Of a DNA stretch of 64,000 nucleotides, positions 1 to 64,000 are shown in pieces (position 1 is the first letter of the stretch; every line of letters starts with the position of its first letter). The DNA is from Oscillatoriales cyanobacterium. GTDB taxonomy: Bacteria; Cyanobacteriota; Cyanobacteriia; Cyanobacteriales; Microcoleaceae. The translations under genes and the position numbers were made by a program. The notes beneath the pieces are model-generated. The model saw only the letters and a list, made by a program, of their open reading frames with translations, was not told the origin of the DNA and searched no databases. The stretch spans positions 1 through 64,000 of the forward strand of contig RDXX01000020.1 of assembly GCA_004292955.1 (NCBI GenBank), read 5' to 3'.

Positions 1-198
1 CCAATTCCCAATTCCCAATTCCCAATTCCCAATTCCCAATTCCCAATTCCCAATTCCCAATTCCCAATTCCCAATTCCCAATTCCCAATTCCCAATTACC
101 AATTCCCAATTACCAATTACCAATTACCAATGCCCAATGCCCAATGCCCAATGCCCGATGACCAATGCCCAATGCCCAATGCCCTATGACCAATTAGC
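1..198. repeat. Heptanucleotide tandem repeat array
   Basis: The window opens with a 7-bp tandem repeat. The unit starts as CCAATTC, drifts to CCAATTA and then to CCAATGC, keeping the 7-bp period almost to the start of the kinase gene. It is a typical cyanobacterial short tandemly repeated sequence. No coding potential is credible on either strand. Confidence 0.9.
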
Positions 199-206
199 AA
201 ACCAAA

Positions 207-1649
207 ATGGAAGTTTACTGCACCCGCCCGGGCTGCCCGCGCCCTCAAAACAATTTTTCCGACCTCGATGACAGTTCCCTGCTGAAAACGGTGCAGCAAA
301 GGTATTGCAAGGCCTGTGGAATGCCCCTAATTTTGAGCGGGCGCTATTTGCCAGTCAGGTTGCTGGGTCAAGGCGGTTTTGGGGCGGCATTTTTGGCCAG
401 AGACCGCTATACTCCGGCGATGCGGCAGTGCGTTGCTAAACTTTTGCAGCCGTCGGCAAATATGACTCCGGCACAGCTAAAAATCGCTCAAACTCTGTTT
501 GAACGGGAAGCGGCGGTGCTGGAAGAACTGGGAAACGAACATTCGCAAATTCCGAGTTTGCTGGCGTTTTTTGAGCTGACTGTTCCGAGTTTGCAGCCTG
601 GGAAAAACGATCAGTTTTTCTATCTGGTTCAAGAATTTATTGACGGTCACAATTTGGAGGAAGAACTTGTTGTTAAAGGCAAGTTTTCGGAAGCGGAAAC
701 GATGGAGGTGCTGCGGGAAATTTTGAAGGTTCTCGATTTTGTACACTCGCGCGGTTCGATTCACCGGGATATTAAACCTGCTAATATTATGCGGGCTAAA
801 AGTGGTCGGCTTTATTTATTAGATTTTGGGGCTGTCAAACAGGTGACGCAAACTGCGGGTGCTTCTAAGGCTTCGACTGGTATTTATTCTTTGGGTTATG
901 CTCCGCCCGAACAGATGAACGGACAAGAGGTTTATCCCGCAACGGATTTTTATGCTTTGGCTGTGACTTGCATTACTTTGCTCAGCGGTTTGCAGCCGAC
1001 GGAATTGTTTGATAGTTATGAAAATGAGTGGAATTGGCGATCGCACGTACAGGTAAGCCCGCGTTTGGCTGAAGTTCTCGATCGAATGTTGTTACCGGCT
1101 CCCAGCCAGCGCTATCAATCGGCGATCGAGGTGGAAGCGGCTCTGAAATACAATTCTCAACAGCCTACGATGGTGGTGCAGCCGCCTCCCCAACCCACTC
1201 CGACCCCCCAACCAACTCAGCAGCCTCCTGTGCCTCCTGTGGTGGCGACTCCTCCGGGAAACCTGCAATCGGGGCCGCGAAGGGCTTTTTCGATTTGGGA
1301 TATTTTGGGTGGGGCTGCGTTTACGGGTTTTGAAGGGGGGTTGCTGGCGATCGCCCTGACGAGTTTGCTGCCGAATCCAAGTGTGAGTATCGGATTGTTG
1401 GGGATGATTGTCGGGGGGCTAATTTTCGGCCAGTACCGCAGGGCGATCGAGCAAACTGAGATGCTGATTATTAGTGCAGGTACTCTGGCTGTACTGTGGT
1501 TTTTCCCGGCTTTGCGCGCTGCTGTTACGATTTATCCAAATTCTCCTTTCACAGGCGTGTTGTTTGTGGGATGGTTGGCTGCTTTAGGGGCGATCGCGGC
1601 AACAGCTATTTTTCGCTTAATTTATAAGTTACTTTCTAATATTTTTTAA
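207..1649 (+). CDS. Ser/Thr protein kinase with N-terminal Cys cluster and C-terminal membrane segments
   Basis: Eukaryotic-type protein kinase of 480 residues that phosphorylates Ser/Thr on unknown partners. Seen: four N-terminal cysteines (C5, C10, C34, C37) arranged like a small zinc ribbon; a glycine-rich loop (GQGGFGAAF, about 54-62); catalytic HRDIKPAN near residue 186; DFG near 206; a Pro/Gln-rich linker at about 320-350; and two to three hydrophobic helices after residue 370, so the catalytic domain probably faces the cytoplasm from the membrane. The Cys cluster before the kinase domain is known from cyanobacterial SpkB-like kinases, where cysteines are linked to redox control; extending that role to this protein is inference. 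The ATG directly follows the repeat array, so the promoter must lie in or upstream of it. Confidence 0.9.
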   Translation: MEVYCTRPGCPRPQNNFSDLDDSSLLKTVQQRYCKACGMPLILSGRYLPVRLLGQGGFGAAFLARDRYTPAMRQCVAKLLQPSANMTPAQLKIAQTLFEREAAVLEELGNEHSQIPSLLAFFELTVPSLQPGKNDQFFYLVQEFIDGHNLEEELVVKGKFSEAETMEVLREILKVLDFVHSRGSIHRDIKPANIMRAKSGRLYLLDFGAVKQVTQTAGASKASTGIYSLGYAPPEQMNGQEVYPATDFYALAVTCITLLSGLQPTELFDSYENEWNWRSHVQVSPRLAEVLDRMLLPAPSQRYQSAIEVEAALKYNSQQPTMVVQPPPQPTPTPQPTQQPPVPPVVATPPGNLQSGPRRAFSIWDILGGAAFTGFEGGLLAIALTSLLPNPSVSIGLLGMIVGGLIFGQYRRAIEQTEMLIISAGTLAVLWFFPALRAAVTIYPNSPFTGVLFVGWLAALGAIAATAIFRLIYKLLSNIF

Positions 1650-1693
1650 GCCTCGCGGTACTCCCGCATTCTCGATCGCACTTCTTGCCTTAT

Positions 1694-1790
1694 TGTAAAC
1701 TTTTATTACAATTTTAACTTTGTAGCTTTAGATACAGAAATATCTAGTATAGTTATAAATAGGAACAAAAAGCAGCCCAAGATCGATCGA
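1694..1790 (+). promoter_or_regulatory. Probable promoter region of the small paralogue pair
   Basis: An AT-rich stretch holds an inverted repeat (ATTGTAA...TTACAAT) and TATAGT/TATAAA-like -10 candidates ending about 45 bases before the first small gene. An inverted repeat plus -10-like box is compatible with regulated transcription. The start site is not known. Confidence 0.35.
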
Positions 1791-1810
1791 GGAAAACGGA
1801 GGAACCGGAT

Positions 1811-2005
1811 ATGTCTACCGAAAATCAAGCCCGCTCTCTGATGATGCGCCACCACCAAATGGTGAAGAACCGGCAGCAATCCATGCTCAACCGCACCGCC
1901 AGCGAAGTCGGAATGGAAAATACTCACTACTGGGGCCACATTCAAGGCAAGCCGCAGCCCAGCCTTCAAGCCAGTTACGATCGCAGCAACGCCACCATGA
2001 GCTAA
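1811..2005 (+). CDS. Small conserved hypothetical protein, paralogue A
   Basis: A 64-residue protein I cannot assign to a function. It has a strong GGAGG ribosome binding site before the ATG. The N-terminal 34 residues are basic and polar and contain the block ARSLMMRH and the block KNRQ.SML. Twenty-four of these 34 positions are identical in the next gene. The C-terminal 30 residues are unique to this copy, rich in Gln, Ser and His, with no hydrophobic segment, so the protein should be soluble. Co-transcription with paralogue B is likely since the gap is 66 bases and contains no terminator-like hairpin. Confidence 0.75.
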   Translation: MSTENQARSLMMRHHQMVKNRQQSMLNRTASEVGMENTHYWGHIQGKPQPSLQASYDRSNATMS

Positions 2006-2071
2006 GGCAAAGCTCAATTAATTTCCCCAATTGCCCGCAAACCTATTACCTACATTTGGAGAAAACCAGTG

Positions 2072-2212
2072 ATGTCTACCCAACAACAAGCGCGCAGTCT
2101 GATGATGCGCCACCAACACCTCATCAAAAACCGTCAGGAATCTATGCTGAGCCGCGCGGCTGCTGAAGTTGGTTTAGATATTGGTTTTGCGGCGAGTGTC
2201 GATCGCAAATAA
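2072..2212 (+). CDS. Small conserved hypothetical protein, paralogue B
   Basis: A 46-residue protein starting at an ATG preceded by GGAG. Its N-terminus matches the preceding small protein through ARSLMMRH, KNRQ and EVG, then it ends in a short divergent tail (GLDIGFAASVDRK). The conservation of the block in a tandem copy, the good ribosome site and the clean stop support a real gene. It looks like a local duplication followed by loss or replacement of the tail. Function unknown. Confidence 0.7.
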   Translation: MSTQQQARSLMMRHQHLIKNRQESMLSRAAAEVGLDIGFAASVDRK

Positions 2213-2401
2213 CTCGTTTTTTCAACAGCGAGATAGTTGAATCGAGTTTGTTGTTTGCCAGCTAAAAATTAATAATGACAGTTACAAAATCGTCGCGACT
2301 TGTTCTTGAGTTAGATCTCTACAGAATAAGTCGCGATTAGTTTTAGGGAATTGATTTAACACAAATAATGAAATATAATAGACCTCTTGCAAAAATAGTT
2401 A

Positions 2402-2465
2402 GGACGGGCTAGAAGCCCATCCCACAAAAATCTTTTTTCTTGTGGGATGGGCTTCTAGCCCGTCC
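2402..2465. repeat. Palindromic repeat, 25-bp perfect arms
   Basis: Perfect inverted repeat: arms 2402-2426 and 2441-2465 around a T-rich loop. The left flank carries CTCTTGCAAAA, the same motif that bounds a nested element near 20400 and 20520. The rest of the 2213-2723 gap is AT-rich and I see no gene in it. Confidence 0.85.
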
Positions 2466-2639
2466 CAAAATTTGGTTGTTTCCGGTTGCATCGGAATGAT
2501 TTAACCACAGAGGCCGCAGAGAACACAGAGAGAGAATAGAGAGATTAATAATTCCAATGCTACAGGATTTGAGATCGCGCATCGGGGAAAGAACGATTAA
2601 ACGACAAAAAAACAACTCATTGATTCGTCATTTGTTGGC

Positions 2640-2676
2640 AATCTAAAATCTAAAATCTAAAATCTAAAATCTAAAA
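2640..2676. repeat. Heptanucleotide repeat AATCTAA
   Basis: Five units of a 7-bp repeat just upstream of argJ. A shorter version of the same unit occurs near 47705. Confidence 0.85.
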
Positions 2677-2723
2677 TGATATAATCCCCTCTCAATAGAA
2701 TAGAACGCTCTAGGGAGGTCATC

Positions 2724-3965
2724 ATGTCGGACTGGAAGGAAATTGGCGGCGGAGTTACAGCACCGAGAGGATATCGAGCATCGGGAATTACAGCGGGTTT
2801 GAAGCCTTCTGGCTTGCCGGATTTAAGTTTAATTTTGTCAGAGGTGGACGCGATCGCCGCGGGAGTCTTCACCACATCCACAGTCCGGGCTGCTTGCGTG
2901 GACTACTGCCGCCAGCGCTTGCAAGCTAAACCCAGCGCCAAAGCAATTTTGTGCAATGCCGGACAAGCAAATGCTGCTACTGGCGAATTAGGTTTAGCAG
3001 ATGCCCTCGAAAGCGCGAAATTGTTGGGCGAAGCGCTGAATATTCCTTCAGAATCGATTCTTTTGGCATCCACTGGCGTGATCGGGCAGCGGATTAAAAT
3101 GGAGCCGCTGAGGGCGGGAATTCCGCGATTGGTTGCTGAGGCCTCGGAAACTGGTTCTGATGCGGCTGCTAAGGCTATTTGTACGACTGATTTAGTGCCG
3201 AAAACGATCGCCCTGGAAACCATGTTTGGCGATCGTCCCGTGCGTATCGGCGGCATTTGCAAAGGTTCGGGAATGATTCACCCGAATATGGCAACAATGC
3301 TGGCATTTGTAACGTGTGATGCAGCAGTGTCGTCACATTTGTGGCAGGAAATGCTGACTCGGGCGGCAAACAGAAGTTTCAATCAAATTACTGTTGACGG
3401 CGATACCAGTACCAACGATTCGCTAATTGCTTTGACTAACGGCCAATCCCGCACGCCTGCGATTACAGAAAAGGGCGCGGATGCTGAAAAATTAGAGGCG
3501 ATGCTAACAGAAGTTTGCGTGCATTTGGCAAAGGCGATCGCCCGTGACGGCGAAGGTGCAACTTGTTTGGTGGAAGTACAAGTTAGTGGCGCCGCCGACG
3601 AAGTTTCTGCGAGTAAAATTGCCAAAACAATCGTCGGTTCTTCTTTGGTGAAAGCTGCTATTTTTGGACGCGATCCGAATTGGGGAAGAATTGCGGCGGC
3701 GGCGGGGCGCGCGGGCGTTGCTTTTGAACAAGAGAATTTGCGGATTCAATTGGGAGATTTTTTGATGATGGAAAACGGACAGCCGAAGGAGTTCGATAAA
3801 TCTGCTGCGAGTAATTATATGAAGGCTGCTGCTGCTGGTGAATATCTGAAGGAAGACACGGTTTTAATTCAGGTTGCTGTCGGGAATGGCGGCGGTTTCG
3901 CGAAGGCTTGGGGATGCGATTTGAGTTACGACTACGTGAAGATTAATGCGGAGTATACGACTTAA
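2724..3965 (+). CDS. argJ: Bifunctional glutamate N-acetyltransferase / amino-acid acetyltransferase
   Basis: ArgJ of 413 residues, the normal length. It transfers the acetyl group from N-acetylornithine to glutamate (and can use acetyl-CoA), closing the acetyl cycle of arginine synthesis in the cytoplasm. Seen: the autoprocessing site HPNMATMLAF, where cleavage between Ala and Thr exposes the nucleophilic Thr of the beta subunit; the oxyanion-type motif STGVIG; and the C-terminal DPNWGRI block. The start has an upstream AGGGAGG ribosome site. No other arginine gene is adjacent. Confidence 0.97.
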   Translation: MSDWKEIGGGVTAPRGYRASGITAGLKPSGLPDLSLILSEVDAIAAGVFTTSTVRAACVDYCRQRLQAKPSAKAILCNAGQANAATGELGLADALESAKLLGEALNIPSESILLASTGVIGQRIKMEPLRAGIPRLVAEASETGSDAAAKAICTTDLVPKTIALETMFGDRPVRIGGICKGSGMIHPNMATMLAFVTCDAAVSSHLWQEMLTRAANRSFNQITVDGDTSTNDSLIALTNGQSRTPAITEKGADAEKLEAMLTEVCVHLAKAIARDGEGATCLVEVQVSGAADEVSASKIAKTIVGSSLVKAAIFGRDPNWGRIAAAAGRAGVAFEQENLRIQLGDFLMMENGQPKEFDKSAASNYMKAAAAGEYLKEDTVLIQVAVGNGGGFAKAWGCDLSYDYVKINAEYTT

Positions 3966-3984
3966 GGGCGATCGTAATTTCAGA

Positions 3985-4056
3985 AGCCCGGGCGGTTGCA
4001 AACTGTGCATCCACAGCCCGGGCGGTTGAAATCGCGGCGACACAGCCCGGGCGGTT
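3985..4056. repeat. Three copies of a 13-bp GC-rich repeat
   Basis: The motif AGCCCGGGCGGTT occurs at 3985, 4015 and 4044 in the gap after argJ. Its core is itself a palindrome (CCCGGG). Confidence 0.8.
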
Positions 4057-4084
4057 GAAAGAGACTGATTCCTCTAATTCTCAA

Positions 4085-4654
4085 TCAAACCATCGGCAAA
4101 CTCAGCACAAATCCAGGCAACACATCTTCGCCGGACAAACTAACCGGAAACTGTACAATTTCCACCTCACGATTAGCGCGATAAATTTCCACTTGTTCGT
4201 CTTGAGGATTAATCAACCAACCCAAACGCAAACCGCTATTGATATATTCCTGCATTTTCTCCTGAAGTGGCTTTAGCGGGTCTGTACGCGATCGCAATTC
4301 TATGACAAAATCAGGACAAATCGGCGGAAACTTCTCCCTTTGTTCATCAGTTAAAGCCGACCATCTTTCCAAGCTAACCCAAGCCGCATCAGGAGATCTG
4401 TCTCCATTATTAGGCAAGCGAAAAATAGTTGAAGAACTAAACACTATCCCTAGCTGAGTTCGTTGATTCCACATCCAGACTAAGCCAATTAAATTGGCTT
4501 CTCGATTGCCGCTGACTCCGCCTACTGGTGACATAATAATGATTTCCCCTTTCGTTGTCCGTTCAAATTGCCAATCTCGATTCATCTGGCATAAACGGTA
4601 AAACTGTTCGTCTGTTAACTCGACACTATCTAAGTTTAAAGTAACGGTTGTCAT
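4085..4654 (-). CDS. Uma2-family (DUF820) restriction-endonuclease-like protein
   Basis: A 189-residue protein of the Uma2 family, PD-(D/E)xK-fold putative nucleases hugely expanded in cyanobacteria; their role is unsettled. Seen: the family opening with LTDEQFYRLCQ, IIMSPVGG, the acidic site residues in PDAAW and PDFVIELRS, and KMQEYINSG before the C-terminal beta strands. I chose the internal start (MTTVTLNLD) because it has AGAGG seven bases upstream; the longer frame adds 26 charged residues unlike the family. It stands alone, convergent with argJ. Confidence 0.88.
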   Translation of the reverse strand: MTTVTLNLDSVELTDEQFYRLCQMNRDWQFERTTKGEIIIMSPVGGVSGNREANLIGLVWMWNQRTQLGIVFSSSTIFRLPNNGDRSPDAAWVSLERWSALTDEQREKFPPICPDFVIELRSRTDPLKPLQEKMQEYINSGLRLGWLINPQDEQVEIYRANREVEIVQFPVSLSGEDVLPGFVLSLPMV

Positions 4655-4778
4655 TTTATTACCTCTCTTCTCTTCTCTTCTTCTCTCTTCAGTCCGCGCA
4701 GGCGGACTTTGTTTGATAAGAAGCGATTTCAATCGCCGATTGCTGCGCCGATTCCTCTAAAATCGCCGCTAATCTATT

Positions 4779-6149
4779 TTAGCGCCATTTCTTGCCTATC
4801 ATTATCAGGACGATCGCACCTGCTACAATTCCCAAACCCATACTCAACCCAAAAACTACATTCACATTTATCGGATTTGTGGGGCTGGCAGGACTCCTAA
4901 TTTGACTAGCATAAACGCTGGCGGCTACCCCGCTGGTGCCAATTCCCACACCAACAGCCCCAATCGTAACATTCAAAGTGCGATCGCTCTTAGCCCTCTC
5001 AATCTCAATAATCCCCTCAATCGTCTGAATCGCATTTTCCAACAACCTCAAACCCGCACTCAAACTCCGATTATCCGCCGCCACTTGCCAAACATACTTC
5101 TCCTTAGCAAAATCGCTGAAACTGGCCATAAACTTGAAAGCTTCAGCATCACTTCCCATATCCTCACCGATAGTTTCCAACCGTCTTTTATAATTTTTAA
5201 GATTAGTTTTGATTGTATTTTCTTGCTCTTCCAATCTGCTAATATAATTAGCATAAACCGAGAAGATTGTCAAGGAATCAACCAAACTTTGCTGCAATTC
5301 TTTCAAGTCAACTTTCGGCGCATTCACCTGTTGCGGTAATTGCTGAACAATGTCTTGAATCGTCCGCGAAGCATCTTTCAAATCAGCCTTAAGTTGGCGG
5401 CTTTGAGTGTAAGCCCAAATCACCTTATTGCGGAAGGCAAACAATCGCATTAGATGCACATAAAGTTTAGCGACAGTCTTGCTAATATCGGCAATTGATT
5501 GACCATTATTGTAAGGAAACAAGCAAATTAAGACATGATAATTTTGACTGATATTGCCCCTATCCCCCGGTGGTAGCCACAATTCGTAAAAATCAGCACC
5601 TAAAAATTTACCCTCAGCTTTTAAGTCTCTCTCCCATTTAGCATTGGGGAATAGATTCAGTTTACTATAGCAATTTTTAGCAGTTGCTAAAGCATCTTGG
5701 TCATTAGCAGTCAATTGTCCCCAAACCAGCCAACTTTGACCAATTGTCGCAGGTGGATTGACACGGGAAATTACTTGTTGTTTCAGCCATTCCAAACAGT
5801 CAATTTCTTTCGGTTTAAATGTGTTTTCCTTGTCGGATTCGATTTTGCCAGACAAGTCAAATTGTGCCGCATAAGTATCGCCGATTTTGACGGGATAAGC
5901 GTAGCCATCGAGGGGAGACTCAAATGCTGCTAATTTTTTGTCGCCCAGTAACTCGATATACTCAGCAGTTTCTGTTTCACCTTGCTTGAGTTTTGCTAAT
6001 TTTGGCGCAGAGATGTTGTCGCCATAAATCTTTTGCCAAAACTGTGCGCGATTTTGGCTAATCTTCTCCTCATTTTGCCCGATACCGTCTGCTAAATCGT
6101 AGACAAACAAATCGACAGTCGGGTAGATTAGCCAATTTTCCTTACTCAT
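4779..6149 (-). CDS. Coiled-coil protein with two C-terminal membrane helices, third gene of the TPR-CHAT operon
   Basis: A 456-residue protein I cannot assign to a named family. The N-terminal half is globular with no motif I recognise. From about residue 235 to 375 it is predicted helical with heptad-like Leu/Ile spacing. It ends with two hydrophobic helices (about 385-405 and 425-450) separated by a short polar loop, and a basic tail GKKWR. That topology resembles CorA-type channels, but the GMN signature is absent. Either of two starts (MVLSMSKENW or MSKENW) overlaps the preceding gene; I took the second. Position at the end of a tight CHAT-protease operon makes a membrane effector or protease substrate plausible; that is inference. 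Confidence 0.75.
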   Translation of the reverse strand: MSKENWLIYPTVDLFVYDLADGIGQNEEKISQNRAQFWQKIYGDNISAPKLAKLKQGETETAEYIELLGDKKLAAFESPLDGYAYPVKIGDTYAAQFDLSGKIESDKENTFKPKEIDCLEWLKQQVISRVNPPATIGQSWLVWGQLTANDQDALATAKNCYSKLNLFPNAKWERDLKAEGKFLGADFYELWLPPGDRGNISQNYHVLICLFPYNNGQSIADISKTVAKLYVHLMRLFAFRNKVIWAYTQSRQLKADLKDASRTIQDIVQQLPQQVNAPKVDLKELQQSLVDSLTIFSVYANYISRLEEQENTIKTNLKNYKRRLETIGEDMGSDAEAFKFMASFSDFAKEKYVWQVAADNRSLSAGLRLLENAIQTIEGIIEIERAKSDRTLNVTIGAVGVGIGTSGVAASVYASQIRSPASPTNPINVNVVFGLSMGLGIVAGAIVLIMIGKKWR

Positions 6150-6606
6150 GGACAAAACCATCTGGGCTTAACAATAAGATTGTATCTCGACTTGCTTGCA
6201 CAGAGTCCCCAGCTTGCAAAATCTTTCTGAGGAATCCTCCAAACCCGCGCGGCTCGATTTTTTCTTCGATTTTCTTGATGATTCTTGGCAAATTTGTCAA
6301 GTCGCTGATGTCACTAGCACTGTTATCAGTTTCAATATTAGTAGTGTTGTTTATTTCAGATTCAGCATCCGGTAAAACATCTAATCCTTTGCTGCGTTCG
6401 TTGCTATGATTCACTAACCAAGTGTCAGCTTCTTCATAGGCGGCTAGCAGAGGTGGATGCAATTCGGCAAGTCTTGCAATATCGATAATCGTGAAAGCTT
6501 CACCGATTTTATTGCACTCGGATTGGACGGCTGCGGGCAAAGGTTCAGTCTGTTGGACTAGGGCGATAATAAAAGCTTTGAAAATCTCGTTTTGCGTGTC
6601 TTTCAT
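6142..6606 (-). CDS. 154-residue protein, second gene of the TPR-CHAT operon
   Basis: A small acidic protein of unknown function. The N-terminal 75 residues look like a compact helical domain (FKAFIIALVQQ, LAELHPPLLAAYEEAD), followed by a polar Asn/Ser/Asp-rich linker and a short conserved-looking C-terminal block (GGFLRKILQAGDSV). Its ATG overlaps the stop of the CHAT gene by four bases and its end overlaps the next gene, so all three are translationally coupled. The helical N-domain could be an adaptor of the effector-associated type found beside CHAT and caspase-like proteases; I cannot show this by sequence alone. Confidence 0.7.
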   Translation of the reverse strand: MKDTQNEIFKAFIIALVQQTEPLPAAVQSECNKIGEAFTIIDIARLAELHPPLLAAYEEADTWLVNHSNERSKGLDVLPDAESEINNTTNIETDNSASDISDLTNLPRIIKKIEEKIEPRGFGGFLRKILQAGDSVQASRDTILLLSPDGFVHE

Positions 6607-9600
6607 AATCCTGTGATGGTGAAAGCAGCCCAGTAGTAGGGATGCTGATAGGGTTGATCTAATTCCATTGTAGCTAATGCTTGGCGATTCGTGTTAAAGA
6701 ATCGGCGTAGCATAAATTCAACTTCAGAAAGTTCGGGGCTGTTTGCGGAAATCTTGTCAATTTCCCCTTGATACCAGGTGGCTAAATCCTCGCGGGTGGC
6801 TTCTCGCAGCCATTTTTGAGCATTTGCTAAAGCCACGGGTAGAGAATCGCCGGCTTCTCGCCACCGTTGGTAAAAATAAATCATTAATAAGGTACTCGCA
6901 CCGGATTCTATGGGCCACAGGGTACTGACGACACAGCCAACTCCCGCGCGCATAAAACCGCTAGTCAATCCTACATATTCGGCGAGAATTGTTTGTTTGT
7001 CAGTCAATGCGGTTTCGCAGGCGGGAAGGCAGATTAATTCGTAGTTACTGAGGTTAAGTTGGATAATTTCTCTGACTGTTAATCGGTGGTTGCCACTTAG
7101 GTATAAAGTTGATTCTAAGGGATGATCAAAATTATAGCTGCCGTGGCCTGTGAAGTGAAAAATATTGTGTGGTTGTTGCAATAATGTTTCGACTTCATCG
7201 AGGGTGGCTGCGTCTTCTTCGAGTCGGGTGTAATTGTCGAACATTCGGCAAATAATTTCCGATTCGATTTCGGCGGCGGGGAGAGGGGCGAGTCTTTTTT
7301 GTTGGCCGTTTTTATCGGTAATTACGCTGTGGGGATTTTCGATACTGAGGATGGAGATGGAGGGCGGGCACGGGGGCACCGCCCCTACGGATTCGGGCGG
7401 GCAGGGCATAGAGGGCGGGCACGGGGGCACCGCCCCTACGGATGGATTATTTTGTTGTAGGGGCAATCCCCCCGTGGTTGCCCATTTCGGGGTAAACCGA
7501 TGTTGCAAACTAATCCCAACGGCGGCGCTAGGCAAATAACTCACCACAAAATCCCGACTAAACAAAGCATGAATCGGAAAGCGGTGCAAGTCCCGGTGCG
7601 GAATCAAAATCAACTCCGTAATTCCCTCTAATTGCTGTTCAATCACATCAATTTTCAATATTTCCTTGAGTCGTGCAAATTTACTTGCCATTTCCGCACG
7701 CCAAGGATGATTTACTTGACTGGTTTTCTCCTTAGATTGATAATCGGTGTATTGTTGATTCCACTCCTTCACCCATTTTTCAAATTCATCGGGAAAATCG
7801 CTGAAACAGGTTTCTGGAGACAACAAGCCATCGGATTTAATGATGAATGTTGTCAGGGATGCGTCGCTGAGATGCCAGTAAATGGCGGCTGTTGTGGGAT
7901 TGAGGAGTTGCTGAATTTGTGCGTGAGTGACTGTCTCTTCTGTTTTGTAATCGGGAATTGGCAAGGCATCCAGCAGCCAAGATAGGCAGACATTTTTATC
8001 GGTTTCTGCTGTGGCTAAGGCTTGGGCAAATTGCCCGGATTGGATGAATATATTTACGGTTAACTGTTCAAAGCTAACTAATTTGTCGGTGAGTTGCTGT
8101 TGGGTGATTTGGGAATAGTTTTGCTGTTTCAGCAAGCGGTGCAATAAATCCGTTGCATCTCGCTGTAATTTATTGGCTTCGTCAGTTTGTTTTAGGCTAA
8201 CTAAGGTTTTGATTAAATTCTGTAATACTTGTAGATGCAGTTGCAGGAAAGTATCTTTGGTTAGAGTTTTGAGTGCTTCTTGGTAGCTGGTGGTGGCTTT
8301 ATTCCAATAGGTGTTGGGAGAATTGAGTTTTCCTCGACTATAATGAGCATCTCCTAGTGCTTGATGCAGTTCTCCATATCCTTCGGGATGGGTCTTTTGT
8401 CGGCAATATTCTAAGCCTGCTTTTAATGTTAATATTTGTCCTTCGTAGCCGCGCTGTTTCAGGTTGTGAGTTATGAGAGTTCTGGTAACAGGTGGAGATT
8501 TAGGGAATTTTGCTTGTAAGATTTCATAAACTAGCAGCCTATGTTTAGGTGCATATTTGACTGCTATACTCCGGTTAATCCAGGATGAGTCATCATCTGG
8601 TTTGATTTCTAAGGCTTTGTCGAAGGAGGCGATCCCCTCTTCATATCTGTTTAAATAATAGCAAAGTATCATACCTCTGCTGTTCCAGGCTCGGTCATAA
8701 TCTGGTTTGAATTCTAAGGCTTTGTCGTAGGAGGCGATCGCCTCTTCAAGCCTGCCTAAATTACGCAGTGCGATGCCCCGATTGTACCAGGCTCCGTCAT
8801 CATCTGGTTTGAATTTTAAGGCTTTGTCGTAGGAGGCGATCGCTTCTTCTAGTCTGCCTAAATCACTCAGTATAATGCCCCTATCGTACCAGGCAACGTG
8901 AAAATCTGGTTTGATTTCTAAGGCTTTGTCGTAGGAGGCGATCGCATCTTCAAGCAAGCCTAAATTACGCAGTGCGATGCCCCGATTGTACCAAGCAACG
9001 TGAAAGTCTAGTTTGAATTCTAAGGCTTTGTCGTAGGAGGCGATCGCATCTTCAAGCAAGCCTAAATTATCCAGTGCACCGCCCCGATTGTACCAGGCTT
9101 GGTGAAAATCTTGTTTGAATTCTAAAGCTTTGTCGTAGGAGGCGATCGCTTCTTCCAAGAAGCCTAAATTATGCAGTGCACTGCCCCGATTGTTCCAGGC
9201 TGCGTCATCATCTGGTTTGATTTTTAAGGCTTTGTCGTAGGAGGCGATCGCATCTTCAAGCAAGCCTAAATCATTCAGTGTACGGCCCCGATTGCTCCAG
9301 GCTGCGTCATCATCTGGTTTGATTTCTAAGGCTTTGTCGTAGGAGGCGATCGCATCTTCAAGCAAGCCTAAATTACGCAGTGCAATGCCCCGATTGTACC
9401 AAGCAACGTGAAAGTCTAGTTTGAATTCTAAGGCTTTGTCGTAGGAGGCGGTCGCATCTTCAAGCCTGCCTAATTTACCCAGTGCATTGCCCCGAGTACC
9501 CCAGGCAAAGTGATAGTCTGATTTAATTTGTAAGGCTTTATCGCAGGAGGTGATCGCATCTTCTAGCCTGCCTAAATCATACAGTACAACGCCCCGATTG

Positions 9601-10466
9601 TACCAAGAAATATGATAATCTGGTTTGAATTCTAAAGCCCTGTCGTAGGAAGCGATTGCATCTTCAAGCCTGCCTAAATCACCCAGTGTACCGCCCCGAT
9701 GGTGCCAGGCTTTGTGAAAATCTGGTTTTAATTCTAAGGCTTTGTCGTAGGAGGCGATCGCCTCTTCAAGCCTGCCTAATTTATCCAGTGTAAGGCCCCG
9801 ATTGTACCAGGTTGTGTCATCATCAGGTTTGATTTCTAAGGCTTTGTCGTAGGAGGCGATCGCATCTTCAGGCCTGCCTAAATTACCCAGTGCAATGCCC
9901 CGACCGTTCCAGGCTTTGTAATAATCTGGTTTGATTTCTAAGGCTTTGTCGTAAGACTTCAGCGCCCCTTCAAAATCCCCTTTCATATATTGCTCATTAC
10001 CTAGCTTTGTCCAAGCCTCAGCCTCTCCATCAACATCCTCACCCCCCTCACCCGAAACTAGCGGAAACCCAACCAAAATCTCCCTACCAACATTCCCCGC
10101 CACCTCTCCCAATTCCCCACCCGCAACTCCACCCAACAACTCCAACCTGCGCGCCAATTCCTGAAGCGATACCACCGCATCCGCAGACGCTGTACTCCCC
10201 TGCGCGCCCTCCAACAATCGATCGCCAAACCCCCGCAACCAAGCCGCCAAATCACCATTTTTAATTTGTTTTGCGATTAAGAATCCCGCAACATCGCCTC
10301 TTCCCCAGCCCTGATTCACCCCTTCGAGAAGTTCCATCAACTTCGCCTCGTATTCCGCATCAGTCAAAGTTGGCCCAGGTTGAGGTGGTGTCGGTTCAAT
10401 CTTGGGATTGGTGCGGAATAGCCGCTGAATTAATTGTTTGAGGAATCGCCAGATTTTATCTAACAT
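6603..10466 (-). CDS. TPR-CHAT protease (caspase-HetF associated), 14 TPR units
   Basis: A 1287-residue protein: a basic N-terminal helix, a Pro-rich linker, 14 consecutive 34-residue TPR units (about residues 149-625, consensus AIASYDKALE.KPD..AWYNRG), a helical middle region and a C-terminal CHAT domain. CHAT is the clan CD (caspase/separase fold) peptidase domain; its dyad is visible as His in FTGHGSYNFD (about 1106) and Cys in LPACETALTD (about 1148). The family usually ends WAAFTITG as here. TPRs normally bind a partner that gates the protease. The longer reading to 10556 begins inside a dispersed repeat, so I chose MLDKIWRFLKQL. A repeat insertion at 7362-7483 adds Cys/Pro-rich residues inside the protease region. 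First gene of a three-gene overlapping operon. Confidence 0.88.
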   Translation of the reverse strand: MLDKIWRFLKQLIQRLFRTNPKIEPTPPQPGPTLTDAEYEAKLMELLEGVNQGWGRGDVAGFLIAKQIKNGDLAAWLRGFGDRLLEGAQGSTASADAVVSLQELARRLELLGGVAGGELGEVAGNVGREILVGFPLVSGEGGEDVDGEAEAWTKLGNEQYMKGDFEGALKSYDKALEIKPDYYKAWNGRGIALGNLGRPEDAIASYDKALEIKPDDDTTWYNRGLTLDKLGRLEEAIASYDKALELKPDFHKAWHHRGGTLGDLGRLEDAIASYDRALEFKPDYHISWYNRGVVLYDLGRLEDAITSCDKALQIKSDYHFAWGTRGNALGKLGRLEDATASYDKALEFKLDFHVAWYNRGIALRNLGLLEDAIASYDKALEIKPDDDAAWSNRGRTLNDLGLLEDAIASYDKALKIKPDDDAAWNNRGSALHNLGFLEEAIASYDKALEFKQDFHQAWYNRGGALDNLGLLEDAIASYDKALEFKLDFHVAWYNRGIALRNLGLLEDAIASYDKALEIKPDFHVAWYDRGIILSDLGRLEEAIASYDKALKFKPDDDGAWYNRGIALRNLGRLEEAIASYDKALEFKPDYDRAWNSRGMILCYYLNRYEEGIASFDKALEIKPDDDSSWINRSIAVKYAPKHRLLVYEILQAKFPKSPPVTRTLITHNLKQRGYEGQILTLKAGLEYCRQKTHPEGYGELHQALGDAHYSRGKLNSPNTYWNKATTSYQEALKTLTKDTFLQLHLQVLQNLIKTLVSLKQTDEANKLQRDATDLLHRLLKQQNYSQITQQQLTDKLVSFEQLTVNIFIQSGQFAQALATAETDKNVCLSWLLDALPIPDYKTEETVTHAQIQQLLNPTTAAIYWHLSDASLTTFIIKSDGLLSPETCFSDFPDEFEKWVKEWNQQYTDYQSKEKTSQVNHPWRAEMASKFARLKEILKIDVIEQQLEGITELILIPHRDLHRFPIHALFSRDFVVSYLPSAAVGISLQHRFTPKWATTGGLPLQQNNPSVGAVPPCPPSMPCPPESVGAVPPCPPSISILSIENPHSVITDKNGQQKRLAPLPAAEIESEIICRMFDNYTRLEEDAATLDEVETLLQQPHNIFHFTGHGSYNFDHPLESTLYLSGNHRLTVREIIQLNLSNYELICLPACETALTDKQTILAEYVGLTSGFMRAGVGCVVSTLWPIESGASTLLMIYFYQRWREAGDSLPVALANAQKWLREATREDLATWYQGEIDKISANSPELSEVEFMLRRFFNTNRQALATMELDQPYQHPYYWAAFTITGL
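7362..7483. repeat. Dispersed GC-rich repeat inserted in frame within the CHAT gene
   Basis: Two identical 27-bp units (7362-7388 and 7413-7439) and a diverged third in the opposite orientation (7457-7483). The same 27-bp unit occurs twice between genes at 26535-26561 and 26569-26595. In the CHAT gene they encode the Cys/Pro-rich string GAVPPCPPS, twice. Confidence 0.9.
8590..10020 (-). repeat. 102-bp tandem coding repeats (TPR array)
   Basis: Fourteen in-frame 102-bp units of the TPR-CHAT gene. Nearly all carry GGAGGCGATCGC, so a HIP1 octamer recurs with 102-bp spacing. The units around 8990 and 9410 encode the same string (EFKLDFHVAWYNRG), which suggests recent copying between units. Confidence 0.9.
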
Positions 10467-10501
10467 TGGTGAGATGGTGAGGCGGTTTGTTTTTGTTATT
10501 G

Positions 10502-10797
10502 TATAGCCTTTCTCAAAAAGATGAGGTATGACTGGTAGCTTATATAACCATTTCAACTAAGAGGGCTGAAGCCCAACAACGTACCTCTAAGAGGGCTTAA
10601 GCCCAACAACGTACCTCTAAGAGGGCTTAAGCCCAACAACGTACCTCTAAGAGGGCTTAAGCCCAACAACGTACCTCTAAGAGGGCTTAAGCCCAATAAC
10701 GTACCTCTAAGAGGGCTTAAGCCCAACAACGTACCTCTAAGAGGGCTTAAAGCCCAACAACGTACCTCTAAGAGGGCTGAAGCCCAACAACGTACCT
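10502..10797. repeat. Dispersed repeat end plus eight tandem 30-bp units
   Basis: At 10502-10530 lies a copy of a dispersed repeat (TATAGCCTTTCTCA...GATGAGGTA) also seen at 49253-49345. From 10557 to 10797 a 30-bp unit, internally palindromic (AGGGCTTAAGCCC), is repeated eight times with few changes. A single copy of the same unit, joined to the same type of end sequence, lies at 54789-54840. The gap to 10895 holds no gene that I can see. Confidence 0.9.
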
Positions 10798-10895
10798 TAT
10801 GTTTCTGATAACCGCTATAGTAAGAATTTTGGGGAGCGGCGCTCTCTCAATTCATTTATTAGTCGCCCCAGGCCGAATTCGATTCGCCGGGAATC

Positions 10896-11903
10896 TCAAT
10901 CGCCCGCAATTTCAAGCACTATTTTACCCGTTACTGAACCTGTTTCTAACAACTCATGCGCTGCTTGAGCTTGTTCTAGCGGGAAAGTTTGGCTGACGTG
11001 AATTTTGAGCAAATTACGATCGCACAAACGAGCACACTGCTGCAAAATCTTTGCCTGCTGTTGCTGTTCCTCCACCAAATTTTGCAGCATCGGAGTTAAC
11101 ATTAACTCCAGACTAATCCGCAGATTCCGCATTCTCGCTGTTTTCAAATTGCCCAAAGCCGGATCTGGTTCCAAAATTGTTACCAAATCTCCGTAAATCT
11201 TCACAGCCGGAATAGTTTGGTAAAAAGTTTCTCCCCCGACTGTATCAAAAGCCAAATCAACTCCTTGGCCCTCAGTCCAAGCCAAAACCCGATCGACAAC
11301 ATCCGTATTTTTGTATAAAATAACTGAATCTGCACCTAACTGCCGTACAAACTCGGCTTTTGCTTCGGAACTAACAGTAGTGCAAACCTCAGCACCCTGC
11401 AACGAAGCCAACTGTACCGCGACGTGGCCGACACCGCCTGCACCTGCTAGAATGAGCACTTTCTGACCGGCTTGCAAGCGCCCTCGATCGTACAGCGACT
11501 CCCATGCTGTAATTAGAACTAAGGGTGCAGCCGCCGCCTCAACAAAACTTAAAGCAGCAGGCTTGATGGCGAGAAAACGTTCGTCTACAACGGCAAACTC
11601 AGCGTAAGTACCGATCGACCCGCCTAAACCCCCGTGGCAGAAAAAAACCTCGTCTCCGACTTGGACACTCTGCACCTCAGCACCGATAGCTTCTACCACT
11701 CCAGCACCGTCGCACCCCAAAACGTGAGGAGTTTTCTCGGGGTAAAATGTGCCGCGCGATCGCAACTTAGTATCTATCGGATTGATCCCCGCCGCCCGCA
11801 ACCGCACCAAAACTTCAGTTTCTGTTTGTATAGTAGGGGCTGAGATATCTTGCAGTTTCAATACGGATGGGCTTCCGGGAGTTTCAAAAACGATCGCTTT
11901 CAT
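10896..11903 (-). CDS. NADPH:quinone reductase-like zinc-independent alcohol dehydrogenase family protein
   Basis: A 335-residue MDR-superfamily oxidoreductase of the quinone reductase / zeta-crystallin type. It should use NADPH to reduce quinones or enones in the cytoplasm. Seen: GroES-like N-domain with GINPIDTKLRSRG and the PHVLGCDGAGVVEAIG block, a Rossmann domain with ILAGAGGVGHVAVQLA (AxxGxxG-type), and the C-terminal GKIVLEI. The structural zinc cysteines of alcohol dehydrogenases are absent, as expected for this branch. Substrate cannot be told. Monocistronic. Confidence 0.9.
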   Translation of the reverse strand: MKAIVFETPGSPSVLKLQDISAPTIQTETEVLVRLRAAGINPIDTKLRSRGTFYPEKTPHVLGCDGAGVVEAIGAEVQSVQVGDEVFFCHGGLGGSIGTYAEFAVVDERFLAIKPAALSFVEAAAAPLVLITAWESLYDRGRLQAGQKVLILAGAGGVGHVAVQLASLQGAEVCTTVSSEAKAEFVRQLGADSVILYKNTDVVDRVLAWTEGQGVDLAFDTVGGETFYQTIPAVKIYGDLVTILEPDPALGNLKTARMRNLRISLELMLTPMLQNLVEEQQQQAKILQQCARLCDRNLLKIHVSQTFPLEQAQAAHELLETGSVTGKIVLEIAGD

Positions 11904-12169
11904 AGCAGGGTATTAACTCTATTTTCGCCTTCACCTCCAATCCTACCTTGTATTCGTTACTCATCCGTGACGATACTTAGTTATTTTTAATAATATAGAC
12001 TGCCTTTAATTCAACTGACAATTGACAGTTGACTTGGGACAGCTACCTCTATCTCGAAGTCCGAGGATTGGAGTGATGAATAATCTGATTTTAATTTCTC
12101 CCGATCGGGATTCCGGCTTTAAACCAATTCTTTCTGCTAACTACTATAATTGTCGAGCGGTGCTAATCG

Positions 12170-15100
12170 ATGTTCGAGCTAGATTTATTTTTTTACTTTG
12201 AGATTCTTGCATACCTTCTGGGATTATCGGCGACTTTAGTCTTCGCGATCGCGATTTATCTCAAGTGGCACCGAAGGCATCCCAGTCTGCCAACTGCCGA
12301 AGAGCAACCGCAGTTGGCAGAATTACAGCCAGATTTATCTGCGAGATTGAAAATTAGGAAAAACTTGTTGATTTTCCCCAACTCAAATCTGTTGGCGATC
12401 GCTGACAGCTTCTTGGGTAAACTGTTAGGTATTGGCTACAATCTATTCTTAGCCCAGCAACAACGCCCAACTGTGAATTCTTCGCCTCTTGTAGGGCCTT
12501 CCACCAGCAAAACCGTTAGTCTGAGCATCGAGGGTTCGATCGACCAAAATGCCGATAGCCCTCCTAACGACAACCCTCCCAAAGCCACCACTTCCCCGCA
12601 ATTAGAGGAAGACTTGCTAGGTGACATCCTGGCAGGTACTAATTCGCCCGGGGGGACACAATTCTTTGATACCTTAGTTCCCCACTTAGCCTCAGCACTA
12701 GGAGTTCGCAGCGCCATTGCTGCCAAATCGATTAAATCGATCGAACGCGCCGATCTAACTCCCGATAAATTACAAGTTATCAGTTTTTGGAGCGACGGAC
12801 AGCCACAGCCAAACTTTGAGTGCAACACTGCCAATACTCCCGAAGCGCTGGTGTTTGAGCAGGGAATGTACTCCTGTCCAGACCGCCTCATGGAAACCTT
12901 TCCTGAAGACCGCAGACCGATCGTTACAGGTTCGCGCAGCTTCCTGGGAATCTTGCTGAAAAACTCCTACGGCGAACCTTTGGGCATTATTTGTATTTTC
13001 CACGATCGCCCCCTACTAGAATCACATCTTGCCAAATTTCAGCTAATTATTAGCATCTTTGCCGGACGGGCGGCTGCCGAATTGGAGCGGCAGCGCCTAG
13101 AAGCAGCACTCTGCACCGTAGAAGCGAAATACTGCGCGCTTGTAGAACAAATGCCGGCTGTCACCTACATTTCTCCCCTCAACCGCAGCGCTGCCAAACT
13201 TTACATCAGCCCGCAAATTGAGACTTTTCTCGGTTATTCTGTAGCTGAATGGAAGGCAGACCCAGATCTGTGGCTGAAACTCGTTCACCCAGAAGACCGC
13301 GATCGCGTGTTAGTTGAAAACGCTACACAGAAATTTACCGAGGGAGAAGATATTTTTAGCGACGGGCCGCTGGTGTCAGAATACCGCGCGATCGCCCGCA
13401 ACGGTAAAATTGTCTGGTTCCGCGATCGAGCGATCGCAGTTCGCGATCGAGCCAGCAACTCCGTCATCCTTCAAGGCGCAATGTTTGATATCACAGAGAC
13501 TAAAGTAGCTGCCAGCGCCCTGCTAGAAAGCGAATACCGCTATTACACTTTAGCTAAAATACTGCCAGTCGGGATTTTCCGCGCCGACGCTGCGGGAGAT
13601 TGTTTGTATGTCAACGAGCGATTTTTGGAGATGGCGGGACTGACTGCGCCAAAGGCATTGGGCGAAGGTTGGGCCCAAAGTTTGCATCCCGAAGACCGCG
13701 ATCGCATTTTGAGCCAGTGGTATCGCGCTGTCAAAGATAAATTGCCTTGTAAGTTAGAGTACCGCTTTTGCAACGGCGACCTCACAACCTGGGTATTTTG
13801 GCAAGCAGTGCCGGAAATTGACAACAATGGAGCAGTTCTGGGCTATCTCGGCACGCTGACAGATATCAGCGATCGCAAGCAGGCAGAATTCGCGCTGCAA
13901 CAAGCCGAAGAAAAATACCGCAGCATCTTTGAAAACGCGATCGAGGGAATTTTTCAAACGAGTGCTGACGGACGCTATATCAGTGCCAATCCGGCTTTAG
14001 CCAGAATTTACGGCTACGAGTCGGCAACCCAACTGATCGCAAACATCCACGATATCGAGCACCAACTCTACCTCGATCCCAACCGCCGCGTCGAGTTCTT
14101 GGGTGCGATCGAAAAACACGGTTCTGTGTCTGAGTTCGAGTCCCAAGTTTACCGCGCTGACGGAACTACTATCTGGGTTTCCGAAAACGGCCGGGCTGTT
14201 CGCGACGCTGGTGGCAATTTGCTTTACTACGAAGGTACTGTCGAAGATATCACTCTGCGGAAAATAGCTGAAGAGAAGTTAGTACACGATGCTTTGCACG
14301 ATACGCTGACGGGTTTGCCCAACCGAGCTTTATTTATGGATCGTTTGGGACACGCGATCGAGCTTTCAAAACGCCGTCCCGAGGTTTTGTTTGCGGTGCT
14401 GTTTATCGATCTAGACCGCTTTAAGGTGGTTAATGACAGTTTGGGGCATTTAGTGGGCGATCGCTTGCTGATCGCGATCGCCCAGCGCCTGGAAATCTGT
14501 TTGCGGGCTGGAGATACTGTTGCCCGTCTCGGCGGCGACGAATTCGCTATTTTGCTGGAAAATATCAAAAACACCGATGATGCGATCCACATTGCCGAAC
14601 GAGTGCAAGCGGAACTGGCACAGCCTTTTTACCTCAACGAATATCAAGTTTTTAGCAGTGCTAGCATTGGCATTGTTTGTTCCGGTTTGCCACAGGATCC
14701 CAACAATTTTTCCGAATTTTCTAGTCCAGGAAATCTCGTCCATGTCGATCGGGAAACTGCTTTGTCTTGCCTATCTCCCGACTCTCCTGTTCCCGTCCCA
14801 TTCCGAATATTGTACGATCGACCAGAAGAACTGCTGCGAGATGCAGATGCTGCCATGTATCACGCAAAGGGATTGGGCAAAGCTCGCCACGAAGTTTTCG
14901 ACTTAAGTATGCACACTCGCGCCGTCGCCCTTTTGCAACTGGAAAACGAATTGCGGCGCGCTCTAGACTCCCAGGAATTTCAGCTTTACTACCAGCCCAT
15001 CGTCTCTCTAACTAGCGGTAGAATCAGCGGTTTTGAAGCGCTGCTGCGATGGTATCACCCCCAGCGCGGTTTAGTAGCTCCCGGTGAGTTTATTTTAGTA

Positions 15101-15709
15101 GCAGAAGAAACTAGATTGATTGTACCTATTGGTTGGTGGATGATGCGATCGGCTTGCTGTCAGATCCACGAGTGGCACGAAAAATTCCCCGCAAATCCGC
15201 CGTTGACAGTCAGCGTCAACCTTTCTAACGAACAATTTAAACAGCCGGATTTAATCGATCGCATTCGTGAGATTTTACAAGAAACTCACCTTGACCCCCG
15301 CACTTTAAAGTTAGAAATTACCGAAGGCGTGATCGTGGACAATGCCGAATCAGCCGCCGCTATCCTCTCCCAATTGAAAAATTTAGAAATTGAATTATAT
15401 ATTGACGATTTTGGCACAGGCTATTCTTCTTTGAGCCGCCTGCACACTTTTCCCACTGATGCCTTAAAGATCGATCGAGCTTTTGTGAGCCGCATGACTG
15501 AAGATGAAGGAAACGAAGCTATTGTACAGACTATTTTGATCTTAGCCAGTCATTTAGGCATGGATGCGATCGCTGAAGGAATAGAAACCATCGAACAGCT
15601 TAACTTGCTCAGAGCGCTGCAATGCGAATACGGACAGGGATACTTTTTCTCAAAGCCTGTAGACACCATCACAGCCACAGGTTTGATCGAAAGTCAACCC
15701 AAATGGTAA
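12170..15709 (+). CDS. Membrane-anchored GAF-PAS-GGDEF-EAL protein (c-di-GMP synthesis/turnover)
   Basis: A 1179-residue sensor that can make and/or degrade cyclic di-GMP. Domains: N-terminal membrane helix (about 8-30), linker, GAF (about 165-310), three PAS/PAC modules (about 320-450, 460-575, 580-700), GGDEF (about 705-910) and EAL (about 925-1170). The GGDEF active motif is intact (RLGGDEFAILLE), with an RxxD product-inhibition site (RAGD) five residues before it. The EAL motif is intact (FEALLRW), with DDFGTGYSSL and KIDRAFV. An unusual loop of about 45 residues sits inside GGDEF. The start has no clear ribosome site; a 41-codon ORF at 12076-12201 overlaps it and could couple translation. 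Confidence 0.93.
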   Translation: MFELDLFFYFEILAYLLGLSATLVFAIAIYLKWHRRHPSLPTAEEQPQLAELQPDLSARLKIRKNLLIFPNSNLLAIADSFLGKLLGIGYNLFLAQQQRPTVNSSPLVGPSTSKTVSLSIEGSIDQNADSPPNDNPPKATTSPQLEEDLLGDILAGTNSPGGTQFFDTLVPHLASALGVRSAIAAKSIKSIERADLTPDKLQVISFWSDGQPQPNFECNTANTPEALVFEQGMYSCPDRLMETFPEDRRPIVTGSRSFLGILLKNSYGEPLGIICIFHDRPLLESHLAKFQLIISIFAGRAAAELERQRLEAALCTVEAKYCALVEQMPAVTYISPLNRSAAKLYISPQIETFLGYSVAEWKADPDLWLKLVHPEDRDRVLVENATQKFTEGEDIFSDGPLVSEYRAIARNGKIVWFRDRAIAVRDRASNSVILQGAMFDITETKVAASALLESEYRYYTLAKILPVGIFRADAAGDCLYVNERFLEMAGLTAPKALGEGWAQSLHPEDRDRILSQWYRAVKDKLPCKLEYRFCNGDLTTWVFWQAVPEIDNNGAVLGYLGTLTDISDRKQAEFALQQAEEKYRSIFENAIEGIFQTSADGRYISANPALARIYGYESATQLIANIHDIEHQLYLDPNRRVEFLGAIEKHGSVSEFESQVYRADGTTIWVSENGRAVRDAGGNLLYYEGTVEDITLRKIAEEKLVHDALHDTLTGLPNRALFMDRLGHAIELSKRRPEVLFAVLFIDLDRFKVVNDSLGHLVGDRLLIAIAQRLEICLRAGDTVARLGGDEFAILLENIKNTDDAIHIAERVQAELAQPFYLNEYQVFSSASIGIVCSGLPQDPNNFSEFSSPGNLVHVDRETALSCLSPDSPVPVPFRILYDRPEELLRDADAAMYHAKGLGKARHEVFDLSMHTRAVALLQLENELRRALDSQEFQLYYQPIVSLTSGRISGFEALLRWYHPQRGLVAPGEFILVAEETRLIVPIGWWMMRSACCQIHEWHEKFPANPPLTVSVNLSNEQFKQPDLIDRIREILQETHLDPRTLKLEITEGVIVDNAESAAAILSQLKNLEIELYIDDFGTGYSSLSRLHTFPTDALKIDRAFVSRMTEDEGNEAIVQTILILASHLGMDAIAEGIETIEQLNLLRALQCEYGQGYFFSKPVDTITATGLIESQPKW

Positions 15710-15710
15710 T

Positions 15711-15768
15711 CGCGAATTGGGAATTGGGAATCGGGAATTGGGAATCGGGAATTGGGAATTAGAAGTTA
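15711..15768. repeat. Heptanucleotide repeat GGGAATT/GGGAATC
   Basis: About seven units with a 7-bp period directly after the GGDEF/EAL gene stop. It is the complement of the array that opens the window, drifted by one base in alternate units. Confidence 0.85.
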
Positions 15769-15813
15769 AAACATTCTTCCTTCTTCCTGAATTTCCCCCC
15801 TTGGGGGGGGCAT

Positions 15814-15943
15814 CTGACGGGTGTAGGTTTTTGGGTAAAAGCCTTATCCCATAAGAGTTTGAAATTTTAAGAGGCAAAAGCCCAAAACCTTTGCACTGTC
15901 TAGATTTGCTGGGTTTTGCCAGGGGAAAACCTACACCTGTCAG
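15814..15943. repeat. MITE-like element with 18-bp imperfect inverted ends
   Basis: Ends at 15814-15831 and 15926-15943 are inverted copies (CTGACGGGTGTAGGTTTT with one mismatch) enclosing about 95 bp with no ORF. This size and shape fit a small non-autonomous mobile element. It lies between the GGDEF/EAL gene and ilvH and is followed by a CTTCCTT heptamer array (15966-16008). Confidence 0.65.
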
Positions 15944-15965
15944 GGGGGCATGGGGGTTGACTTTT

Positions 15966-16008
15966 TCCTTCTTCCTTCTTCCTTCTTCCTTCTTCCTTCT
16001 TCCTTCTT
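15966..16008. repeat. Heptanucleotide repeat CTTCCTT
   Basis: Six units of a pyrimidine-only 7-bp repeat ending just downstream of the ilvH stop codon. Confidence 0.85.
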
Positions 16009-16010
16009 CT

Positions 16011-16529
16011 TTAAACTTTCGCTTCCAAAGACTTGAGAAACTCCGTATTTACGCCCGACTCCCGAGTCATAGCAATTTTTCCAGTACGAGCAATTTCCTT
16101 AATCCCAAATCTATTTAGAACCTGGACGATCGCCACCATCTTACCCGGATCTCCGACAACTTCCAAAGTCAGCGTATCATCACCAATATCCACCACTCGC
16201 GCTCTAAAAATCTGAGCTAACTCAATGATCTCCGATCGCGTCCCGCTAGCCGCATTAACTTTCAGCAACATCAACTCCCGTTCCACACAGGGAATTTCCG
16301 TTATATCCTGAACTTTCAGCACGTTAATTAACTTGTACAGTTGCTTGGTCAACTGCTCGATAATCTGGTCATCTCCCGGTACAACCATCGTAATCCGAGA
16401 CACACCCACTTGCTCAGCCGGGCCGACGGCTAGACTTTCAATATTAAAACCCCGACGCGCAAACAAACCAGCAATTCGAGTGAGGACACCCGCTTCATCT
16501 TCAACTAAAACCGAAAGAGTGTGTTTCAT
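16011..16529 (-). CDS. ilvH: Acetolactate synthase small (regulatory) subunit
   Basis: IlvH/IlvN of 172 residues, the usual length for the family. It binds the catalytic subunit IlvB and confers valine feedback on the first common step of branched-chain amino acid synthesis. Seen: an N-terminal ACT domain ([26 protein letters not shown], given here as positions 2-27) with the valine-site Asn in FNIESLAVG, then the C-terminal regulatory domain ([20 protein letters not shown]). The start at MKHTL has GGAG three bases upstream and matches the family; the in-frame ATG 45 bases earlier is unlikely. The large subunit is not in the window. Confidence 0.95.
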
Positions 16530-16692
16530 TTCTCCAAAAAAAGACGCATTTTGTGCAATTCTACTGTCGCCCATTCGCCTTTTAGCAGAAGTGCACGCCC
16601 ATTGAACCTGCCTTAGACATTTTATCCCGAGTTATTGGCCCTTCATGTCCGAGAAAAAAGCTCTTGATAAATTTCGCTTTTACCGCAGTCTC

Positions 16693-16774
16693 GATCCCCC
16701 TAAATCCCCCTTAACAAGGGGGACTTTGATAGCACTCCTGTCCCCCCCTTCTTAAGGGGGGTTAGGGGGGGATC
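16693..16774. repeat. Inverted repeat of the GATCCCCC...GGGGGATC family
   Basis: Imperfect palindrome built from GATCCCCCTAAATCCCCCTT and its complement. The same family occurs at 29425-29581 and 20420-20500. Apart from this the 16530-16957 gap shows no gene. Confidence 0.8.
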
Positions 16775-16957
16775 GGCTCGATCTCAACCTTAAACCCGCC
16801 CCAACCCGGTACTGACGGCACCCGATCCAAGTTTTTTGTGTACGAACGTACACAATTACTCGATGGCAGAAAAAACTCTTCAAGTCTGGTGGCTGACGAA
16901 AACTGCAATTTTGACACCAATTGGTGACAAAACTGCGAAGTACCAAGCCACCATAAC

Positions 16958-17770
16958 TTACATAAAAACCCGGTGTTGCAGCGACGGCATCTGGCGGCGG
17001 ACTTGTTCTAATCGATCGGGATTAATCTCTGCGATCGCCACACCCGGTTCCTCTCCGGCATCCGCCAAAACCGCACCCCAAGGGTCTACAATCATCGCGT
17101 GACCGTGAGTTTGACGGCGGCCGTAGTGGTGTCCAGTCTGCGCTGGGGCGATCGTATAACAAGTATTCTCGATCGCCCTCGCTTGCAACAAAACCTTCCA
17201 ATGATCCTTGCCAGTGTAAGCAGTAAACGCCGCCGGCACGAACAAAACATCAGCACCCTTGTGCGACAAATGCCTGTAAACTTCCGGGAACCGCACGTCA
17301 TAGCACACCGAAAGTCCCAGCGTCCCCAACTCCGGCGACACATAAACCGGCGGCAAATCTTCACCAGCTTTCACCGTGTTTGATTCCCTGTAAGTAATCC
17401 CGTCTGGCACATTCACATCAAACAAATGTACTTTTTTGTACCTTGCCACTTCGCTACCGTTTGGGTCTACTAGCAAGCAAGTATTGTATACCTTCCCCCC
17501 ATCCGTCGGCACGGGAAATCCGCCGCCCAGAATCGTCACCTGGAACCGCTGGGCCATGGTTTTGAGGAATTTTTCGCTTTGGAGTCCGATCGCCTCTGCT
17601 TGAGCAATCTTCTCCTCCTCTTCTCCCATAAACGAGAAATTTTCTGGTAAGGAAACTAACTCCGCACCCCGACGCACTGCCAGGTCGATTAATTCCTCTG
17701 CCTGCACCAAATTTTTTTGCAGGTCAGGCAAGCTAGTCATTTGAATTGCTGCGGCGAGATAAGACTTCAT
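16958..17770 (-). CDS. Carbon-nitrogen hydrolase, Nit1/Nit2-like amidase
   Basis: A 270-residue nitrilase-superfamily enzyme. The best match by motif is the Nit branch, which removes deaminated glutathione or omega-amides as metabolite repair. The catalytic triad is visible: Glu in SLPENFSF, Lys in RYKKVHLFDV, Cys in LSVCYDVRFPE. The AIENTCY and HGHAMIVDPWGAVLAD blocks are also typical. Length is normal. The substrate is inferred from the family branch. Monocistronic, with heptamer repeats directly upstream. Confidence 0.92.
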   Translation of the reverse strand: MKSYLAAAIQMTSLPDLQKNLVQAEELIDLAVRRGAELVSLPENFSFMGEEEEKIAQAEAIGLQSEKFLKTMAQRFQVTILGGGFPVPTDGGKVYNTCLLVDPNGSEVARYKKVHLFDVNVPDGITYRESNTVKAGEDLPPVYVSPELGTLGLSVCYDVRFPEVYRHLSHKGADVLFVPAAFTAYTGKDHWKVLLQARAIENTCYTIAPAQTGHHYGRRQTHGHAMIVDPWGAVLADAGEEPGVAIAEINPDRLEQVRRQMPSLQHRVFM

Positions 17771-17792
17771 CGATTCACAATATTAGTCATTA

Positions 17793-17933
17793 GTCAGTTG
17801 TCAGTTGTCAGTTGTTAGTTGTTAGTTGTTATTGGTTCTTGGTTCTTGGTTCTTGGTTCTTAGTAGCTATGCCCCATGCCCCATGCCCCATACCCTATGC
17901 CCCATGCCCCATGCCCCATGCCCTATGCCCACT
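17793..17933. repeat. Three successive heptanucleotide arrays
   Basis: GTCAGTT/GTTAGTT units (17793-17830), then GGTTCTT units (17835-17860), then CCCCATG-type units (17868-17933), all with 7-bp period. The tail ACTGAGAAAGTCTATAG (17940-17957) resembles the ends of the 49253-49345 element. No gene seen in 17771-18068. Confidence 0.8.
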
Positions 17934-18068
17934 TCATGTTACTGAGAAAGTCTATAGAGTTTGAGAGTTTTGATGTTTGAGCTTTAAATTAACCTTTAAC
18001 TCATCACTCAAAACTCAAAACTCTCAACTTTTTTGCCCTAATTTTTGAGACCTAATTCCGGTCAAATC

Positions 18069-18197
18069 TTAAGGCATCGGATGGAAAAGCAAGTCAGGGA
18101 AAAAGCGGTTAAATTCAATCAAACCCGCAGCTTGAATAGAGAACCAAAGTGCTGCCAATACTGGTGCGCTTGAAAGAAACTTGAGAAAATATTGCAT
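18069..18197 (-). CDS. psaJ: Photosystem I reaction centre subunit IX
   Basis: A 42-residue thylakoid membrane protein with one transmembrane helix (about residues 8-28, [17 protein letters not shown]) and the family ending [14 protein letters not shown]. PsaJ sits beside PsaF at the edge of photosystem I and stabilises it. It lies 122 bases downstream of psaF on the same strand, the conserved psaF-psaJ operon order. The start codon is preceded by GGAG. Confidence 0.96.
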
Positions 18198-18319
18198 GAA
18201 TTCTGCTCCTGAAAATTCGAGACAGTTGGTAATTGCCGATCGCTCGGTAAGACACTAATTGCTAACTTGCAGTTAATCGATTAACTGTTAGCTATTAGCC
18301 TTGGCTCCATTTCCCTATT

Positions 18320-18808
18320 TTAGCGGGGGGAAACAGTAATTTCGTCGTCCTTGGCAAACATTTCACCAGTGGTGATTTCTTTGAGTGCTGCCAGAGGCCA
18401 CAAAAAGCCAGTCAGCATACAGGAGATTGCCACAGGAACGTCGATAATAATCTCTTTTTCCTCTGGAGTTGCAGATTTTTTGGCAATTTGCAGATAAGCG
18501 CGGCCTACCCAACCAATCCAACCAGCAATATACAAGAACAGCACGCTAGGAATCAAAAAGTCGCCAGCCTTGTCCAAGCTGCCGTCTACGATTAAGTGCG
18601 GGTATCCTTCCGGGCCGCACATAGCTTGAGAATACATCTCGAATCTTGCCTTGGCAGATGCCGGATCGCCATTGGTAGAACGTGCATTTTTAGCCAGTTC
18701 CTTGAATTCGGGAGAGTCCTTGCACGGCACTAAATTGTAAGCCGAAGCAACTGGAACAAAACTGATCCACAGACTAACCACTAAAATTGCAGCAAACAAT
18801 CGTCGCAT
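18320..18808 (-). CDS. psaF: Photosystem I reaction centre subunit III (plastocyanin/cytochrome c6 docking)
   Basis: PsaF, 162 residues. It has a Sec-type signal peptide with a likely cut after ASA (mature start YNLVPC), a lumenal domain with the conserved CKDSPEF and [11 protein letters not shown] blocks (two Cys that form a disulphide in the family), then two hydrophobic segments (about 90-110 and 128-148). In cyanobacteria it is structural, on the lumenal donor side. It is divergent from tsaD and leads the psaF-psaJ operon. Confidence 0.97.
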
Positions 18809-19150
18809 GAAATTGTTTCCTTTTGTTACAAAACAATAAGTTTTTGTACAAGCATTTCAACTTGCCGATCGCGAATCCAGATTACCGCACTTGCTGAGGG
18901 TGTAAAGTCTCCATCATAGAGGCGGCAAAGCCCAAAAGAATGAGGGATTCGGGTTTCATAGGTCAGTGCGAGAGCTTAGTAATACCGCTAGGATATTCCA
19001 CAGCTTGCATTATAATTCGATCGCCTCCGACCCACTCCAACGGCTGGCAAATATCCGCAAGCAATAACCTGAGAACAGATCGAGCCGGGGGACTTGCGCC
19101 GAATTCGTTAAGCTAGCAATAGCTAACCTATCAAATAAAATTACCAGTTA
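18809..19150. promoter_or_regulatory. Divergent promoter region psaF / tsaD
   Basis: The 342-bp gap between divergent psaF and tsaD must hold promoters for both. I see AT-rich stretches near each start and no small ORF, RNA gene or dispersed repeat, so the region looks selected for regulation. No specific box can be assigned by eye. Confidence 0.4.
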
Positions 19151-20233
19151 ATGGCAACCATTTTCGCGATCGAAACAAGTTGTGACGAAACAGCAGCGGC
19201 AATTGTTAAGAATCGTCAAGTTTGCAGCAATGTTGTAGCATCACAAATTAAAATCCACGAGCAGTACGGTGGGGTAGTCCCGGAAGTGGCTTCGCGGAGT
19301 CACCTAGAAATGCTAAATCAGGTAATTGCCCAGTGTCTGAGTGAAGCCAACCTGAGTTGGTCAGAAATTGACGGCATTGCAGCGACTTGTGCCCCCGGTT
19401 TAGTAGGTGCATTGTTAGTCGGGCTGACAGCGGCGAAAAGCTTGGCAATAGTCCACCAAAAACCTTTTTTAGGCGTCCACCACCTCGAAGGGCACATCTA
19501 CGCTTCTTACTTAATCGAACCAGACTTGCAGCCGCCGTTTTTGTGCTTGTTAGTTTCCGGGGGACACACCAGTTTAATTTATGTTAAAGATTGCGGCGTT
19601 TACGAAACAGTCGGACAAACGCGCGACGATGCGGCGGGCGAAGCTTTTGATAAAGTCGCCAGACTGTTGCAGCTAGGATATCCCGGCGGGCCGCTGATGG
19701 ACAAATTGGCCGCCCTGGGAAATCCCCAAGCATACCCCCTACCTGAAGGCAGAATTTCCCTACCTGGTGGCGGATATCATCCCTACGACAGCAGTTTTAG
19801 CGGGTTGAAAACAGCAGTTTTGCAATTAGTGCAGAAACTCAAAAAACTAGATATTAATGCCGGTGGCGAAGGCGTCTTGGCTGCCTCTACAATTAATGAT
19901 ATTGCGGCGAGTTTTCAGGAAACAGTAGCGAAGGGTTTAACCAAAAGAGCGATCGACTGTGCGCTAAATTTCGGACTCACTACCATAGTAGTCGGCGGCG
20001 GAGTCGCAGCCAACAGCGGACTCCGAAAACATTTACAAGCAGCCGCAGTTAAGCACAACTTGCGAGTATTGTTTCCCCCATTAAAATATTGCACGGACAA
20101 CGCAGCAATGATCGGCTGTGCGGCGGCAGAACACTTTCAGCGAGGACACACATCACCGCTAACATTGGGAGCCAATTCGCGGATGGCTGTTAGCGATATC
20201 ATGGAACTGTACAATCTGAATGTTGATGCTTAG
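19151..20233 (+). CDS. tsaD: tRNA N6-adenosine threonylcarbamoyltransferase
   Basis: TsaD (Gcp/YgjD), 360 residues. It transfers the threonylcarbamoyl group to A37 of ANN-reading tRNAs, with TsaB and TsaE as partners. Seen: ASKHA start [14 protein letters not shown], the metal-binding pair in [10 protein letters not shown], the SGGHTSL loop, [11 protein letters not shown], and CTDNAAMIG near the C-terminus. Full length. The tsaD-psaF-psaJ neighbourhood is common in cyanobacteria and supports the call. Confidence 0.97.
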
Positions 20234-20277
20234 ATCCGACGTACAGTTGAAACCGCGTCTGTACAAAGGAAGTATTT

Positions 20278-20602
20278 GTAGGGTGTGTCGCCCTCAAAAA
20301 TGCCTAAAAGTCGATCGCAAATCTTGTAGCGACGAACCTTATACCATATTTGATGCAACAAACTCGAAAATTTATGGTAGCAAAATTTTTTATAAATTAG
20401 AACTCTTGCAAAAGTCAAATTTACCCCCCTTAGTCCCCCCTTATCAAGGGGGGAAACAAGAATAATCTTACCCCCTCCCCTGATTCAAGGGGAGGGTTGG
20501 GGCGGAGTGCTTTGTATTTTTGCAAGAGATAAATTGTACCAAGTGCGTCGCCATAAGATTGTCGATATTTGTTTGGGAATGTTTGAGGGCGACACACCCT
20601 AC
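20278..20602. repeat. Large imperfect inverted-repeat element with a nested repeat
   Basis: Outer arms at about 20278-20360 and 20525-20602 are inverted copies, with ends GTAGGGTGTGTCGCCCTCAA and its complement. Between them is a second element bounded by CTCTTGCAAAA and TTTTGCAAGAG (20402-20527) that carries C-rich/G-rich hairpins. This looks like one small element inserted into the loop of another. No protein gene is credible here. Confidence 0.75.
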
Positions 20603-20639
20603 GACTCTCAACTGTCAACTGTCAACTCTTTCTTAAATC

Positions 20640-21131
20640 ATGAAAATCCGCGACGCAGTAGAAAGCGATTTATCCGCAATTGTCCAAATATACAATGCAG
20701 CAATACCGGGGAGAATGGCCACAGCAGATTTAAAACCAGTCTCAGTCGAAAGCCGCCTCGCATGGTACAGAGAACACTCGCCCTATTCTTTGCCGATTTG
20801 GGTAATGGAATCAGAAAAAAAAATCGTCGGCTGGCTGAGTTTTCAGCTTTTCTACGGACGTGCAGCCTATCAGCATACCGCAGAAATTAGTATCTACGTC
20901 GCGCCCGATCGCCAAAGCTGCGGAATTGGACAAAAATTATTGCAATCGGCAATTGCGCGGAGTCCAGAATTGAGACTTAAAACCCTGATGGCAATAATTT
21001 TTGCTCACAATCAGCCGAGTCTAACGTTGTTCCAGAAATTTGGGTTTCAGCAGTGGGGATATATGCCGCAAGTCGCCGAACTTGATGGCGTTGAAAGAGA
21101 TGTGATAATTTTGGGTTTGCGTTGTTTGTAG
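20640..21131 (+). CDS. GNAT-family N-acetyltransferase
   Basis: A 163-residue acetyl-CoA-dependent acetyltransferase, closest in layout to the phosphinothricin/methionine sulfoximine N-acetyltransferase branch. Seen: N-terminal IRDAVESDLSAIVQIYNAAI, the WYREHSPYSLPIWV block, the beta4 strand AEISIYVAPDRQSCGIG with a pyrophosphate-binding loop of Q/RxxGxG type, and HNQPSLTLFQKFGF. The exact amine substrate is not visible. The start lies directly after the 20278-20602 element and a TCAACTG heptamer run, with no strong ribosome site. Confidence 0.85.
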   Translation: MKIRDAVESDLSAIVQIYNAAIPGRMATADLKPVSVESRLAWYREHSPYSLPIWVMESEKKIVGWLSFQLFYGRAAYQHTAEISIYVAPDRQSCGIGQKLLQSAIARSPELRLKTLMAIIFAHNQPSLTLFQKFGFQQWGYMPQVAELDGVERDVIILGLRCL

Positions 21132-21171
21132 GGACTGATATCAATTCCGGCTGCGCCGTCAGGTGACAAGC

Positions 21172-21236
21172 GAGGAGACGGCAGTGCCGTGTCCCTACAA
21201 TTGATCGCGGTAGGGACACGGCACTGCCGTCTCCTC
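21172..21236. repeat. Perfect 27-bp inverted repeat
   Basis: Arms 21172-21198 and 21210-21236 around an 11-base loop. The core GGCAGTGCCGTGTCCCTAC is shared with the elements at 28565-28680. It lies between the convergent GNAT and HAD genes and could end both transcripts. Confidence 0.85.
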
Positions 21237-21261
21237 CGTCTCCATTGATCTGAATGTTTGC

Positions 21262-22005
21262 TCAATCTGCTAAAATTGTAATTTCATCCAAAGATGCGAT
21301 CGCCACATCAGCCTTTTCCAAATGACTAACCTGGGCATTCCCCCAACAAATCCCGATGCAGCCAGCCGCGCCAGCATCTTTCCCCATCTGAATATCACCC
21401 GCCGAATCTCCCACCATCAAAGTTTCTGCGGGATTTACTCCTAGTCTTTCACAAGCTAACAAAAATAGTTTCGGATCGGGTTTATTCAGATGTACAGAAT
21501 CTACACCCATTTCTAACTGAATATATTCGCTTAATTGGTGAGCTTTCACAAGTTTTTCTACCGCTTTTGTTGTCGCAGCCGAAAGAATTCCTAGTTTCAA
21601 GCCAGCTTCAGACAGAGATTTTAATACTTCCAAACTGCCAACAAACAAAGGAGAAGGTGGACTACTTTTTAACATTTGGTCGGCTTCATCAAAAGCGCGT
21701 TGAGCAATAGTTAAAGATTCTATCCATCCTCTGCCAGTTTCCGCGATATATCCTGCCGCCACAATTTCGTTTTCCCGGCGGCTACCGACTGCTAGCAAGC
21801 CCGTGGGGTCGATTTTACCAACTTCGATGCCGAAAGCCATTTGTAATGGCTCTCCAACGCCTGGGATTTGAGCATCTACGAGGCGCGATCGTTTCAGCCC
21901 TAAATGTCTCAAAAATTCTTGAGAATCCTCTAGAGTACCATCTTTGTCAAAGATTACGGCTTGAATATTAGAGAAGCTAATGCCTCGACATTTAATAGTT
22001 ACCAA
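21262..22005 (-). CDS. HAD-superfamily hydrolase, phosphoglycolate-phosphatase-like
   Basis: A 247-residue HAD phosphatase with a helical cap after motif I (subfamily IA). Motifs: I = VIFDKDGTLED, II = GILSAATTKA, III Lys in HLNKPDPKLF, IV = MVGDSAGDIQMG. The second catalytic residue of motif I is Asp as required. Substrate cannot be deduced; phosphoglycolate phosphatase is only the closest layout. The annotated ATG is preceded by AGGAG. Convergent with the GNAT gene. Confidence 0.87.
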   Translation of the reverse strand: MVTIKCRGISFSNIQAVIFDKDGTLEDSQEFLRHLGLKRSRLVDAQIPGVGEPLQMAFGIEVGKIDPTGLLAVGSRRENEIVAAGYIAETGRGWIESLTIAQRAFDEADQMLKSSPPSPLFVGSLEVLKSLSEAGLKLGILSAATTKAVEKLVKAHQLSEYIQLEMGVDSVHLNKPDPKLFLLACERLGVNPAETLMVGDSAGDIQMGKDAGAAGCIGICWGNAQVSHLEKADVAIASLDEITILAD

Positions 22006-22077
22006 GAATCAAAACTCCTTAATTTTTGTATTTTATTGTATTGTCTCATATTGTGCTATTTTTGGCAATTGTTTTTA

Positions 22078-22262
22078 GATCGGACGTACGGTTGCAACCG
22101 CGTCTATATCAACGATGTCTGAGATTAGACGGCGGTTGAAACCGCGTCTACACAAACGATGTCCGCCTCCGCGAACTGAAGAAAACAAGGTAATTTTAAC
22201 CGGCATTCTTCAACCCGCGGAGGCGGGTTTTGTTTGTATAGACGCGGTTTCAACCGCCGACT
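22078..22262. repeat. Cluster of CGGTTGAAACCGCGTCTA repeats
   Basis: Four copies or half-copies of a repeat with core GGCGGTTGAAACCGCGTCTA, in both orientations, around a CCGCCTCCGCGAAC/GCGGAGGCGGGTTTTGT inverted pair. A fifth copy lies at 20240-20265. The 22006-22279 gap contains no gene. Confidence 0.8.
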
Positions 22263-22279
22263 CTTATGTCCAAGATTAT

Positions 22280-25200
22280 TTAAGATATTCCCGCTAGCTC
22301 CGCAATGATTAATGCGAGTTGAACAGGCTTCACAGGCTTAGCAATATGCTTGTTGAAACCTGCATCGATCGCCTTTTGCCGTTCTCCATCGCTAGCATAA
22401 GCAGTAAGCGCAATGGCTGGAATATTTCCACCAGCTTCGGCATCAAGAGATCGCACTTGTTGCATCAAAGAATATCCATCTTCTTCTGGCATTCCAATAT
22501 CAGATATCAGCACGTCATATTTGTCAAGGTTTTCCGTCAAAGCCGCGATCGCCTCTTTTGCAGATCCCACCGTCAGCACCTCGGCGCCGTAGTCTTCTAG
22601 CACAAATTTCAATAACTCACGGGTATCGGCATCATCATCTACGCTTAAGATTTGCAAGCCTTCAAGGCAGCGGTTACTATCTTTCAATGTGTTTAGCGGT
22701 AGTCTAAATACAGTTGGCTGTAAATCACTCGGCGGTGTAGATTCCTGGGGTATTGAAACTAGCGGCAATCTCACAGTCATCGTAGTTCCTTGTCCCTCAC
22801 CCGGACTATCCGCCCGCACTGTTCCCCCGTGCAACTCTACCAGATGACGCACGATCGACAAACCTAATCCTAGCCCTTGATTAGCCTTGGTAGTGCTGGA
22901 ATCTCCTTGATGGAAACGATCGAATATATACGGCAAAAATTCTGCCAGAATGCCTTTTCCGGTGTCGCTGACTCGAATTTGAGCATGACTGTCGATCGCC
23001 TCTAAGACAATTTCCACTCGTCCACCCGATGGGGTAAACTTAATCGAGTTAGATAGCAGATTCCATAGGACTTGTTGCAACCTGTCAGCATCGCCTAAAA
23101 CAGTCGCAGAACTCAACTGAGCAACCATTTGGATGTTTTTGGCATCCGCTGATAATTGAACCCCGTCGATCGCATTTTGCGCCACCACCACCAGATCGAT
23201 CGGACTAATATCGAGATGAAGCTTACCGCTCGTAATCCGGGAAATATCCAGAATATCTTCAATTAACTGATTTTGGGCGATCGCACTCCGCTCAATCACC
23301 TCTAGGGCGCGACTAGCCGTTGCTTCATTCAGCTTGCCAGAGCGCAGCAATTTTGCCCATCCCAGGATCGGAGTTAGGGGGTTACGGAGTTCATGGGAGA
23401 GATTTGCCAGAAATTCATCTTTAGCACGGTTGCTGGTTTCTGCTTGTTGACGGGCTGACTTCTCCTGCATCAATAGCTGCGATCGCTCTATCTCAAACTG
23501 TCTGCGATCGGTGATATCCTCGATCGACAACAAAATCATTAAACCTTGGTCTTCGCGTTGCAGTTTACAAGCATTCAGCAGCATAGTTTTCTGGCCAATC
23601 TGCTCAAATACGTGATCTAACTCAAAGTTTTGAAGCTGAACATCACTCACCAGAATATCTTCCAAGATCGATCGCAGTTTCGGGATATTCCATTGCCCAT
23701 TTCCCAATTCAAACAGCGAAAATTCCGCTGTTTCTGGGGATGAAACCTGAAATGTTTCATAGAAACATCGATTGGCAGTGTTCACTTGTAAATTAGCATC
23801 CAGCACGACTAAAGGTATTTGAACAGTTTCGACGATCGTTTCAGCATAATTTCGGGCCAACTCTAAGGTTTTGGCACTACGTTTCAGAGCATCAATATCG
23901 ATCCAAACCATTACCACACCGTCAATCAGGTTTTCCGTCGTGCGATAAGGACGAATGCGGAGGTTGTACCAATATCCCGCTAGAGTTTGGACTTCTTGTT
24001 CTTTCGTCTGGAGAGTATCAATCACCTCCAAAATCATTGCTTCCAAATTAGGAACATCAAGAGAGGAACGAATATCGCTAAAAGGTCGTCCAATATCTGT
24101 AGTAATCAGATTAAAAAGTTGCTTTGCCATTGGCGTAAAGCGTCGAATCTGTAAATCATTTGTCAGGATTAAAATCGGGATATTGATACTACCAAGCAAA
24201 TTTATTAAGTCATTATTGACCTGGTGTTGTTCAATATTTCGACTGCGAAGTTCCTCATTGGTGGTGATCAGTTCCTCGTTGGTAGCTTGAATCTCTTCTT
24301 TGGCAGTTTCTAGTTCCTCGTTGGTGCTTTGCAACTCCTCGTTGCTCGATAGGATTTCTTCGTTGGCAACTTTGATATCTTGGTTGAGATTTTCCTGCTC
24401 ATGAATTACCGCTTGCAGATGCGCTTGAGCCGCAAGTTTTTCTTCGTTAGCGGTGACAAGCGTCTGCCTCAGCCGCACAATCTCAGCCTCTAAATCACCA
24501 GGCTCCAAACTCTCAGAATTGACGTTATTGAGGTTAATCGCAGTGGCTAAAGCTTCTTCAAATAGAATCAACAAGTAGCGTGATTCGACTGTCGCAGGCT
24601 GGAACGGAATCACCTCAAGATTGACGAGACTCGATCGATCGCCCGTTTCCACCCCGATCCCTTCTTTTCTGACAATTACGTTCTGCATCAGTGCCTGATA
24701 AATTGCAGTGCGAAGCTCGATCAGCAAGCCTTTCCTTGCCATTGTCAGCAAGTTTAAGCTGGGAATCCCTGGTGTCAGTCTCAAGTAAGCATTGGTGTCT
24801 CCCCGCACTTGCAGAATGTTCATCTGTTCGTTGACAACCACACCTGCTGGGGCATAGCGATTCAAAATCAGTTGGTCTGTGTATCGCTGTAAGTCAAATG
24901 AATCTGGATCGTTTTCATTCATTTGCTCAGATTCATCTACTTTAGCGACGGGATAAGAACTCGTCGAAAACGAAAATATCGGACTATTTTCAGTCAATTT
25001 TTTAGCATAAATTTTGCACTTTGTGTGTACTGAATCAAATAAGGATGAGAATTTTCCGATACTCTCAGAAGTGCCTAATAGGAGAAAGCCAGTCGGGTTA
25101 AGACTGTAATGAAAAATCGGAATCACTCGTTTTTGCAACGGCTCTGCTAAGTAAATCAGCACATTGCGACAGCTAATTAGATCGAGATTGGAAAAAGGCG

Positions 25201-26482
25201 GGTCGCTGCCTAAGTTTTGTCTGGCAAATATACACAGCTCGCGGACTGTTTTGTTGATTTTATAGCCTCCTCCTTCCACCAGAAAGAAGCGAGCCCGGCG
25301 CTCTGCTGAAACGTCGATCATCTGGTTTTCTAAGTAGAAGCCAGACCTTGCTTTGCTAATCGCCGCTTCGCTAATATCTGTGGCAAAAATCTGGATCTGT
25401 GGTAGGGGAGCTCGATCGCTCAAAAACTCTAACAAACAAATCGCGATCGAGTAAACTTCTTCTCCCGTGGAACATCCCGCCACCCAAATCCGGATGGGAA
25501 TTTCTGCCGATTTATTTTGGGTAATCGTGGGAAAAACCAGCTCTTTTAACTGTTCAAAGGCTTCTGGATCGCGAAAAAAACTGGTGACGTGGATCAGGAT
25601 TTCTTGATACAGAGCATGGACTTCAGCCGGATAGTCTCGCAGATATTGGGCGTAATCTGCCAATCGTTCCAGCTTGTATAACAGCATCCGTCGCTGGATG
25701 CGTCGATCGACCGTAGCGACTTTATAGTGGGTAAAATCAACGCCTGTGGTCGATCGCAACAGTCCCAAAATAGTTGCCCGGACATCACTTTGTTCGGGTG
25801 ATACTGCAACCGCGATCGTCGATATCGGGCAAGAAATCCAGGGATTGCCACTGAGATTTGCCAATTCCTGAGCAATTTGTTGAGGGGGCAGAACGAAGTC
25901 TACATCACCTGTGGCAACTGCGGTATTCGGCATACTATCGAATTTTGCCGAGGCTTCGCATTGAGCAAATGTCAAGCCACCGGCTGCTTTGATTGCCTTG
26001 ATTCCCAGCGAACCGTCTCCGTCTCCCCCGGATAATATTATGGCGATCGCCTTGTGTCCGCGATCGACAGCCAAGGACACCAGAAACGCATCTCCCGGCA
26101 TATATTTTCCATAAACTTTCTCGCGGGGTGTAAGTTTCAGCACCCCTTCCACGAGAGTCATCTTAGTGTTAGGCGGAATTATATATACTTGATTTGGCTC
26201 TACAGTCGTGCCGTCTTCCACCTGACTAACAGGCATTTCTGTCTTTGTGGCGAGGATTTCGCTTAACAGGCTTTTGTAATTGGGATCGAGGTGCTGAATT
26301 AGCACAAATGCCATGCCCGTATCGGCAGGTAAGTGGCCCAGAAACTCTGTGAATGCTTCTAGCCCTCCGGCTGAGGCGACAATCCCAACGATGGGAAACG
26401 GGGCTTCTACTGTGTTTTGCTCTGCCTCGTCGATCGCCGATGGTGCGATCGATTCGGGTATATTTGTCTCGGAGGTGCTCAT
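22280..26482 (-). CDS. CheB-CheR-PAS-histidine kinase-receiver fusion protein
   Basis: A 1400-residue cytoplasmic sensory protein. Order: CheB methylesterase (about 28-210; Ser in VASAGGLEAF, His in LIQHLDPN, Asp in LSGGDGDGS), CheR methyltransferase (about 215-490; AGCSTGEEVYS SAM loop, ISCRNVLIYL), a long coiled coil (about 640-760), two PAS-like regions (about 770-1005), HisKA with HELRNPLTP near 1032, HATPase (about 1140-1255, GLGLGLSIV), and a C-terminal receiver with the phospho-acceptor Asp in LISDIGMP near 1330. Such CheB/CheR-led kinases are common in environmental bacteria; whether the methyl-transfer domains act or only sense is unknown. No chemotaxis gene is adjacent, so its output is likely another response regulator. 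Confidence 0.93.
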   Translation of the reverse strand: MSTSETNIPESIAPSAIDEAEQNTVEAPFPIVGIVASAGGLEAFTEFLGHLPADTGMAFVLIQHLDPNYKSLLSEILATKTEMPVSQVEDGTTVEPNQVYIIPPNTKMTLVEGVLKLTPREKVYGKYMPGDAFLVSLAVDRGHKAIAIILSGGDGDGSLGIKAIKAAGGLTFAQCEASAKFDSMPNTAVATGDVDFVLPPQQIAQELANLSGNPWISCPISTIAVAVSPEQSDVRATILGLLRSTTGVDFTHYKVATVDRRIQRRMLLYKLERLADYAQYLRDYPAEVHALYQEILIHVTSFFRDPEAFEQLKELVFPTITQNKSAEIPIRIWVAGCSTGEEVYSIAICLLEFLSDRAPLPQIQIFATDISEAAISKARSGFYLENQMIDVSAERRARFFLVEGGGYKINKTVRELCIFARQNLGSDPPFSNLDLISCRNVLIYLAEPLQKRVIPIFHYSLNPTGFLLLGTSESIGKFSSLFDSVHTKCKIYAKKLTENSPIFSFSTSSYPVAKVDESEQMNENDPDSFDLQRYTDQLILNRYAPAGVVVNEQMNILQVRGDTNAYLRLTPGIPSLNLLTMARKGLLIELRTAIYQALMQNVIVRKEGIGVETGDRSSLVNLEVIPFQPATVESRYLLILFEEALATAINLNNVNSESLEPGDLEAEIVRLRQTLVTANEEKLAAQAHLQAVIHEQENLNQDIKVANEEILSSNEELQSTNEELETAKEEIQATNEELITTNEELRSRNIEQHQVNNDLINLLGSINIPILILTNDLQIRRFTPMAKQLFNLITTDIGRPFSDIRSSLDVPNLEAMILEVIDTLQTKEQEVQTLAGYWYNLRIRPYRTTENLIDGVVMVWIDIDALKRSAKTLELARNYAETIVETVQIPLVVLDANLQVNTANRCFYETFQVSSPETAEFSLFELGNGQWNIPKLRSILEDILVSDVQLQNFELDHVFEQIGQKTMLLNACKLQREDQGLMILLSIEDITDRRQFEIERSQLLMQEKSARQQAETSNRAKDEFLANLSHELRNPLTPILGWAKLLRSGKLNEATASRALEVIERSAIAQNQLIEDILDISRITSGKLHLDISPIDLVVVAQNAIDGVQLSADAKNIQMVAQLSSATVLGDADRLQQVLWNLLSNSIKFTPSGGRVEIVLEAIDSHAQIRVSDTGKGILAEFLPYIFDRFHQGDSSTTKANQGLGLGLSIVRHLVELHGGTVRADSPGEGQGTTMTVRLPLVSIPQESTPPSDLQPTVFRLPLNTLKDSNRCLEGLQILSVDDDADTRELLKFVLEDYGAEVLTVGSAKEAIAALTENLDKYDVLISDIGMPEEDGYSLMQQVRSLDAEAGGNIPAIALTAYASDGERQKAIDAGFNKHIAKPVKPVQLALIIAELAGIS

Positions 26483-26534
26483 AGAAATCTCCTGAAAAAC
26501 CCCGTATTTGTCAATCAGGGCTGTTTAATTTTCT

Positions 26535-26595
26535 GTAGGGGCGGTGCCCCCGTGCCCGCCCTATTCCTGTAGGGGCGGTGCCCCCGTGCCCGCCC
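26535..26595. repeat. Two copies of the 27-bp GC-rich dispersed repeat
   Basis: Copies at 26535-26561 and 26569-26595, identical to the units inside the CHAT gene at 7362 and 7413. A diverged, inverted half-copy follows around 26636-26670. Confidence 0.9.
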
Positions 26596-26773
26596 CATCC
26601 CTGAAACACCTACAAAATAGTGGATGAGGAGAGGAGGGTAGGCACGCACCGTCCACTACCCCTACAAATTTTCTCAATCTCTTTGTTAACAGAAGATCGA
26701 TTGACTCATATTCTTTCTTTGTAAAAATTTACTTAAAAAAAAAGAGGGTATACCCTCCTTAATTAATAACATT

Positions 26774-27098
26774 GACATACTCCCCGTCGTAAACGAGCGG
26801 GGATTCTTGACACTTCATCGGATGATGCAACGCCCGGTTGTCTTACTCTTCCTCCATGTCCGTTTAGAGTCGTGGCAATGCCCTATCCCGACTATATGTA
26901 TCGTTTTGTTTTAACTAACAATACTTTTGTTTTGCTTCCAGGTTGGATTATAACCATTGCCCTTCAGTCTTTCCCTATTTCTTGAGCAGTCCCGGTTTCA
27001 ACTCTGATGAGTATATATCGCTGCACTATACGGCGGGGATTTCAACCACCTACATTCTGGCACAAAGCCGTCCTGGAAGGACGGGGCTTCAAACCCAA
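26774..27098 (-). mobile_element. IS605-type deletion derivative without transposase genes
   Basis: Read on the minus strand the region starts with a hairpin end (GAAGCCCCGTCCTTCCAGG-type, 27075-27098) and finishes with AAGAATCCCCG...CGGGGAG.(AT)GTCAA at 26774-26815. The latter matches the 3' end of the omega-RNA of the tnpB element at 56755 and the stand-alone copy at 29908-30075. No tnpA or tnpB frame remains in the 325 bp, so it is a non-autonomous remnant or palindrome-associated element. The rest of the 26483-27117 gap holds no gene. Confidence 0.65.
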
Positions 27099-27117
27099 TT
27101 TCTTGGTGATGCCGATA

Positions 27118-28305
27118 TTATTCGACTGTCACCGGAGGTATTTCTGAGGATACCTCTAATGTTGCTTCGGGTGTAGCTTCCGTAACTGGTTCGGATGTAG
27201 CTTCCGTAACTGGTTCGGATGTAGCTTCCGTGACTGGTTCGGGTGTAGCTTCCGTGACTACTTCGGGTGTAGCTTCCGTGACTGCTGCGGTTGTTTCTTC
27301 CGGCAAATCTTCTTCCATTGCTGAGGGCACATCTTCGAGTATTTCATCGGAGAGTTCATCGGCATCAGTTGAATCAGCAGGAACTTCTATCCCAGCTTTA
27401 GCTTGCTTTTGGGCCAGCATTTTTTCACGGAACTTAGCAGCCATTTCCTCAGCTTTCTCGTATACCAATTCACGATTTTTGACCATCGCGCCCGGTTCCG
27501 GTTCCAACTGTTTGGTGGAGAGAGAAATCCGGCCTCTTTCGGCATCCAAGTCAATGATCATCACCTTCACTTCGTCGTTGACATTAAACACGCTATGAGG
27601 CGTATCGATGTGATCGTGCGAAATTTCCGAGATGTGTAGCAAGCCGCTGACGCCGCCGATGTCGATAAAAGCACCGTAGGGCTTGATACCGCGTACTGTA
27701 CCGATGACCACTTCCCCGACTTCGAGGCGGTTCATCTTGCGCTCAACTAAGGCGCGACGATGACTTAATACTAGGCGGTTGCGGTCTTCGTCTACCTCTA
27801 AGAATTTCAAGGGTAATTCTTCGGCGACTAATTCTTCCTTCGGTTTGCGGGTGCTGATGTGAGAACCGGGAATGAAGCCTCGCAACCCTTCTATTCTCAC
27901 CAGTGCGCCGCCACGGTTAGTGGCAAATACTTGCGATCGAACTGTAGCGTCTTCTGCTTGCAGTTGTCGCACTCTTTCCCAGGCGCGCATATACTCAATG
28001 CGTCGAATGGACAAGGTTAATTGTCCGTCTTCATTTTCATCGGTGAGGATGAAAAATTCTCTGGTTTCGTTTGATTGCAATACCTCTTCAGGGCTTTCGA
28101 CTCGATTGATCGACATTTCCTGAATGGGAATGTACGCTGCTGTTTTAGCACCGATATCAATCAGAGCGCCCCTCGGTTCTATACTAAAAACTGTACCCGC
28201 TACTACATCGCCGGGGCTAAAGTGATAGTCATATTTATCAAGTAAGGCCGCAAAATCTTCGTGAGTAAAGCCGATGTCTTTGACTGTGGTTTTGGTATTG
28301 ACCAT
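27118..28305 (-). CDS. rps1: 30S ribosomal protein S1
   Basis: Cyanobacterial S1 of 395 residues. Three S1 RNA-binding domains (about 30-100, 118-185, 198-270) are seen with FSPGDVVAGTVFSIE, GEVVIGTVRGIKPYGAFIDI and GVSGLLHISEISHDH. It helps the 30S subunit bind mRNA lacking strong Shine-Dalgarno sequences. After domain 3 comes a charged helix (about 285-330) and an acidic tail of about 60 residues with 8-residue repeats of the type EATPEPVT. The nrdR gene lies upstream on the same strand, a frequent cyanobacterial order. Confidence 0.93.
   Translation of the reverse strand: MVNTKTTVKDIGFTHEDFAALLDKYDYHFSPGDVVAGTVFSIEPRGALIDIGAKTAAYIPIQEMSINRVESPEEVLQSNETREFFILTDENEDGQLTLSIRRIEYMRAWERVRQLQAEDATVRSQVFATNRGGALVRIEGLRGFIPGSHISTRKPKEELVAEELPLKFLEVDEDRNRLVLSHRRALVERKMNRLEVGEVVIGTVRGIKPYGAFIDIGGVSGLLHISEISHDHIDTPHSVFNVNDEVKVMIIDLDAERGRISLSTKQLEPEPGAMVKNRELVYEKAEEMAAKFREKMLAQKQAKAGIEVPADSTDADELSDEILEDVPSAMEEDLPEETTAAVTEATPEVVTEATPEPVTEATSEPVTEATSEPVTEATPEATLEVSSEIPPVTVE
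27168..27297 (-). repeat. 24-bp tandem coding repeats in the S1 tail
   Basis: About five to six in-frame copies of a 24-bp unit (TGTAGCTTCCGTAACTGGTT plus four bases on the plus strand) encode EATPEPVT-like octapeptides. Copies differ by only one or two bases, so copy number probably varies between strains. Confidence 0.85.
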
Positions 28306-28564
28306 GCGAATAGTTTCCTAGGATTTCTCTCCTTCATGTTTTTCGTTTGCAGGCAGATACTAGAGATTTTGCTGAAAAAGTGGTTAACTTCTTGCAAAAT
28401 CTTTTACGAAAGTCAGTTTTTGCCAACTTTTGCCCGGTGCAACCGTACACCGGCGCTTGCCATTGCTCTTAATTCCAACTCTGTGTTAAAGCGTTTGATT
28501 TTTAACATTCAGAGTCCAGTGGATTATTATACCTTATCGGCATACTGCTTTTAAATTAATTTAG

Positions 28565-28680
28565 GTAGGGAAACGGCATTGCCGTGTCCTGAGTTGCCTG
28601 AGAAGCATCCGGACACGGCAGTGCCGTGTCCCTACCCGATGGATTATTTTAGGGTAGGGATACGGCATTGCCGTGTCCTG
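28565..28680. repeat. GACACGGCAGTGCCGTGTCC repeat cluster
   Basis: Inverted pair at 28565-28635 with GGCATTGCCGTGTCC and its complement, then a third arm at 28653-28680 that runs into the 3' end of nrdR. It is the family of the 21172-21236 palindrome. The 28306-28648 gap also contains an AT-rich stretch that probably carries the rps1 promoter; no gene seen. Confidence 0.8.
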
Positions 28681-29260
28681 AGTCAACTGAGGGTGCAACC
28701 GGAATTGACATAACGCAGGATTCCTGGTTTGCTCGATCGCACGACTCATCCGGTTCCGACAAATCCGATTCATTTTCTGGCCCAGTTTCTGGGCACAAAG
28801 CTGCGTCAAGGGGACTCTGAAGGTGATTCAGGGTATCGACAAAATCTCGAATGCCCCGAAATTGCCGATATACAGAGGCGAAACGGACATAAGCGACTTC
28901 GCTGAGTGGCCGCAAATGTAATAATACTAATTCTCCAATGTTAGAACTCGTGACTTCCCGGAGCGATCGACCTTGCAGTTGGGCTTCGATTTCTTCTGCG
29001 AGGGTTTCGAGCTGTCCCGAAGACAAACCTGTTTTTTCGCAGGCCCGAACCAGTCCTCTGACTAATTTTGACCGATCGAAAGATTCGCGCTTCCCGTCCC
29101 GCTTAATCACCGTAATCGGCACAAATTCTATGCGTTCGTAAGTTGTGAAGCGGTGCTGACAGCTCAAACATTCGCGCCGCCGACGGATGCTTTGACCAGA
29201 TTCGGCTGAACGCGATTCGAGAACGCGGCTATTTGTGTGTTGGCAGGAGGAACAGCGCAT
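28649..29260 (-). CDS. nrdR: Transcriptional repressor NrdR
   Basis: NrdR represses ribonucleotide reductase genes when dATP/ATP ratios are high. Seen: N-terminal zinc ribbon with CxxC pairs ([10 protein letters not shown] and CLSCQHRF), the RFTTYERIE link, and an ATP-cone domain ([20 protein letters not shown], about 48-67). The start at MRCSSC is fixed by family alignment; the longer frame adds 13 unlikely residues. NrdR is normally about 150-180 residues; this one has 203. The final part (CVMSIPVAP...NAVSLP) is read from a dispersed repeat, so the tail is an acquired extension. Upstream of rps1 on the same strand. Confidence 0.93.
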
Positions 29261-29424
29261 GATTGCTGATTTTAACAGGTGTTGCCAGCAAATTGCCATT
29301 CATCTAACCGCCCGGGGGTCTGATGAATAGCTGGACTAGAAAAATTACTGAGGATACAGTGCTGAGGATGTGTCTCAACTTGAGCTAAAACCTAGTTCTA
29401 GACTGCTGTTTGATGGCTAGGCCC

Positions 29425-29581
29425 GATCCCCCCTAGCCCCCCTTAGGTCGGGGGGACAAGAGTGTCTTGCGTCCCCCCACTATCCGGGAGGACAGCAGTT
29501 TTATCTTTCGTCCCCTGACTATCGAGGGGGCGGAAATTCTCTCAAAGTCCCCCTTCTTAAGGGGGATTTAGGGGATCGAGA
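29425..29581. repeat. GATCCCCC...GGGGGATC repeat cluster
   Basis: Several C-rich and G-rich arms (GATCCCCCCTAGCCCCCCTT, GTCCCCC..., GGGGGATTTAGGGGATC) that can form long imperfect hairpins. Same family as 16693-16774. It lies in the gap between nrdR and psbT; no gene otherwise. Confidence 0.75.
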
Positions 29582-29654
29582 CTCTGCTATAAACAAGAGA
29601 TACAAAGGTTTTGAGGCCATTGTTGACACCCCTTGGCTGCCAGCGTATAGCTAA

Positions 29655-29750
29655 TTATTTGCCAATCCGGGGTGGTTCCCGAAAGGCTATCGCAAAAAAT
29701 AGTACACCTAAGGCTAAAGCCAGAATCAAAATGTAAGCAACGCTTTCCAT
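29655..29750 (-). CDS. psbT: Photosystem II reaction centre protein T
   Basis: A 31-residue single-helix thylakoid protein. Start [19 protein letters not shown] (residues 1-19) forms the membrane helix and is followed by the conserved stromal end [12 protein letters not shown]. PsbT sits at the PSII dimer interface and aids QA-site repair. In most cyanobacteria psbT directly follows psbB; here 409 bases separate them, filled by a terminator and an omega-RNA element, so psbT likely needs its own promoter. It is too short for ordinary ORF calling but the match is unmistakable. Confidence 0.96.
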
Positions 29751-29907
29751 GTTAAATTTTCCCTATCTTCCCTTGCCGTATTATTTTATCAGAAAATTGG
29801 GTTGAAAACCCCGTCCCGATCGGACGACTTTTTTACATTGTTAAGTAAAATAACAAATCCATCTTAACAAATGAATATGGTAGAATAACTAGACCAGACA
29901 AGATGTA

Positions 29908-30075
29908 AAAACCTACCCCCGGACTGGGGGAAAGTCTACGCCCAAAACATTTTTGAGGAGATATGACTACGCAGCTAGGCTGCAAATGTAGTCAGCCTGG
30001 GAACCCACGCTTGCGCGGGATATTTTGACAGAAATGTCTTAAGAATCCCCGTACCTTAAGGTCGGGGAGTGTCAA
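29908..30075 (+). ncRNA. Stand-alone TnpB-type omega-RNA (reRNA) / IS605 right end
   Basis: The plus strand carries the same ordered blocks as the 3' end of the tnpB element at 56755-56900 (minus strand): GATAT, a stem, GGGAACC-type junction, GGATATT, a short stem, TTAAGAATCCCC, a loop, GGGGAG.GTCAA. The stems are conserved in pairing but not in sequence (e.g. CCCACGCTTGCGCGGG here, CCTTGGTAACAAGG there). No tnpB frame is present nearby. RNA expression is inferred from known TnpB omega-RNAs, which are processed from the transposon right end. Confidence 0.6.
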
Positions 30076-30082
30076 TAACTAA

Positions 30083-30115
30083 AAAAACCCGGTTTCTTGA
30101 AGAAACCGGGTTTTT
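30083..30115. terminator. Bidirectional terminator downstream of psbB
   Basis: A perfect hairpin AAACCCGGTTTCTT / AGAAACCGGGTTT with a two-base loop, flanked by A-run and T-run on either side, 45 bases after the psbB stop. This is a classic intrinsic terminator readable on both strands. A relative of this hairpin with a longer loop lies at 42451-42519. Confidence 0.85.
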
Positions 30116-30159
30116 GTGCACCGGGGAAGTTTCCCGATGTACTCTTCGGCGGCAGAAAA

Positions 30160-31689
30160 CTAGATAGATTCTTCTCTTCTTGTGCTCTTGTCGCCCAGTT
30201 TTTGGAACAAGCCCCACTCGACTTGTTCTTCCAGGTCAGCCTCAACTCCAGCAAACACGTCGCGGAAAATAGTCCGAGAACCGTGCCAGATATGGCCGAA
30301 GAAGAACAGCAAAGCAAAGCAAACGTGTCCGAAAGTAAACCAACCGCGAGTTGAAGTACGGAAAACACCGTCAGAATTCAAGGTTTCGCGATCGAATTCA
30401 AATACTTCACCCTGTTGGGCGGCGCGAGCAAACTTCTTAACATCTAAAGGATTCTTAAAAGTTTGACCGTTCAGTTCGCCACCGTAGAAGCTGACAGTAA
30501 CTCCGCTTTGTTCAAAGCTGTATTTTGATTCAGCACGGCGGAAGGGGATGTCAGCGCGAACGACCCCATCTTTGTCCGTCAAAATTACTGGGAAAGTTTC
30601 AAAGAAGTTCGGGAGGCGTCGTACCGACAATACCCGACCTTCGTTGTCAGTAAATACTGCATGGCCCAACCAAGTTTTAGCAATACCGTCGCCGTTGACC
30701 ATCGCGCCAGCACGGAACAAACCACCTTTAGCAGGAGAGTTGCCCACGTAGTCGTAGAAAGCCAATTTTTCGGGAATTTGCTCGTAAGCTTGTTGGAAGC
30801 TTTGACCGGCGGCCAAGCTAGCTTGAGCTCTGCGATCGATCTCTTGTTGGAAATAGTTGCCGTCCCACTGATAGCGAGTCGGGCCGAAAAGCTCGATCGG
30901 AGTAGCAGCAGAACCGTACCACATCGTACCCGCAACCACGAAAGCTGCAAAGAACACAGCAGCAATACTGCTAGAAAGTACAGTTTCGATGTTACCCATC
31001 CGCAGGGCTTTGTAAAGACGTTCCGGCGGCCGCACAGTCAAGTGGAACAAACCGGCAATTACGCCGACTACACCCGCTGCAATGTGGTGAGCGACGATGC
31101 CACCGGGATTGAACGGATCGAAGCCTTCAGGGCCCCAAGCAGGCGCCACTGGTTGGACGTGACCGGTCAAGCCGTAGGGGTCGGAAACCCACATTCCCGG
31201 GCCAAAAAGTCCGGAAAGGTGAAATGCCCCGAAGCCGAAGCACAGCAAGCCGGAGAGGAACAAGTGAATGCCAAACATTTTTGGCAAGTCGAGGGCTGGT
31301 TCGCCGGTGCGAGGATCTCTGAAGAGTTCCAAATCCCAGAATACCCAGTGCCAGACTGCTGCTAAAAACAGCAAACCGGAGAGGATGATGTGAGCAACAG
31401 CAACGCCTTCAACAGACCAGAAGCCCGGATCGACGTTAGTTTCGCCGGTGAGGCTCCAACCGCCCCAAGAACCGGTGACTCCTAAGCGAGCCATGAAGGG
31501 TAGCACGAACATCCCTTGACGCCACATCGGGTTAAGAACTGGGTCTGTGGGGTCAAAAACTGCTAGTTCGTAAAGGGCCATTGAGCCGGCCCAACCAGCC
31601 ACGAGGGCAGTGTGCATTAAGTGTACAGAAATCAATCGACCTGGGTCATTTAAGACGACTGTGTGTACGCGATACCAGGGTAGTCCCAT
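30160..31689 (-). CDS. psbB: Photosystem II CP47 chlorophyll apoprotein
   Basis: CP47, 509 residues, the core antenna of PSII that passes excitation to the reaction centre. Six membrane helices with many chlorophyll-ligand histidines ([19 protein letters not shown] start, [66 protein letters not shown]) and the large lumenal loop between helices V and VI are all present. Full length and intact. The gene is followed by a strong terminator and only then, beyond an omega-RNA element, by psbT. Confidence 0.98.
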
Positions 31690-32210
31690 TGACTGCGGTT
31701 CTCCAAGGTGTAAGTGATGATGTCTATTTTGACGGAAAAATCAGATTCTCAATGCCGTGCAGTTACCTGCGGGCTGTAAATTCTGACGAGTGCCGAATCC
31801 TTTCTACCGCTTCTAAAAACCTACAGAAATCTGTAAATCAAACTTAGCGGTCTATGTTTAGCCTAGATCAAGTGCTATAAGCTTCCTGATTGCTCAGGTT
31901 GGCCTAATCTTCCCAGTTAGAGACTGCCCTTATTAGCAGAGGACTTCCATATTTGATTTTTTGATGATTAATTTGTGCCAAGTGTGTTTCTGTGGTTTTC
32001 ATGCCCAGTCAGCTTTAGCAACCCGCACCAATCAAGCGTTTTTCCAGTTTATAACGATTTATTGCTCGGCGATCGTCAAAGTCTGAAAAATCTAGACAAG
32101 TCTAGATTTTTCGGCTACTGTTTTAAACCCTCACAGGGGTGGAGGCATAAAAATGAAAGTTATTTAAAGAAGTGTATCGAGTGTTAGAACCGATTGCAAT
32201 ATGTTCGGCC
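31690..32210. other. psbB upstream region without a visible gene
   Basis: This 521-bp gap holds the psbB promoter and leader (right to left). I see no protein frame, tRNA or dispersed repeat. An inverted repeat around 32087-32112 (CTAGACAAGTCTAG-type) is the only small structure. Confidence 0.4.
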
Positions 32211-32540
32211 TTACATTAATTGCGGGTTCTCGATTTCGCAGCGGGTGGCGATCGTCCCGAGGCGTTCGAGGACTTGCTCGGCATCGATCAGTCTGGTGAG
32301 GGTGACGCTGCCGATATTTTTTGCCGGATCTGCGGGATCGGGAGGGGCACAGGGTTTGACTTCTACCATGAGCACGGCGTCTTCTACGCGGTAGAGCCAC
32401 ATTTTTTCGTTGCGATCCAACAGGGAGAGCTTGAGCTGTTGGATGTCTGGCTGGCGCCTCCAGCCGGCTGCTGTCCACTCGCCGCCAACTCCCCAGACGC
32501 GCCCCACTTTCCAGCCGTCGGATAAGAAGAAATATTTCAT
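32211..32540 (-). CDS. Conserved hypothetical cyanobacterial protein
   Basis: A 109-residue soluble protein of unknown function. It begins MKYFFLSDGWKVGRVWG and is rich in Trp in the first 50 residues, then has beta-strand-like stretches (KMWLYRVEDAVLMVEV) and a helical C-terminal part (LTRLIDAEQVLERLG). No catalytic motif or membrane segment. GC content and HIP1 use match the chromosome, so it is probably a core gene. It is isolated on the minus strand. Confidence 0.7.
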   Translation of the reverse strand: MKYFFLSDGWKVGRVWGVGGEWTAAGWRRQPDIQQLKLSLLDRNEKMWLYRVEDAVLMVEVKPCAPPDPADPAKNIGSVTLTRLIDAEQVLERLGTIATRCEIENPQLM

Positions 32541-32689
32541 TTGCTGTGTGCGCTTGTTAATTATTTTTTTGTTATAGCATTCGGCCGAAGCAAGAAGGAA
32601 GTTATGTTAGGGTGCCGAGTGCGGGTACAATAATGTGGCGATCGCCTACTTAAGAATTTTCCCCTGCGATCGGCATCCTACTGACTGAC

Positions 32690-34927
32690 TTACAAAGAAA
32701 CCGGGTGTCGAGTTTCCCGATCGCAAGTTACCTGTTGTAAAGGAATCTTCACAACGAATTCTGTCCCTTTACCGGGAGCAGAAATACAACTAATTTGACC
32801 GCCGTGTTGTTCGACAACAATTTGGTGACTGATAGATAAACCCAATCCCGTGCCACTCCCTACAGGTTTTGTGGTAAAAAACGGGTCAAACATCTTTTTT
32901 ACCACTGCTTCACTCATGCCAATACCGTTGTCAGCAATCCGAATCACTGCGAATTGACTGGGAGAATTTTCGGGAGTAATTGTCGCTGACAACTGATTGT
33001 AAGCTCTTGCTGCTTTGCCTTTGCCAACTCCCGAACATTCTGCTGTTTCCAGCTCAGTATGAATCTCTATTTTGGGGTAAGGTTGAGTTTCTAGGGCATC
33101 AATGGCATTATTTAGCAAACTGGCAAACACCTGATTCAACTGACTGCTGTAACAGGGAACTTCCGGCAGGTTGCCGTAGTTTTTTATTACCTCAATCTCT
33201 TGAGAAATAATGCTGCTCCCGCTTTTTTTGCTAACACCTTTACCTCCCGCTCGGTGCTGGACGAATAGTAAAGTGTGATCGAGATTTTGATTGATATCTA
33301 CTTCTTTGATGCCGGATTCGTCGAGCTTTGTGAAAAACTTTAACGATTCAACAATTTGTTGGATGCGCGATGCTCCAGACTCGATTGACTGCATTAGCCG
33401 CGACCAATCTTTTTGCAAAAAATCTAAATCTATACTCTCAGCGAGTTGTTGTATTTCGGCTCCGGGTTCTGGATATTTGTTTTTGTAAAGTTCCAGGAGG
33501 TTGTTTAAATCTTGGAAATAGTGGCGGGCTGGATTGATATTGCCCAAAATAAAACTATTGGGATTGTTAATTTCGTGGGCAACTCCTGCTACCATTCTCC
33601 CGAGACTTAACATTTTTTCCGTTTGAATCAGTTGGGATTGGGTGCGTCGGAGATTGTCTAATGTTAATTTTAATTGAGTAGCTTTTTCTCGTTCCCGCAG
33701 TTCGCTTTTTCGCAGTTCCAGTTCGGCTTGTTTGACAGCGGTGATGTCGCGGCTGACAGATAAGACAGATGCAATTATCCGATCGCGCTTAAATTCAGGA
33801 ACCATGCAAACTTGATAAAATTTAGTGCCTGATTTTGTGAGAAAATTAAACTCAAAGCACTGTTCGGTGCCGTTAGCGAATACGGCGCACAAAGCTGCTT
33901 CCGAGAGCATCACCACTTCCTCAGACATTCCTAACTCTCGATGGGTTTTACCCGTGAATGCTGCGGCGGGGATTCCTGTCGCTAATTCGGCTGCTGGATT
34001 GACGTAAAGGTGGCGCAGTTGCTTGTCAAATCGGGCAATCATATCCGGGGAATTTTCCGCTAAGGCCCTGAATTCTTGTTCGCGGCGGTATGAGGTTTCT
34101 TGTGCAAGCTTTTGCTCGGTAATGTCGTAAGTCATCATTAGAATGCAGTTGGTGTCGCCAATGCTAATGATTTCTGCGGATATGAGGACACACTTGATAT
34201 TGTCGAACTTGGTACGAAACTGGAATTCTTGTTTGTAAATACTGCCGGATATGTGCAAGATTTCTAAGAAACGATCGCGATCGCCCAAATTCTCCCATAA
34301 ATTGATTTGGCGATCGGTTTTTCCCAAGATTTCCTCGGGAAAATAGCCGGTGAGGTTGCAAAAGCTCTGGTTGACTTCCGTTAAGTATCCCTTTTCCAGT
34401 GTGGCGATTGTCATGGCGGCGGGGCTGCTGCGAAAAGCTTTGGCAAATTTTTCTTCGGAAAAGCGCAGGGCTAACTCGGCTAATTGGCGCGATCGCACTT
34501 CCGATCGCAACAGCATATTTTGTTGTTCTAATTGTTTGGTGAGGTTTCGCAGTTGTAGGTGAACGTTGATGCGGGCGATCGTCTCTTCGTGCTCCAGCGG
34601 TTTAGTGATGTAGTCTACTGCACCCAAAGTCAACCCTTTCACTTTATCCGCAGCCTCGGAAAGAGCTGTCATAAAAATTACGGGAATGTCCTTAACTTCA
34701 TCTATTGATTTCAGGCGGCGGCAGGTTTCAAATCCGTCTATTCCCGGCATCATCACATCTAGCAAAATGATATCTGGCAAGATTTTTGTGACTCTATCCA
34801 GCGCTTTTTCTCCCGTTGTAGCTACAAAAATCTCAAATCCGTATTCCACTAAGAAATATGATAATATGTTAATATTAGCGGGTTGGTCGTCTACGATTAA
34901 TACTTTGCTTTTTGGCTGAGTCTGCAT
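32690..34927 (-). CDS. Hybrid sensor: receiver-PAS-PAS-histidine kinase
   Basis: A 745-residue soluble kinase. It starts with a receiver domain (KVLIVDDQPANINIL; acceptor Asp in IILLDVMMPG near 55), then two PAS/PAC modules (about 165-285 and 295-415), a helix with GRMVAGVAHEINNPNSF holding the phospho-His, and a HATPase domain (NAIDAL N-box, DNGIGM, GTGLGLSIS). The HEINNP type H-box and N-terminal receiver are typical of cyanobacterial kinases fed by another kinase. I started at MQTQPKSKVL, since the seven residues before it are not family-like. No partner regulator is adjacent. Confidence 0.92.
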   Translation of the reverse strand: MQTQPKSKVLIVDDQPANINILSYFLVEYGFEIFVATTGEKALDRVTKILPDIILLDVMMPGIDGFETCRRLKSIDEVKDIPVIFMTALSEAADKVKGLTLGAVDYITKPLEHEETIARINVHLQLRNLTKQLEQQNMLLRSEVRSRQLAELALRFSEEKFAKAFRSSPAAMTIATLEKGYLTEVNQSFCNLTGYFPEEILGKTDRQINLWENLGDRDRFLEILHISGSIYKQEFQFRTKFDNIKCVLISAEIISIGDTNCILMMTYDITEQKLAQETSYRREQEFRALAENSPDMIARFDKQLRHLYVNPAAELATGIPAAAFTGKTHRELGMSEEVVMLSEAALCAVFANGTEQCFEFNFLTKSGTKFYQVCMVPEFKRDRIIASVLSVSRDITAVKQAELELRKSELREREKATQLKLTLDNLRRTQSQLIQTEKMLSLGRMVAGVAHEINNPNSFILGNINPARHYFQDLNNLLELYKNKYPEPGAEIQQLAESIDLDFLQKDWSRLMQSIESGASRIQQIVESLKFFTKLDESGIKEVDINQNLDHTLLFVQHRAGGKGVSKKSGSSIISQEIEVIKNYGNLPEVPCYSSQLNQVFASLLNNAIDALETQPYPKIEIHTELETAECSGVGKGKAARAYNQLSATITPENSPSQFAVIRIADNGIGMSEAVVKKMFDPFFTTKPVGSGTGLGLSISHQIVVEQHGGQISCISAPGKGTEFVVKIPLQQVTCDRETRHPVSL

Positions 34928-35708
34928 ATTTTTATGTTTGAAAATCAACGAAATGGCTCACATAAAGTAGGTTGATTGGGAGTGTCTTAACCCAACATAC
35001 AAGAATATGAGAAGGCATTGAATAGAGAAACAGAGTTGCTTGCCACAAACTCAACCTGAAAGCCGAGATGTTGCATCGCTGTTACTCGGCTGCTTGAGTT
35101 TGGTAGAATTTGGTGCAACAGATCGGATGTAGGAGATGGAACCCTTATAGAAATCTATTCTACTATTTATTCTTCAAATTTGCTCGGTTATATCAACTTT
35201 AGAGTGTGAAAAACTGGGTTTCTGGTGCCGTGACGTACAACTGCCATACATACCAGCGGGAGCATCTCATTTTCGCAAAAAGGATGTTTTTTACAGTGCT
35301 GTCCCCGCTCGCGTGCTTTACACAGCACGCGAGCGGGGACAGCACTACTAAAAATGCAAAAATAAGATGTACCCAATACCAGCGATGGCGATCGTCGCGC
35401 ATCCCAACGCTTACGTTTCACTGGCCATGACTTACTTACCAGAAAGAATTGGTTGAAAGCCCGCCCGTCTTTGAGGGAGAAATTAAAATCAGATTATTCA
35501 TTACTCCAATCCTCTTCCTTCTAGGTAGAGGTCGCTCTCAAACTGTCAAGCGGTCAACTGTCAACTGTCAACTGTTGAAGTATTTTCCCTCTCATACCCT
35601 TACTATTTATACTGCAAGTTTGCTGGCTCCGAACGATTTTTAGGATTGAGGCTATAACTGCTTGTTAAATCAGATTATGAGGATTGAACTCCGTACTAGG
35701 AAGCAATT
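34928..35708. other. Intergenic region with hairpins, no gene seen
   Basis: A 781-bp gap between two kinase genes. It contains an imperfect hairpin at about 35049-35105, the long palindrome at 35295-35346, and a TCAACTG heptamer run at 35550-35577. Small frames here coincide with these repeats and I do not credit them. Confidence 0.5.
35295..35346. repeat. Perfect palindrome, 23-bp arms, 6-base loop
   Basis: Arms 35295-35317 and 35324-35346, core GTCCCCGCTCGCGTGCT. The flanks (TTTTCGCAAAAAGGATG on the left and TGCAAAAATAAGATG on the right) are imperfectly inverted as well, extending the structure to roughly 35265-35372. No other copy of this core in the window. Confidence 0.9.
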
Positions 35709-38700
35709 TTAGTCGCCCGGATTTAAGTAAGGCCCAATTAGTTTAATTATCGCGTCATCGTCATAGCGATCGACTAACTGCCAAATTTTCCGAGCAAATA
35801 GGGTATAGGTCGGATTTAACTCTTGCAGGCGCTGTGCTTCGTACTTAATCTGCTCGAAATTACCGATTTGAGCGGCTTCGTACAAATAAAGTAACTCTTC
35901 GCGGGGAGGCATTTCTACGTCTTCTGAGCCGATCGCCAATTCAGAGAAAGTACGCGCGATGGAGTTATCCCGTAGGGAATCGCCCGAAGCCTCAAAAATC
36001 CAAATCAGTCCCAGATAATTCTGTATTTTTGCCAAAAAATCATCAATTATAAAAAATTTACTGATAAAATCAGTGTAGCCTATTTCCTCTTGCTTTTCCA
36101 ACTCCAACTCGAACAGCCCGCTAGTAGCAATCAAGATTGGCGTCTCCCGAAACATTGGCAAACAACGCAATTGAGCGCAGAGTTCAAAACCGCTGATTCC
36201 AGGCATCAACAAGTCAGCAATAATTAAATCCGGTTCCTGGGAAATCGCTATTGCTAAACCTCTTTCACCAGAATCAGCCTCAATTAACTCAAAACCCAGC
36301 GGTGCTAAAATATCCACCATCAAAGAGCGATTTTCTGGGCTATCGTCAACAACTAATATTCTACGCCGTTGACCTTCATAACCTGTAATTACGGGTTGCT
36401 GTGGTGGTGGCAAAACTGGTAGGAGCACATCTGCGAGGGACAATTCAATCTCAAACCAAAACGTACTCCCAACACCCCAACAACTTTCGACTTTGAGTTC
36501 CCCTCCCATCAGCGAAACTAAGGTTTGGGCAATGTTTAATCCCAAACCCGTCCCTTCTGTTTTCTGCCCGATTTCGTTCACTTGTTCAAAAGGTAGAAAT
36601 ATTCGTTCTATTGCATCGCTAGTAATTCCGATGCCTGTATCTTTAACTTGAAAGTGGATTTTGGTAATTGGGAAGGCGGGACTTGCATTAAATAAAAAAT
36701 CTGATTCCTTGCCCCCGCTCAATATTCCTGCAACAGGTTGACTGTTCTCAATTACCTCTACCTTAAAAAGTATGCTACCTTCATCAGTAAATTTAATCGC
36801 GTTACTTAATAAATTCAGGAGAATTTGACGCAACCGCTTTTCATCGACAGATACAAAATCCGGAATTTTACCTGCTATTTGGGTGACAAAGACCAGGTTC
36901 TTTTCTTCGGCTTTGAACCGAAAAATTTCTAATATGTCATTGAGAAAATCCGACAAACAAACATCGTTAACAGTTAACTCCATCTTTTCAGCTTCAATTT
37001 TAGCCAAATCTAAAATATCATTAATTAAAGTCAGCAACTGAGAACCGCACTGCTGGATCGTGCGAATTTGCTCTTTGTCGCGGGGAGAAAAATCTGGCTG
37101 TCGGGAAAGTATTTGAGTGTAGCCGAGAATGGCATTGAGGGGAGTACGCAATTCGTGGCTCATATTGGCAAGAAAGGCACTTTTAGCAAGGGATGCGACT
37201 TCGGCGGCTTCTTTTGCTCTTTGGAGTTCGGCAATGCGATCGCTCACCTTTTGTTCTAAAGTGCGATTGTAGTCTGCCTGCAACTTTTCGGCTTTTTTGC
37301 GATCGGTGATGTCTTGAGAAGCTGCGATCGCGCCGATAATGTTGCCAGCTTCATCAAACAGCGGCGTACTAAAAACTTCTAAAGGAATAGTGCGATCGGG
37401 CAAACGAATTTCTATGTCTTCCACTCTCACGGTTTCTCCTTTGAGCGATCGAGCGACTGGATTTTTTTCAATTGAATATAATTCATCTGTTCCTGCATCG
37501 TAAAGTCTAAAAACTTTTGCTATTTGCTCAATTGTAGACTCCGGTATAGTTTGGATATTTACTAACTGTCGCGCTATCTGATTTATGTAAATCAGTTGTC
37601 CAGTAATATCATGAACTGATACTCCCACCGGCATAGCTTCGAGGATTTGTTTCATGCGGCTTTCACTGTCGGTTAAGGCAGCATTTAAAGATTGGAGCGA
37701 TTTGAAAGCATATTGCAGTTTGTCTGCCATATAATTGAAGGAATTTGCCAATTGCCCGACTTCATCAGCGCGATCGATCTCGACATTTGTATTCCCTTCA
37801 TTGTTAGCTAGAGCTTTGGCGGCAGTATTTAAGCATAAAAGTGGCTCTGTTATCCATTTGGCTGTGAAAATGCCGACAACAATTGCTCCCGTTAAGGCAG
37901 TCGCACATAGTATAATTGTGGTGAGATTGTTGGCGTCAATTTCTGCCATAAAATCAGATTCTGGGATGACGATCGCAATCAACCAATCTAAACCAAAATT
38001 ATCCTTGTAAGGTACTACTTTGAGTAATTGGCATTGGCCGTCAATTTCAAATTCAAGGTGTTGAACATCATTAATTTGGGAAAAATCGCCAAAGTGATTC
38101 GTTAAAAATAGACCCGTGGCGCGGATTGTAGCATTTGGGCTTGCCGTTAATTTTAATCGATTAAACTGCTGGTTGCTCAAAATATAGGGATTGTCGGGCC
38201 CGGAATTGGCTACTAACAACCCGCTGCGTTCGATAATAAAAATTTTTGCCGACTTGCTAGTTTTTATGCTATCGAGAAAGTTGGCAATCTTTCTAATGTT
38301 GAGGTTTACCGAAAATACTCCTAGCAGTTCCTTTGTAGTCTCATCATAAATCGGTCGATTGCCGTTAATTACTAAATCTGTATTGTTACCGACTTGAAAA
38401 ATATTACTCCAGGTGGATTTCCCGGCAGCTTTAGCAGCTTGGTACCAAGGCCTATTTGTGGCATCAGGTTGTCGAAAAGTTTTGTATAGTTTGGTTCTAT
38501 TACCTAGCAAGTCTGGAACATACATATTGATGATGCCCCGATCGAACTCATCCGATCGCATAATCAGATTCTGTCCGATAGTGCGATCGCTTCCCACGAA
38601 GTCTCCCCGTTTGCTACCAAAAATAATGGTTGTCGGCGAATCGAACTGTTTGAGTTGAAACGAAAGGTAGCGTTCGAGTTGCCGCAAATCTTGTAAATTG

Positions 38701-38972
38701 ATTGTTTTTTGGCGCACCGCATCGGCGTTAATGCGGTTGATCGAATGAGGCGCAGACAGATATGTATCGAGGTAGTGTATGACGCGATCGCCAATTTGTG
38801 CTGCTAGCCGATCTGCTAGGTTGTTAACCGCCTTTTGCCCGTTTGTATAGGAAAGATACCCCACCAACCCCGCAGTCCCGACAATTTGCAGCACAAACGG
38901 TACAATCAGCACTGTTCGTAGCGGGATTTTTTTGAGATGGGTAGTTAGGCGATAGACTGTTTTAATCGACAT
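35709..38972 (-). CDS. Membrane hybrid histidine kinase: Cache-HAMP-PAS-HisKA-HATPase-REC
   Basis: A 1087-residue sensor. Seen from MSIKTVYRL: membrane helix (about 20-40), a large extracytoplasmic dCache-like domain (about 60-335), a second helix (about 345-365), HAMP (AKWITEPLLCLNTAAKAL), PAS (about 430-560), HisKA with [15 protein letters not shown], HATPase (GTGLGLNIA), receiver with Asp in LIIADLLMPGISG, and a helical C-terminal extension of about 150 residues. The frame stays open 43 codons upstream, but that part matches the 5' end of the DUF433 antitoxin gene at 41065-41448 and has lost its ATG, so I start after it. Confidence 0.92.
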   Translation of the reverse strand: MSIKTVYRLTTHLKKIPLRTVLIVPFVLQIVGTAGLVGYLSYTNGQKAVNNLADRLAAQIGDRVIHYLDTYLSAPHSINRINADAVRQKTINLQDLRQLERYLSFQLKQFDSPTTIIFGSKRGDFVGSDRTIGQNLIMRSDEFDRGIINMYVPDLLGNRTKLYKTFRQPDATNRPWYQAAKAAGKSTWSNIFQVGNNTDLVINGNRPIYDETTKELLGVFSVNLNIRKIANFLDSIKTSKSAKIFIIERSGLLVANSGPDNPYILSNQQFNRLKLTASPNATIRATGLFLTNHFGDFSQINDVQHLEFEIDGQCQLLKVVPYKDNFGLDWLIAIVIPESDFMAEIDANNLTTIILCATALTGAIVVGIFTAKWITEPLLCLNTAAKALANNEGNTNVEIDRADEVGQLANSFNYMADKLQYAFKSLQSLNAALTDSESRMKQILEAMPVGVSVHDITGQLIYINQIARQLVNIQTIPESTIEQIAKVFRLYDAGTDELYSIEKNPVARSLKGETVRVEDIEIRLPDRTIPLEVFSTPLFDEAGNIIGAIAASQDITDRKKAEKLQADYNRTLEQKVSDRIAELQRAKEAAEVASLAKSAFLANMSHELRTPLNAILGYTQILSRQPDFSPRDKEQIRTIQQCGSQLLTLINDILDLAKIEAEKMELTVNDVCLSDFLNDILEIFRFKAEEKNLVFVTQIAGKIPDFVSVDEKRLRQILLNLLSNAIKFTDEGSILFKVEVIENSQPVAGILSGGKESDFLFNASPAFPITKIHFQVKDTGIGITSDAIERIFLPFEQVNEIGQKTEGTGLGLNIAQTLVSLMGGELKVESCWGVGSTFWFEIELSLADVLLPVLPPPQQPVITGYEGQRRRILVVDDSPENRSLMVDILAPLGFELIEADSGERGLAIAISQEPDLIIADLLMPGISGFELCAQLRCLPMFRETPILIATSGLFELELEKQEEIGYTDFISKFFIIDDFLAKIQNYLGLIWIFEASGDSLRDNSIARTFSELAIGSEDVEMPPREELLYLYEAAQIGNFEQIKYEAQRLQELNPTYTLFARKIWQLVDRYDDDAIIKLIGPYLNPGD

Positions 38973-38984
38973 GATAAAACCGTG

Positions 38985-39141
38985 CTTATCAAAGTGGGGA
39001 AATTGAACGATCGCACTTAGTAACGCAAGGATCTCGCTGACTGAGAGTTGGCAGGCTTTTTCTTTAAGCTCTTGCAGAAATATAAAAAAGCACTCCAACA
39101 ATGGTTGGTATGTGAATTATAGTACATTGGAAGGCGTGGGC
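38985..39141 (-). pseudogene. 5' relic of a DUF433 antitoxin gene with its promoter
   Basis: The stretch encodes LQELKEKACQLSV and LALLSAIVQ, nearly identical to the start of the DUF433 protein at 41448, and upstream repeats GGTTGGTAT.TGAATTATAG, the promoter of that gene. The original ATG is changed to ATT-like sequence. It is fused in frame before the kinase, whose expression may now use the captured promoter. Confidence 0.7.
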
Positions 39142-39258
39142 GATCGAATCAAGAGAAATCCGACAGCGACAACTTCCGCAAAGGAGGACAAAAATAAGCT
39201 AGGAAATTAAGGTGCGATCGAGTAATGGTAATATTTTTTACCTGGTCGCCACCGACGG

Positions 39259-39967
39259 CTAGATTCTGTATTTATTCTTGTCAATATAATCATCAATATT
39301 ATTCAGCATATGAGTTAGATATTTAACCAATTTATCTTTGTCATCAACTAACTTGCTCCAAAGTATTTGACTCGAAGCATCACAAAACGAAACATTTCCA
39401 TGTGCCAAATCGCATCGTATCTTAACCACAAAATTTAGAATGTCATCTATTTCTCTACTCGCAACTCCTAAATTTCCAAAGAAGCCATACATATCTATGA
39501 GTTCTTTGATAGTTTTAGCATCCAAATTTCCCGATATGGGAATATTAGATGGATCTAACGAAACCATCTCATCATCTAAAACCGATCTAATTAATTCCTG
39601 AAAATTGTCCGCGACACTATCCTTTTTGATAGATGAATCTCTGAAACTTTTACTTTTATCGTTCAGCAACCACACACAATCTCTTGATTTTTGGACTTAA
39701 ATCTTTATAAGTTAATTGCTCGACTAAAATAACATCATGAATGGCAGTTATACCATTTCTAATAGAGGATTCGACGAGATTGTATAATAGCAAATAACAA
39801 TGAGACTGCAAGATTTTTTTAATATCGCTATCAACAATATATTCACCTGATGGGAAGATGATTGATTTAGCAGACAATGCACCAAGTTGTTCAATCTTAT
39901 CTACTAATTCAAAATATTTCTGGATTTCTGCCACTCGCCTGTTAAAGTCTCTGATAAACTCTTTCAT
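39259..39967 (-). pseudogene. MAE_28990-type HEPN nuclease, split by a frameshift
   Basis: Two overlapping frames (39967-39656 and 39675-39259) together make one protein of about 230 residues of the HEPN family often paired with DUF262 proteins. The first part has FNRRVAEIQKYFELVDKIE and YNLVESSIRNGI; the second has the HEPN catalytic motif Rx4H in KIRCDLAHGNVSF. The frame changes by +1 at TTGTGTGTGG (about 39668-39680); removing TGTG restores KIKRLWLLND. The nuclease is therefore off, or switched by slippage in the TG tract. The truncated DUF262 gene lies 60 bases upstream. Confidence 0.75.
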
Positions 39968-40027
39968 AGGCTGCGACTTAAAAGTTTATGCTTAGCATAG
40001 TCAATTCTTTGTTTCATATTCTCAGGC

Positions 40028-40585
40028 TTATGAGTTTGGTAGCAGACTGTTAGAATTAGGAGTTAGATCGAGATTACTGGTGTTGATGCGATAGAAAATA
40101 TCATTTCTTACTTTCTCATCAGCTTTGTCTGATAGAACTATCATTCTGAGCGAAGTATTTTTAAACTTTCTTTGGCGTGAAGGTGCGAGATCGTTAAAAT
40201 AGGAACCATTTAGAGAATCTAATGTTTCGAGGTTGCTCAGTTGCAACTGATTTGTTAGGAAAGCTGCCAGAGTCATCACCCTCTGAGCTCCATCCACAAT
40301 TTCTAGTCTTCCAGTTTCATAGATTTCTACGACAATCATGGCGGCAATAGGCACACCAAGAATAATGGATTCAATGAATCGAGATTGATGATTAATATCC
40401 CATCTCAATTTTTTTTGAAATTCAGGGAGATAAATCTCACCGAACCCGGCATCATCTTGTTCCAGGTATTTATCGACTATGAATTCGATGGCATATTCTG
40501 TGGTATAGTAGTCGATCTTTTGCTTTATTTCGTCAATCTGCTCTTCGGCGATATTGATGATGTCTTGCCTAAGTGCTTGAGACAT
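40028..40585 (-). pseudogene. DUF262 (ParB-like fold) protein, 3'-truncated
   Basis: The 185-residue frame is the N-terminal half of a DUF262 protein, the family of GmrSD-type and other NTP-dependent nucleases. Seen: LPEFQKKLRWD (family QR/QW box), LGVPIAAMIVVE, and the diagnostic VDGAQRVMTLAAF. It breaks off just after YRINTSN with a Ser/Asn/Leu tail (NSNSLLPNS), where family members continue for 150 or more residues. It forms a pair with the downstream HEPN gene. A promoter-like region shared with the DUF433 gene precedes it. Confidence 0.75.
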
Positions 40586-40619
40586 AAGAACGAACCTGCG
40601 TTTATAATAACAAGGACAT

Positions 40620-40682
40620 ACAAAGATACTTCAACCTTGGTTGGTATCTGTATTATAATACATTGGCAGGCATGGGCGATCG
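40620..40682 (-). promoter_or_regulatory. Duplicated promoter region, copy 2
   Basis: The segment TTGGTTGGTATCTGTATTAT plus ATACATTGG matches the regions before the DUF433 gene (41464-41490) and the kinase relic (39105-39141). On the minus strand it offers a TATAAT-like -10 box. Confidence 0.6.
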
Positions 40683-40727
40683 GGGTTTTGATTAAGCTTT
40701 CTTAATTTACAATAAATTTATTGTAAA

Positions 40728-41087
40728 TTAATAACTCCATTGATTGAGAACAACAAACTGATTATTGAGGTCATATTCTGCTATCTCTAAATTATCAATT
40801 GCCTTTACTATCGCCTGATAACTCATATTTTTAGAAGCCTCAGAATCTTGATAAACTGCCAAAATCCCTGAATGTTCTGGGTTCGCTTGATGCAATTGTT
40901 GAAAGTCATCACAATTGCGTGTCAGCAGGACTCTCTCATTTTCTCTGGCAGCCTCTAGCACGACTGAATCTGGATGATTCATTAAATCTAATGTATTGAC
41001 TGTAGCTACATCGTGACCGGCTGCCTGAAGAAGATTAACTAAATACTTTGCTTGAGAATCTTCGTCAAGCAGCATTCGTAGGCTCAA
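40728..41087 (-). CDS. DUF5615 PIN-like toxin
   Basis: A 119-residue protein with a PIN-like nuclease fold of the Mut7-C/DUF5615 family, the usual partner of DUF433. Seen: LLDEDSQAKYLVNLLQAAGHDV with the first acidic cluster, EAARENERVLLTRNCDDFQQL with the second (TxNxxDF), and SGILAVYQDSE. All four family blocks are present, so the toxin is probably intact. Its start overlaps the end of the DUF433 gene by 23 bases, the expected antitoxin-first order. RNA cleavage is the inferred activity. Confidence 0.85.
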   Translation of the reverse strand: MSLRMLLDEDSQAKYLVNLLQAAGHDVATVNTLDLMNHPDSVVLEAARENERVLLTRNCDDFQQLHQANPEHSGILAVYQDSEASKNMSYQAIVKAIDNLEIAEYDLNNQFVVLNQWSY

Positions 41088-41448
41088 GTTGGACTCCTTT
41101 TACTTGCAATCGATAGCGTTCCTCGTCTGCTTCTAATTTTAGAAGTTCCTGATGATTCTCACAGTAATCAATCACCTCATAGATAGCACAAAGTGGTAAA
41201 TCCCAATTTTCGGCTGCTTGTTCCGATGACATCTCATTAGCAGTCATGTCTCGCCAAATAGTCGATGCCAGTAATTTATGTCCTTTAATATAAAGTTGTT
41301 TGCGCCAAGGATGAGGACGTGCAATTAAATATTGCCAATTCTCGATTTCTGGTGTAGTTTGGAGTGATTGAACGATCGCACTTAGCAGGGCAAGGCGATC
41401 GCTGACTGAGAGTTGACAGGCTTTTTCTTTAAGCTGTTGCAAGGACAT
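41065..41448 (-). CDS. DUF433 antitoxin
   Basis: A 127-residue DUF433 protein, the VapB-like antitoxin that pairs with DUF5615. Seen: N-terminal helical LKEKACQLSVSDRLALLSAIVQ (about 4-25), then ARPHPWRKQLYIKGHKLLASTIW and EQAAENWDLPLCAIYEVIDYCENH, the winged-helix/HTH part of the family. I chose ATG 41448 because GGAG lies seven bases before it; the TTG 15 bases earlier is not a start. A TATAAT -10 box is at 41478-41483. Antitoxins of this kind usually repress their own operon. Confidence 0.85.
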   Translation of the reverse strand: MSLQQLKEKACQLSVSDRLALLSAIVQSLQTTPEIENWQYLIARPHPWRKQLYIKGHKLLASTIWRDMTANEMSSEQAAENWDLPLCAIYEVIDYCENHQELLKLEADEERYRLQVKGVQLEPTNAA

Positions 41449-41463
41449 ATAAAACTCCAACAA

Positions 41464-41490
41464 AGGTTGGTATCTGAATTATAGTACAAA
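41464..41490 (-). promoter_or_regulatory. Promoter of the DUF433-DUF5615 operon
   Basis: On the minus strand TACTATAATTCAGATACC gives a consensus TATAAT box about 30 bases before the DUF433 ATG. The segment is repeated before the DUF262 gene and before the kinase relic. Confidence 0.6.
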
Positions 41491-41507
41491 TGTCATTTTA
41501 ATGACAA

Positions 41508-41843
41508 CTACTCGTAGCGTACCTTTTTAGATTTAATCACCTTACTTACATCATCGTGCCTTTGCCTCTCAATAATATCTTTGAGATGAATTTGCCCATT
41601 AATGTATTGAACGTGGATACGCCAACCTGAAACTTTATCGATATCAGCACGATAAATTGCCTGCTTCACACCCTTTACTTTGTGCAGTCTCGTTTTTGGA
41701 AAATTTCTGGTTCTGTGACACTCATTGTCTTCAAGTTCTGCCAAAGCTTCCAGAAAACAAATCTTTAGCTCGTTATCTGGCAAAATCTTCATGGCTTCGT
41801 GAATAATGCCATATTCATCGCAGAGCGTAATAGTCTGTGCCAT
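41508..41843 (-). CDS. RelE/ParE-like toxin-family protein A
   Basis: A 111-residue basic protein. The C-terminal half resembles the RelE/ParE fold: LHKVKGVKQAIYRADI, GWRIHVQYINGQIHLKDII, followed by a basic helix (ERQRHDDVSKVI). The N-terminal half (ITLCDEYGIIHEAMKILPDNELK) is helical and may bind a partner. No classic RelE catalytic set can be claimed by eye. It starts nine bases after the stop of the next RelE-like gene, so the two form one operon. Distant similarity, moderate confidence. Confidence 0.6.
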   Translation of the reverse strand: MAQTITLCDEYGIIHEAMKILPDNELKICFLEALAELEDNECHRTRNFPKTRLHKVKGVKQAIYRADIDKVSGWRIHVQYINGQIHLKDIIERQRHDDVSKVIKSKKVRYE

Positions 41844-41851
41844 AAATAAGT

Positions 41852-42235
41852 TTACGAAATCTGGGCAGTTGCTAGATTGTGGTGAAGCAGATCTTGATAT
41901 AAAGACTCTGCTACATTCTGATATGCTCTTTCTAGTTCATCCTGTTTGACTGTGCGAAAAAGAGTAAAAATAACTTGCCCAAAAATTGGATCTTCGTCAA
42001 CGGCCAAAATTACTTTTAATGTTCGAGAAACTGTTAGTGTGTACAGTGAAGATTCGTAACCATTAAGATTTGTCGGTAGGGGAAGGTGGCGCAGCTTACG
42101 ATAGACATCTGCTTTGTGAGTTGGGAAAAGGCTGGCGCAATCGTTAATTTTTTGAATCGCTGCTGCTCTTTCATCTTCACTCAACTTAGTAAGATCGTTT
42201 TCAAAGCCCTTTGTTGACTCAATTAGAATATCCAT
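41852..42235 (-). CDS. RelE/ParE-like toxin-family protein B
   Basis: A 127-residue protein beginning MDILIESTKGFENDLTKL, a common opening of RelE-superfamily toxins, followed by KINDCASLFPTHKADVYRKL, a central strand pair (LYTLTVSRTLKVILAVDED) and a C-terminal helix (ELERAYQNVAESLYQDL). The order helix-helix-strands fits the fold. It is first in a two-gene operon with the preceding-listed protein; a standard antitoxin is not adjacent on this strand, though an antitoxin stump lies upstream on the other strand. Confidence 0.65.
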   Translation of the reverse strand: MDILIESTKGFENDLTKLSEDERAAAIQKINDCASLFPTHKADVYRKLRHLPLPTNLNGYESSLYTLTVSRTLKVILAVDEDPIFGQVIFTLFRTVKQDELERAYQNVAESLYQDLLHHNLATAQIS

Positions 42236-42269
42236 ATTACAAACCGTCAGTCTGATTAAGTCTATTATA

Positions 42270-42392
42270 CCGCTGTTATGGTACTATCGCCTATTCCGGT
42301 TCTTAAACGCGCTGGGTAGTGATGTGGAGATTCGGGTGATTGCAAAACCTGAATCTGATGCTCAGGCTAAGACAAGGGTGGTTGCGATTTAG
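42270..42392 (+). pseudogene. C-terminal stump of an XRE/HTH-type antitoxin
   Basis: The plus strand ends a frame with RFLNALGSDVEIRVIAKP and AQAKTRVVAI before TAG at 42390. This is the typical C-terminus of HigA-2-like (HTH_37) antitoxins. The upstream helix-turn-helix part is missing. It marks loss of another toxin-antitoxin module in this island. Confidence 0.65.
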
Positions 42393-42716
42393 GCACAATC
42401 CAGCAAAGCATCTCAGAGATGGCGATCGCACTGAGTTAGTCCGGTCGGCAGAAACCGGGTTTTTTACGAAAATACTGGATTAGAGCCTTTAACATTGATG
42501 AAAAACCCGGTTTCTTTGGTATTTATGCACTCAGGACTATTGGTTTAATGGCGATCACAGATTAATCTAGCCAAAGTTGACGTTATACGGCTTGGTGCGA
42601 TCGTCATACTCCAATTTAGCATTCTGTGCGGAATAATGTAATAGAGCGGTGTATCCAGTTTTAAGAGTAGCACATAGCCATCTAAGCAACACTTACTTTT
42701 TGGAGTACACAAGTTT
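42393..42716. other. Gap with an extended hairpin
   Basis: An inverted pair AGAAACCGGGTTTTTTA (42449-42465) and AAAAACCCGGTTTCT (42503-42517) can form a long-loop hairpin related to the psbB terminator. A 41-codon minus-strand frame at 42567-42692 has protein-like composition but no start signal or recognisable family; I do not annotate it. Confidence 0.4.
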
Positions 42717-43853
42717 ATGAATAAAATGCAATTCCTAATCCACATTAGACGTAGAGTCTATATTTTCATGAGTTCTGTAATTGGTATTCACAGATATTTT
42801 AAGCTTGGGATATTTTTGGTCTTAGTGTGTCTTGGTTGTATTCTTGTCTCTGTCCCTGCTGTTTCACAAACTCAGTTACCTAATCCTATAAAAATTGGAG
42901 TTAGGACTACTGCTTACCCAATCGGCAATAATGTACGTCCAGACAAAGCTGGTGGTTTTTGCGGCATTTTTGGTGAGCAACTCAAGCAGGAATTAGCTAG
43001 TAAAAACAAACAAATAAAAGTTCAATATATTGATGTCGAGCCTAGATATGATGGCTTAAATCAGGGTCAAGTCGATCTTGAGTGCGGTCCAAATTCATTA
43101 GCTTCCAATACTATTTCAACTACTAAAGATATTAAGTTTTCAAATCCTTTTCATCAAACAGGAGTGAAGCTTTTATTGAAAAACAAATTGGCTCAGGAAT
43201 TGATGTCAAAAGATAAGGAGCTAACGGACATTAAAATTGGTGTGGTTCGAGCAACTAATACATTCAACTTGTTGGAGAATAGAAGTGATATTGATGAATT
43301 TTATAACAGTCGGGATGAAGCTTTAAATGCTCTTGATAACGATAAAATACAGGCGTTTGCTAGTGATGCACTTATTATATGGACTCTTCTAAAAAAGGGA
43401 GTCAATCACCCCAAAAAATTACATAGAAAAGAATACGCAAATTCTGGATACACTATCTACCCAGAAATATCATCAGAAATCTCATATTTAATCAAGTCAC
43501 CAACAGAACAATATGCTATGGCAGTTAAGGATGGCACGAGATTTGCTACTCCATTACTTAATGCAATTAATAGCACCTTGACTCGAAAAGAAATAGACCA
43601 AGCAAAAGAAGAATTGAATAAATATGAAAAAGGAGAATGTGTAGGCTTTTGGTGTGATATGAAGAAAGCATTAAGTTTCTTTATGGAGAAACTTTGGGAA
43701 ATTATTTTGTTCTTTATTGCTATAATCTCCAATCTTGTTAGTAATATTTTAACAACGGATGAACAAAAAAAATATGCAAGGTTGATCGCAGGAATATCAT
43801 TTATATTGTGCATGATAATGATTGTAATTAAATTTGTAATCTGGGTAGTATAA
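42717..43853 (+). CDS. Solute-binding-protein-like domain fused to two C-terminal membrane helices
   Basis: A 378-residue protein. After an N-terminal hydrophobic signal/anchor (about 28-50, with VSQTQLPNP after it) comes a family-3 extracellular solute-binding fold: IKIGVRTTAYPIG, GFCGIFGEQL, YDGLNQGQVDLECGP, SNPFHQTGVKLLL, IKIGVVRATNTFNLL, IQAFASDALI. Then two membrane helices (about 315-335 and 352-375) with WCDMKKAL between domain and membrane. Transport SBPs do not carry such C-terminal helices; receptors do. The gene is AT-rich with almost no HIP1 sites, unlike its neighbours, which suggests transfer. A ligand-sensing membrane protein is the best guess; no permease or ATPase is adjacent. 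Confidence 0.7.
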   Translation: MNKMQFLIHIRRRVYIFMSSVIGIHRYFKLGIFLVLVCLGCILVSVPAVSQTQLPNPIKIGVRTTAYPIGNNVRPDKAGGFCGIFGEQLKQELASKNKQIKVQYIDVEPRYDGLNQGQVDLECGPNSLASNTISTTKDIKFSNPFHQTGVKLLLKNKLAQELMSKDKELTDIKIGVVRATNTFNLLENRSDIDEFYNSRDEALNALDNDKIQAFASDALIIWTLLKKGVNHPKKLHRKEYANSGYTIYPEISSEISYLIKSPTEQYAMAVKDGTRFATPLLNAINSTLTRKEIDQAKEELNKYEKGECVGFWCDMKKALSFFMEKLWEIILFFIAIISNLVSNILTTDEQKKYARLIAGISFILCMIMIVIKFVIWVV

Positions 43854-44029
43854 ATATAAATATCAAGTTGATTGACGCATATCGAAGCAGCAAAACACCT
43901 TTGAATCTATTCCGAAAATCTCACCGATCGCCCGACAATGACTTACCATCGGAACGACAGACCATACCCATGCAGCCGGACTCGATCGAACTAAGCTAAA
44001 CTAAGCTAGGTAAATGACTTGATATACTG

Positions 44030-45952
44030 ATGACTATTTTTACTCTACGATCGATCAAAAAAGACTTCGGCATCAAGGAACTCTTGACAAATGCCAGCTT
44101 CAGCCTGGATGAAGGCGATAAAGTCGGACTCATCGGTACCAACGGTTCCGGGAAATCAACGCTGCTGAAGATGATTGCGGGCTTGGAGTCGATCGACTCT
44201 GGCGATCGCTGGGTCAATCCAGGCTCTACAATTGTCTATCTGCCGCAACAGCCGGATTTAGACGAAAGTCACACGGTTTTAGAGCAAGTATTTGCCGACA
44301 GCGGCGAACAAATGGCTTTGGTGCGGGAATATGAAGAAATTTCGGATGAATTGTCCCACGGTAAAGGCGATACCGACAAGTTGATGGCGCGTCTGTCTAC
44401 TGTCTCGGCGCGCATTGATGAGGTGGGCGCGTGGGATTTGGAAACTAAGGCTAAATTGATTTTGACGAAGCTGGGGATTGAGGATTTTCATGCCAAAATT
44501 GGCGACTTGTCCGGTGGCTACCGCAAGCGAATTGCCTTAGCAACGGCGCTGTTGTCTGAACCTGATGTGTTGTTGATGGATGAACCGACAAACCACTTGG
44601 ATGCGCTGTCTGTGGAGTGGTTGCAGAACTATTTGAACGGCTATCGCGGTGCTTTGTTGCTGATTACGCACGATCGCTATTTTCTCGATCGCGTTACCAA
44701 TCGCATCCTAGAGATCGATCGCGCCGACCTATACAATTATGCTGGCAATTACGCTTATTACTTGGAGAAAAAAGCCCTAGCGGAAGAATCCGCCGCCAGC
44801 ACTCAGCGCAAATTTTCGGGAGTATTGCGGCGTGAGTTGGAATGGCTCAAGAAGGGGCCGAAAGCGCGCAGTACGAAGCAAAAAGCTCGGATCGATCGCA
44901 TTAAAGATATGCGCGCAGAAGAATTTAAAACAGCCAATGGTAAAGTCGAGATTGCTACAGCCGGCCGCCGAATTGGCAAGAAAGTCATTGAGTTGTTGAA
45001 TATTCGTAAAGCCTATGGCGATCGCACTTTAATTAAAGATTTTACCTACAATTTCACTCCCGAAGACCGGATTGGCATTATTGGCTGCAACGGCGCCGGC
45101 AAATCCACGCTGATGGATATCATTACCGGACGAATTCAGCCGGATTCCGGTACTGTGGAAATTGGCACAACCATTCATATCGGTTATTTCGACCAGCATT
45201 CAGAGGATTTGACACCGAATGAAGACCAGCGGGTGATTGAATATCTCAAAAGTGTGGCGGAATTGGTGCAAACGGCGGATGGGGAAATCATTACCGCTTC
45301 TCAAATGCTGGAAAAGTTTCTGTTTCCGCCCAACCAACAGTATGCACCCATTAACAAGCTTTCGGGCGGCGAAAAGCGCAGGTTATTTTTGCTGAAAGTG
45401 CTGATGAGTGCGCCCAACGTGCTGATTCTCGACGAACCCACAAACGACCTAGACGTGCAGACTCTGGCGGTTTTAGAGGATTATCTCGAAGACTTTAACG
45501 GCTGCGTAATTGTAGTATCGCACGATCGCTATTTTCTCGATCGGACGATCGACATGGTGTTCGCCTTGGAACCTGGCGGCAATTTGCGTTTATATCCCGG
45601 CAATTACTCAGTGTATTTAGATTACAAGAAAGCCGAAGAAGCCAAAGAACTCAAAGGACAAAAAGACAAAGAAAAACTTACACGCACCGCTGAATCCAAC
45701 AATTCATCAGCCAAAGTTGCTCCTCAAAAATCAACTAAAGTTTCCTTCAATGATAAGCGGGAATACGAGCAATTAGAGACTAAAATTCCGAAGCTGGAAG
45801 CAGAGAAAGCAGAGATTGAGAAGATTTTGTCCAACAATGCTCCGAGCGGCTTTGCGGAGGTGAAGAAGTTATCCGATCGTTTGGCTAAATTGACTCACGA
45901 AATTGATACTGCGACTGAGCGGTGGTTGGACTTAGCCGAACGGCTGGGGTAA
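44030..45952 (+). CDS. ABC-F family ATPase (Uup-like)
   Basis: A 640-residue soluble protein with two ABC cassettes and no membrane domain. Cassette 1: Walker A GTNGSGKST, signature LSGGYRKR, Walker B VLLMDEPTNHLD. Cassette 2: GCNGAGKST, LSGGEKRR, VLILDEPTNDLD. The interdomain linker (about 245-310) is charged and helical as in ABC-F translation factors, and a C-terminal coiled coil (about 570-635) resembles that of Uup. ABC-F proteins act on the ribosome E-site or in DNA-structure handling; the Uup-like branch is inferred from the C-terminal domain. Confidence 0.93.
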   Translation: MTIFTLRSIKKDFGIKELLTNASFSLDEGDKVGLIGTNGSGKSTLLKMIAGLESIDSGDRWVNPGSTIVYLPQQPDLDESHTVLEQVFADSGEQMALVREYEEISDELSHGKGDTDKLMARLSTVSARIDEVGAWDLETKAKLILTKLGIEDFHAKIGDLSGGYRKRIALATALLSEPDVLLMDEPTNHLDALSVEWLQNYLNGYRGALLLITHDRYFLDRVTNRILEIDRADLYNYAGNYAYYLEKKALAEESAASTQRKFSGVLRRELEWLKKGPKARSTKQKARIDRIKDMRAEEFKTANGKVEIATAGRRIGKKVIELLNIRKAYGDRTLIKDFTYNFTPEDRIGIIGCNGAGKSTLMDIITGRIQPDSGTVEIGTTIHIGYFDQHSEDLTPNEDQRVIEYLKSVAELVQTADGEIITASQMLEKFLFPPNQQYAPINKLSGGEKRRLFLLKVLMSAPNVLILDEPTNDLDVQTLAVLEDYLEDFNGCVIVVSHDRYFLDRTIDMVFALEPGGNLRLYPGNYSVYLDYKKAEEAKELKGQKDKEKLTRTAESNNSSAKVAPQKSTKVSFNDKREYEQLETKIPKLEAEKAEIEKILSNNAPSGFAEVKKLSDRLAKLTHEIDTATERWLDLAERLG

Positions 45953-46029
45953 TTTTGGTTGTCCGAGTGTTGTGTTTGGCTCCTGTTAACAATGACAGGA
46001 GCTAGAGGAATTATAAGTAAAAAAATCCC

Positions 46030-47148
46030 ATGCTGAAACGAATATATATTGACAATTTTCGCTGTCTGGTAAACTTTGAACTTGACTTTGATGCAATTAA
46101 TCTATTTCTAGGTGCTAACGGTTCAGGTAAATCGACTGTTTTTGAAGTATTGCAAAAAATTCAAGCATTTATCAGCGGCGACAGTAAGGTAGAAGGAATT
46201 TTCAAACCTGCGGACTTCACCCGCTGGCAAACCTTACAAATTCAGCGTTTCGAGCTAGAAATTCTCGGTAATGACGGCTGCTACACATATCAATTACAAA
46301 TCGATGAGTATGGAGATAAATGTCGTGTTAGGTACGAGAGTCTGCTCTTTGATAACCGACTTTTACTACAATTTGAATTCGGCGAAGTTCAACTCTATCG
46401 AGATGATTATTCGCCAGGCCCGAAATACCAGTTTGACTGGTCGCAATCTATTCTGCCTTCATTAATGCCAAGAAACGACAACACGAAGTTAACTTGGTTT
46501 AGAGAACGGATGGCGCGATTTATCATCGTGCAAGTTGTTCCCAGCTTGATGGTTGATGAAAGCAAGCAAGAACAAATGCGTTTGACTCCAAAAATGGAAA
46601 ATTTTGTTTCTTGGTATCGCTACTTATCTGAAGATCAAGGTAAGGTTGCGGAAATAGGAAATATTTTAAAAGATGTTTTGAATGGATTCAACAATTTTAA
46701 ATTTGAGCGAGTCAGCGAAGAAAATGTGTTGTTAAAACTGCGGTTTTCAGGAGAAACAGACAATATCAAACCAATTGAATATCGCTTGGGAGAATTGTCG
46801 GATGGACAAAAAACCCTAGTTGCTTTATATACCCTGATTCACGGTACAAAATCTGAAGACTATACTTTGTGGATTGATGAACCGGAAAACTTTTTAGCAT
46901 TACCAGAAATTCAACCTTGGCTGATTGAACTTTATGACCTTTGTAACGAGGGAAAACTTCAAGCTTTACTAATTTCTCACCATCCTGAGTTAATTAACTA
47001 TCTGTTAGCTTCACCGATTGGCTATTGGTTTGAGCGTCAAAGCAATGCTGCGGTTCGAGTTAAACGAATTAGTAGTGAAGTAGCTGATAATTCTGGATTG
47101 CCAGTTTCTGAATTGATTGCACGGGGATGGTTGAATGAGTCAGCGTAG
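46030..47148 (+). CDS. AAA family (ABC-type, SMC-like) ATPase, partner of a TOPRIM-like gene
   Basis: A 372-residue ATPase of the AAA_15/AAA_21 class. Walker A is GANGSGKSTVFEVL after the family opening LKRIYIDNFRCLVNFELDF; the signature-like ELSDGQKTLVALYTLIHG and Walker B YTLWIDEPENFLALPEIQPW are intact, and LLISHHPELINYL gives the switch His. Length suits a two-gene module. The downstream gene overlaps it by 14 bases and looks like a TOPRIM-type protein. ATPase plus TOPRIM pairs are common in phage-defence loci; function here is inferred from this pairing only. Confidence 0.85.
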   Translation: MLKRIYIDNFRCLVNFELDFDAINLFLGANGSGKSTVFEVLQKIQAFISGDSKVEGIFKPADFTRWQTLQIQRFELEILGNDGCYTYQLQIDEYGDKCRVRYESLLFDNRLLLQFEFGEVQLYRDDYSPGPKYQFDWSQSILPSLMPRNDNTKLTWFRERMARFIIVQVVPSLMVDESKQEQMRLTPKMENFVSWYRYLSEDQGKVAEIGNILKDVLNGFNNFKFERVSEENVLLKLRFSGETDNIKPIEYRLGELSDGQKTLVALYTLIHGTKSEDYTLWIDEPENFLALPEIQPWLIELYDLCNEGKLQALLISHHPELINYLLASPIGYWFERQSNAAVRVKRISSEVADNSGLPVSELIARGWLNESA

Positions 47149-47691
47149 AGTTCAGATTGTCATTCTCTGCGAGGACAGACAGCAGGAGGTTTTTGCCCGT
47201 CATTTCCTGAAAAAGCGAGGTTTCACAGGTCTATTTCGGACTAAGATTTGTCCGCCCGGTAGCCAATCTGGAGAACAGTATGTACGCAGTCAGTATCCGG
47301 TGGAAGTGAAAGCTTATCGCCAGAATAAAAACCGGGTATCGATCGCATTAGTGGTATTAATTGATGCAGATACGGGTACGCCACAAGACAGACTAAATCA
47401 GTTAGCTAGTATACTCGATCAAGATGCTCAGGAAAGAGGGAATCCCATGAGGCGATCGCAATTTTCGTCCCCAAGCGCAATATTGAGACTTGGATACACT
47501 ATTTGCAGGGAGAAACTGTGAATGAGGAGGATGCTTACGCAAAATATGAGAAAAATGAGGCTATTTGCAAAACCTATGTTGAGAATTTAGCCGATCGATG
47601 TTATTCTCAAAGCTTACCAGAAGATGCACCGCGATCGCTTCAGGCAGCTTGTGGAGAATTACAGCGGTTATTATCACTGTTGGATCAATGA
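47135..47691 (+). pseudogene. TOPRIM-like partner protein, frameshifted
   Basis: Frame 1 (47135-47521) starts MSQRRVQIVILCEDRQQEVF, with a TOPRIM-like Glu in CED and a DxD motif in LVVLIDADTGTPQDRLNQL, then loses meaning after ERGNPM. Frame 2 continues from about 47449 with EAIAIFVPKRNIETWIHYLQ and ends in LQRLLSLLDQ. A single-base loss around 47430-47449, next to a HIP1 site, joins them. The intact protein would be about 185 residues. The pair with the upstream ATPase is therefore probably inactive in this strain, unless frameshifting occurs. Confidence 0.75.
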
Positions 47692-47716
47692 GTTAATCAA
47701 TCATAAAATCTAAAAT

Positions 47717-48337
47717 CTAAAATCGATTGACTGCTGTCGCTGTCATCATCCCCCAAAACCAATCAATTTTGTATCGTTCAATTTCAACTTCTTGCAATCC
47801 CTCATCCCGCATCATCGCTTGAAATTCAGCGACTCCATAAGTACGGGAATGAGCGCGATTAAAACATCGCAGGAAAAAGTCACAAACCTTGCAAGTTAGA
47901 TAATCATAACACCAATCTGTAATCACTAGACGACCATTAGGTTTGAGAACCCGTTTTGCTTCTTGGAGTGCTTGGGATGGATCTCGAAAGAAATGAAATG
48001 CACTGGTTGAAACTACTAGATCAAAATAGTTGCTGGGAAATGGTAGGTTGTCGGCACTACCTAGTTTTAATTCCACAGATTCAGGTAGTTTCTGTTTGGC
48101 AATTTCGAGCATTTCGGCACAGGTGTCTACTCCGAAAACCTCTGCTTCTGGAGACACCTGTAACAGACGTTGAATTAAAACCCCGGTTCCACAACCAAGG
48201 TCTAAAATATGTTCCCCTTGATTAATGTCTAGACGGTTGAGTGTTTCCTCTATTGTGGTATTGATATAAAATGACCAGCGACTATCATATCGCTTGGCGA
48301 GGCGAGAATATTCTGTTTGAACTGGATCTGAGTACAT
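47717..48337 (-). CDS. SAM-dependent class I methyltransferase
   Basis: A 206-residue methyltransferase (Methyltransf_11/25 type). Motif I is HILDLGCGTGVLIQRLL, the acidic ribose-binding residue lies in VFGVDTCAEML, motif II in LGSADNLPFP and FDLVVSTSAFHFF, and post-motif LKPNGRLVITDW. Full length. The C-terminal MMRDEGLQEVEIERYK is a common end of small-molecule or quinone methyltransferases; substrate unknown. Convergent with the TOPRIM-like gene. Confidence 0.88.
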   Translation of the reverse strand: MYSDPVQTEYSRLAKRYDSRWSFYINTTIEETLNRLDINQGEHILDLGCGTGVLIQRLLQVSPEAEVFGVDTCAEMLEIAKQKLPESVELKLGSADNLPFPSNYFDLVVSTSAFHFFRDPSQALQEAKRVLKPNGRLVITDWCYDYLTCKVCDFFLRCFNRAHSRTYGVAEFQAMMRDEGLQEVEIERYKIDWFWGMMTATAVNRF

Positions 48338-48386
48338 GATTTTTAATTAGAAGGAAGACATAATAAGCTGTTCCGCATCTAAGTTA

Positions 48387-48480
48387 GGTTTTTTGTGCGG
48401 GCGAGACGCCCACCCCACAATAATTTTATCAAAATCTAAGTGAATTTTTCGGGCGAGACGCCCACTCCACAATAATTTTA
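48387..48480. repeat. Two direct copies of a GGGCGAGACGCCCAC repeat
   Basis: The unit GGGCGAGACGCCCA(C/T)CCACAATAAT...TTATCAAA occurs twice in tandem, each with an internal GGGCG/CGCCC palindrome. A dispersed repeat, no coding content. Confidence 0.8.
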
Positions 48481-48541
48481 TCAAACTTAACTGTGAAATT
48501 TAGATGCACCTCAGCTTATTAGATGAAAGCTCGGAACTGTC

Positions 48542-49195
48542 TTATTTTATTTTGGATTTTACAGCCCGAGATTCTAATGTAAATCCGGGAATATCTGCTA
48601 ATTCTGTTTCACTCAAACTGTACTGTTCGCAAACTAAACTCAGACGAGTTCCAGGACTTGTAACTGCATTGACAGAATGCGTCAAGTCTCCTTGGAAATA
48701 CACCAGCGTGTTTGCTTCCGGCTTGATTTGCCCGACTTGTTTTTTGTGACAGCGCAACAGCAACTCGCCGCCTTCGAGATTTGTCGGCACTTGGACGTAC
48801 AAAACGCTGACTGTCGCGGGCGGTTCAACTGTTTTGCAATACGATCGCAAAGATCGATCGATATGCGGATCGACGCGAGAACCTTCTTTCAGCAGTAGAG
48901 GGTTGAGGTAAAAAGCATTACAAGCTGACTGTAGGGCTTGGTCTAGATAGGGTTTGAAGCAGGGGAATTTCTGTTCGACTTGTGCAATCTCTGAACGCTG
49001 GAATACCAGTGAAAACCCTTTTGTACCGATGAAGTCGCGGTTGAGATTATTGATGGCAAAATAAGGAGATGCGAGAATTGCTCCGCGCAAATCGTTGAGA
49101 TAAGTAGTGGAGAAAGCGTTAAGATGTTTGCTATAGTATTTCAAGGAATTCAAAGGTAATGTTGACGATTTCTTTGTAACTTTTTTAAATGGCAA
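48542..49195 (-). CDS. 2OG-Fe(II) oxygenase family protein
   Basis: A 217-residue dioxygenase of the prolyl-4-hydroxylase-like fold. The iron triad is visible: His and Asp in VDPHIDRSLRSY and the distal His in GDLTHSVNAV, followed by the 2-oxoglutarate Arg in SPGTRLSLVCEQYSL. The N-terminal 90 residues are helical and lack a signal peptide. The substrate (protein or small molecule) cannot be told. Monocistronic. Confidence 0.85.
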   Translation of the reverse strand: MPFKKVTKKSSTLPLNSLKYYSKHLNAFSTTYLNDLRGAILASPYFAINNLNRDFIGTKGFSLVFQRSEIAQVEQKFPCFKPYLDQALQSACNAFYLNPLLLKEGSRVDPHIDRSLRSYCKTVEPPATVSVLYVQVPTNLEGGELLLRCHKKQVGQIKPEANTLVYFQGDLTHSVNAVTSPGTRLSLVCEQYSLSETELADIPGFTLESRAVKSKIK

Positions 49196-49252
49196 AAATA
49201 AATACTATTTAACTGCCATCCTAAATGTTTGGCAATATCTCATACATTAATA

Positions 49253-49345
49253 TATAGCCTTTCTCAAAAAAGTGAGGTATGCCCGCGAGTCCTATGCTCT
49301 ATGCCCTATGCCCATTAGTACCTCATCTTTCTGAGAAAGGCTATA
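49253..49345. repeat. MITE-like element with 27-bp inverted ends
   Basis: Left end TATAGCCTTTCTCAAAAAAG... and right end its near-perfect complement (...CTTTCTGAGAAAGGCTATA), 93 bp in total, with CCCTATG heptamers in the middle. Single ends of the family occur at 10502, 17940, 54789 and 60079. The rest of the 49196-49736 gap shows no gene. Confidence 0.8.
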
Positions 49346-49781
49346 ACCTTCTTTTATAGATGTAACTGTATTTTTTCACCAGGTAATTCTATTTGTCCCT
49401 TATGTTGTATTTCAATAGTCATTGGTGTCAATTCTTGAATTCTCCAATTCTCCAATTCTTCAATCGATTAGCCGTAAAGTCAAGTTGTGTGTCTAGAGCC
49501 GGGGAAAGCCCTGAATGGGCATTGACAAAAAAACTAAAATGTGTATGAGACTAAGGCTGAGTAAAAGTGGCAGCAGAAATTAGCAGGCAAAAAGGCGGAA
49601 AACAGCTTGCTTCAGAAGTAGAGACCGGGCAATAAGTTTGCCAAAGACTAAAAATTTTGTTATGAGTTGAGCTACAATTAACCTGTTCTAAGCCAAGAAT
49701 TGGTCAACATCACAAGTATCCTGTAGAAATCTGAAGTTGAGAATCTCAGAGTTGTCGAGGAGCGGGAGCCAACAAAAAACT

Positions 49782-51011
49782 ATGCCTCAAAAAGTAATCG
49801 CCAAACAGATGTCCTTGGAATCAGCGTCCGATCCGATCGCCGTGGTGGCGACCGTCGAAACAGTGCCATCCGAAACAGTGGCAGTAGAGTCCTACGCCGA
49901 TCGGTTGATGGACGAACTGTTTGAAGGAGTCGATCGAGCATTCGACGGCAGCGAGGGACTGCCAGCCGAGCAGATGCCACCAGCAGAATTCGTGGCGCTA
50001 AAATCCATCTCGGTACCTCAAATAGTTTTGTCGCAGTTGGCGCCAGAACCTCCGCGAGGCGGGGAACAAGAGGTAGCAGCGATCGCCCGCCAAGTCGCCC
50101 TAGAAACAACCAAAAAACAGTCCAAACAATCATTTGACCGAATCCTGCTAGGAGCAGCCTGTGGGTCGCTGCTTCTAGTCATGGGATTGTGGCTGGCAAG
50201 CAGGTCGGGACTGGTGCGCTTGCCCGCAGCCCCGACCCCGCAGACGCCGGCAGCAAGTGGCAAAATTGCACCAGACACCCAGTTTGTCGAATACGTGCAG
50301 CGATCGCTAGTAGCGATCGAACAAAAAAAAGCTCCTCAGGCTAACTCGCAACTTGCCACAGTTCCGGGAGCCGCAACCCCAGGAACACTCCCGAGCATTT
50401 CAATTTCCGGCGCGCCACCGGCAACCGCAGGTCTTTCGACAGCAGTCAACCGCATCGCGAATGCCCTAGAACAAGCCGCCGCCGCGCCGGGAGCACCTGC
50501 ACCCCAAGTCGTAGTCATCCCTCCCCCCGCTCAGGTGACTGTGGCTCCGGCGGCTCCGACTCAGGTGAATGTGGCGGTTCCGGCAGCTTCTCAAACCGCA
50601 GCAGGTTCGCCTTCACCGTCAGCCTCTGCCTCCGGTCGCGCGATCGCCACCGCTGGCAATCGCAGTCCCCTCGCGGCTGCTGCTTCCCCCTCGGAGTCTG
50701 TGCAGCCAAAGATTTTGGCTCGCGAAACTGAATCAGCACCAGCGCCAGCAGCAGGGCAATCCGCGCCAGCGCCCCAGCAATCGGCAGCGGCTGTTACCGG
50801 CGCGCCGACTTCCGCCCAGACGCTAGTGGGGATTTTGGAATTGGGCGATCGATCGGCTGCTTTGTTTGAAGTAGACGGTGTAGCCCGCAGAATTTATGTC
50901 GGTGAAAGCATCGGCGCTAGCGGTTGGACTCTGGCAGAAATCAAAAATCAAGAAGCAGTTATCCGCAAGGGTGGAGATGTGCGATCGGTTTTTGTCGGAC
51001 AAAAGTTCTAA
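49782..51011 (+). CDS. Single-pass membrane protein with Pro/Ala-rich linker and GspC/PilP-like C-terminal domain
   Basis: A 409-residue protein. Acidic cytoplasmic N-terminus, one membrane helix (about 130-150, ILLGAACGSLLLVMGLWLAS), then a very long Ala/Pro/Ser-rich periplasmic linker (about 155-345) and a compact end domain LVGILELGDRSAALFEVDG...RIYVGESI...GWTLAEI. The end domain resembles the homology region of GspC or PilP, which links inner-membrane pieces of type II secretion or type IV pili to the outer-membrane secretin. I start at MPQKVIAKQM; the TTG 45 bases earlier has no better ribosome site. No secretion gene is adjacent. Confidence 0.7.
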   Translation: MPQKVIAKQMSLESASDPIAVVATVETVPSETVAVESYADRLMDELFEGVDRAFDGSEGLPAEQMPPAEFVALKSISVPQIVLSQLAPEPPRGGEQEVAAIARQVALETTKKQSKQSFDRILLGAACGSLLLVMGLWLASRSGLVRLPAAPTPQTPAASGKIAPDTQFVEYVQRSLVAIEQKKAPQANSQLATVPGAATPGTLPSISISGAPPATAGLSTAVNRIANALEQAAAAPGAPAPQVVVIPPPAQVTVAPAAPTQVNVAVPAASQTAAGSPSPSASASGRAIATAGNRSPLAAAASPSESVQPKILARETESAPAPAAGQSAPAPQQSAAAVTGAPTSAQTLVGILELGDRSAALFEVDGVARRIYVGESIGASGWTLAEIKNQEAVIRKGGDVRSVFVGQKF

Positions 51012-51017
51012 TCCGTT

Positions 51018-51310
51018 AGTTGACAGTTGACAGTTGTCAGTTGTCAGTTGTCAGTTGTCATATCAATTCCGGTAGCATCGTCCTGTATTCAGCTCTCTAT
51101 TCTCGGACTCTGTGTCAATAGTGTTCTAGAAAGGTTAAATCACCTGACCATGCAACCGGAAACGATATCAGTTATCAGTTGTCAGTTGCGGTGCCTTGAG
51201 CGAAGTCGAAGGGTCAGTTGTTAGTAGCTAATAAATCGATCGCTGGGGAATCTCCACTGCTAAAAACGAATAACAAATAACCAATAACAAATAACCAATA
51301 ACACAGAATT
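51018..51310. repeat. Heptamer-rich gap
   Basis: GTTGACA/GTTGTCA heptamers (51018-51060), a fragment with TCAATTCCGGT also seen at 21139 and 28692, a GAGCGAAGTCGAAGG fragment (51198-51213) related to the insert in the second tnpB, and ACAAATAACCAATA 14-mers (51268-51301). No gene. Confidence 0.7.
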
Positions 51311-51320
51311 TTCATAAAAA

Positions 51321-51905
51321 ATGAGCATATTTGATGATGTCAGCCGCTTTCTAGAAACCCGATTAGAAGAATTTTTGCGTAGCAACCCCCACCTGGAATT
51401 GCAGGCAATAGAAGAACAACTCAAGGAACAAGAAGAAGACACCCTGCGACTGATTCTAGAGATTCAGAAACAAGAGAAAACACTGCAAGCAGAAATTCTG
51501 TCCGCCGCCCAAGAAATTCAGCGCTGGAACGATCGCGCCAACAAAGCCAAAGCAGCTCAAAGGCTGGATCTCGCTCAAGCCGCCCAAGAGCGACAAGCAG
51601 CTTTGCTGCGTCAGGGAAATCAGCGCTGGGGACAAATGCAAGGCTGCAAAGAACGGATAGAAAAAGCCAAAGAATTGTACCGCCAAATTCAATTGCGCCG
51701 AAAAGAAGTCCGGGCCAAAGCCGCAGAAGCGAAAACTAAAACTACCGCTAAAGCAGATAAAACTGAGCAGAATTGGGATACAAAGGGTTGGAATCAGAGT
51801 TCTAATTATAACAGTTTTAAGGCGGCAGACCCTCTAGAACAAAAGTTTCAAAACTGGGAAGCTGAGGAAGAACTCGATCGCATGAAACGCAATATGGGTC
51901 GATAA
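51321..51905 (+). CDS. TIGR04376-like conserved cyanobacterial coiled-coil protein
   Basis: A 194-residue, highly charged, helical protein. It begins MSIFDDVSRFLETRLEEFL and runs as a coiled coil from about 30 to 150 (repeated EQLKEQEEDTL and EKTLQAEIL patterns), with a conserved-looking GNQRWGQMQGCKERIEKAKEL block and a polar tail ending EELDRMKRNMGR. This matches my memory of the cyanobacterial TIGR04376 family, whose function is unknown; the layout recalls PspA/ESCRT-like helical proteins. Confidence 0.75.
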   Translation: MSIFDDVSRFLETRLEEFLRSNPHLELQAIEEQLKEQEEDTLRLILEIQKQEKTLQAEILSAAQEIQRWNDRANKAKAAQRLDLAQAAQERQAALLRQGNQRWGQMQGCKERIEKAKELYRQIQLRRKEVRAKAAEAKTKTTAKADKTEQNWDTKGWNQSSNYNSFKAADPLEQKFQNWEAEEELDRMKRNMGR

Positions 51906-52209
51906 GCTGCTGGGCGAGCGAGAGATAGCGTGCTATGTTCCAGAGGAGAATTTGAGGAGTGGGGAACAGTTCCGGGAAATATACAATTTAAATCCGCAAC
52001 AGCCGATCGAGAGTATCCCTGTTGAACAATAATTTTTGTTAATTCTGTACCCATATATTCGTAAATATGCAATAAATCTCCAATCTCCAATCTCCAATCT
52101 CCAACGGCAGGACAGGGATTTTGGCAAATCCAGCCTATCGCTCATAACATAGGAGGAAGAGTCGCCTTCATGGCATCATAGAAACTTGTCCCTCATATCA
52201 TTGAAATCG
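51906..52209. other. Gap before mtnA
   Basis: Contains an ATCTCCA heptamer run (52077-52103) and otherwise AT-rich sequence that must include the mtnA promoter. AGGAGG at 52151-52156 is too far from the mtnA start to be its ribosome site. I see no riboswitch fold by eye. Confidence 0.4.
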
Positions 52210-53271
52210 ATGACAGCTCAAAAATCCCCAGTTTCCCCCGTCACCTGGATTGAAGACCGAGTGCTGCTAATTGAGCAAAACCGACTGCCCAAAGAATACG
52301 CTACAGTCGAAATTACCAACTCTCAAGATATGGCTGAGGCGATTAAAACTATGATCGTGCGAGGTGCTCCGGCGATTGGGGTAGCAGCAGCTTACGGGAT
52401 GTATTTGGGTGCGAGGGAAATCGAAACGGGCGATCGCACTGAATTTCTGGCTAAACTAGAACAAGTTGGTGAATTATTGCGATCGACTCGTCCCACAGCA
52501 GTTAATTTGTTTTGGGCAATATCCCGAATGCTCAAAACAGCAAATCAAACTACCGGTTCCGTCGAACAAGTACAAAAAACTTTGTTAGAAATGGCCAAAA
52601 CCATTCAAGCAGAAGACGTACAAACTTGTAAAGATATCGGCGACAAAGGTTTAGAAGTTCTACCAGCAACACCCGAAAAATTGAACTTACTAACTCACTG
52701 CAATGCCGGTGCGTTAGCCACAGCCGGCTACGGTACAGCATTAGGTGTATTTCGTTCTGCTTGGCGAGAAGGCCGACTCGGCAGAGTTTTTGCTGACGAA
52801 ACTCGCCCCCGTCTCCAAGGCGCCAAACTCACCACTTGGGAATGCGTGCAAGAAGGAATTCCCGTCACATTAATCGCCGACAATATGGCCGCTCACTGCA
52901 TGAAACTCGGCATGATTCACGCCGTAGTTGTCGGTGCAGACAGAATCGCTGCTAACGGCGACGCCGCCAATAAAATTGGCACTTACAGTTTAGCAATTGT
53001 TGCCAAAGCTCACAACGTCCCCTTCTTTGTCGCCGCTCCTCTGTCAACAATTGATTTTGAACTTTCCGACGGTAGCCAAATCCCCATTGAAGAACGCGAT
53101 TCAGTTGAAATGTATCAAGTTGGAACTACCCGAATTTGTCCTGAAGGAGTAGAATTTTACAATCCAGCTTTTGATGTAACTCCGGCTGCATTAATCTCGG
53201 GAATTATCACAGAATACGGCACGGTTGCTCCGGAAGATTTGAAACAGTTTCAAGCAAAACAATTAGTTTAA
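52210..53271 (+). CDS. mtnA: S-methyl-5-thioribose-1-phosphate isomerase
   Basis: MtnA, 353 residues. It converts methylthioribose-1-phosphate to methylthioribulose-1-phosphate in methionine salvage. Seen: [20 protein letters not shown], catalytic Cys in [11 protein letters not shown], catalytic Asp in [20 protein letters not shown], and the C-terminal [17 protein letters not shown]. The ATG 52210 fits the family; the TTG 24 bases upstream only adds an unlikely extension. No other salvage gene is adjacent. Confidence 0.95.
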
Positions 53272-53444
53272 TTGTATGTTACTCCACCGCTCAGTTCATG
53301 ATTAATTTTTGCGAATAATACTGCTTTGGCTAATTAGGTGGAGCGATGAATTTGACGTGAAATATGTAGCCAAAGCCGCAGATATGTAAAGACACGGCCG
53401 TGCGGTGTCCTACCGCCATTCAAGTTTTAAGCAATGGTAAAAAC

Positions 53445-53909
53445 ATGATTTATAGCTCTCGTAACCAGCAGATAAAAATTGCGATCGCAACTCTAATTCT
53501 ACCAGTTTTGTTTCCTACAGTGGCTCATGCTCAGTTGTCGCCAACCCTTAAAACTCAGGAATCAGCAGCCAAACAATATGTGGTAGAAATGAATAAAGCT
53601 CAGCAAGACTACTATCGCAATAATACGGGTTTTACAAGTTCTGTTTCTAATCTAGCTCTCGGCATTAAAGCTGACACAGCTAATTACAAATATTCAATTG
53701 ATACAGTAAACAAAGCTGTATTTAATTATGCAGTGTCGAATCAATCTAATCTCAAAAGTTTTGTGGGTGGAGTCTTTTTGGCAGGAAATAAGACCCAAAC
53801 AATCTTGTGTCTAAATGTTGCTTCTGGCAAGATTAAACCAGCTAAGCCAACAATGGATACTAAAGGGGTTGTAGCCTGCGGTGCTAATACAGCAAAAGTT
53901 GCTCAATAA
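53445..53909 (+). CDS. Secreted type IV pilin-like (G/H family) protein
   Basis: A 154-residue exported protein. A signal peptide (positive QQIK, hydrophobic IAIATLILPVLFPTVAHA, cut before QLSP) precedes a mature domain with SAAKQYVVEMNKAQQDYY, a pattern seen in the small cyanobacterial pilin-like G/H proteins, and two Cys (ILCLNV and VVACGAN) that could form a disulphide. The N-terminal methylation glycine-Phe/Glu of true pilins is absent, so it is probably not assembled as a pilin. The ATG 53445 gives the proper signal peptide. Confidence 0.7.
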   Translation: MIYSSRNQQIKIAIATLILPVLFPTVAHAQLSPTLKTQESAAKQYVVEMNKAQQDYYRNNTGFTSSVSNLALGIKADTANYKYSIDTVNKAVFNYAVSNQSNLKSFVGGVFLAGNKTQTILCLNVASGKIKPAKPTMDTKGVVACGANTAKVAQ

Positions 53910-53923
53910 ATTATCTCTAATTG

Positions 53924-54793
53924 ATGTGTAATTTAGCAGATAATTGGATAGTAAGTGCAGATATAGCCAAGCAATTGCTGTCACGAGGAGCTACCTTGCT
54001 CGATGCTCGCGCACCTATTTTAAAGTGGTTTTGCCGTCTCCCGCCAGCTATTCCCGTAACTTGGCAGGAATTTTCGCGATCGCACTTTCCGCACAAAGGC
54101 AAAATTCTCGAAGATGACACAATCTTAACAGAAAAACTGCAAGCACTGGGAATTTGTCAAGACAAACCTGTAATCGCGATCGCCAATTCCGTGAAAGGAT
54201 GGGGCGAAGACGGGCGGATTGTTTGGATGCTGCGAAGTTTGGGACACGAAAAAGCTGTTTTTGTAGGTGGAGGATATCGAGCTTTAGTCAAAGCTGGAAT
54301 TTGTCAAGTAAAAGGTGCAAATCATTCACCGCCACCCGGAGATTTTATCGTATCTCGCCGCTCGACTTGGGAAATCAATCGGGATGATTTAAAAGCTATT
54401 TTAGGCAATGATAATTTAGCAGTTATTGATGCCCGAGAGCCGCGAGAATATGCAGGTAAAACACCTTACGGAGAAACGCGGGGCGGCCACATTCCCGGGG
54501 CAATTCACCTTTATTACAAACAGTTGATGGACAAGCAGGGACAACTCCTCTCTCGCGGGGAAATTGTCGAAATCTTGCAGCAGAAAGGTGTTTCGCTGTC
54601 AACTAAAATTGTGAGTTATTGTAGTGGCGGAATTAGGTCTGCGTGGTTGACTTCGGTCTTGACAAGTTTCGGCTTTGATGCTAAGAATTATGCAGGTTCA
54701 ATGTGGGAATGGTCGGCTTCGCCTGCTGATAGCTATCAGTTAGAAAAAAGTCGTAGGTTGCCTCAGCTTAGAGCTTGTCAATTAGAGATATAG
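53924..54793 (+). CDS. Two-domain rhodanese-like sulfurtransferase
   Basis: A 289-residue protein with two rhodanese domains. The C-terminal domain has AVIDAREPREYAG...GHIPGAIHLYYK and the active Cys loop SYCSGGIRSAW. The N-terminal domain keeps LLDARAPILKW but carries Asn-Ser (IANSVKGWGEDGR) where a catalytic Cys would be, as in classical thiosulfate sulfurtransferases. The last residues (SRRLPQLRACQLEI) and the TAG stop come from dispersed repeats: a diverged GTCGTAGGGTGCGTCAGCT copy and the end of the 54789 element. Probably active; donor and acceptor unknown. Confidence 0.85.
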   Translation: MCNLADNWIVSADIAKQLLSRGATLLDARAPILKWFCRLPPAIPVTWQEFSRSHFPHKGKILEDDTILTEKLQALGICQDKPVIAIANSVKGWGEDGRIVWMLRSLGHEKAVFVGGGYRALVKAGICQVKGANHSPPPGDFIVSRRSTWEINRDDLKAILGNDNLAVIDAREPREYAGKTPYGETRGGHIPGAIHLYYKQLMDKQGQLLSRGEIVEILQQKGVSLSTKIVSYCSGGIRSAWLTSVLTSFGFDAKNYAGSMWEWSASPADSYQLEKSRRLPQLRACQLEI

Positions 54794-54913
54794 CGGTTCT
54801 CAGAATGATGAGGTACGTTGTTGGGCTTCAGCCCTCTTAGTTTGGTCGTAGGGTGCGTCAGCTCAGAGCTTTTTAATTATATATGAAATAACCATAGCTG
54901 ACGCACCCTACTA
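54752..54913. repeat. Repeat cluster overlapping the rhodanese 3' end
   Basis: A diverged GTCGTAGG.TGC.TCAGCT.AGAGCT copy (54752-54783), then the 54789-54840 element (TATAGCGGTTCTCAG... plus one 30-bp unit of the 10557 array), then an inverted pair TAGGGTGCGTCAGCT / AGCTGACGCACCCTA (54849-54912). Confidence 0.85.
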
Positions 54914-54985
54914 AGCTTTGACAAAACCTGCTAATTCATTAAGAATGCAACCTTGATAAACCGACGGGTTTCAGGTTGAAGCATC

Positions 54986-55339
54986 TCAACCAACTTGTTC
55001 GATATACTGAGCGAGATCGTCGCGCAGGCGGCTCAGTTCGGCTTCGGTGGTGACGCGCAGGCGATCGTCCCTAACCGTAATCAGCACTTTCGCAGCAAAA
55101 GGAGTCGCCCAAATATTTGGGTTGCAGAAAACCTCCAAAAATACATCCCCTGCATACCGATATTCCATCGGTTTTTGGGGAGAAGCTTTAGCACCAGCGG
55201 TTTTGGCTGCTACGGCTTTCAAGCTGTCCATCAAAGTGGCGATCGCACTTTGCAAATCCCGCGCAGCTTCCGGGGAAAAGCTAAACGAGACAGAACCTTC
55301 AACTAAATTCAGTGTCAGCGGAGAAAGAGACATGGGCAA
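54986..55339 (-). CDS. Conserved hypothetical cyanobacterial protein
   Basis: A 117-residue soluble protein, function unknown. It has LTLNLVEGSVSFSFSPEAARDLQSAI (about 8-33), a basic linker with PQKPMEYRYAGDVFLEVFCNP, strands IWATPFAAKVLITVRDDRLRVT, and a C-terminal helix RLRDDLAQYIEQVG. GC content and codon use are chromosomal. No motif known to me; isolated on the minus strand, divergent from the CDF gene. Confidence 0.7.
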   Translation of the reverse strand: MPMSLSPLTLNLVEGSVSFSFSPEAARDLQSAIATLMDSLKAVAAKTAGAKASPQKPMEYRYAGDVFLEVFCNPNIWATPFAAKVLITVRDDRLRVTTEAELSRLRDDLAQYIEQVG

Positions 55340-55574
55340 TGAAATTTAATATACAATCGTTAATGCTAAAAAATATAGTAACCCAAAAGAAGTACGTTCC
55401 AGCTCAATTGGACTGCGAGAATGCTATTAATTGAAACTTCTCTCAACAAGCTTGGCTAAATTAATGAAAATAAATCTAGTTGCAAGCTAGATTCTATAAT
55501 ACTTTTAACCTTTCGTGACTTGATACGCTTTAAACTAGAAGCCAGAAAACTCGATCGCTGATAGAGGAGATTCT

Positions 55575-56519
55575 ATGGTTGCCGATAACCGTTCCGAAGT
55601 CCGCAAGGTTTTAATCATTACCTTATTGCTAAACTTGCTAGTGATGGCAATTAAAGCAGGCGTGGGATGGCTGACTGGTTCCTTGAGTTTGCTGGCAGAT
55701 GCCTTGCACAGCGTCACGGACAGCGCTAATAATATTTTAGGATTGGTAACTAATCATTATGCCAATCCGCAACCCGATCGCGATCATCCCTACGGACACC
55801 AGAAATTTGACGCTCTCGGAGCTCTGGGAATTGCAGTTTTTCTGGGAATTGCCTGTTTTGAAATTCTCAGCGGTGCTGTCGAAAGGCTGCTACACGGCGG
55901 TAAAGCTGTCAAAATATCCCCAAATGAACTGTGGATTTTGCTGCTGGTACTGGGGATTAATATTTTTGTAACTTTTTACGAGCGCAGAGTTGGCAAACGT
56001 CTCGGTAGCGCGATTTTGGTGGCTGACGCCCAGCACACGATGAGCGATGTTTGGGTGACAATTATGGTCATCGGCGGGTTGATTGGTGTTTGGCAAGGTC
56101 AGATTTTAAAGATACCTCAATTGCAATCCCTGGATGTGTTTTTGTCTTTTCCAGTTGCTCTTTTGGTATTTCACAGCGGTTGGAAAGTTTTAACGGAAAA
56201 TTTGCCTTGGTTGGTGGATGAAATGGCGATCGCACCGGAAGTCATCCAAGCAATTGCCATGGATGTGCCCGGAGTTGTTAATTGTCACTCGATCGCCTCT
56301 CGCGGGCTGATCGGGCGTCAAGTGTTTATTGATATGCACATGATTGTCAATGCTGTCGATGTAGAAACTGCTCACCGGATCACAGAAGAAGTTGAAGCCC
56401 GTTTGGAAGAACGTTTCAGCCCTGTACGCATCTTAATTCACGTTGAGCCGCCTGCTTACCATTCCGACCAAATTAGCTACGAGGCGCAAGAGAGGGAAGA
56501 AGGAATCAGCAAGAGGTAA
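55575..56519 (+). CDS. Cation diffusion facilitator (CDF) family transporter
   Basis: A 314-residue inner-membrane metal/proton antiporter. Six helices are predicted; the metal site residues lie in SLLADALHSVTDSANN (HxxxD, helix II) and DAQHTMSDVWVT (HxxxD, helix V). The C-terminal cytoplasmic domain (VIQAIAMDVPGVVNCHSIASRG, then RILIHVEPP) is the dimerisation domain. Likely exports Zn, Fe or Mn; which one is not visible. An AGAGGAG ribosome site lies before the ATG. Confidence 0.93.
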   Translation: MVADNRSEVRKVLIITLLLNLLVMAIKAGVGWLTGSLSLLADALHSVTDSANNILGLVTNHYANPQPDRDHPYGHQKFDALGALGIAVFLGIACFEILSGAVERLLHGGKAVKISPNELWILLLVLGINIFVTFYERRVGKRLGSAILVADAQHTMSDVWVTIMVIGGLIGVWQGQILKIPQLQSLDVFLSFPVALLVFHSGWKVLTENLPWLVDEMAIAPEVIQAIAMDVPGVVNCHSIASRGLIGRQVFIDMHMIVNAVDVETAHRITEEVEARLEERFSPVRILIHVEPPAYHSDQISYEAQEREEGISKR

Positions 56520-56754
56520 GGATGAAGCAAGAAAGATTTAGGCTGTATTTCCAGTAAAAAGCAGGTTGAGTGATAAAGGAGGAAGGCGATGAAAGGCGAT
56601 CGCAATTCCTCCAATTTTTTAAATCCTATCAATCTGGTGAGAGCAATCGCACTTCGTTTAGTTGTGGTTTTCCACAGGAGAAAGGGGGTTTTCCACAGAA
56701 ATAGGCAAGTTTTCCACAATAGCTTTAATAATTATCGGGCAAAAGACTATAGGT

Positions 56755-56900
56755 TTGACGCTCCCCTGGCTAAAGCCGAGGGGATTCTTAAGGCATTATG
56801 GCCTCAATATCCTTGTTACCAAGGTTCCCAAACTCACCACGTTTGCTTTTTGAGCGTGGTGATATCTTTTGGGCGTTTAGGTGACTAGCACCAAGTTTCG
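56755..56900 (-). ncRNA. TnpB omega-RNA (reRNA) scaffold
   Basis: On the minus strand the 3' end of tnpB runs into GATATCACCACGCTC...GTGGTG, GGGAACC, CCTTGG...CCAAGG-type stem, GGATATTGAGGC, TTAAGAATCCCC, GGGGAGCGTCAA. TnpB omega-RNAs occupy this position in known systems and carry a guide copied from DNA just beyond the right end, here beginning ACCTATAGTC. Confidence 0.65.
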
Positions 56901-58195
56901 CGTCCTGGCCCACGTACTATTTCTAAAGCTCGATCTTTGATGGTTTTTGCTGCACCAATATCGGCGTGTTCGTGATAACCGCATTCCGTGCAAATGAATT
57001 TTTCGCCATCTCGGTTAGACTTGTCAGTATGACCGCAGTTCCGACATTCTTGGCTGGAGAATTTGGGATTAATTTTGATTGCGACCTTTCCTTGCTTTGC
57101 AGCGAGATACTCGATCTTCAAGATTAATTCGCCCCAACTAGCATCGGAGATAGAACGGTTCAAACCTTTCTTCCTTGACTGCCCATTCTTGAGAAATCTA
57201 CCTGTTTTCTCATCAACTTTTACTCGACATCGGCGCATCATGCCGGAAATATTCAAGTCTTCCAAAGCAATCGCCTCAACGTTACGAGAAACTATTTTAT
57301 TGGCAACTTTCCATTGGTAAGCTTGGCGCTTGTCGCTAATTTTTTGGTGAAAAAGTCCTAGCTTTTTGGCAGCTTTTTTGCGATTTTTACTGCCTTTCAC
57401 TTTTCGGCTAACTCGTCTCTGCCTAATTTTCAGAGTGCGCTTAGCTTTCTTGCTGGTTGAAAACTTGGGATTTTCAATTTGAGTTCCATCGGATAGATGA
57501 ACTAATTTGGTAATTCCCAGATCGCAACCAATTACTTTGACAACATCCTTGAGAGGTTTTGTCATATAATCGTGGACAGATTTGTTCTCAATACGGATAG
57601 AGACATACCAACCATTTTGTCGCTTTCTTACCGCACAAGCTTTAATGATAAAGCCATCGGGAATTGGACGCGAGTTGTGAAAACGCATCCAGCCTAACTT
57701 GGGTAGGTAAATTTTACTACCCTGGATCTTTACTCCCATCACAAAAGTAAAAGAAGTAAAGTTGCTGCGGTTCTTAAACTTAGGGAAACCACGCCCGTCG
57801 AAGAAATTCTTATAGGCTGTGTCTAACCGTTTGACGTTCTGTTGTAGCACAGTTGAATCTATTCCGCTGAACCAAGGTCTAGCCGCCTTCAATTCGGGCA
57901 ACGCGGTGATTTGAATGTCACCTGGGTTGCGTCGAGGGTTTTTAACTTTATCTGTTTTACCCGTCTTCCAAGGTTCACCAGTCGCGCCATTTTTAGAGAC
58001 ACAACTGGTCAAGGGGCAGGCTTCACTTTGCGTCCTAACGTCGCAATAGTTACCTTGAATGAACTGCTGACTATATTGAGCGATTCTGTCATTGAGACAC
58101 CAATTGTAATGGCTTCGCAACATATCTACCCAATTGGACATTTTTAAGTCTTGTTTTTGACTTGGACGCAACTTGTATACATAGTTTGTTAACAA
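56885..58195 (-). CDS. tnpB: RNA-guided endonuclease TnpB
   Basis: A 436-residue IS200/IS605-family TnpB, full length. The RuvC catalytic residues are visible: Asp in VIGCDLGITKLVHL, Glu in IALEDLNISGMMR, and Asp in HADIGAAKTIKDRAL. The zinc ribbon is CRNCGHTDKSNRDGEKFICTECG (four Cys). The N-terminal helix-turn-helix (SHYNWCLNDRIAQY) is normal. TnpB cuts DNA matched by the omega-RNA guide and helps keep the element. It appears intact, so it may be active although TnpA is gone. Confidence 0.93.
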   Translation of the reverse strand: MLTNYVYKLRPSQKQDLKMSNWVDMLRSHYNWCLNDRIAQYSQQFIQGNYCDVRTQSEACPLTSCVSKNGATGEPWKTGKTDKVKNPRRNPGDIQITALPELKAARPWFSGIDSTVLQQNVKRLDTAYKNFFDGRGFPKFKNRSNFTSFTFVMGVKIQGSKIYLPKLGWMRFHNSRPIPDGFIIKACAVRKRQNGWYVSIRIENKSVHDYMTKPLKDVVKVIGCDLGITKLVHLSDGTQIENPKFSTSKKAKRTLKIRQRRVSRKVKGSKNRKKAAKKLGLFHQKISDKRQAYQWKVANKIVSRNVEAIALEDLNISGMMRRCRVKVDEKTGRFLKNGQSRKKGLNRSISDASWGELILKIEYLAAKQGKVAIKINPKFSSQECRNCGHTDKSNRDGEKFICTECGYHEHADIGAAKTIKDRALEIVRGPGRETWC

Positions 58196-58273
58196 GTTTA
58201 GCTCCTCCCTTTTTGAGATTCTATTAGTATAGAATGAAATGCTTGTGTGTTTTGGTTTTTTACATTTATTTAA

Positions 58274-58375
58274 GGAAGAGGATTTAAGTTTACACTTCTA
58301 CCTACGAAGCCGTCCTATGCGGGGAATATTTGCACGGAAACCATTGAGCGTTACATTGAAGCACAAAGAGAGTAG
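58274..58375 (+). pseudogene. C-terminal stump of tnpA (Y1 transposase)
   Basis: The plus strand ends a frame with PSYAGNICTETIERYIEAQ then RE and TAG. This matches the C-terminus of IS200/IS605 TnpA (SY.AG...IERYIE.Q). The catalytic HUH and Tyr parts are deleted. Divergent orientation to tnpB and position next to the left end fit the IS605 layout. Confidence 0.65.
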
Positions 58376-58440
58376 GCAGGATAAATCCTGCAACGCCCTT
58401 TCATCCCCGGACTGAAGTCACGGGGTTTTCAGGGTATTTC

Positions 58441-58560
58441 TTATAAGTTGCCAGTATTTTGGATTTCTACAGCTATTTTCTCTCGCAAGTCCCAAGGTAC
58501 CAGAATTTCGACTTGCGATCCCAAAGCTCCCAACCACCTCAGCGGGTAATAATCTCTCAG
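58441..58560 (-). pseudogene. C-terminal stump of a WYL-domain regulator
   Basis: Minus-strand frame LRDYYPLRWLGALGSQVEIL continuing VPWDLREKIAVEI and ending after NTGNL. This is the typical C-terminal extension of WYL-domain transcription factors. The rest of the gene is absent. It abuts the left end of the tnpB element, so insertion or associated deletion may have destroyed it. Confidence 0.6.
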
Positions 58561-59206
58561 TCAGTGTTGGCTGTCTTGTGATGTAGTAGCTATCGATCGC
58601 ACCATTCGCGATCGCTGGAGAATTGAGAATCTACTGCACTGGTGTTAAATATCACCTTGAGGAAGAGATGGCGACGATGAATGGGTAGCACTTTATAGGG
58701 CATTTTTTGGCCCTTACTGACCATAGGGGCGATCGACAACCAGAAAAAATACAGTAATCCAGAACTATAAATGATACTATAGCCAGCAGTCAAAAATCCT
58801 GTAATGTTTGTAGTGGAAATCCCGCTGCGATCGGTATTTCAGCTCCTGGGACACCGCCCCTAAATACTTGCACAAATGATTGAAGCTCGCCATACACCCA
58901 TACGGTTGGGTTAAGACTGTCATGCAGTCAAAACGATGTAAAAAATAGACTCTGGGATTATTTTCCTAGCCTTTACCGAAGCGATCGCACAAGAGCGTTT
59001 GTCTCTTCCGACAACCCCTAGGCGAAGCGTATTGCGTTATACACTACCAATCCCAGATACTGAAAAATTTGGATAATTTTTTATAGTAGAACTTGACAGG
59101 ACAAACCATATGCGGCATTTTGGGGTGGAATCAGGTGTTTGTGGGAGATTTCCGCGTTCAGGGTTTAAAGGTAAATCTTCAATGAATAAACTAAGGAGAG
59201 TATAGA
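58561..59206. other. Intergenic region, no gene seen
   Basis: A 646-bp gap. A 67-codon minus-strand frame at 58590-58793 has no ribosome site or family likeness and is not annotated. HIP1-like and AT-rich parts near 59035-59195 probably hold the glycosyltransferase promoter. Confidence 0.4.
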
Positions 59207-60061
59207 GTGGCAAAGGCACTTGTTACGCTAGCAATAGGCAAGAACTATGAACTCATGTTCGAGAAACATTGTAGGTCTCTATGGCAGCACTATGCTGAAA
59301 AATATCAATTTGAAGTTGTTGTTTTGACACAACCGTTAGATAATTCGTCCAAGGCTCAGTCTAGAAATCCATCATGGCAAAAGTGCTTAATTTTGTCAGA
59401 ACCCAGTCTTCAAAAATACGATCAAGTTGTTTGGGTCGATGCTGATATATTGATTAACCCAAACAGTCCCGATATTACCGAGGGAGTTCCACTAGAGAAG
59501 ATTGGGGCAGTCGATGATTATGCAACTCCTAGTAGAGCAGATCACGAGATTTGCCTGAAAAGACTTTATGATTTTTGGTCTAAGAATGGTATCGAATACA
59601 TAGACAACCTTTCTCCTACAGCTTTTTACAAAAGTTTTGGGATAGATGCAGAATTTGAATCCGTTGTACAAGCCGGAGTTATGGTGCTTTCTCCTCGTTA
59701 TCATCGAGAATTGCTGGAGTATGTTTATCACTCCTATGAAGACAAAGGTTCGGGAGAATGGAACTATGAAATGCGCCCATTGAGCTATGAGATATTGATG
59801 CAGGGTATTGAGTGCTGGATTTCTCCAAAATTCAATATGCCTTGGCCTTTAATCCAGCAATTTCTGTACCCCTTTCTAAGTTCGAGAGACAACATAGTAC
59901 AAAAGGGATTACAAAAAATTGGTTTAAATCCTAAGGCTTCACTAATTTCTAAATGTGTAACAACAGCATTTTTCAATAACTATTTCCTTCATTTTGCTGG
60001 AGGAACTACTGGTGACATGAAATATGTTGATACAAAAGTCACTTCAATATTTGACCTTTGA
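59207..60061 (+). CDS. Glycosyltransferase-like protein with DxD motif
   Basis: A 284-residue protein resembling the galactosyltransferase GMA12/MNN10 or GT8-like nucleotide-diphospho-sugar transferases. The fold start is KALVTLAIGKNYELMFEKH, the metal-binding DxD is in VVWVDADILINPN, and VQAGVMVLSPRYH is the acceptor-side loop. A C-terminal FLHFAGGTTGDMK gives the usual late His. No membrane helix. GTG start with AAGGAG nine bases upstream. AT-rich compared with the window, with few HIP1 sites, so possibly acquired. Acceptor unknown; no other polysaccharide genes adjacent. Confidence 0.75.
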   Translation: MAKALVTLAIGKNYELMFEKHCRSLWQHYAEKYQFEVVVLTQPLDNSSKAQSRNPSWQKCLILSEPSLQKYDQVVWVDADILINPNSPDITEGVPLEKIGAVDDYATPSRADHEICLKRLYDFWSKNGIEYIDNLSPTAFYKSFGIDAEFESVVQAGVMVLSPRYHRELLEYVYHSYEDKGSGEWNYEMRPLSYEILMQGIECWISPKFNMPWPLIQQFLYPFLSSRDNIVQKGLQKIGLNPKASLISKCVTTAFFNNYFLHFAGGTTGDMKYVDTKVTSIFDL

Positions 60062-60218
60062 TCGAGCTTTCAGAAGTTATATAGCAATTCTCAAGTGAGT
60101 CAGGTACAGATTGGCAATTGACAAAAAGTAAGACAACTGGCGAGAAACTCACGAAACTCGATCGCAGTCATACCTCATCACGCCCAGAAAAGCTACATTC
60201 AATACACCAGTCAATTCA

Positions 60219-60274
60219 ACTGGTAGGGTGTCCAAGAGCTTGATTCTTTCCTGTTTTTCGCTTGGCACCCTACC
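60219..60274. terminator. Inverted repeat between convergent genes
   Basis: GGTAGGGTGTCCAAG (60221-60235) and CTTGGCACCCTACC (60263-60276 region) pair across a pyrimidine-rich loop between the convergent glycosyltransferase and kinase genes. It could stop both transcripts. The segment at 60079-60108 is a diverged single end of the 49253 element. Confidence 0.5.
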
Positions 60275-60284
60275 CATGTGTGTA

Positions 60285-62252
60285 TTAACTATTTCCTGCT
60301 GGTATGCGTATCGTGAAAATAGACCCTTTGCCCTCTTCGCTTTCTACCAAAATCTCGCCGCCCATCATCTGACAGTAGTGGCGGCTAATTGTCAGCCCCA
60401 ATCCAGTCCCACCGTACTGGCGCGCCGCCGAAGAATCAGCTTGCGCGAAGGCTTCAAACAATTTTTGCTGTTGTTGGGGAGACATTCCAATGCCGGTATC
60501 TTTAACTCGAAAGCAAATCCAATCCGATGCTTGAACATTCGCAACTGGACAAGCAATCAAACTCGATTTCGCCTCGCCCGCAACCATTAAATTTTCAACA
60601 CCCGACAGATGCGCTACATTCGATTCTCCGGTTCCCTCAACACGGCTGACGCTGACTTTCACTATCCCATTTTTGGTGAACTTAGCAGCATTGTTCAGCA
60701 GGTGCAGCAGGACTTTTCGCACTTTTGCTAAATCTGCGTGCATAGTGCCAACAGTTTGACTGTCACACTCTATTTCTAAAACATTGCCATTCTGTTGTAA
60801 AGACAATTTTACCGCCATTGACATGTGATCGAGCAGGGATTCGATGTCAAACTCTTCGATGTCGAGGTTCATTCCCCCCGCTTGAATTTTTGACAAATCG
60901 AGGATGTCGTTAACCAAAGATAGCAGGTGCGTGCCTGCATTCTGAATCTTGTCTAAGTCGGTAACAAAATCTTTGTACCCGGAATCTCTGGCATCTTCTA
61001 AAAGTAGTTGACTGTAGCCGATAATCGCATTTAAAGGCGTCCGCAACTCGTGACTCATATTGGCTAAAAAGTGGCTTTTAGCAGTGGTAGCCACTAAAGC
61101 ATCTTCCTTAGCTTGTGCCAATTCTTTTGTATGTTCGGAAACTCGCTCGATCAGGTGATTGAGAGATACAGCTAACGAGCTTATTTCGTCTTGTCCGCTG
61201 ACGGGGGCTCGCAAATCAAAATTCGACTCGGCGGCGACTTGTTGAGCCACCTGAGTGACGCTGACGACTGGTTTGGCGATCGCCCTACTGGTGCGGCAAG
61301 CCACTATTCCAGCCAGCCCTACCGACAGCAGCATACTAATCATAATTATGCCCTTTTCGATTCCTTGGGCAGCCTGCATCACTGCACCGCCTTGGCGCTC
61401 TTGCTGCTGGGCAATATCGAGGATTTTGCTCAATTCCTGAAGGTGTCCCTCAAGCTGTTTTGCACCTTCTCCGCTTTCTGTGGCCAACAATTTTCGGATC
61501 GACTCTATCTTCCGAGGCGACAGTTGCGATTGCTGGACTTGCAGCAAAGTTGAGTTGAGAGTATCGGCGTAGGATTCTAAATTTTCCGTGCAATCTTGGA
61601 GTAAAGTTTTGAGAGCTTCCGGCTTGGCTGCGAGCCAAGCTGGTTGGCTTTCGGCAAATTTTTCGATACGCAACCGCAGGTTTTTAGCCTTAACAATACT
61701 GTTGATAAACTGCTGTTTTTGCAGTTCCAACTTAGGGGAATTGTCTACAAAAGAATCTAGCTGTGCTCCCTGCAATTGTGCCGCCAGTGCTGCATCTTTA
61801 AAGTTACCGATCAATTGTGCTTGTATGTGAGCATCATTGAGTTGTCTCAATCCTTTTTCTTGGTGGTACTCAGCGATTGTGAGTCCGCTCAGCGAGCCAA
61901 CAAATCCGATTCCTATTGCTAGCAAATACCCGCCACTGATTTTTTTGTCTATGGGCAGACAGCCAAGCTTAAAAGACAAGTTTTTGGTAAGTTTCAAGGA
62001 GGGTTGTTTTGCCAGATTGTGGAGCGATGATTGTTTGGGTTCGGTTTCTACAGAAGCAAATTGTGCGGAAATAAAGGGCCACATCCGTTTACCTAAATTG
62101 CTATTTTCGGGGTTATTTGTTTGCGGTAATACAGCTTTTTCCTGCTGGCTCAATGGTTGCAAATCTGGATTTGCCTCGCCCTTGCCTTGCCAAGCACCAA
62201 CCGATAAACCTACTTCGTTGCGTGTTTTTTTGAGCAAATTTGTTTTTGACAT
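60285..62252 (-). CDS. Membrane sensor histidine kinase with HAMP domain
   Basis: A 655-residue kinase. Polar N-terminal 120 residues, membrane helix (about 128-150, [21 protein letters not shown]), a helical extracytoplasmic sensor (about 155-315) of the four-helix-bundle kind, a second helix (about 318-338), HAMP ([19 protein letters not shown]), HisKA with [20 protein letters not shown], and HATPase ([33 protein letters not shown]). No receiver domain, so it needs a separate response regulator, not found here. Start MSKTNLLKK is supported by the lack of conservation before it. Confidence 0.92.
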
Positions 62253-62285
62253 ATGCAACCGCTGTATTCTGTGAAAATTTACCAC

Positions 62286-62885
62286 GCTCGTAAGTTCTCC
62301 AAAGGGAAAAGCTTGTGTGTTTTCCAGTAGACATCTGCGAAAAAGTATCTGAAACTCTTGTCGAGTCAGGGCAGAAGCTTAAATTCGGTTGATGTCTAAT
62401 AGATAATTAGGCTGTTGATGGCTGTTGCCAAATTACTTTTTCGACTGGTAAAAGTCTCCAGCAGGCAAAAAAAGAAAGATTTATCCCGGCAGTGAATTAT
62501 TGCCACATGAATTTTTACAGGCAGAAAATTCTGTCTGATGCGTTTTGCCTGTGAGTAGCCCAAAGCTGATATTGTCTCTTGACAATGCACCCGATTCCTC
62601 AGCTTTGGGGTGTTGCTACCAGCAATGCGACGATTGCTTGACGGTTTTTGTTGCGTATCCGACTAATACATACCACAGAATGTGACAAATGTGGCTGCCG
62701 ATCGCGCTTCTGCACTAAGAGCGATCGACTTTTGGCATCGCTGCCCCGCAAGTCGTGTAAATCGAGTATAACTTTAGGGCTTACGAAAAGAAACCGCGTT
62801 TCTACGGTTAACTGTTGCACTTGCGAGTTCTCTCTGTGCCGACAGTTAATTCGATCGCTCCTATTAATAGCTGGTAAAAGTATAG
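62286..62885. other. Intergenic region, no gene seen
   Basis: About 600 bp between the kinase and the tnpB remnant. Frames on both strands here lack ribosome sites and familiar sequence. A short AAGAAACCGCGTTTCT hairpin lies at 62787-62803. Confidence 0.4.
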
Positions 62886-62930
62886 TCATTTATAGACATG
62901 GGAGGCTTCAATTCCCTCCCCCTTCACTTT
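62886..62930. repeat. Probable right end of the second IS605-type element
   Basis: GGGAGGCTTCAATTCCCTCCC-like hairpin (62901-62920) directly after the tnpB remnant, in the position of an IS605 right-end palindrome. It differs from the 56755 element's end, so this is another subfamily. Confidence 0.5.
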
Positions 62931-62943
62931 TACTTTGAGCGGA

Positions 62944-64000
62944 TTAACCCGCCTCGGCTGAACTACGCCCACGACGTATCCCATCGCCGAACGCATTTGG
63001 GATTGCTTTTCTGAGAATGTTAAAAGAACCGTTCACGTCAGAATTTTGATTCCAACTAAAAAAGCTTTGTATTCCAGCATCTCAATTAATCGAGCGTGAG
63101 GAATGCTGACAAAGTTTTGGTTAGTTTGCTTCCCCATATTGATCTCGGTTTTCCACTGTGCATTCTTGCCAATTACTAGCGTCCCAATTTGTTGTGCGAC
63201 CAGAATATCGACAATCGTGCGACTTGTATGATGCAAGTAATTGTCTACTTTTTGATTGCGGCAGCGAGTTAAGCGTTGAATGCGTGACGATGTTTGGCGC
63301 CTCCCTTTCAATTGGGATTGCAATTGTGCTTTACGCTTGTTATAGAACTGGTTAATCGATTTCAATGGTCGTCCATTAATCAACAGTGGGATCAAACCCG
63401 GTTGATTTGAAGTTAACGCCACCAAATTATTCAGTCCTAAATCAATACTAGCTACAAAATTGTTATTTTTAGCGGTGGACTCCGGTTCACTTCGACTACG
63501 CTCAGTACAAGCATTGTAAATCACCTCAATTACATAAGAATCGCATTTTGGAACCAACCTAACTTGACAAATCCGGTCAGGATTGACTTTAGTTTTAATT
63601 GAAAATTCAGTACCAGAAAGTTTGACAATTCCGTTTCTCAACTGTTTACTGCTAATCGCCTGAATCGTGTAAATAAGGATATTTCGACCTTTAACCTTGT
63701 CCTTGTATTTAGGTAACTTTGGACGACCCGTAAATTTTAAAGAGTCAGCTTTGTAAGCTTTGACGGCTTCAAAAAACGATTTCCAATTCTGATCTAGCAC
63801 CATCAATATTTGCTGACTTACTTTAGCAGGCAAAGCCTTGTATGCGACCTGAGACTTCATCAATCGGTTCATCTCGTTGTAATTGACGTAGCCCCATCCA
63901 TAAATCAAGTTCTGACGAATGACATAATTGGCGGCATTGTACAGATTTTTGGACTTGAATGCTAGTTGGTCAATCTCGACAAAACGAGGTTCCGTTGATT
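62944..64000 (-). pseudogene. tnpB: tnpB remnant, partial at window edge
   Basis: A TnpB of another subfamily runs in from beyond the right edge (FVEIDQLAFKSKNLYNAANY at the edge). RuvC Asp is in VASIDLGLNNLVAL. After GTLVIGKNAQWK and IEMLEYKAFLVGIKIL the frame stops at 63033, and the family end DVNGSFNILRKAIPNAFGDG continues in another frame to 62944. The zinc-ribbon region between them is deleted, so the gene is dead. A short dispersed repeat is inserted in frame at about 63486-63512, encoding CTERSRSE. Confidence 0.85.

Follow-up and report, generated by a model that had tools for sequence, protein, structure and literature searches.

A putative tnpB-less transposon between psbT and psbB

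The DNA at 29790-30075 (+) of the window, by which we mean the whole 64,000-nucleotide stretch of a filamentous cyanobacterium analysed here, is probably a mobile, tnpB-less and non-autonomous transposon of the IS200/IS605 type, PATE-like in character, with no tnpA or tnpB gene and with both transposon ends and a complete TnpB omega-RNA that appears to have its own promoter; we put the probability of this reading at about 0.7. An earlier note on this DNA had described a stand-alone omega-RNA at 29908-30075, and this observation is confirmed, although the unit is larger than described: the segment is the larger part of the omega-RNA, on the + strand, but the RNA would start near 29892 and the element as a whole covers 29790-30075.

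With 286 bp, or fewer than 100 codons, the element has no room for a transposase or TnpB gene. Its limits are given by the homology between copies and by the joined-flank empty sites of the C140 copy described below; because the copies all start with TTATC and end with TCAA, we place the element proper at 29790-30075, with TTAT, the TAM and insertion tetranucleotide, just outside the left end at 29786-29789 (+). Both neighbouring genes belong to photosynthesis and are identified by NCBIfam, psbT at 29658-29750 (-) and psbB at 30160-31689 (-), so that the element does split the psbB-psbT neighbourhood as had been claimed. The statement that no tnpB is near also holds: the nearest TnpB-domain match on the contig is about 27 kb away. 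The RNA therefore overlaps no tnpB 3' end and is a standalone variant.

The left end (LE) carries two subterminal hairpins, GGGTTGAAAACCC and CGTCCCGATCGGACG, at 29799-29826 (+; 29799-29811 and 29812-29826, respectively), which are kept in most of the aligned copies and resemble the LE of two tnpA-bearing elements of the same genome (77% over 43 bp and 80% over 30 bp). The right end (RE) hairpin, TCCCCG...CGGGGA at 30046-30068 (+), is also the last stem of the omega-RNA, with changes on both sides at six of nine pairs (helix 5 of the 28-sequence alignment below), and such an RE is common to the tnpB elements of this genome. It is followed by the RE tip GTGTCAA at 30069-30075 (+), in which TGTC pairs with GACA at 29897-29900, the closing pairs being kept in 22-23 of 23 sequences. 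By analogy to IS608, we take the terminal TCAA to be the right cleavage site of the element. Thirteen Y1 transposase matches are present in this genome, six of them nearly full-length and open; a TnpA with the exact LE was not found in this genome, the two closest LEs carrying TTAC or a degenerate tetranucleotide instead of TTAT.

A search of the window against Rfam returned no family at gathering score. Six sub-threshold matches (E up to 1) were rejected as evidence of a known family; the best, to Thr_leader (E 0.023, far below the cut-off), covers the RE hairpin and the terminator.

Copies, mobility and empty sites

The earlier note considered an orphan guide RNA, but the RNA is no isolated case: it is the cargo of a multi-copy non-autonomous transposon with four full-length copies in this genome. 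At least 40 matches to 29912-30075 occur here, 40 of 57 candidates having been scored, four of them full-length (100, 96, 86 and 81% identity) and 36 partial; many of the partial matches comprise the last 30-45 nt only, and several of those that we read are right ends behind tnpB genes. When a 293-base query was searched in 39 genomes, this one included, and the best 19 or fewer candidates per genome were scored, at least 20 full-length copies were found in eight of the 39 genomes, and some match, often only to an end, in 31. Copies were counted as full-length where the query was covered from position 4 or earlier to its end, one of the 20 being in two pieces owing to an insert. Each of the 20 reads TTATC at its start and TCAA at its end, and they represent around 16 distinct sites, since the flanks differ except in a few orthologous copies. 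When 23 copies were aligned, some of which differ in their left part, the LE hairpins, a middle part and the omega-RNA/RE could be recognised.

Two loci have unusual arrangements. In one copy of this genome (L117, C115:82662-83076) an insert of about 120 bp lies within the leader and consists of a palindrome and repeated CTGTCAA units. In genome G005, locus L112 (C227) has two tandem omega-RNA matches, at 765-888 and 1190-1308 (+), about 300 bp apart.

Mobility was examined by joining the left and right flanks of the C140 copy of this genome and searching the joined sequence in same-genus genomes. It matched as one uninterrupted stretch across the junction in 27 of the 28 other genomes (G015 gave no match), and as two pieces around the element in the genome of origin. 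In all 12 of the empty sites that were read, TTAT stands directly before the sequence that abuts the RE. By this comparison the C140 copy is an insertion 3' of TTAT without target duplication, the pattern of IS200/IS605 elements, and its would-be guide position adjoins the TAM in the empty allele.

The standalone RNA has the scaffold of tnpB-linked omega-RNAs

The predicted omega-RNA scaffold spans 29892-30075 (+), with a putative 5' end, and is drawn from alignments, covariation, a covariance-model match and the predicted fold, which has a z of -3.19 against shuffles. The earlier note had remarked that the stems keep pairing while their bases change, and this is borne out: in an alignment of 23 standalone and five tnpB-linked RNAs, changes on both sides occur at 20 of 30 pairs (shuffled mean 10.1), and the covariation score is 0.350 against 0.155 for shuffles, with none of 500 shuffles reaching it. 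This alignment takes the regions from ACGCC on with a hand-made structure, and leaves out remnant L005, whose core differs. Helices 1 and 2, the stem GACTAC/GTAGTC with the inner GCAGC/GCTGC at 29965-29993 (+), account for both-sides changes at eight of 11 pairs. For the 23 standalone RNAs by themselves, the RNAalifold consensus has 36 pairs, seven with both-sides changes (shuffled mean 3.6), and a covariation score of 0.173 (shuffled mean 0.116) that lies above 500 of 500 shuffles and all slid controls; one of five measures, pair types, is not above the shuffles (188/500). This set does not include the orthologous copies L119 and L125, nor the loci L131-L133 and L136-L148, which are partial or of another type.

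Shuffles do not correct for relatedness, and we therefore added a test with a covariance model, R2, built from six tnpB-linked omega-RNAs only, with no standalone sequence. On the window, R2 gives 29950-30075 (+) a score of 80.9 bits (E 1.9e-16), which is exceeded solely by its own training element at 56755, and there is no other strong match. As the next, an isolated right end, receives 15.3 bits, the score of the segment must come from more than its right end. The ordered blocks that had been noticed in common with the omega-RNA at 56755 are thus real. R2 also matches each of the 22 other standalone copies given to it. Five of its six training RNAs had themselves been retrieved with the segment or with model R1, of which the segment is a part, the sixth being the 56755 element, and R2 is for this reason a test of shared family and not a blind draw. 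Together, the R2 matches and the covariation define a conserved scaffold common to the RNA at 29892-30075 and the tnpB-linked omega-RNAs.

A conserved leader in place of the tnpB end

The 5' part of the RNA is a module specific to the standalone type at 29892-29937 (+), which comprises the closing-stem arm GACA at 29897-29900, AAAACCTACC and a hairpin, CCCCC/GGGGG, at 29916-29930. Its pattern, ACAAGA..T.AAAACC.ACC followed by the hairpin and GGAAAG, stands in place of the tnpB end, and occurs exactly in at least 117 stretches of public genomes. The 80 titled stretches among the matches listed are, as we take them from their names, all cyanobacteria, from Nostoc, Anabaena, Calothrix, Crocosphaera and Nodularia to Microcoleus and Tychonema; this cyanobacterial distribution holds among the matches listed, and other phyla are still possible.

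Among the matches listed, none of 118 modules has a tnpB directly upstream or overlapping it (nine query proteins, tblastn E 1e-5), and none has a TnpB zinc-ribbon motif within 900 nt upstream. A TnpB homologue lies elsewhere within 2 kb of five modules; the other 113 have none, six of these with less than 300 bp of upstream sequence. In a control the same search recovered seven of eight known tnpB neighbours, all from this genome, and its reach in other genera is accordingly less certain. A same-strand open frame of at least 150 aa ends 150 nt or less from the module in nine of the 118, and a recognisable ...GTCAA end is found 110-320 nt downstream in only 79. R2 was also run on 23 loci selected from the 117, for the most part in other genera. 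In 20 of these it has a match with E <1e-5 no more than about 250 nt downstream of the module; among the remaining three, one gave a weak match (22.7 bits), one is truncated where its stretch ends and one has no match nearby.

Upstream of the omega-RNA lies a -10-like box, TAGAAT, at 29881-29886 (+). A TAnnnT box with at least four of six matches to TATAAT is present upstream in 38 of 43 non-redundant cases (shuffles: mean 24%, maximum 47%), and 30 of the 38 boxes fall within a 3-nt spacing range. A scan with the general consensus gave no sigma-70 -35/-10 pair on the + strand, for which reason we speak of a putative promoter.

These observations bear on two other accounts of the element. One, which we regard as unlikely though worth weighing, is that it is an inert passenger, mobilised by TnpA in trans, in which the omega-RNA survives only by overlapping the right end and has no function as RNA. 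The RE hairpin is needed for TnpA in IS608 and ISDra2 and would be retained anyway, and the copy in genome G016 does keep this hairpin, with one broken pair apiece in closing stem, hairpin A and central stem, and with a different predicted fold. However, the covariation is not confined to the RE hairpin and reaches the central stem, 80-110 nt from the tip, and the -10-like box and 5' module, neither of which TnpA would need, are kept in many cyanobacterial genera.

The other account, a simple internal-deletion relic of a tnpB element whose RNA is transcribed by readthrough only, seems to us improbable. By eye, the order AAACC-hairpin-ACGCC is common to the standalone RNA and the tnpB 3' end, and one such remnant does exist at C30:43978; but because several cyanobacterial genera share the 5' module and -10-like box, and the module is never next to tnpB among the matches listed, the standalone omega-RNA would be an old lineage with its own leader, and not a fresh deletion of a tnpB element.

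The guide and the psbB-psbT site

The would-be guide, TAACTAAAAAAACCCGGTTT at 30076-30095 (+), is the host DNA that abuts the RE. A palindromic terminator-like site downstream of psbB lies at 30083-30115 (-), and its left arm overlaps the guide, so that the earlier placing of the guide just past 30075, at the psbB terminator, stands; the guide is found there because the element inserted there. When this genome was searched for TTAT followed by guide bases 1-17, allowing three mismatches at most, two places were returned: the element's own locus, with TCAA for TTAT, and one site with three mismatches and TGTT for TTAT. Within these limits this genome thus holds no intact TTAT+guide target.

Comparison of the psbB-psbT spacing in relatives, which had been put forward as a check, shows no element match between the genes in 25 of 29 same-genus genomes; members of the element family are present in this genome (G000), G016 and G021, and another IS605-like element in G042. 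Nine of the 25 empty alleles read TTAT|TAACT, where TAACT is the sequence abutting the RE in this genome, and the other 16 differ at this point, several holding other inserts. The filled alleles lack about 20 bp that the empty ones have between two TTAT motifs, and the insertion is therefore not as clean as that of the C140 copy. As TTAT directly precedes the would-be guide sequence in the 12 empty sites of the C140 copy that were read, and in nine of the 25 empty alleles here, the guide matches the element's own empty site. This match would fit retention or homing rather than regulation of psbB and, since guide and TTAT match the empty alleles of relatives and there is no intact target in this genome within three mismatches, retention or homing through a TnpB acting in trans is the likeliest role for the RNA.

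The tree assigns the G021 copy to another subfamily, with support of 99/99, and on this ground we reject a single-origin insertion at psbB-psbT; the G021 copy would be an independent insertion at the same place or the result of gene conversion. A different subfamily at the same junction is not explained by simple insertion, and counts against our best explanation. In G042, a different and longer IS605-like element (L080) starts at the same TTATC of the psbB-psbT spacer, which suggests that this TTATC is a recurrently used site.

The copies in G000 and G016 differ at 13 positions in the 286 bp of the element and at two in the other 121 bp of the spacer, and over 541 bp of psbB their identity rounds to 100%. 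In the tree, the G016 branch carries nearly all of the change (0.048 vs 0.004). Three changes account for the broken pairs in the G016 stems named above, and the predicted fold is no longer like that of the family, though still better than most shuffles (z -2.79). To judge from these substitutions the G016 copy is decaying, which speaks against a conserved regulatory role at psbB-psbT. Vertical conservation here with selection on structure was accordingly not found, given 25 of 29 genomes with no match, a decaying copy in G016 and a copy of another subfamily in G021.

The earlier note also suggested a domesticated regulator. Such a reading, in which the RNA with TnpB or a nuclease-dead relative would bind the psbB terminator region and tune psbB or psbT, has in its favour the position of the element between these genes and the overlap of the guide with the terminator-like site, but is very improbable given the absence of the element from 25 of 29 genomes, the 13 differences in the G016 copy against two in the rest of the spacer, the lack of TTAT at the self locus and the unrelated sites of the other copies. 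TldR proteins are related to TnpB. The TldR RNA-guided transcription factors, in the excerpts of PMC13418256 consulted, are an RNA-guided system in regulatory use; here, by contrast, we found no dead TnpB and no conserved host target.

Candidate TnpB partners and a proposed mechanism

A candidate partner in trans is encoded in the window itself, at 56755-58195 (-), where a tnpB gene (56885-58195, 436 aa) is accompanied by its linked omega-RNA/RE (56755-56876). The protein matches NF040570 guided_TnpB of NCBIfam with 253 bits, has OrfB_IS605 and Cas12f1-like_TNB domains, and resembles the TnpB of known structure 8bf8 (E 9.8e-32), which we take to be that of ISDra2. Six tnpB-linked omega-RNAs of the same subtype are present in this genome, and in three or more of the tnpB genes that carry this subtype the frame is open over at least 440 codons. 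The TnpB domain PF07282 has 97 matches here at E 0.01 or better, 93 of them over the curated cut-off, a large complement for one 7.3 Mb genome.

With model R1, which was trained partly on copies from this genome and with which the best 150 of 1777 first-look candidates were scored, at least 28 omega-RNA candidates were found in this genome at E 0.01 or better. Fifteen of these score at least 79 bits; six have a TnpB domain just upstream and nine do not, the nine including one tnpB tail remnant and one locus with a TnpB domain about 950 bp upstream.

Service of the omega-RNA by a resident TnpB in trans is, on sequence grounds, a plausible role and the best functional reading. As the element lacks a protein gene but has a complete guide RNA, and has relatives in many cyanobacteria, it probably relies on nucleases encoded at other loci of its host; its 5' module differs from the tnpB 3' end, and for this reason recognition of the standalone RNA by TnpB is not certain. 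In the mechanism that we propose, TnpA made elsewhere would excise the element and paste it as single-stranded DNA, and the omega-RNA would be transcribed from about 29892 into host DNA and would load a same-subtype TnpB, likewise made elsewhere. The loaded TnpB would cut TTAT + TAACTAAAAAAACCC on chromosomes without the element, and repair from an element-bearing chromosome copy would keep or spread it. The filled allele would be spared, because there TCAA replaces TTAT. The element would in this way live off resident IS605 elements, making use of their TnpA as well as their TnpB. Retention or homing has been proposed for TnpB on its own element in the sections consulted of PMC10278001 and PMC11870625.

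Comparison with known systems

The PATEs are palindrome-associated transposable elements of Haloquadratum walsbyi (PMC3119063), and a PATE-like sequence of Halanaerobium keeps the last 58 nt of tnpB (PMC7290912). As these sources describe them in the parts considered here, PATEs are, like the present element, short and protein-free, with IS605-type ends, near-terminal palindromes and no target duplication, and are likewise thought to be moved in trans. Those parts mention no guide RNA, whereas the element in the window has a complete omega-RNA with a conserved 5' module and, unlike the Halanaerobium sequence, no recognisable tnpB tail.

Omega-RNAs without a protein are also found in the Fanzor ghost loci of Spizellomyces punctatus, for which the authors propose service in trans (PMC10432273, excerpts); those loci are eukaryotic, belong to Fanzor and have inverted repeats, whereas the present family is bacterial, belongs to TnpB, has IS605-type ends and extends over many genera. 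The standalone omega-RNAs used by IscB, as cited in the part of PMC9581776 consulted, are likewise guide RNAs encoded away from their OMEGA nuclease, which there is IscB and here would be TnpB. In the tnpB-linked omega-RNA of the ISDra2/IS605 type, too, the RNA ends at the RE, the guide is flanking DNA and the TAM is the insertion motif, according to the relevant sections of PMC10278001 and PMC8612924; there, however, the RNA is cut from the tnpB mRNA, whereas a standalone RNA must be transcribed alone.

For Anabaena sp. 90, the portion of PMC3542288 used here reports 147 short, protein-free MITEs of 77-541 bp in addition to many IS200/IS605 elements. Some of these MITEs could be elements like that at 29790-30075, a likeness by description only. 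In that source they are classed as type II MITEs that have terminal inverted repeats and do not resemble the IS ends. The excerpts of PMC10711439 and PMC11061315 add nothing on tnpB-less RNAs. In the literature searched, whose coverage was incomplete so that an earlier mention is possible, no promoter-driven, tnpB-less omega-RNA element family is described in cyanobacteria.

The role generally ascribed to TnpB is retention of the transposon that encodes it. We consider the odds about even that cyanobacteria carry a widespread lineage of guide-only transposons, that is, protein-free IS605-type elements with dedicated, promoter-driven omega-RNA genes that would recruit TnpB encoded elsewhere to cut their own empty sites, which would amount to a gene drive by hyperparasites of the resident IS605 elements and to a genome-wide library of guides in trans. 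If protein-free elements do use any TnpB of the same subtype, retention would become a common good that parasites can exploit, and a single TnpB may be supplied with many guides, in the manner of early CRISPR arrays. A testable case is offered by the window, with a defined RNA, the TAM TTAT, the empty-site target TTAT+TAACTAAAAAAACCCGG and a candidate TnpB.

Other omega-RNA loci

An omega-RNA of the same family lies upstream of a PP2C-type phosphatase gene in this genome (site Q; L295, C115:34612-34748, -; orthologous loci L301-L324). R1 finds an omega-RNA at the orthologous site in 22 of 29 same-genus genomes, 18 with one core type and four with another, and in the six loci compared the LE is decayed or lost and the guide-side flank is conserved. 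Covariation among the 18 same-core RNAs is near that of shuffles (0.133 vs 0.110, 21/500; both-sides pairs 2 vs 2.1), and about four of the seven genomes without the RNA have, by eye, remnants of other IS605 or tnpB elements close to that flank. Given the weak covariation, the four genomes with another core and these remnants, we reject site Q as proof of exaptation and read it as an old IS605-occupied site.

Elsewhere in the window, a weak R2 match at 26772-26873 (-) covers little more than a right end of IS605 type, GAATCCCCG...CGGGGAGTATGTCAA, the remainder of the scaffold being absent, and a 291-aa open frame at 63033-63908 (-) resembles, by eye, a TnpB of another subtype without its C-terminus. 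This genome also contains a second kind of tnpB-less omega-RNA in three copies (L279, L280 and L282, at C62:153006, C147:56592 and C150:6414, respectively); both the leader and the core, GAGGAGCTTGC...GGCAAGGATAGCAGCC, are different.
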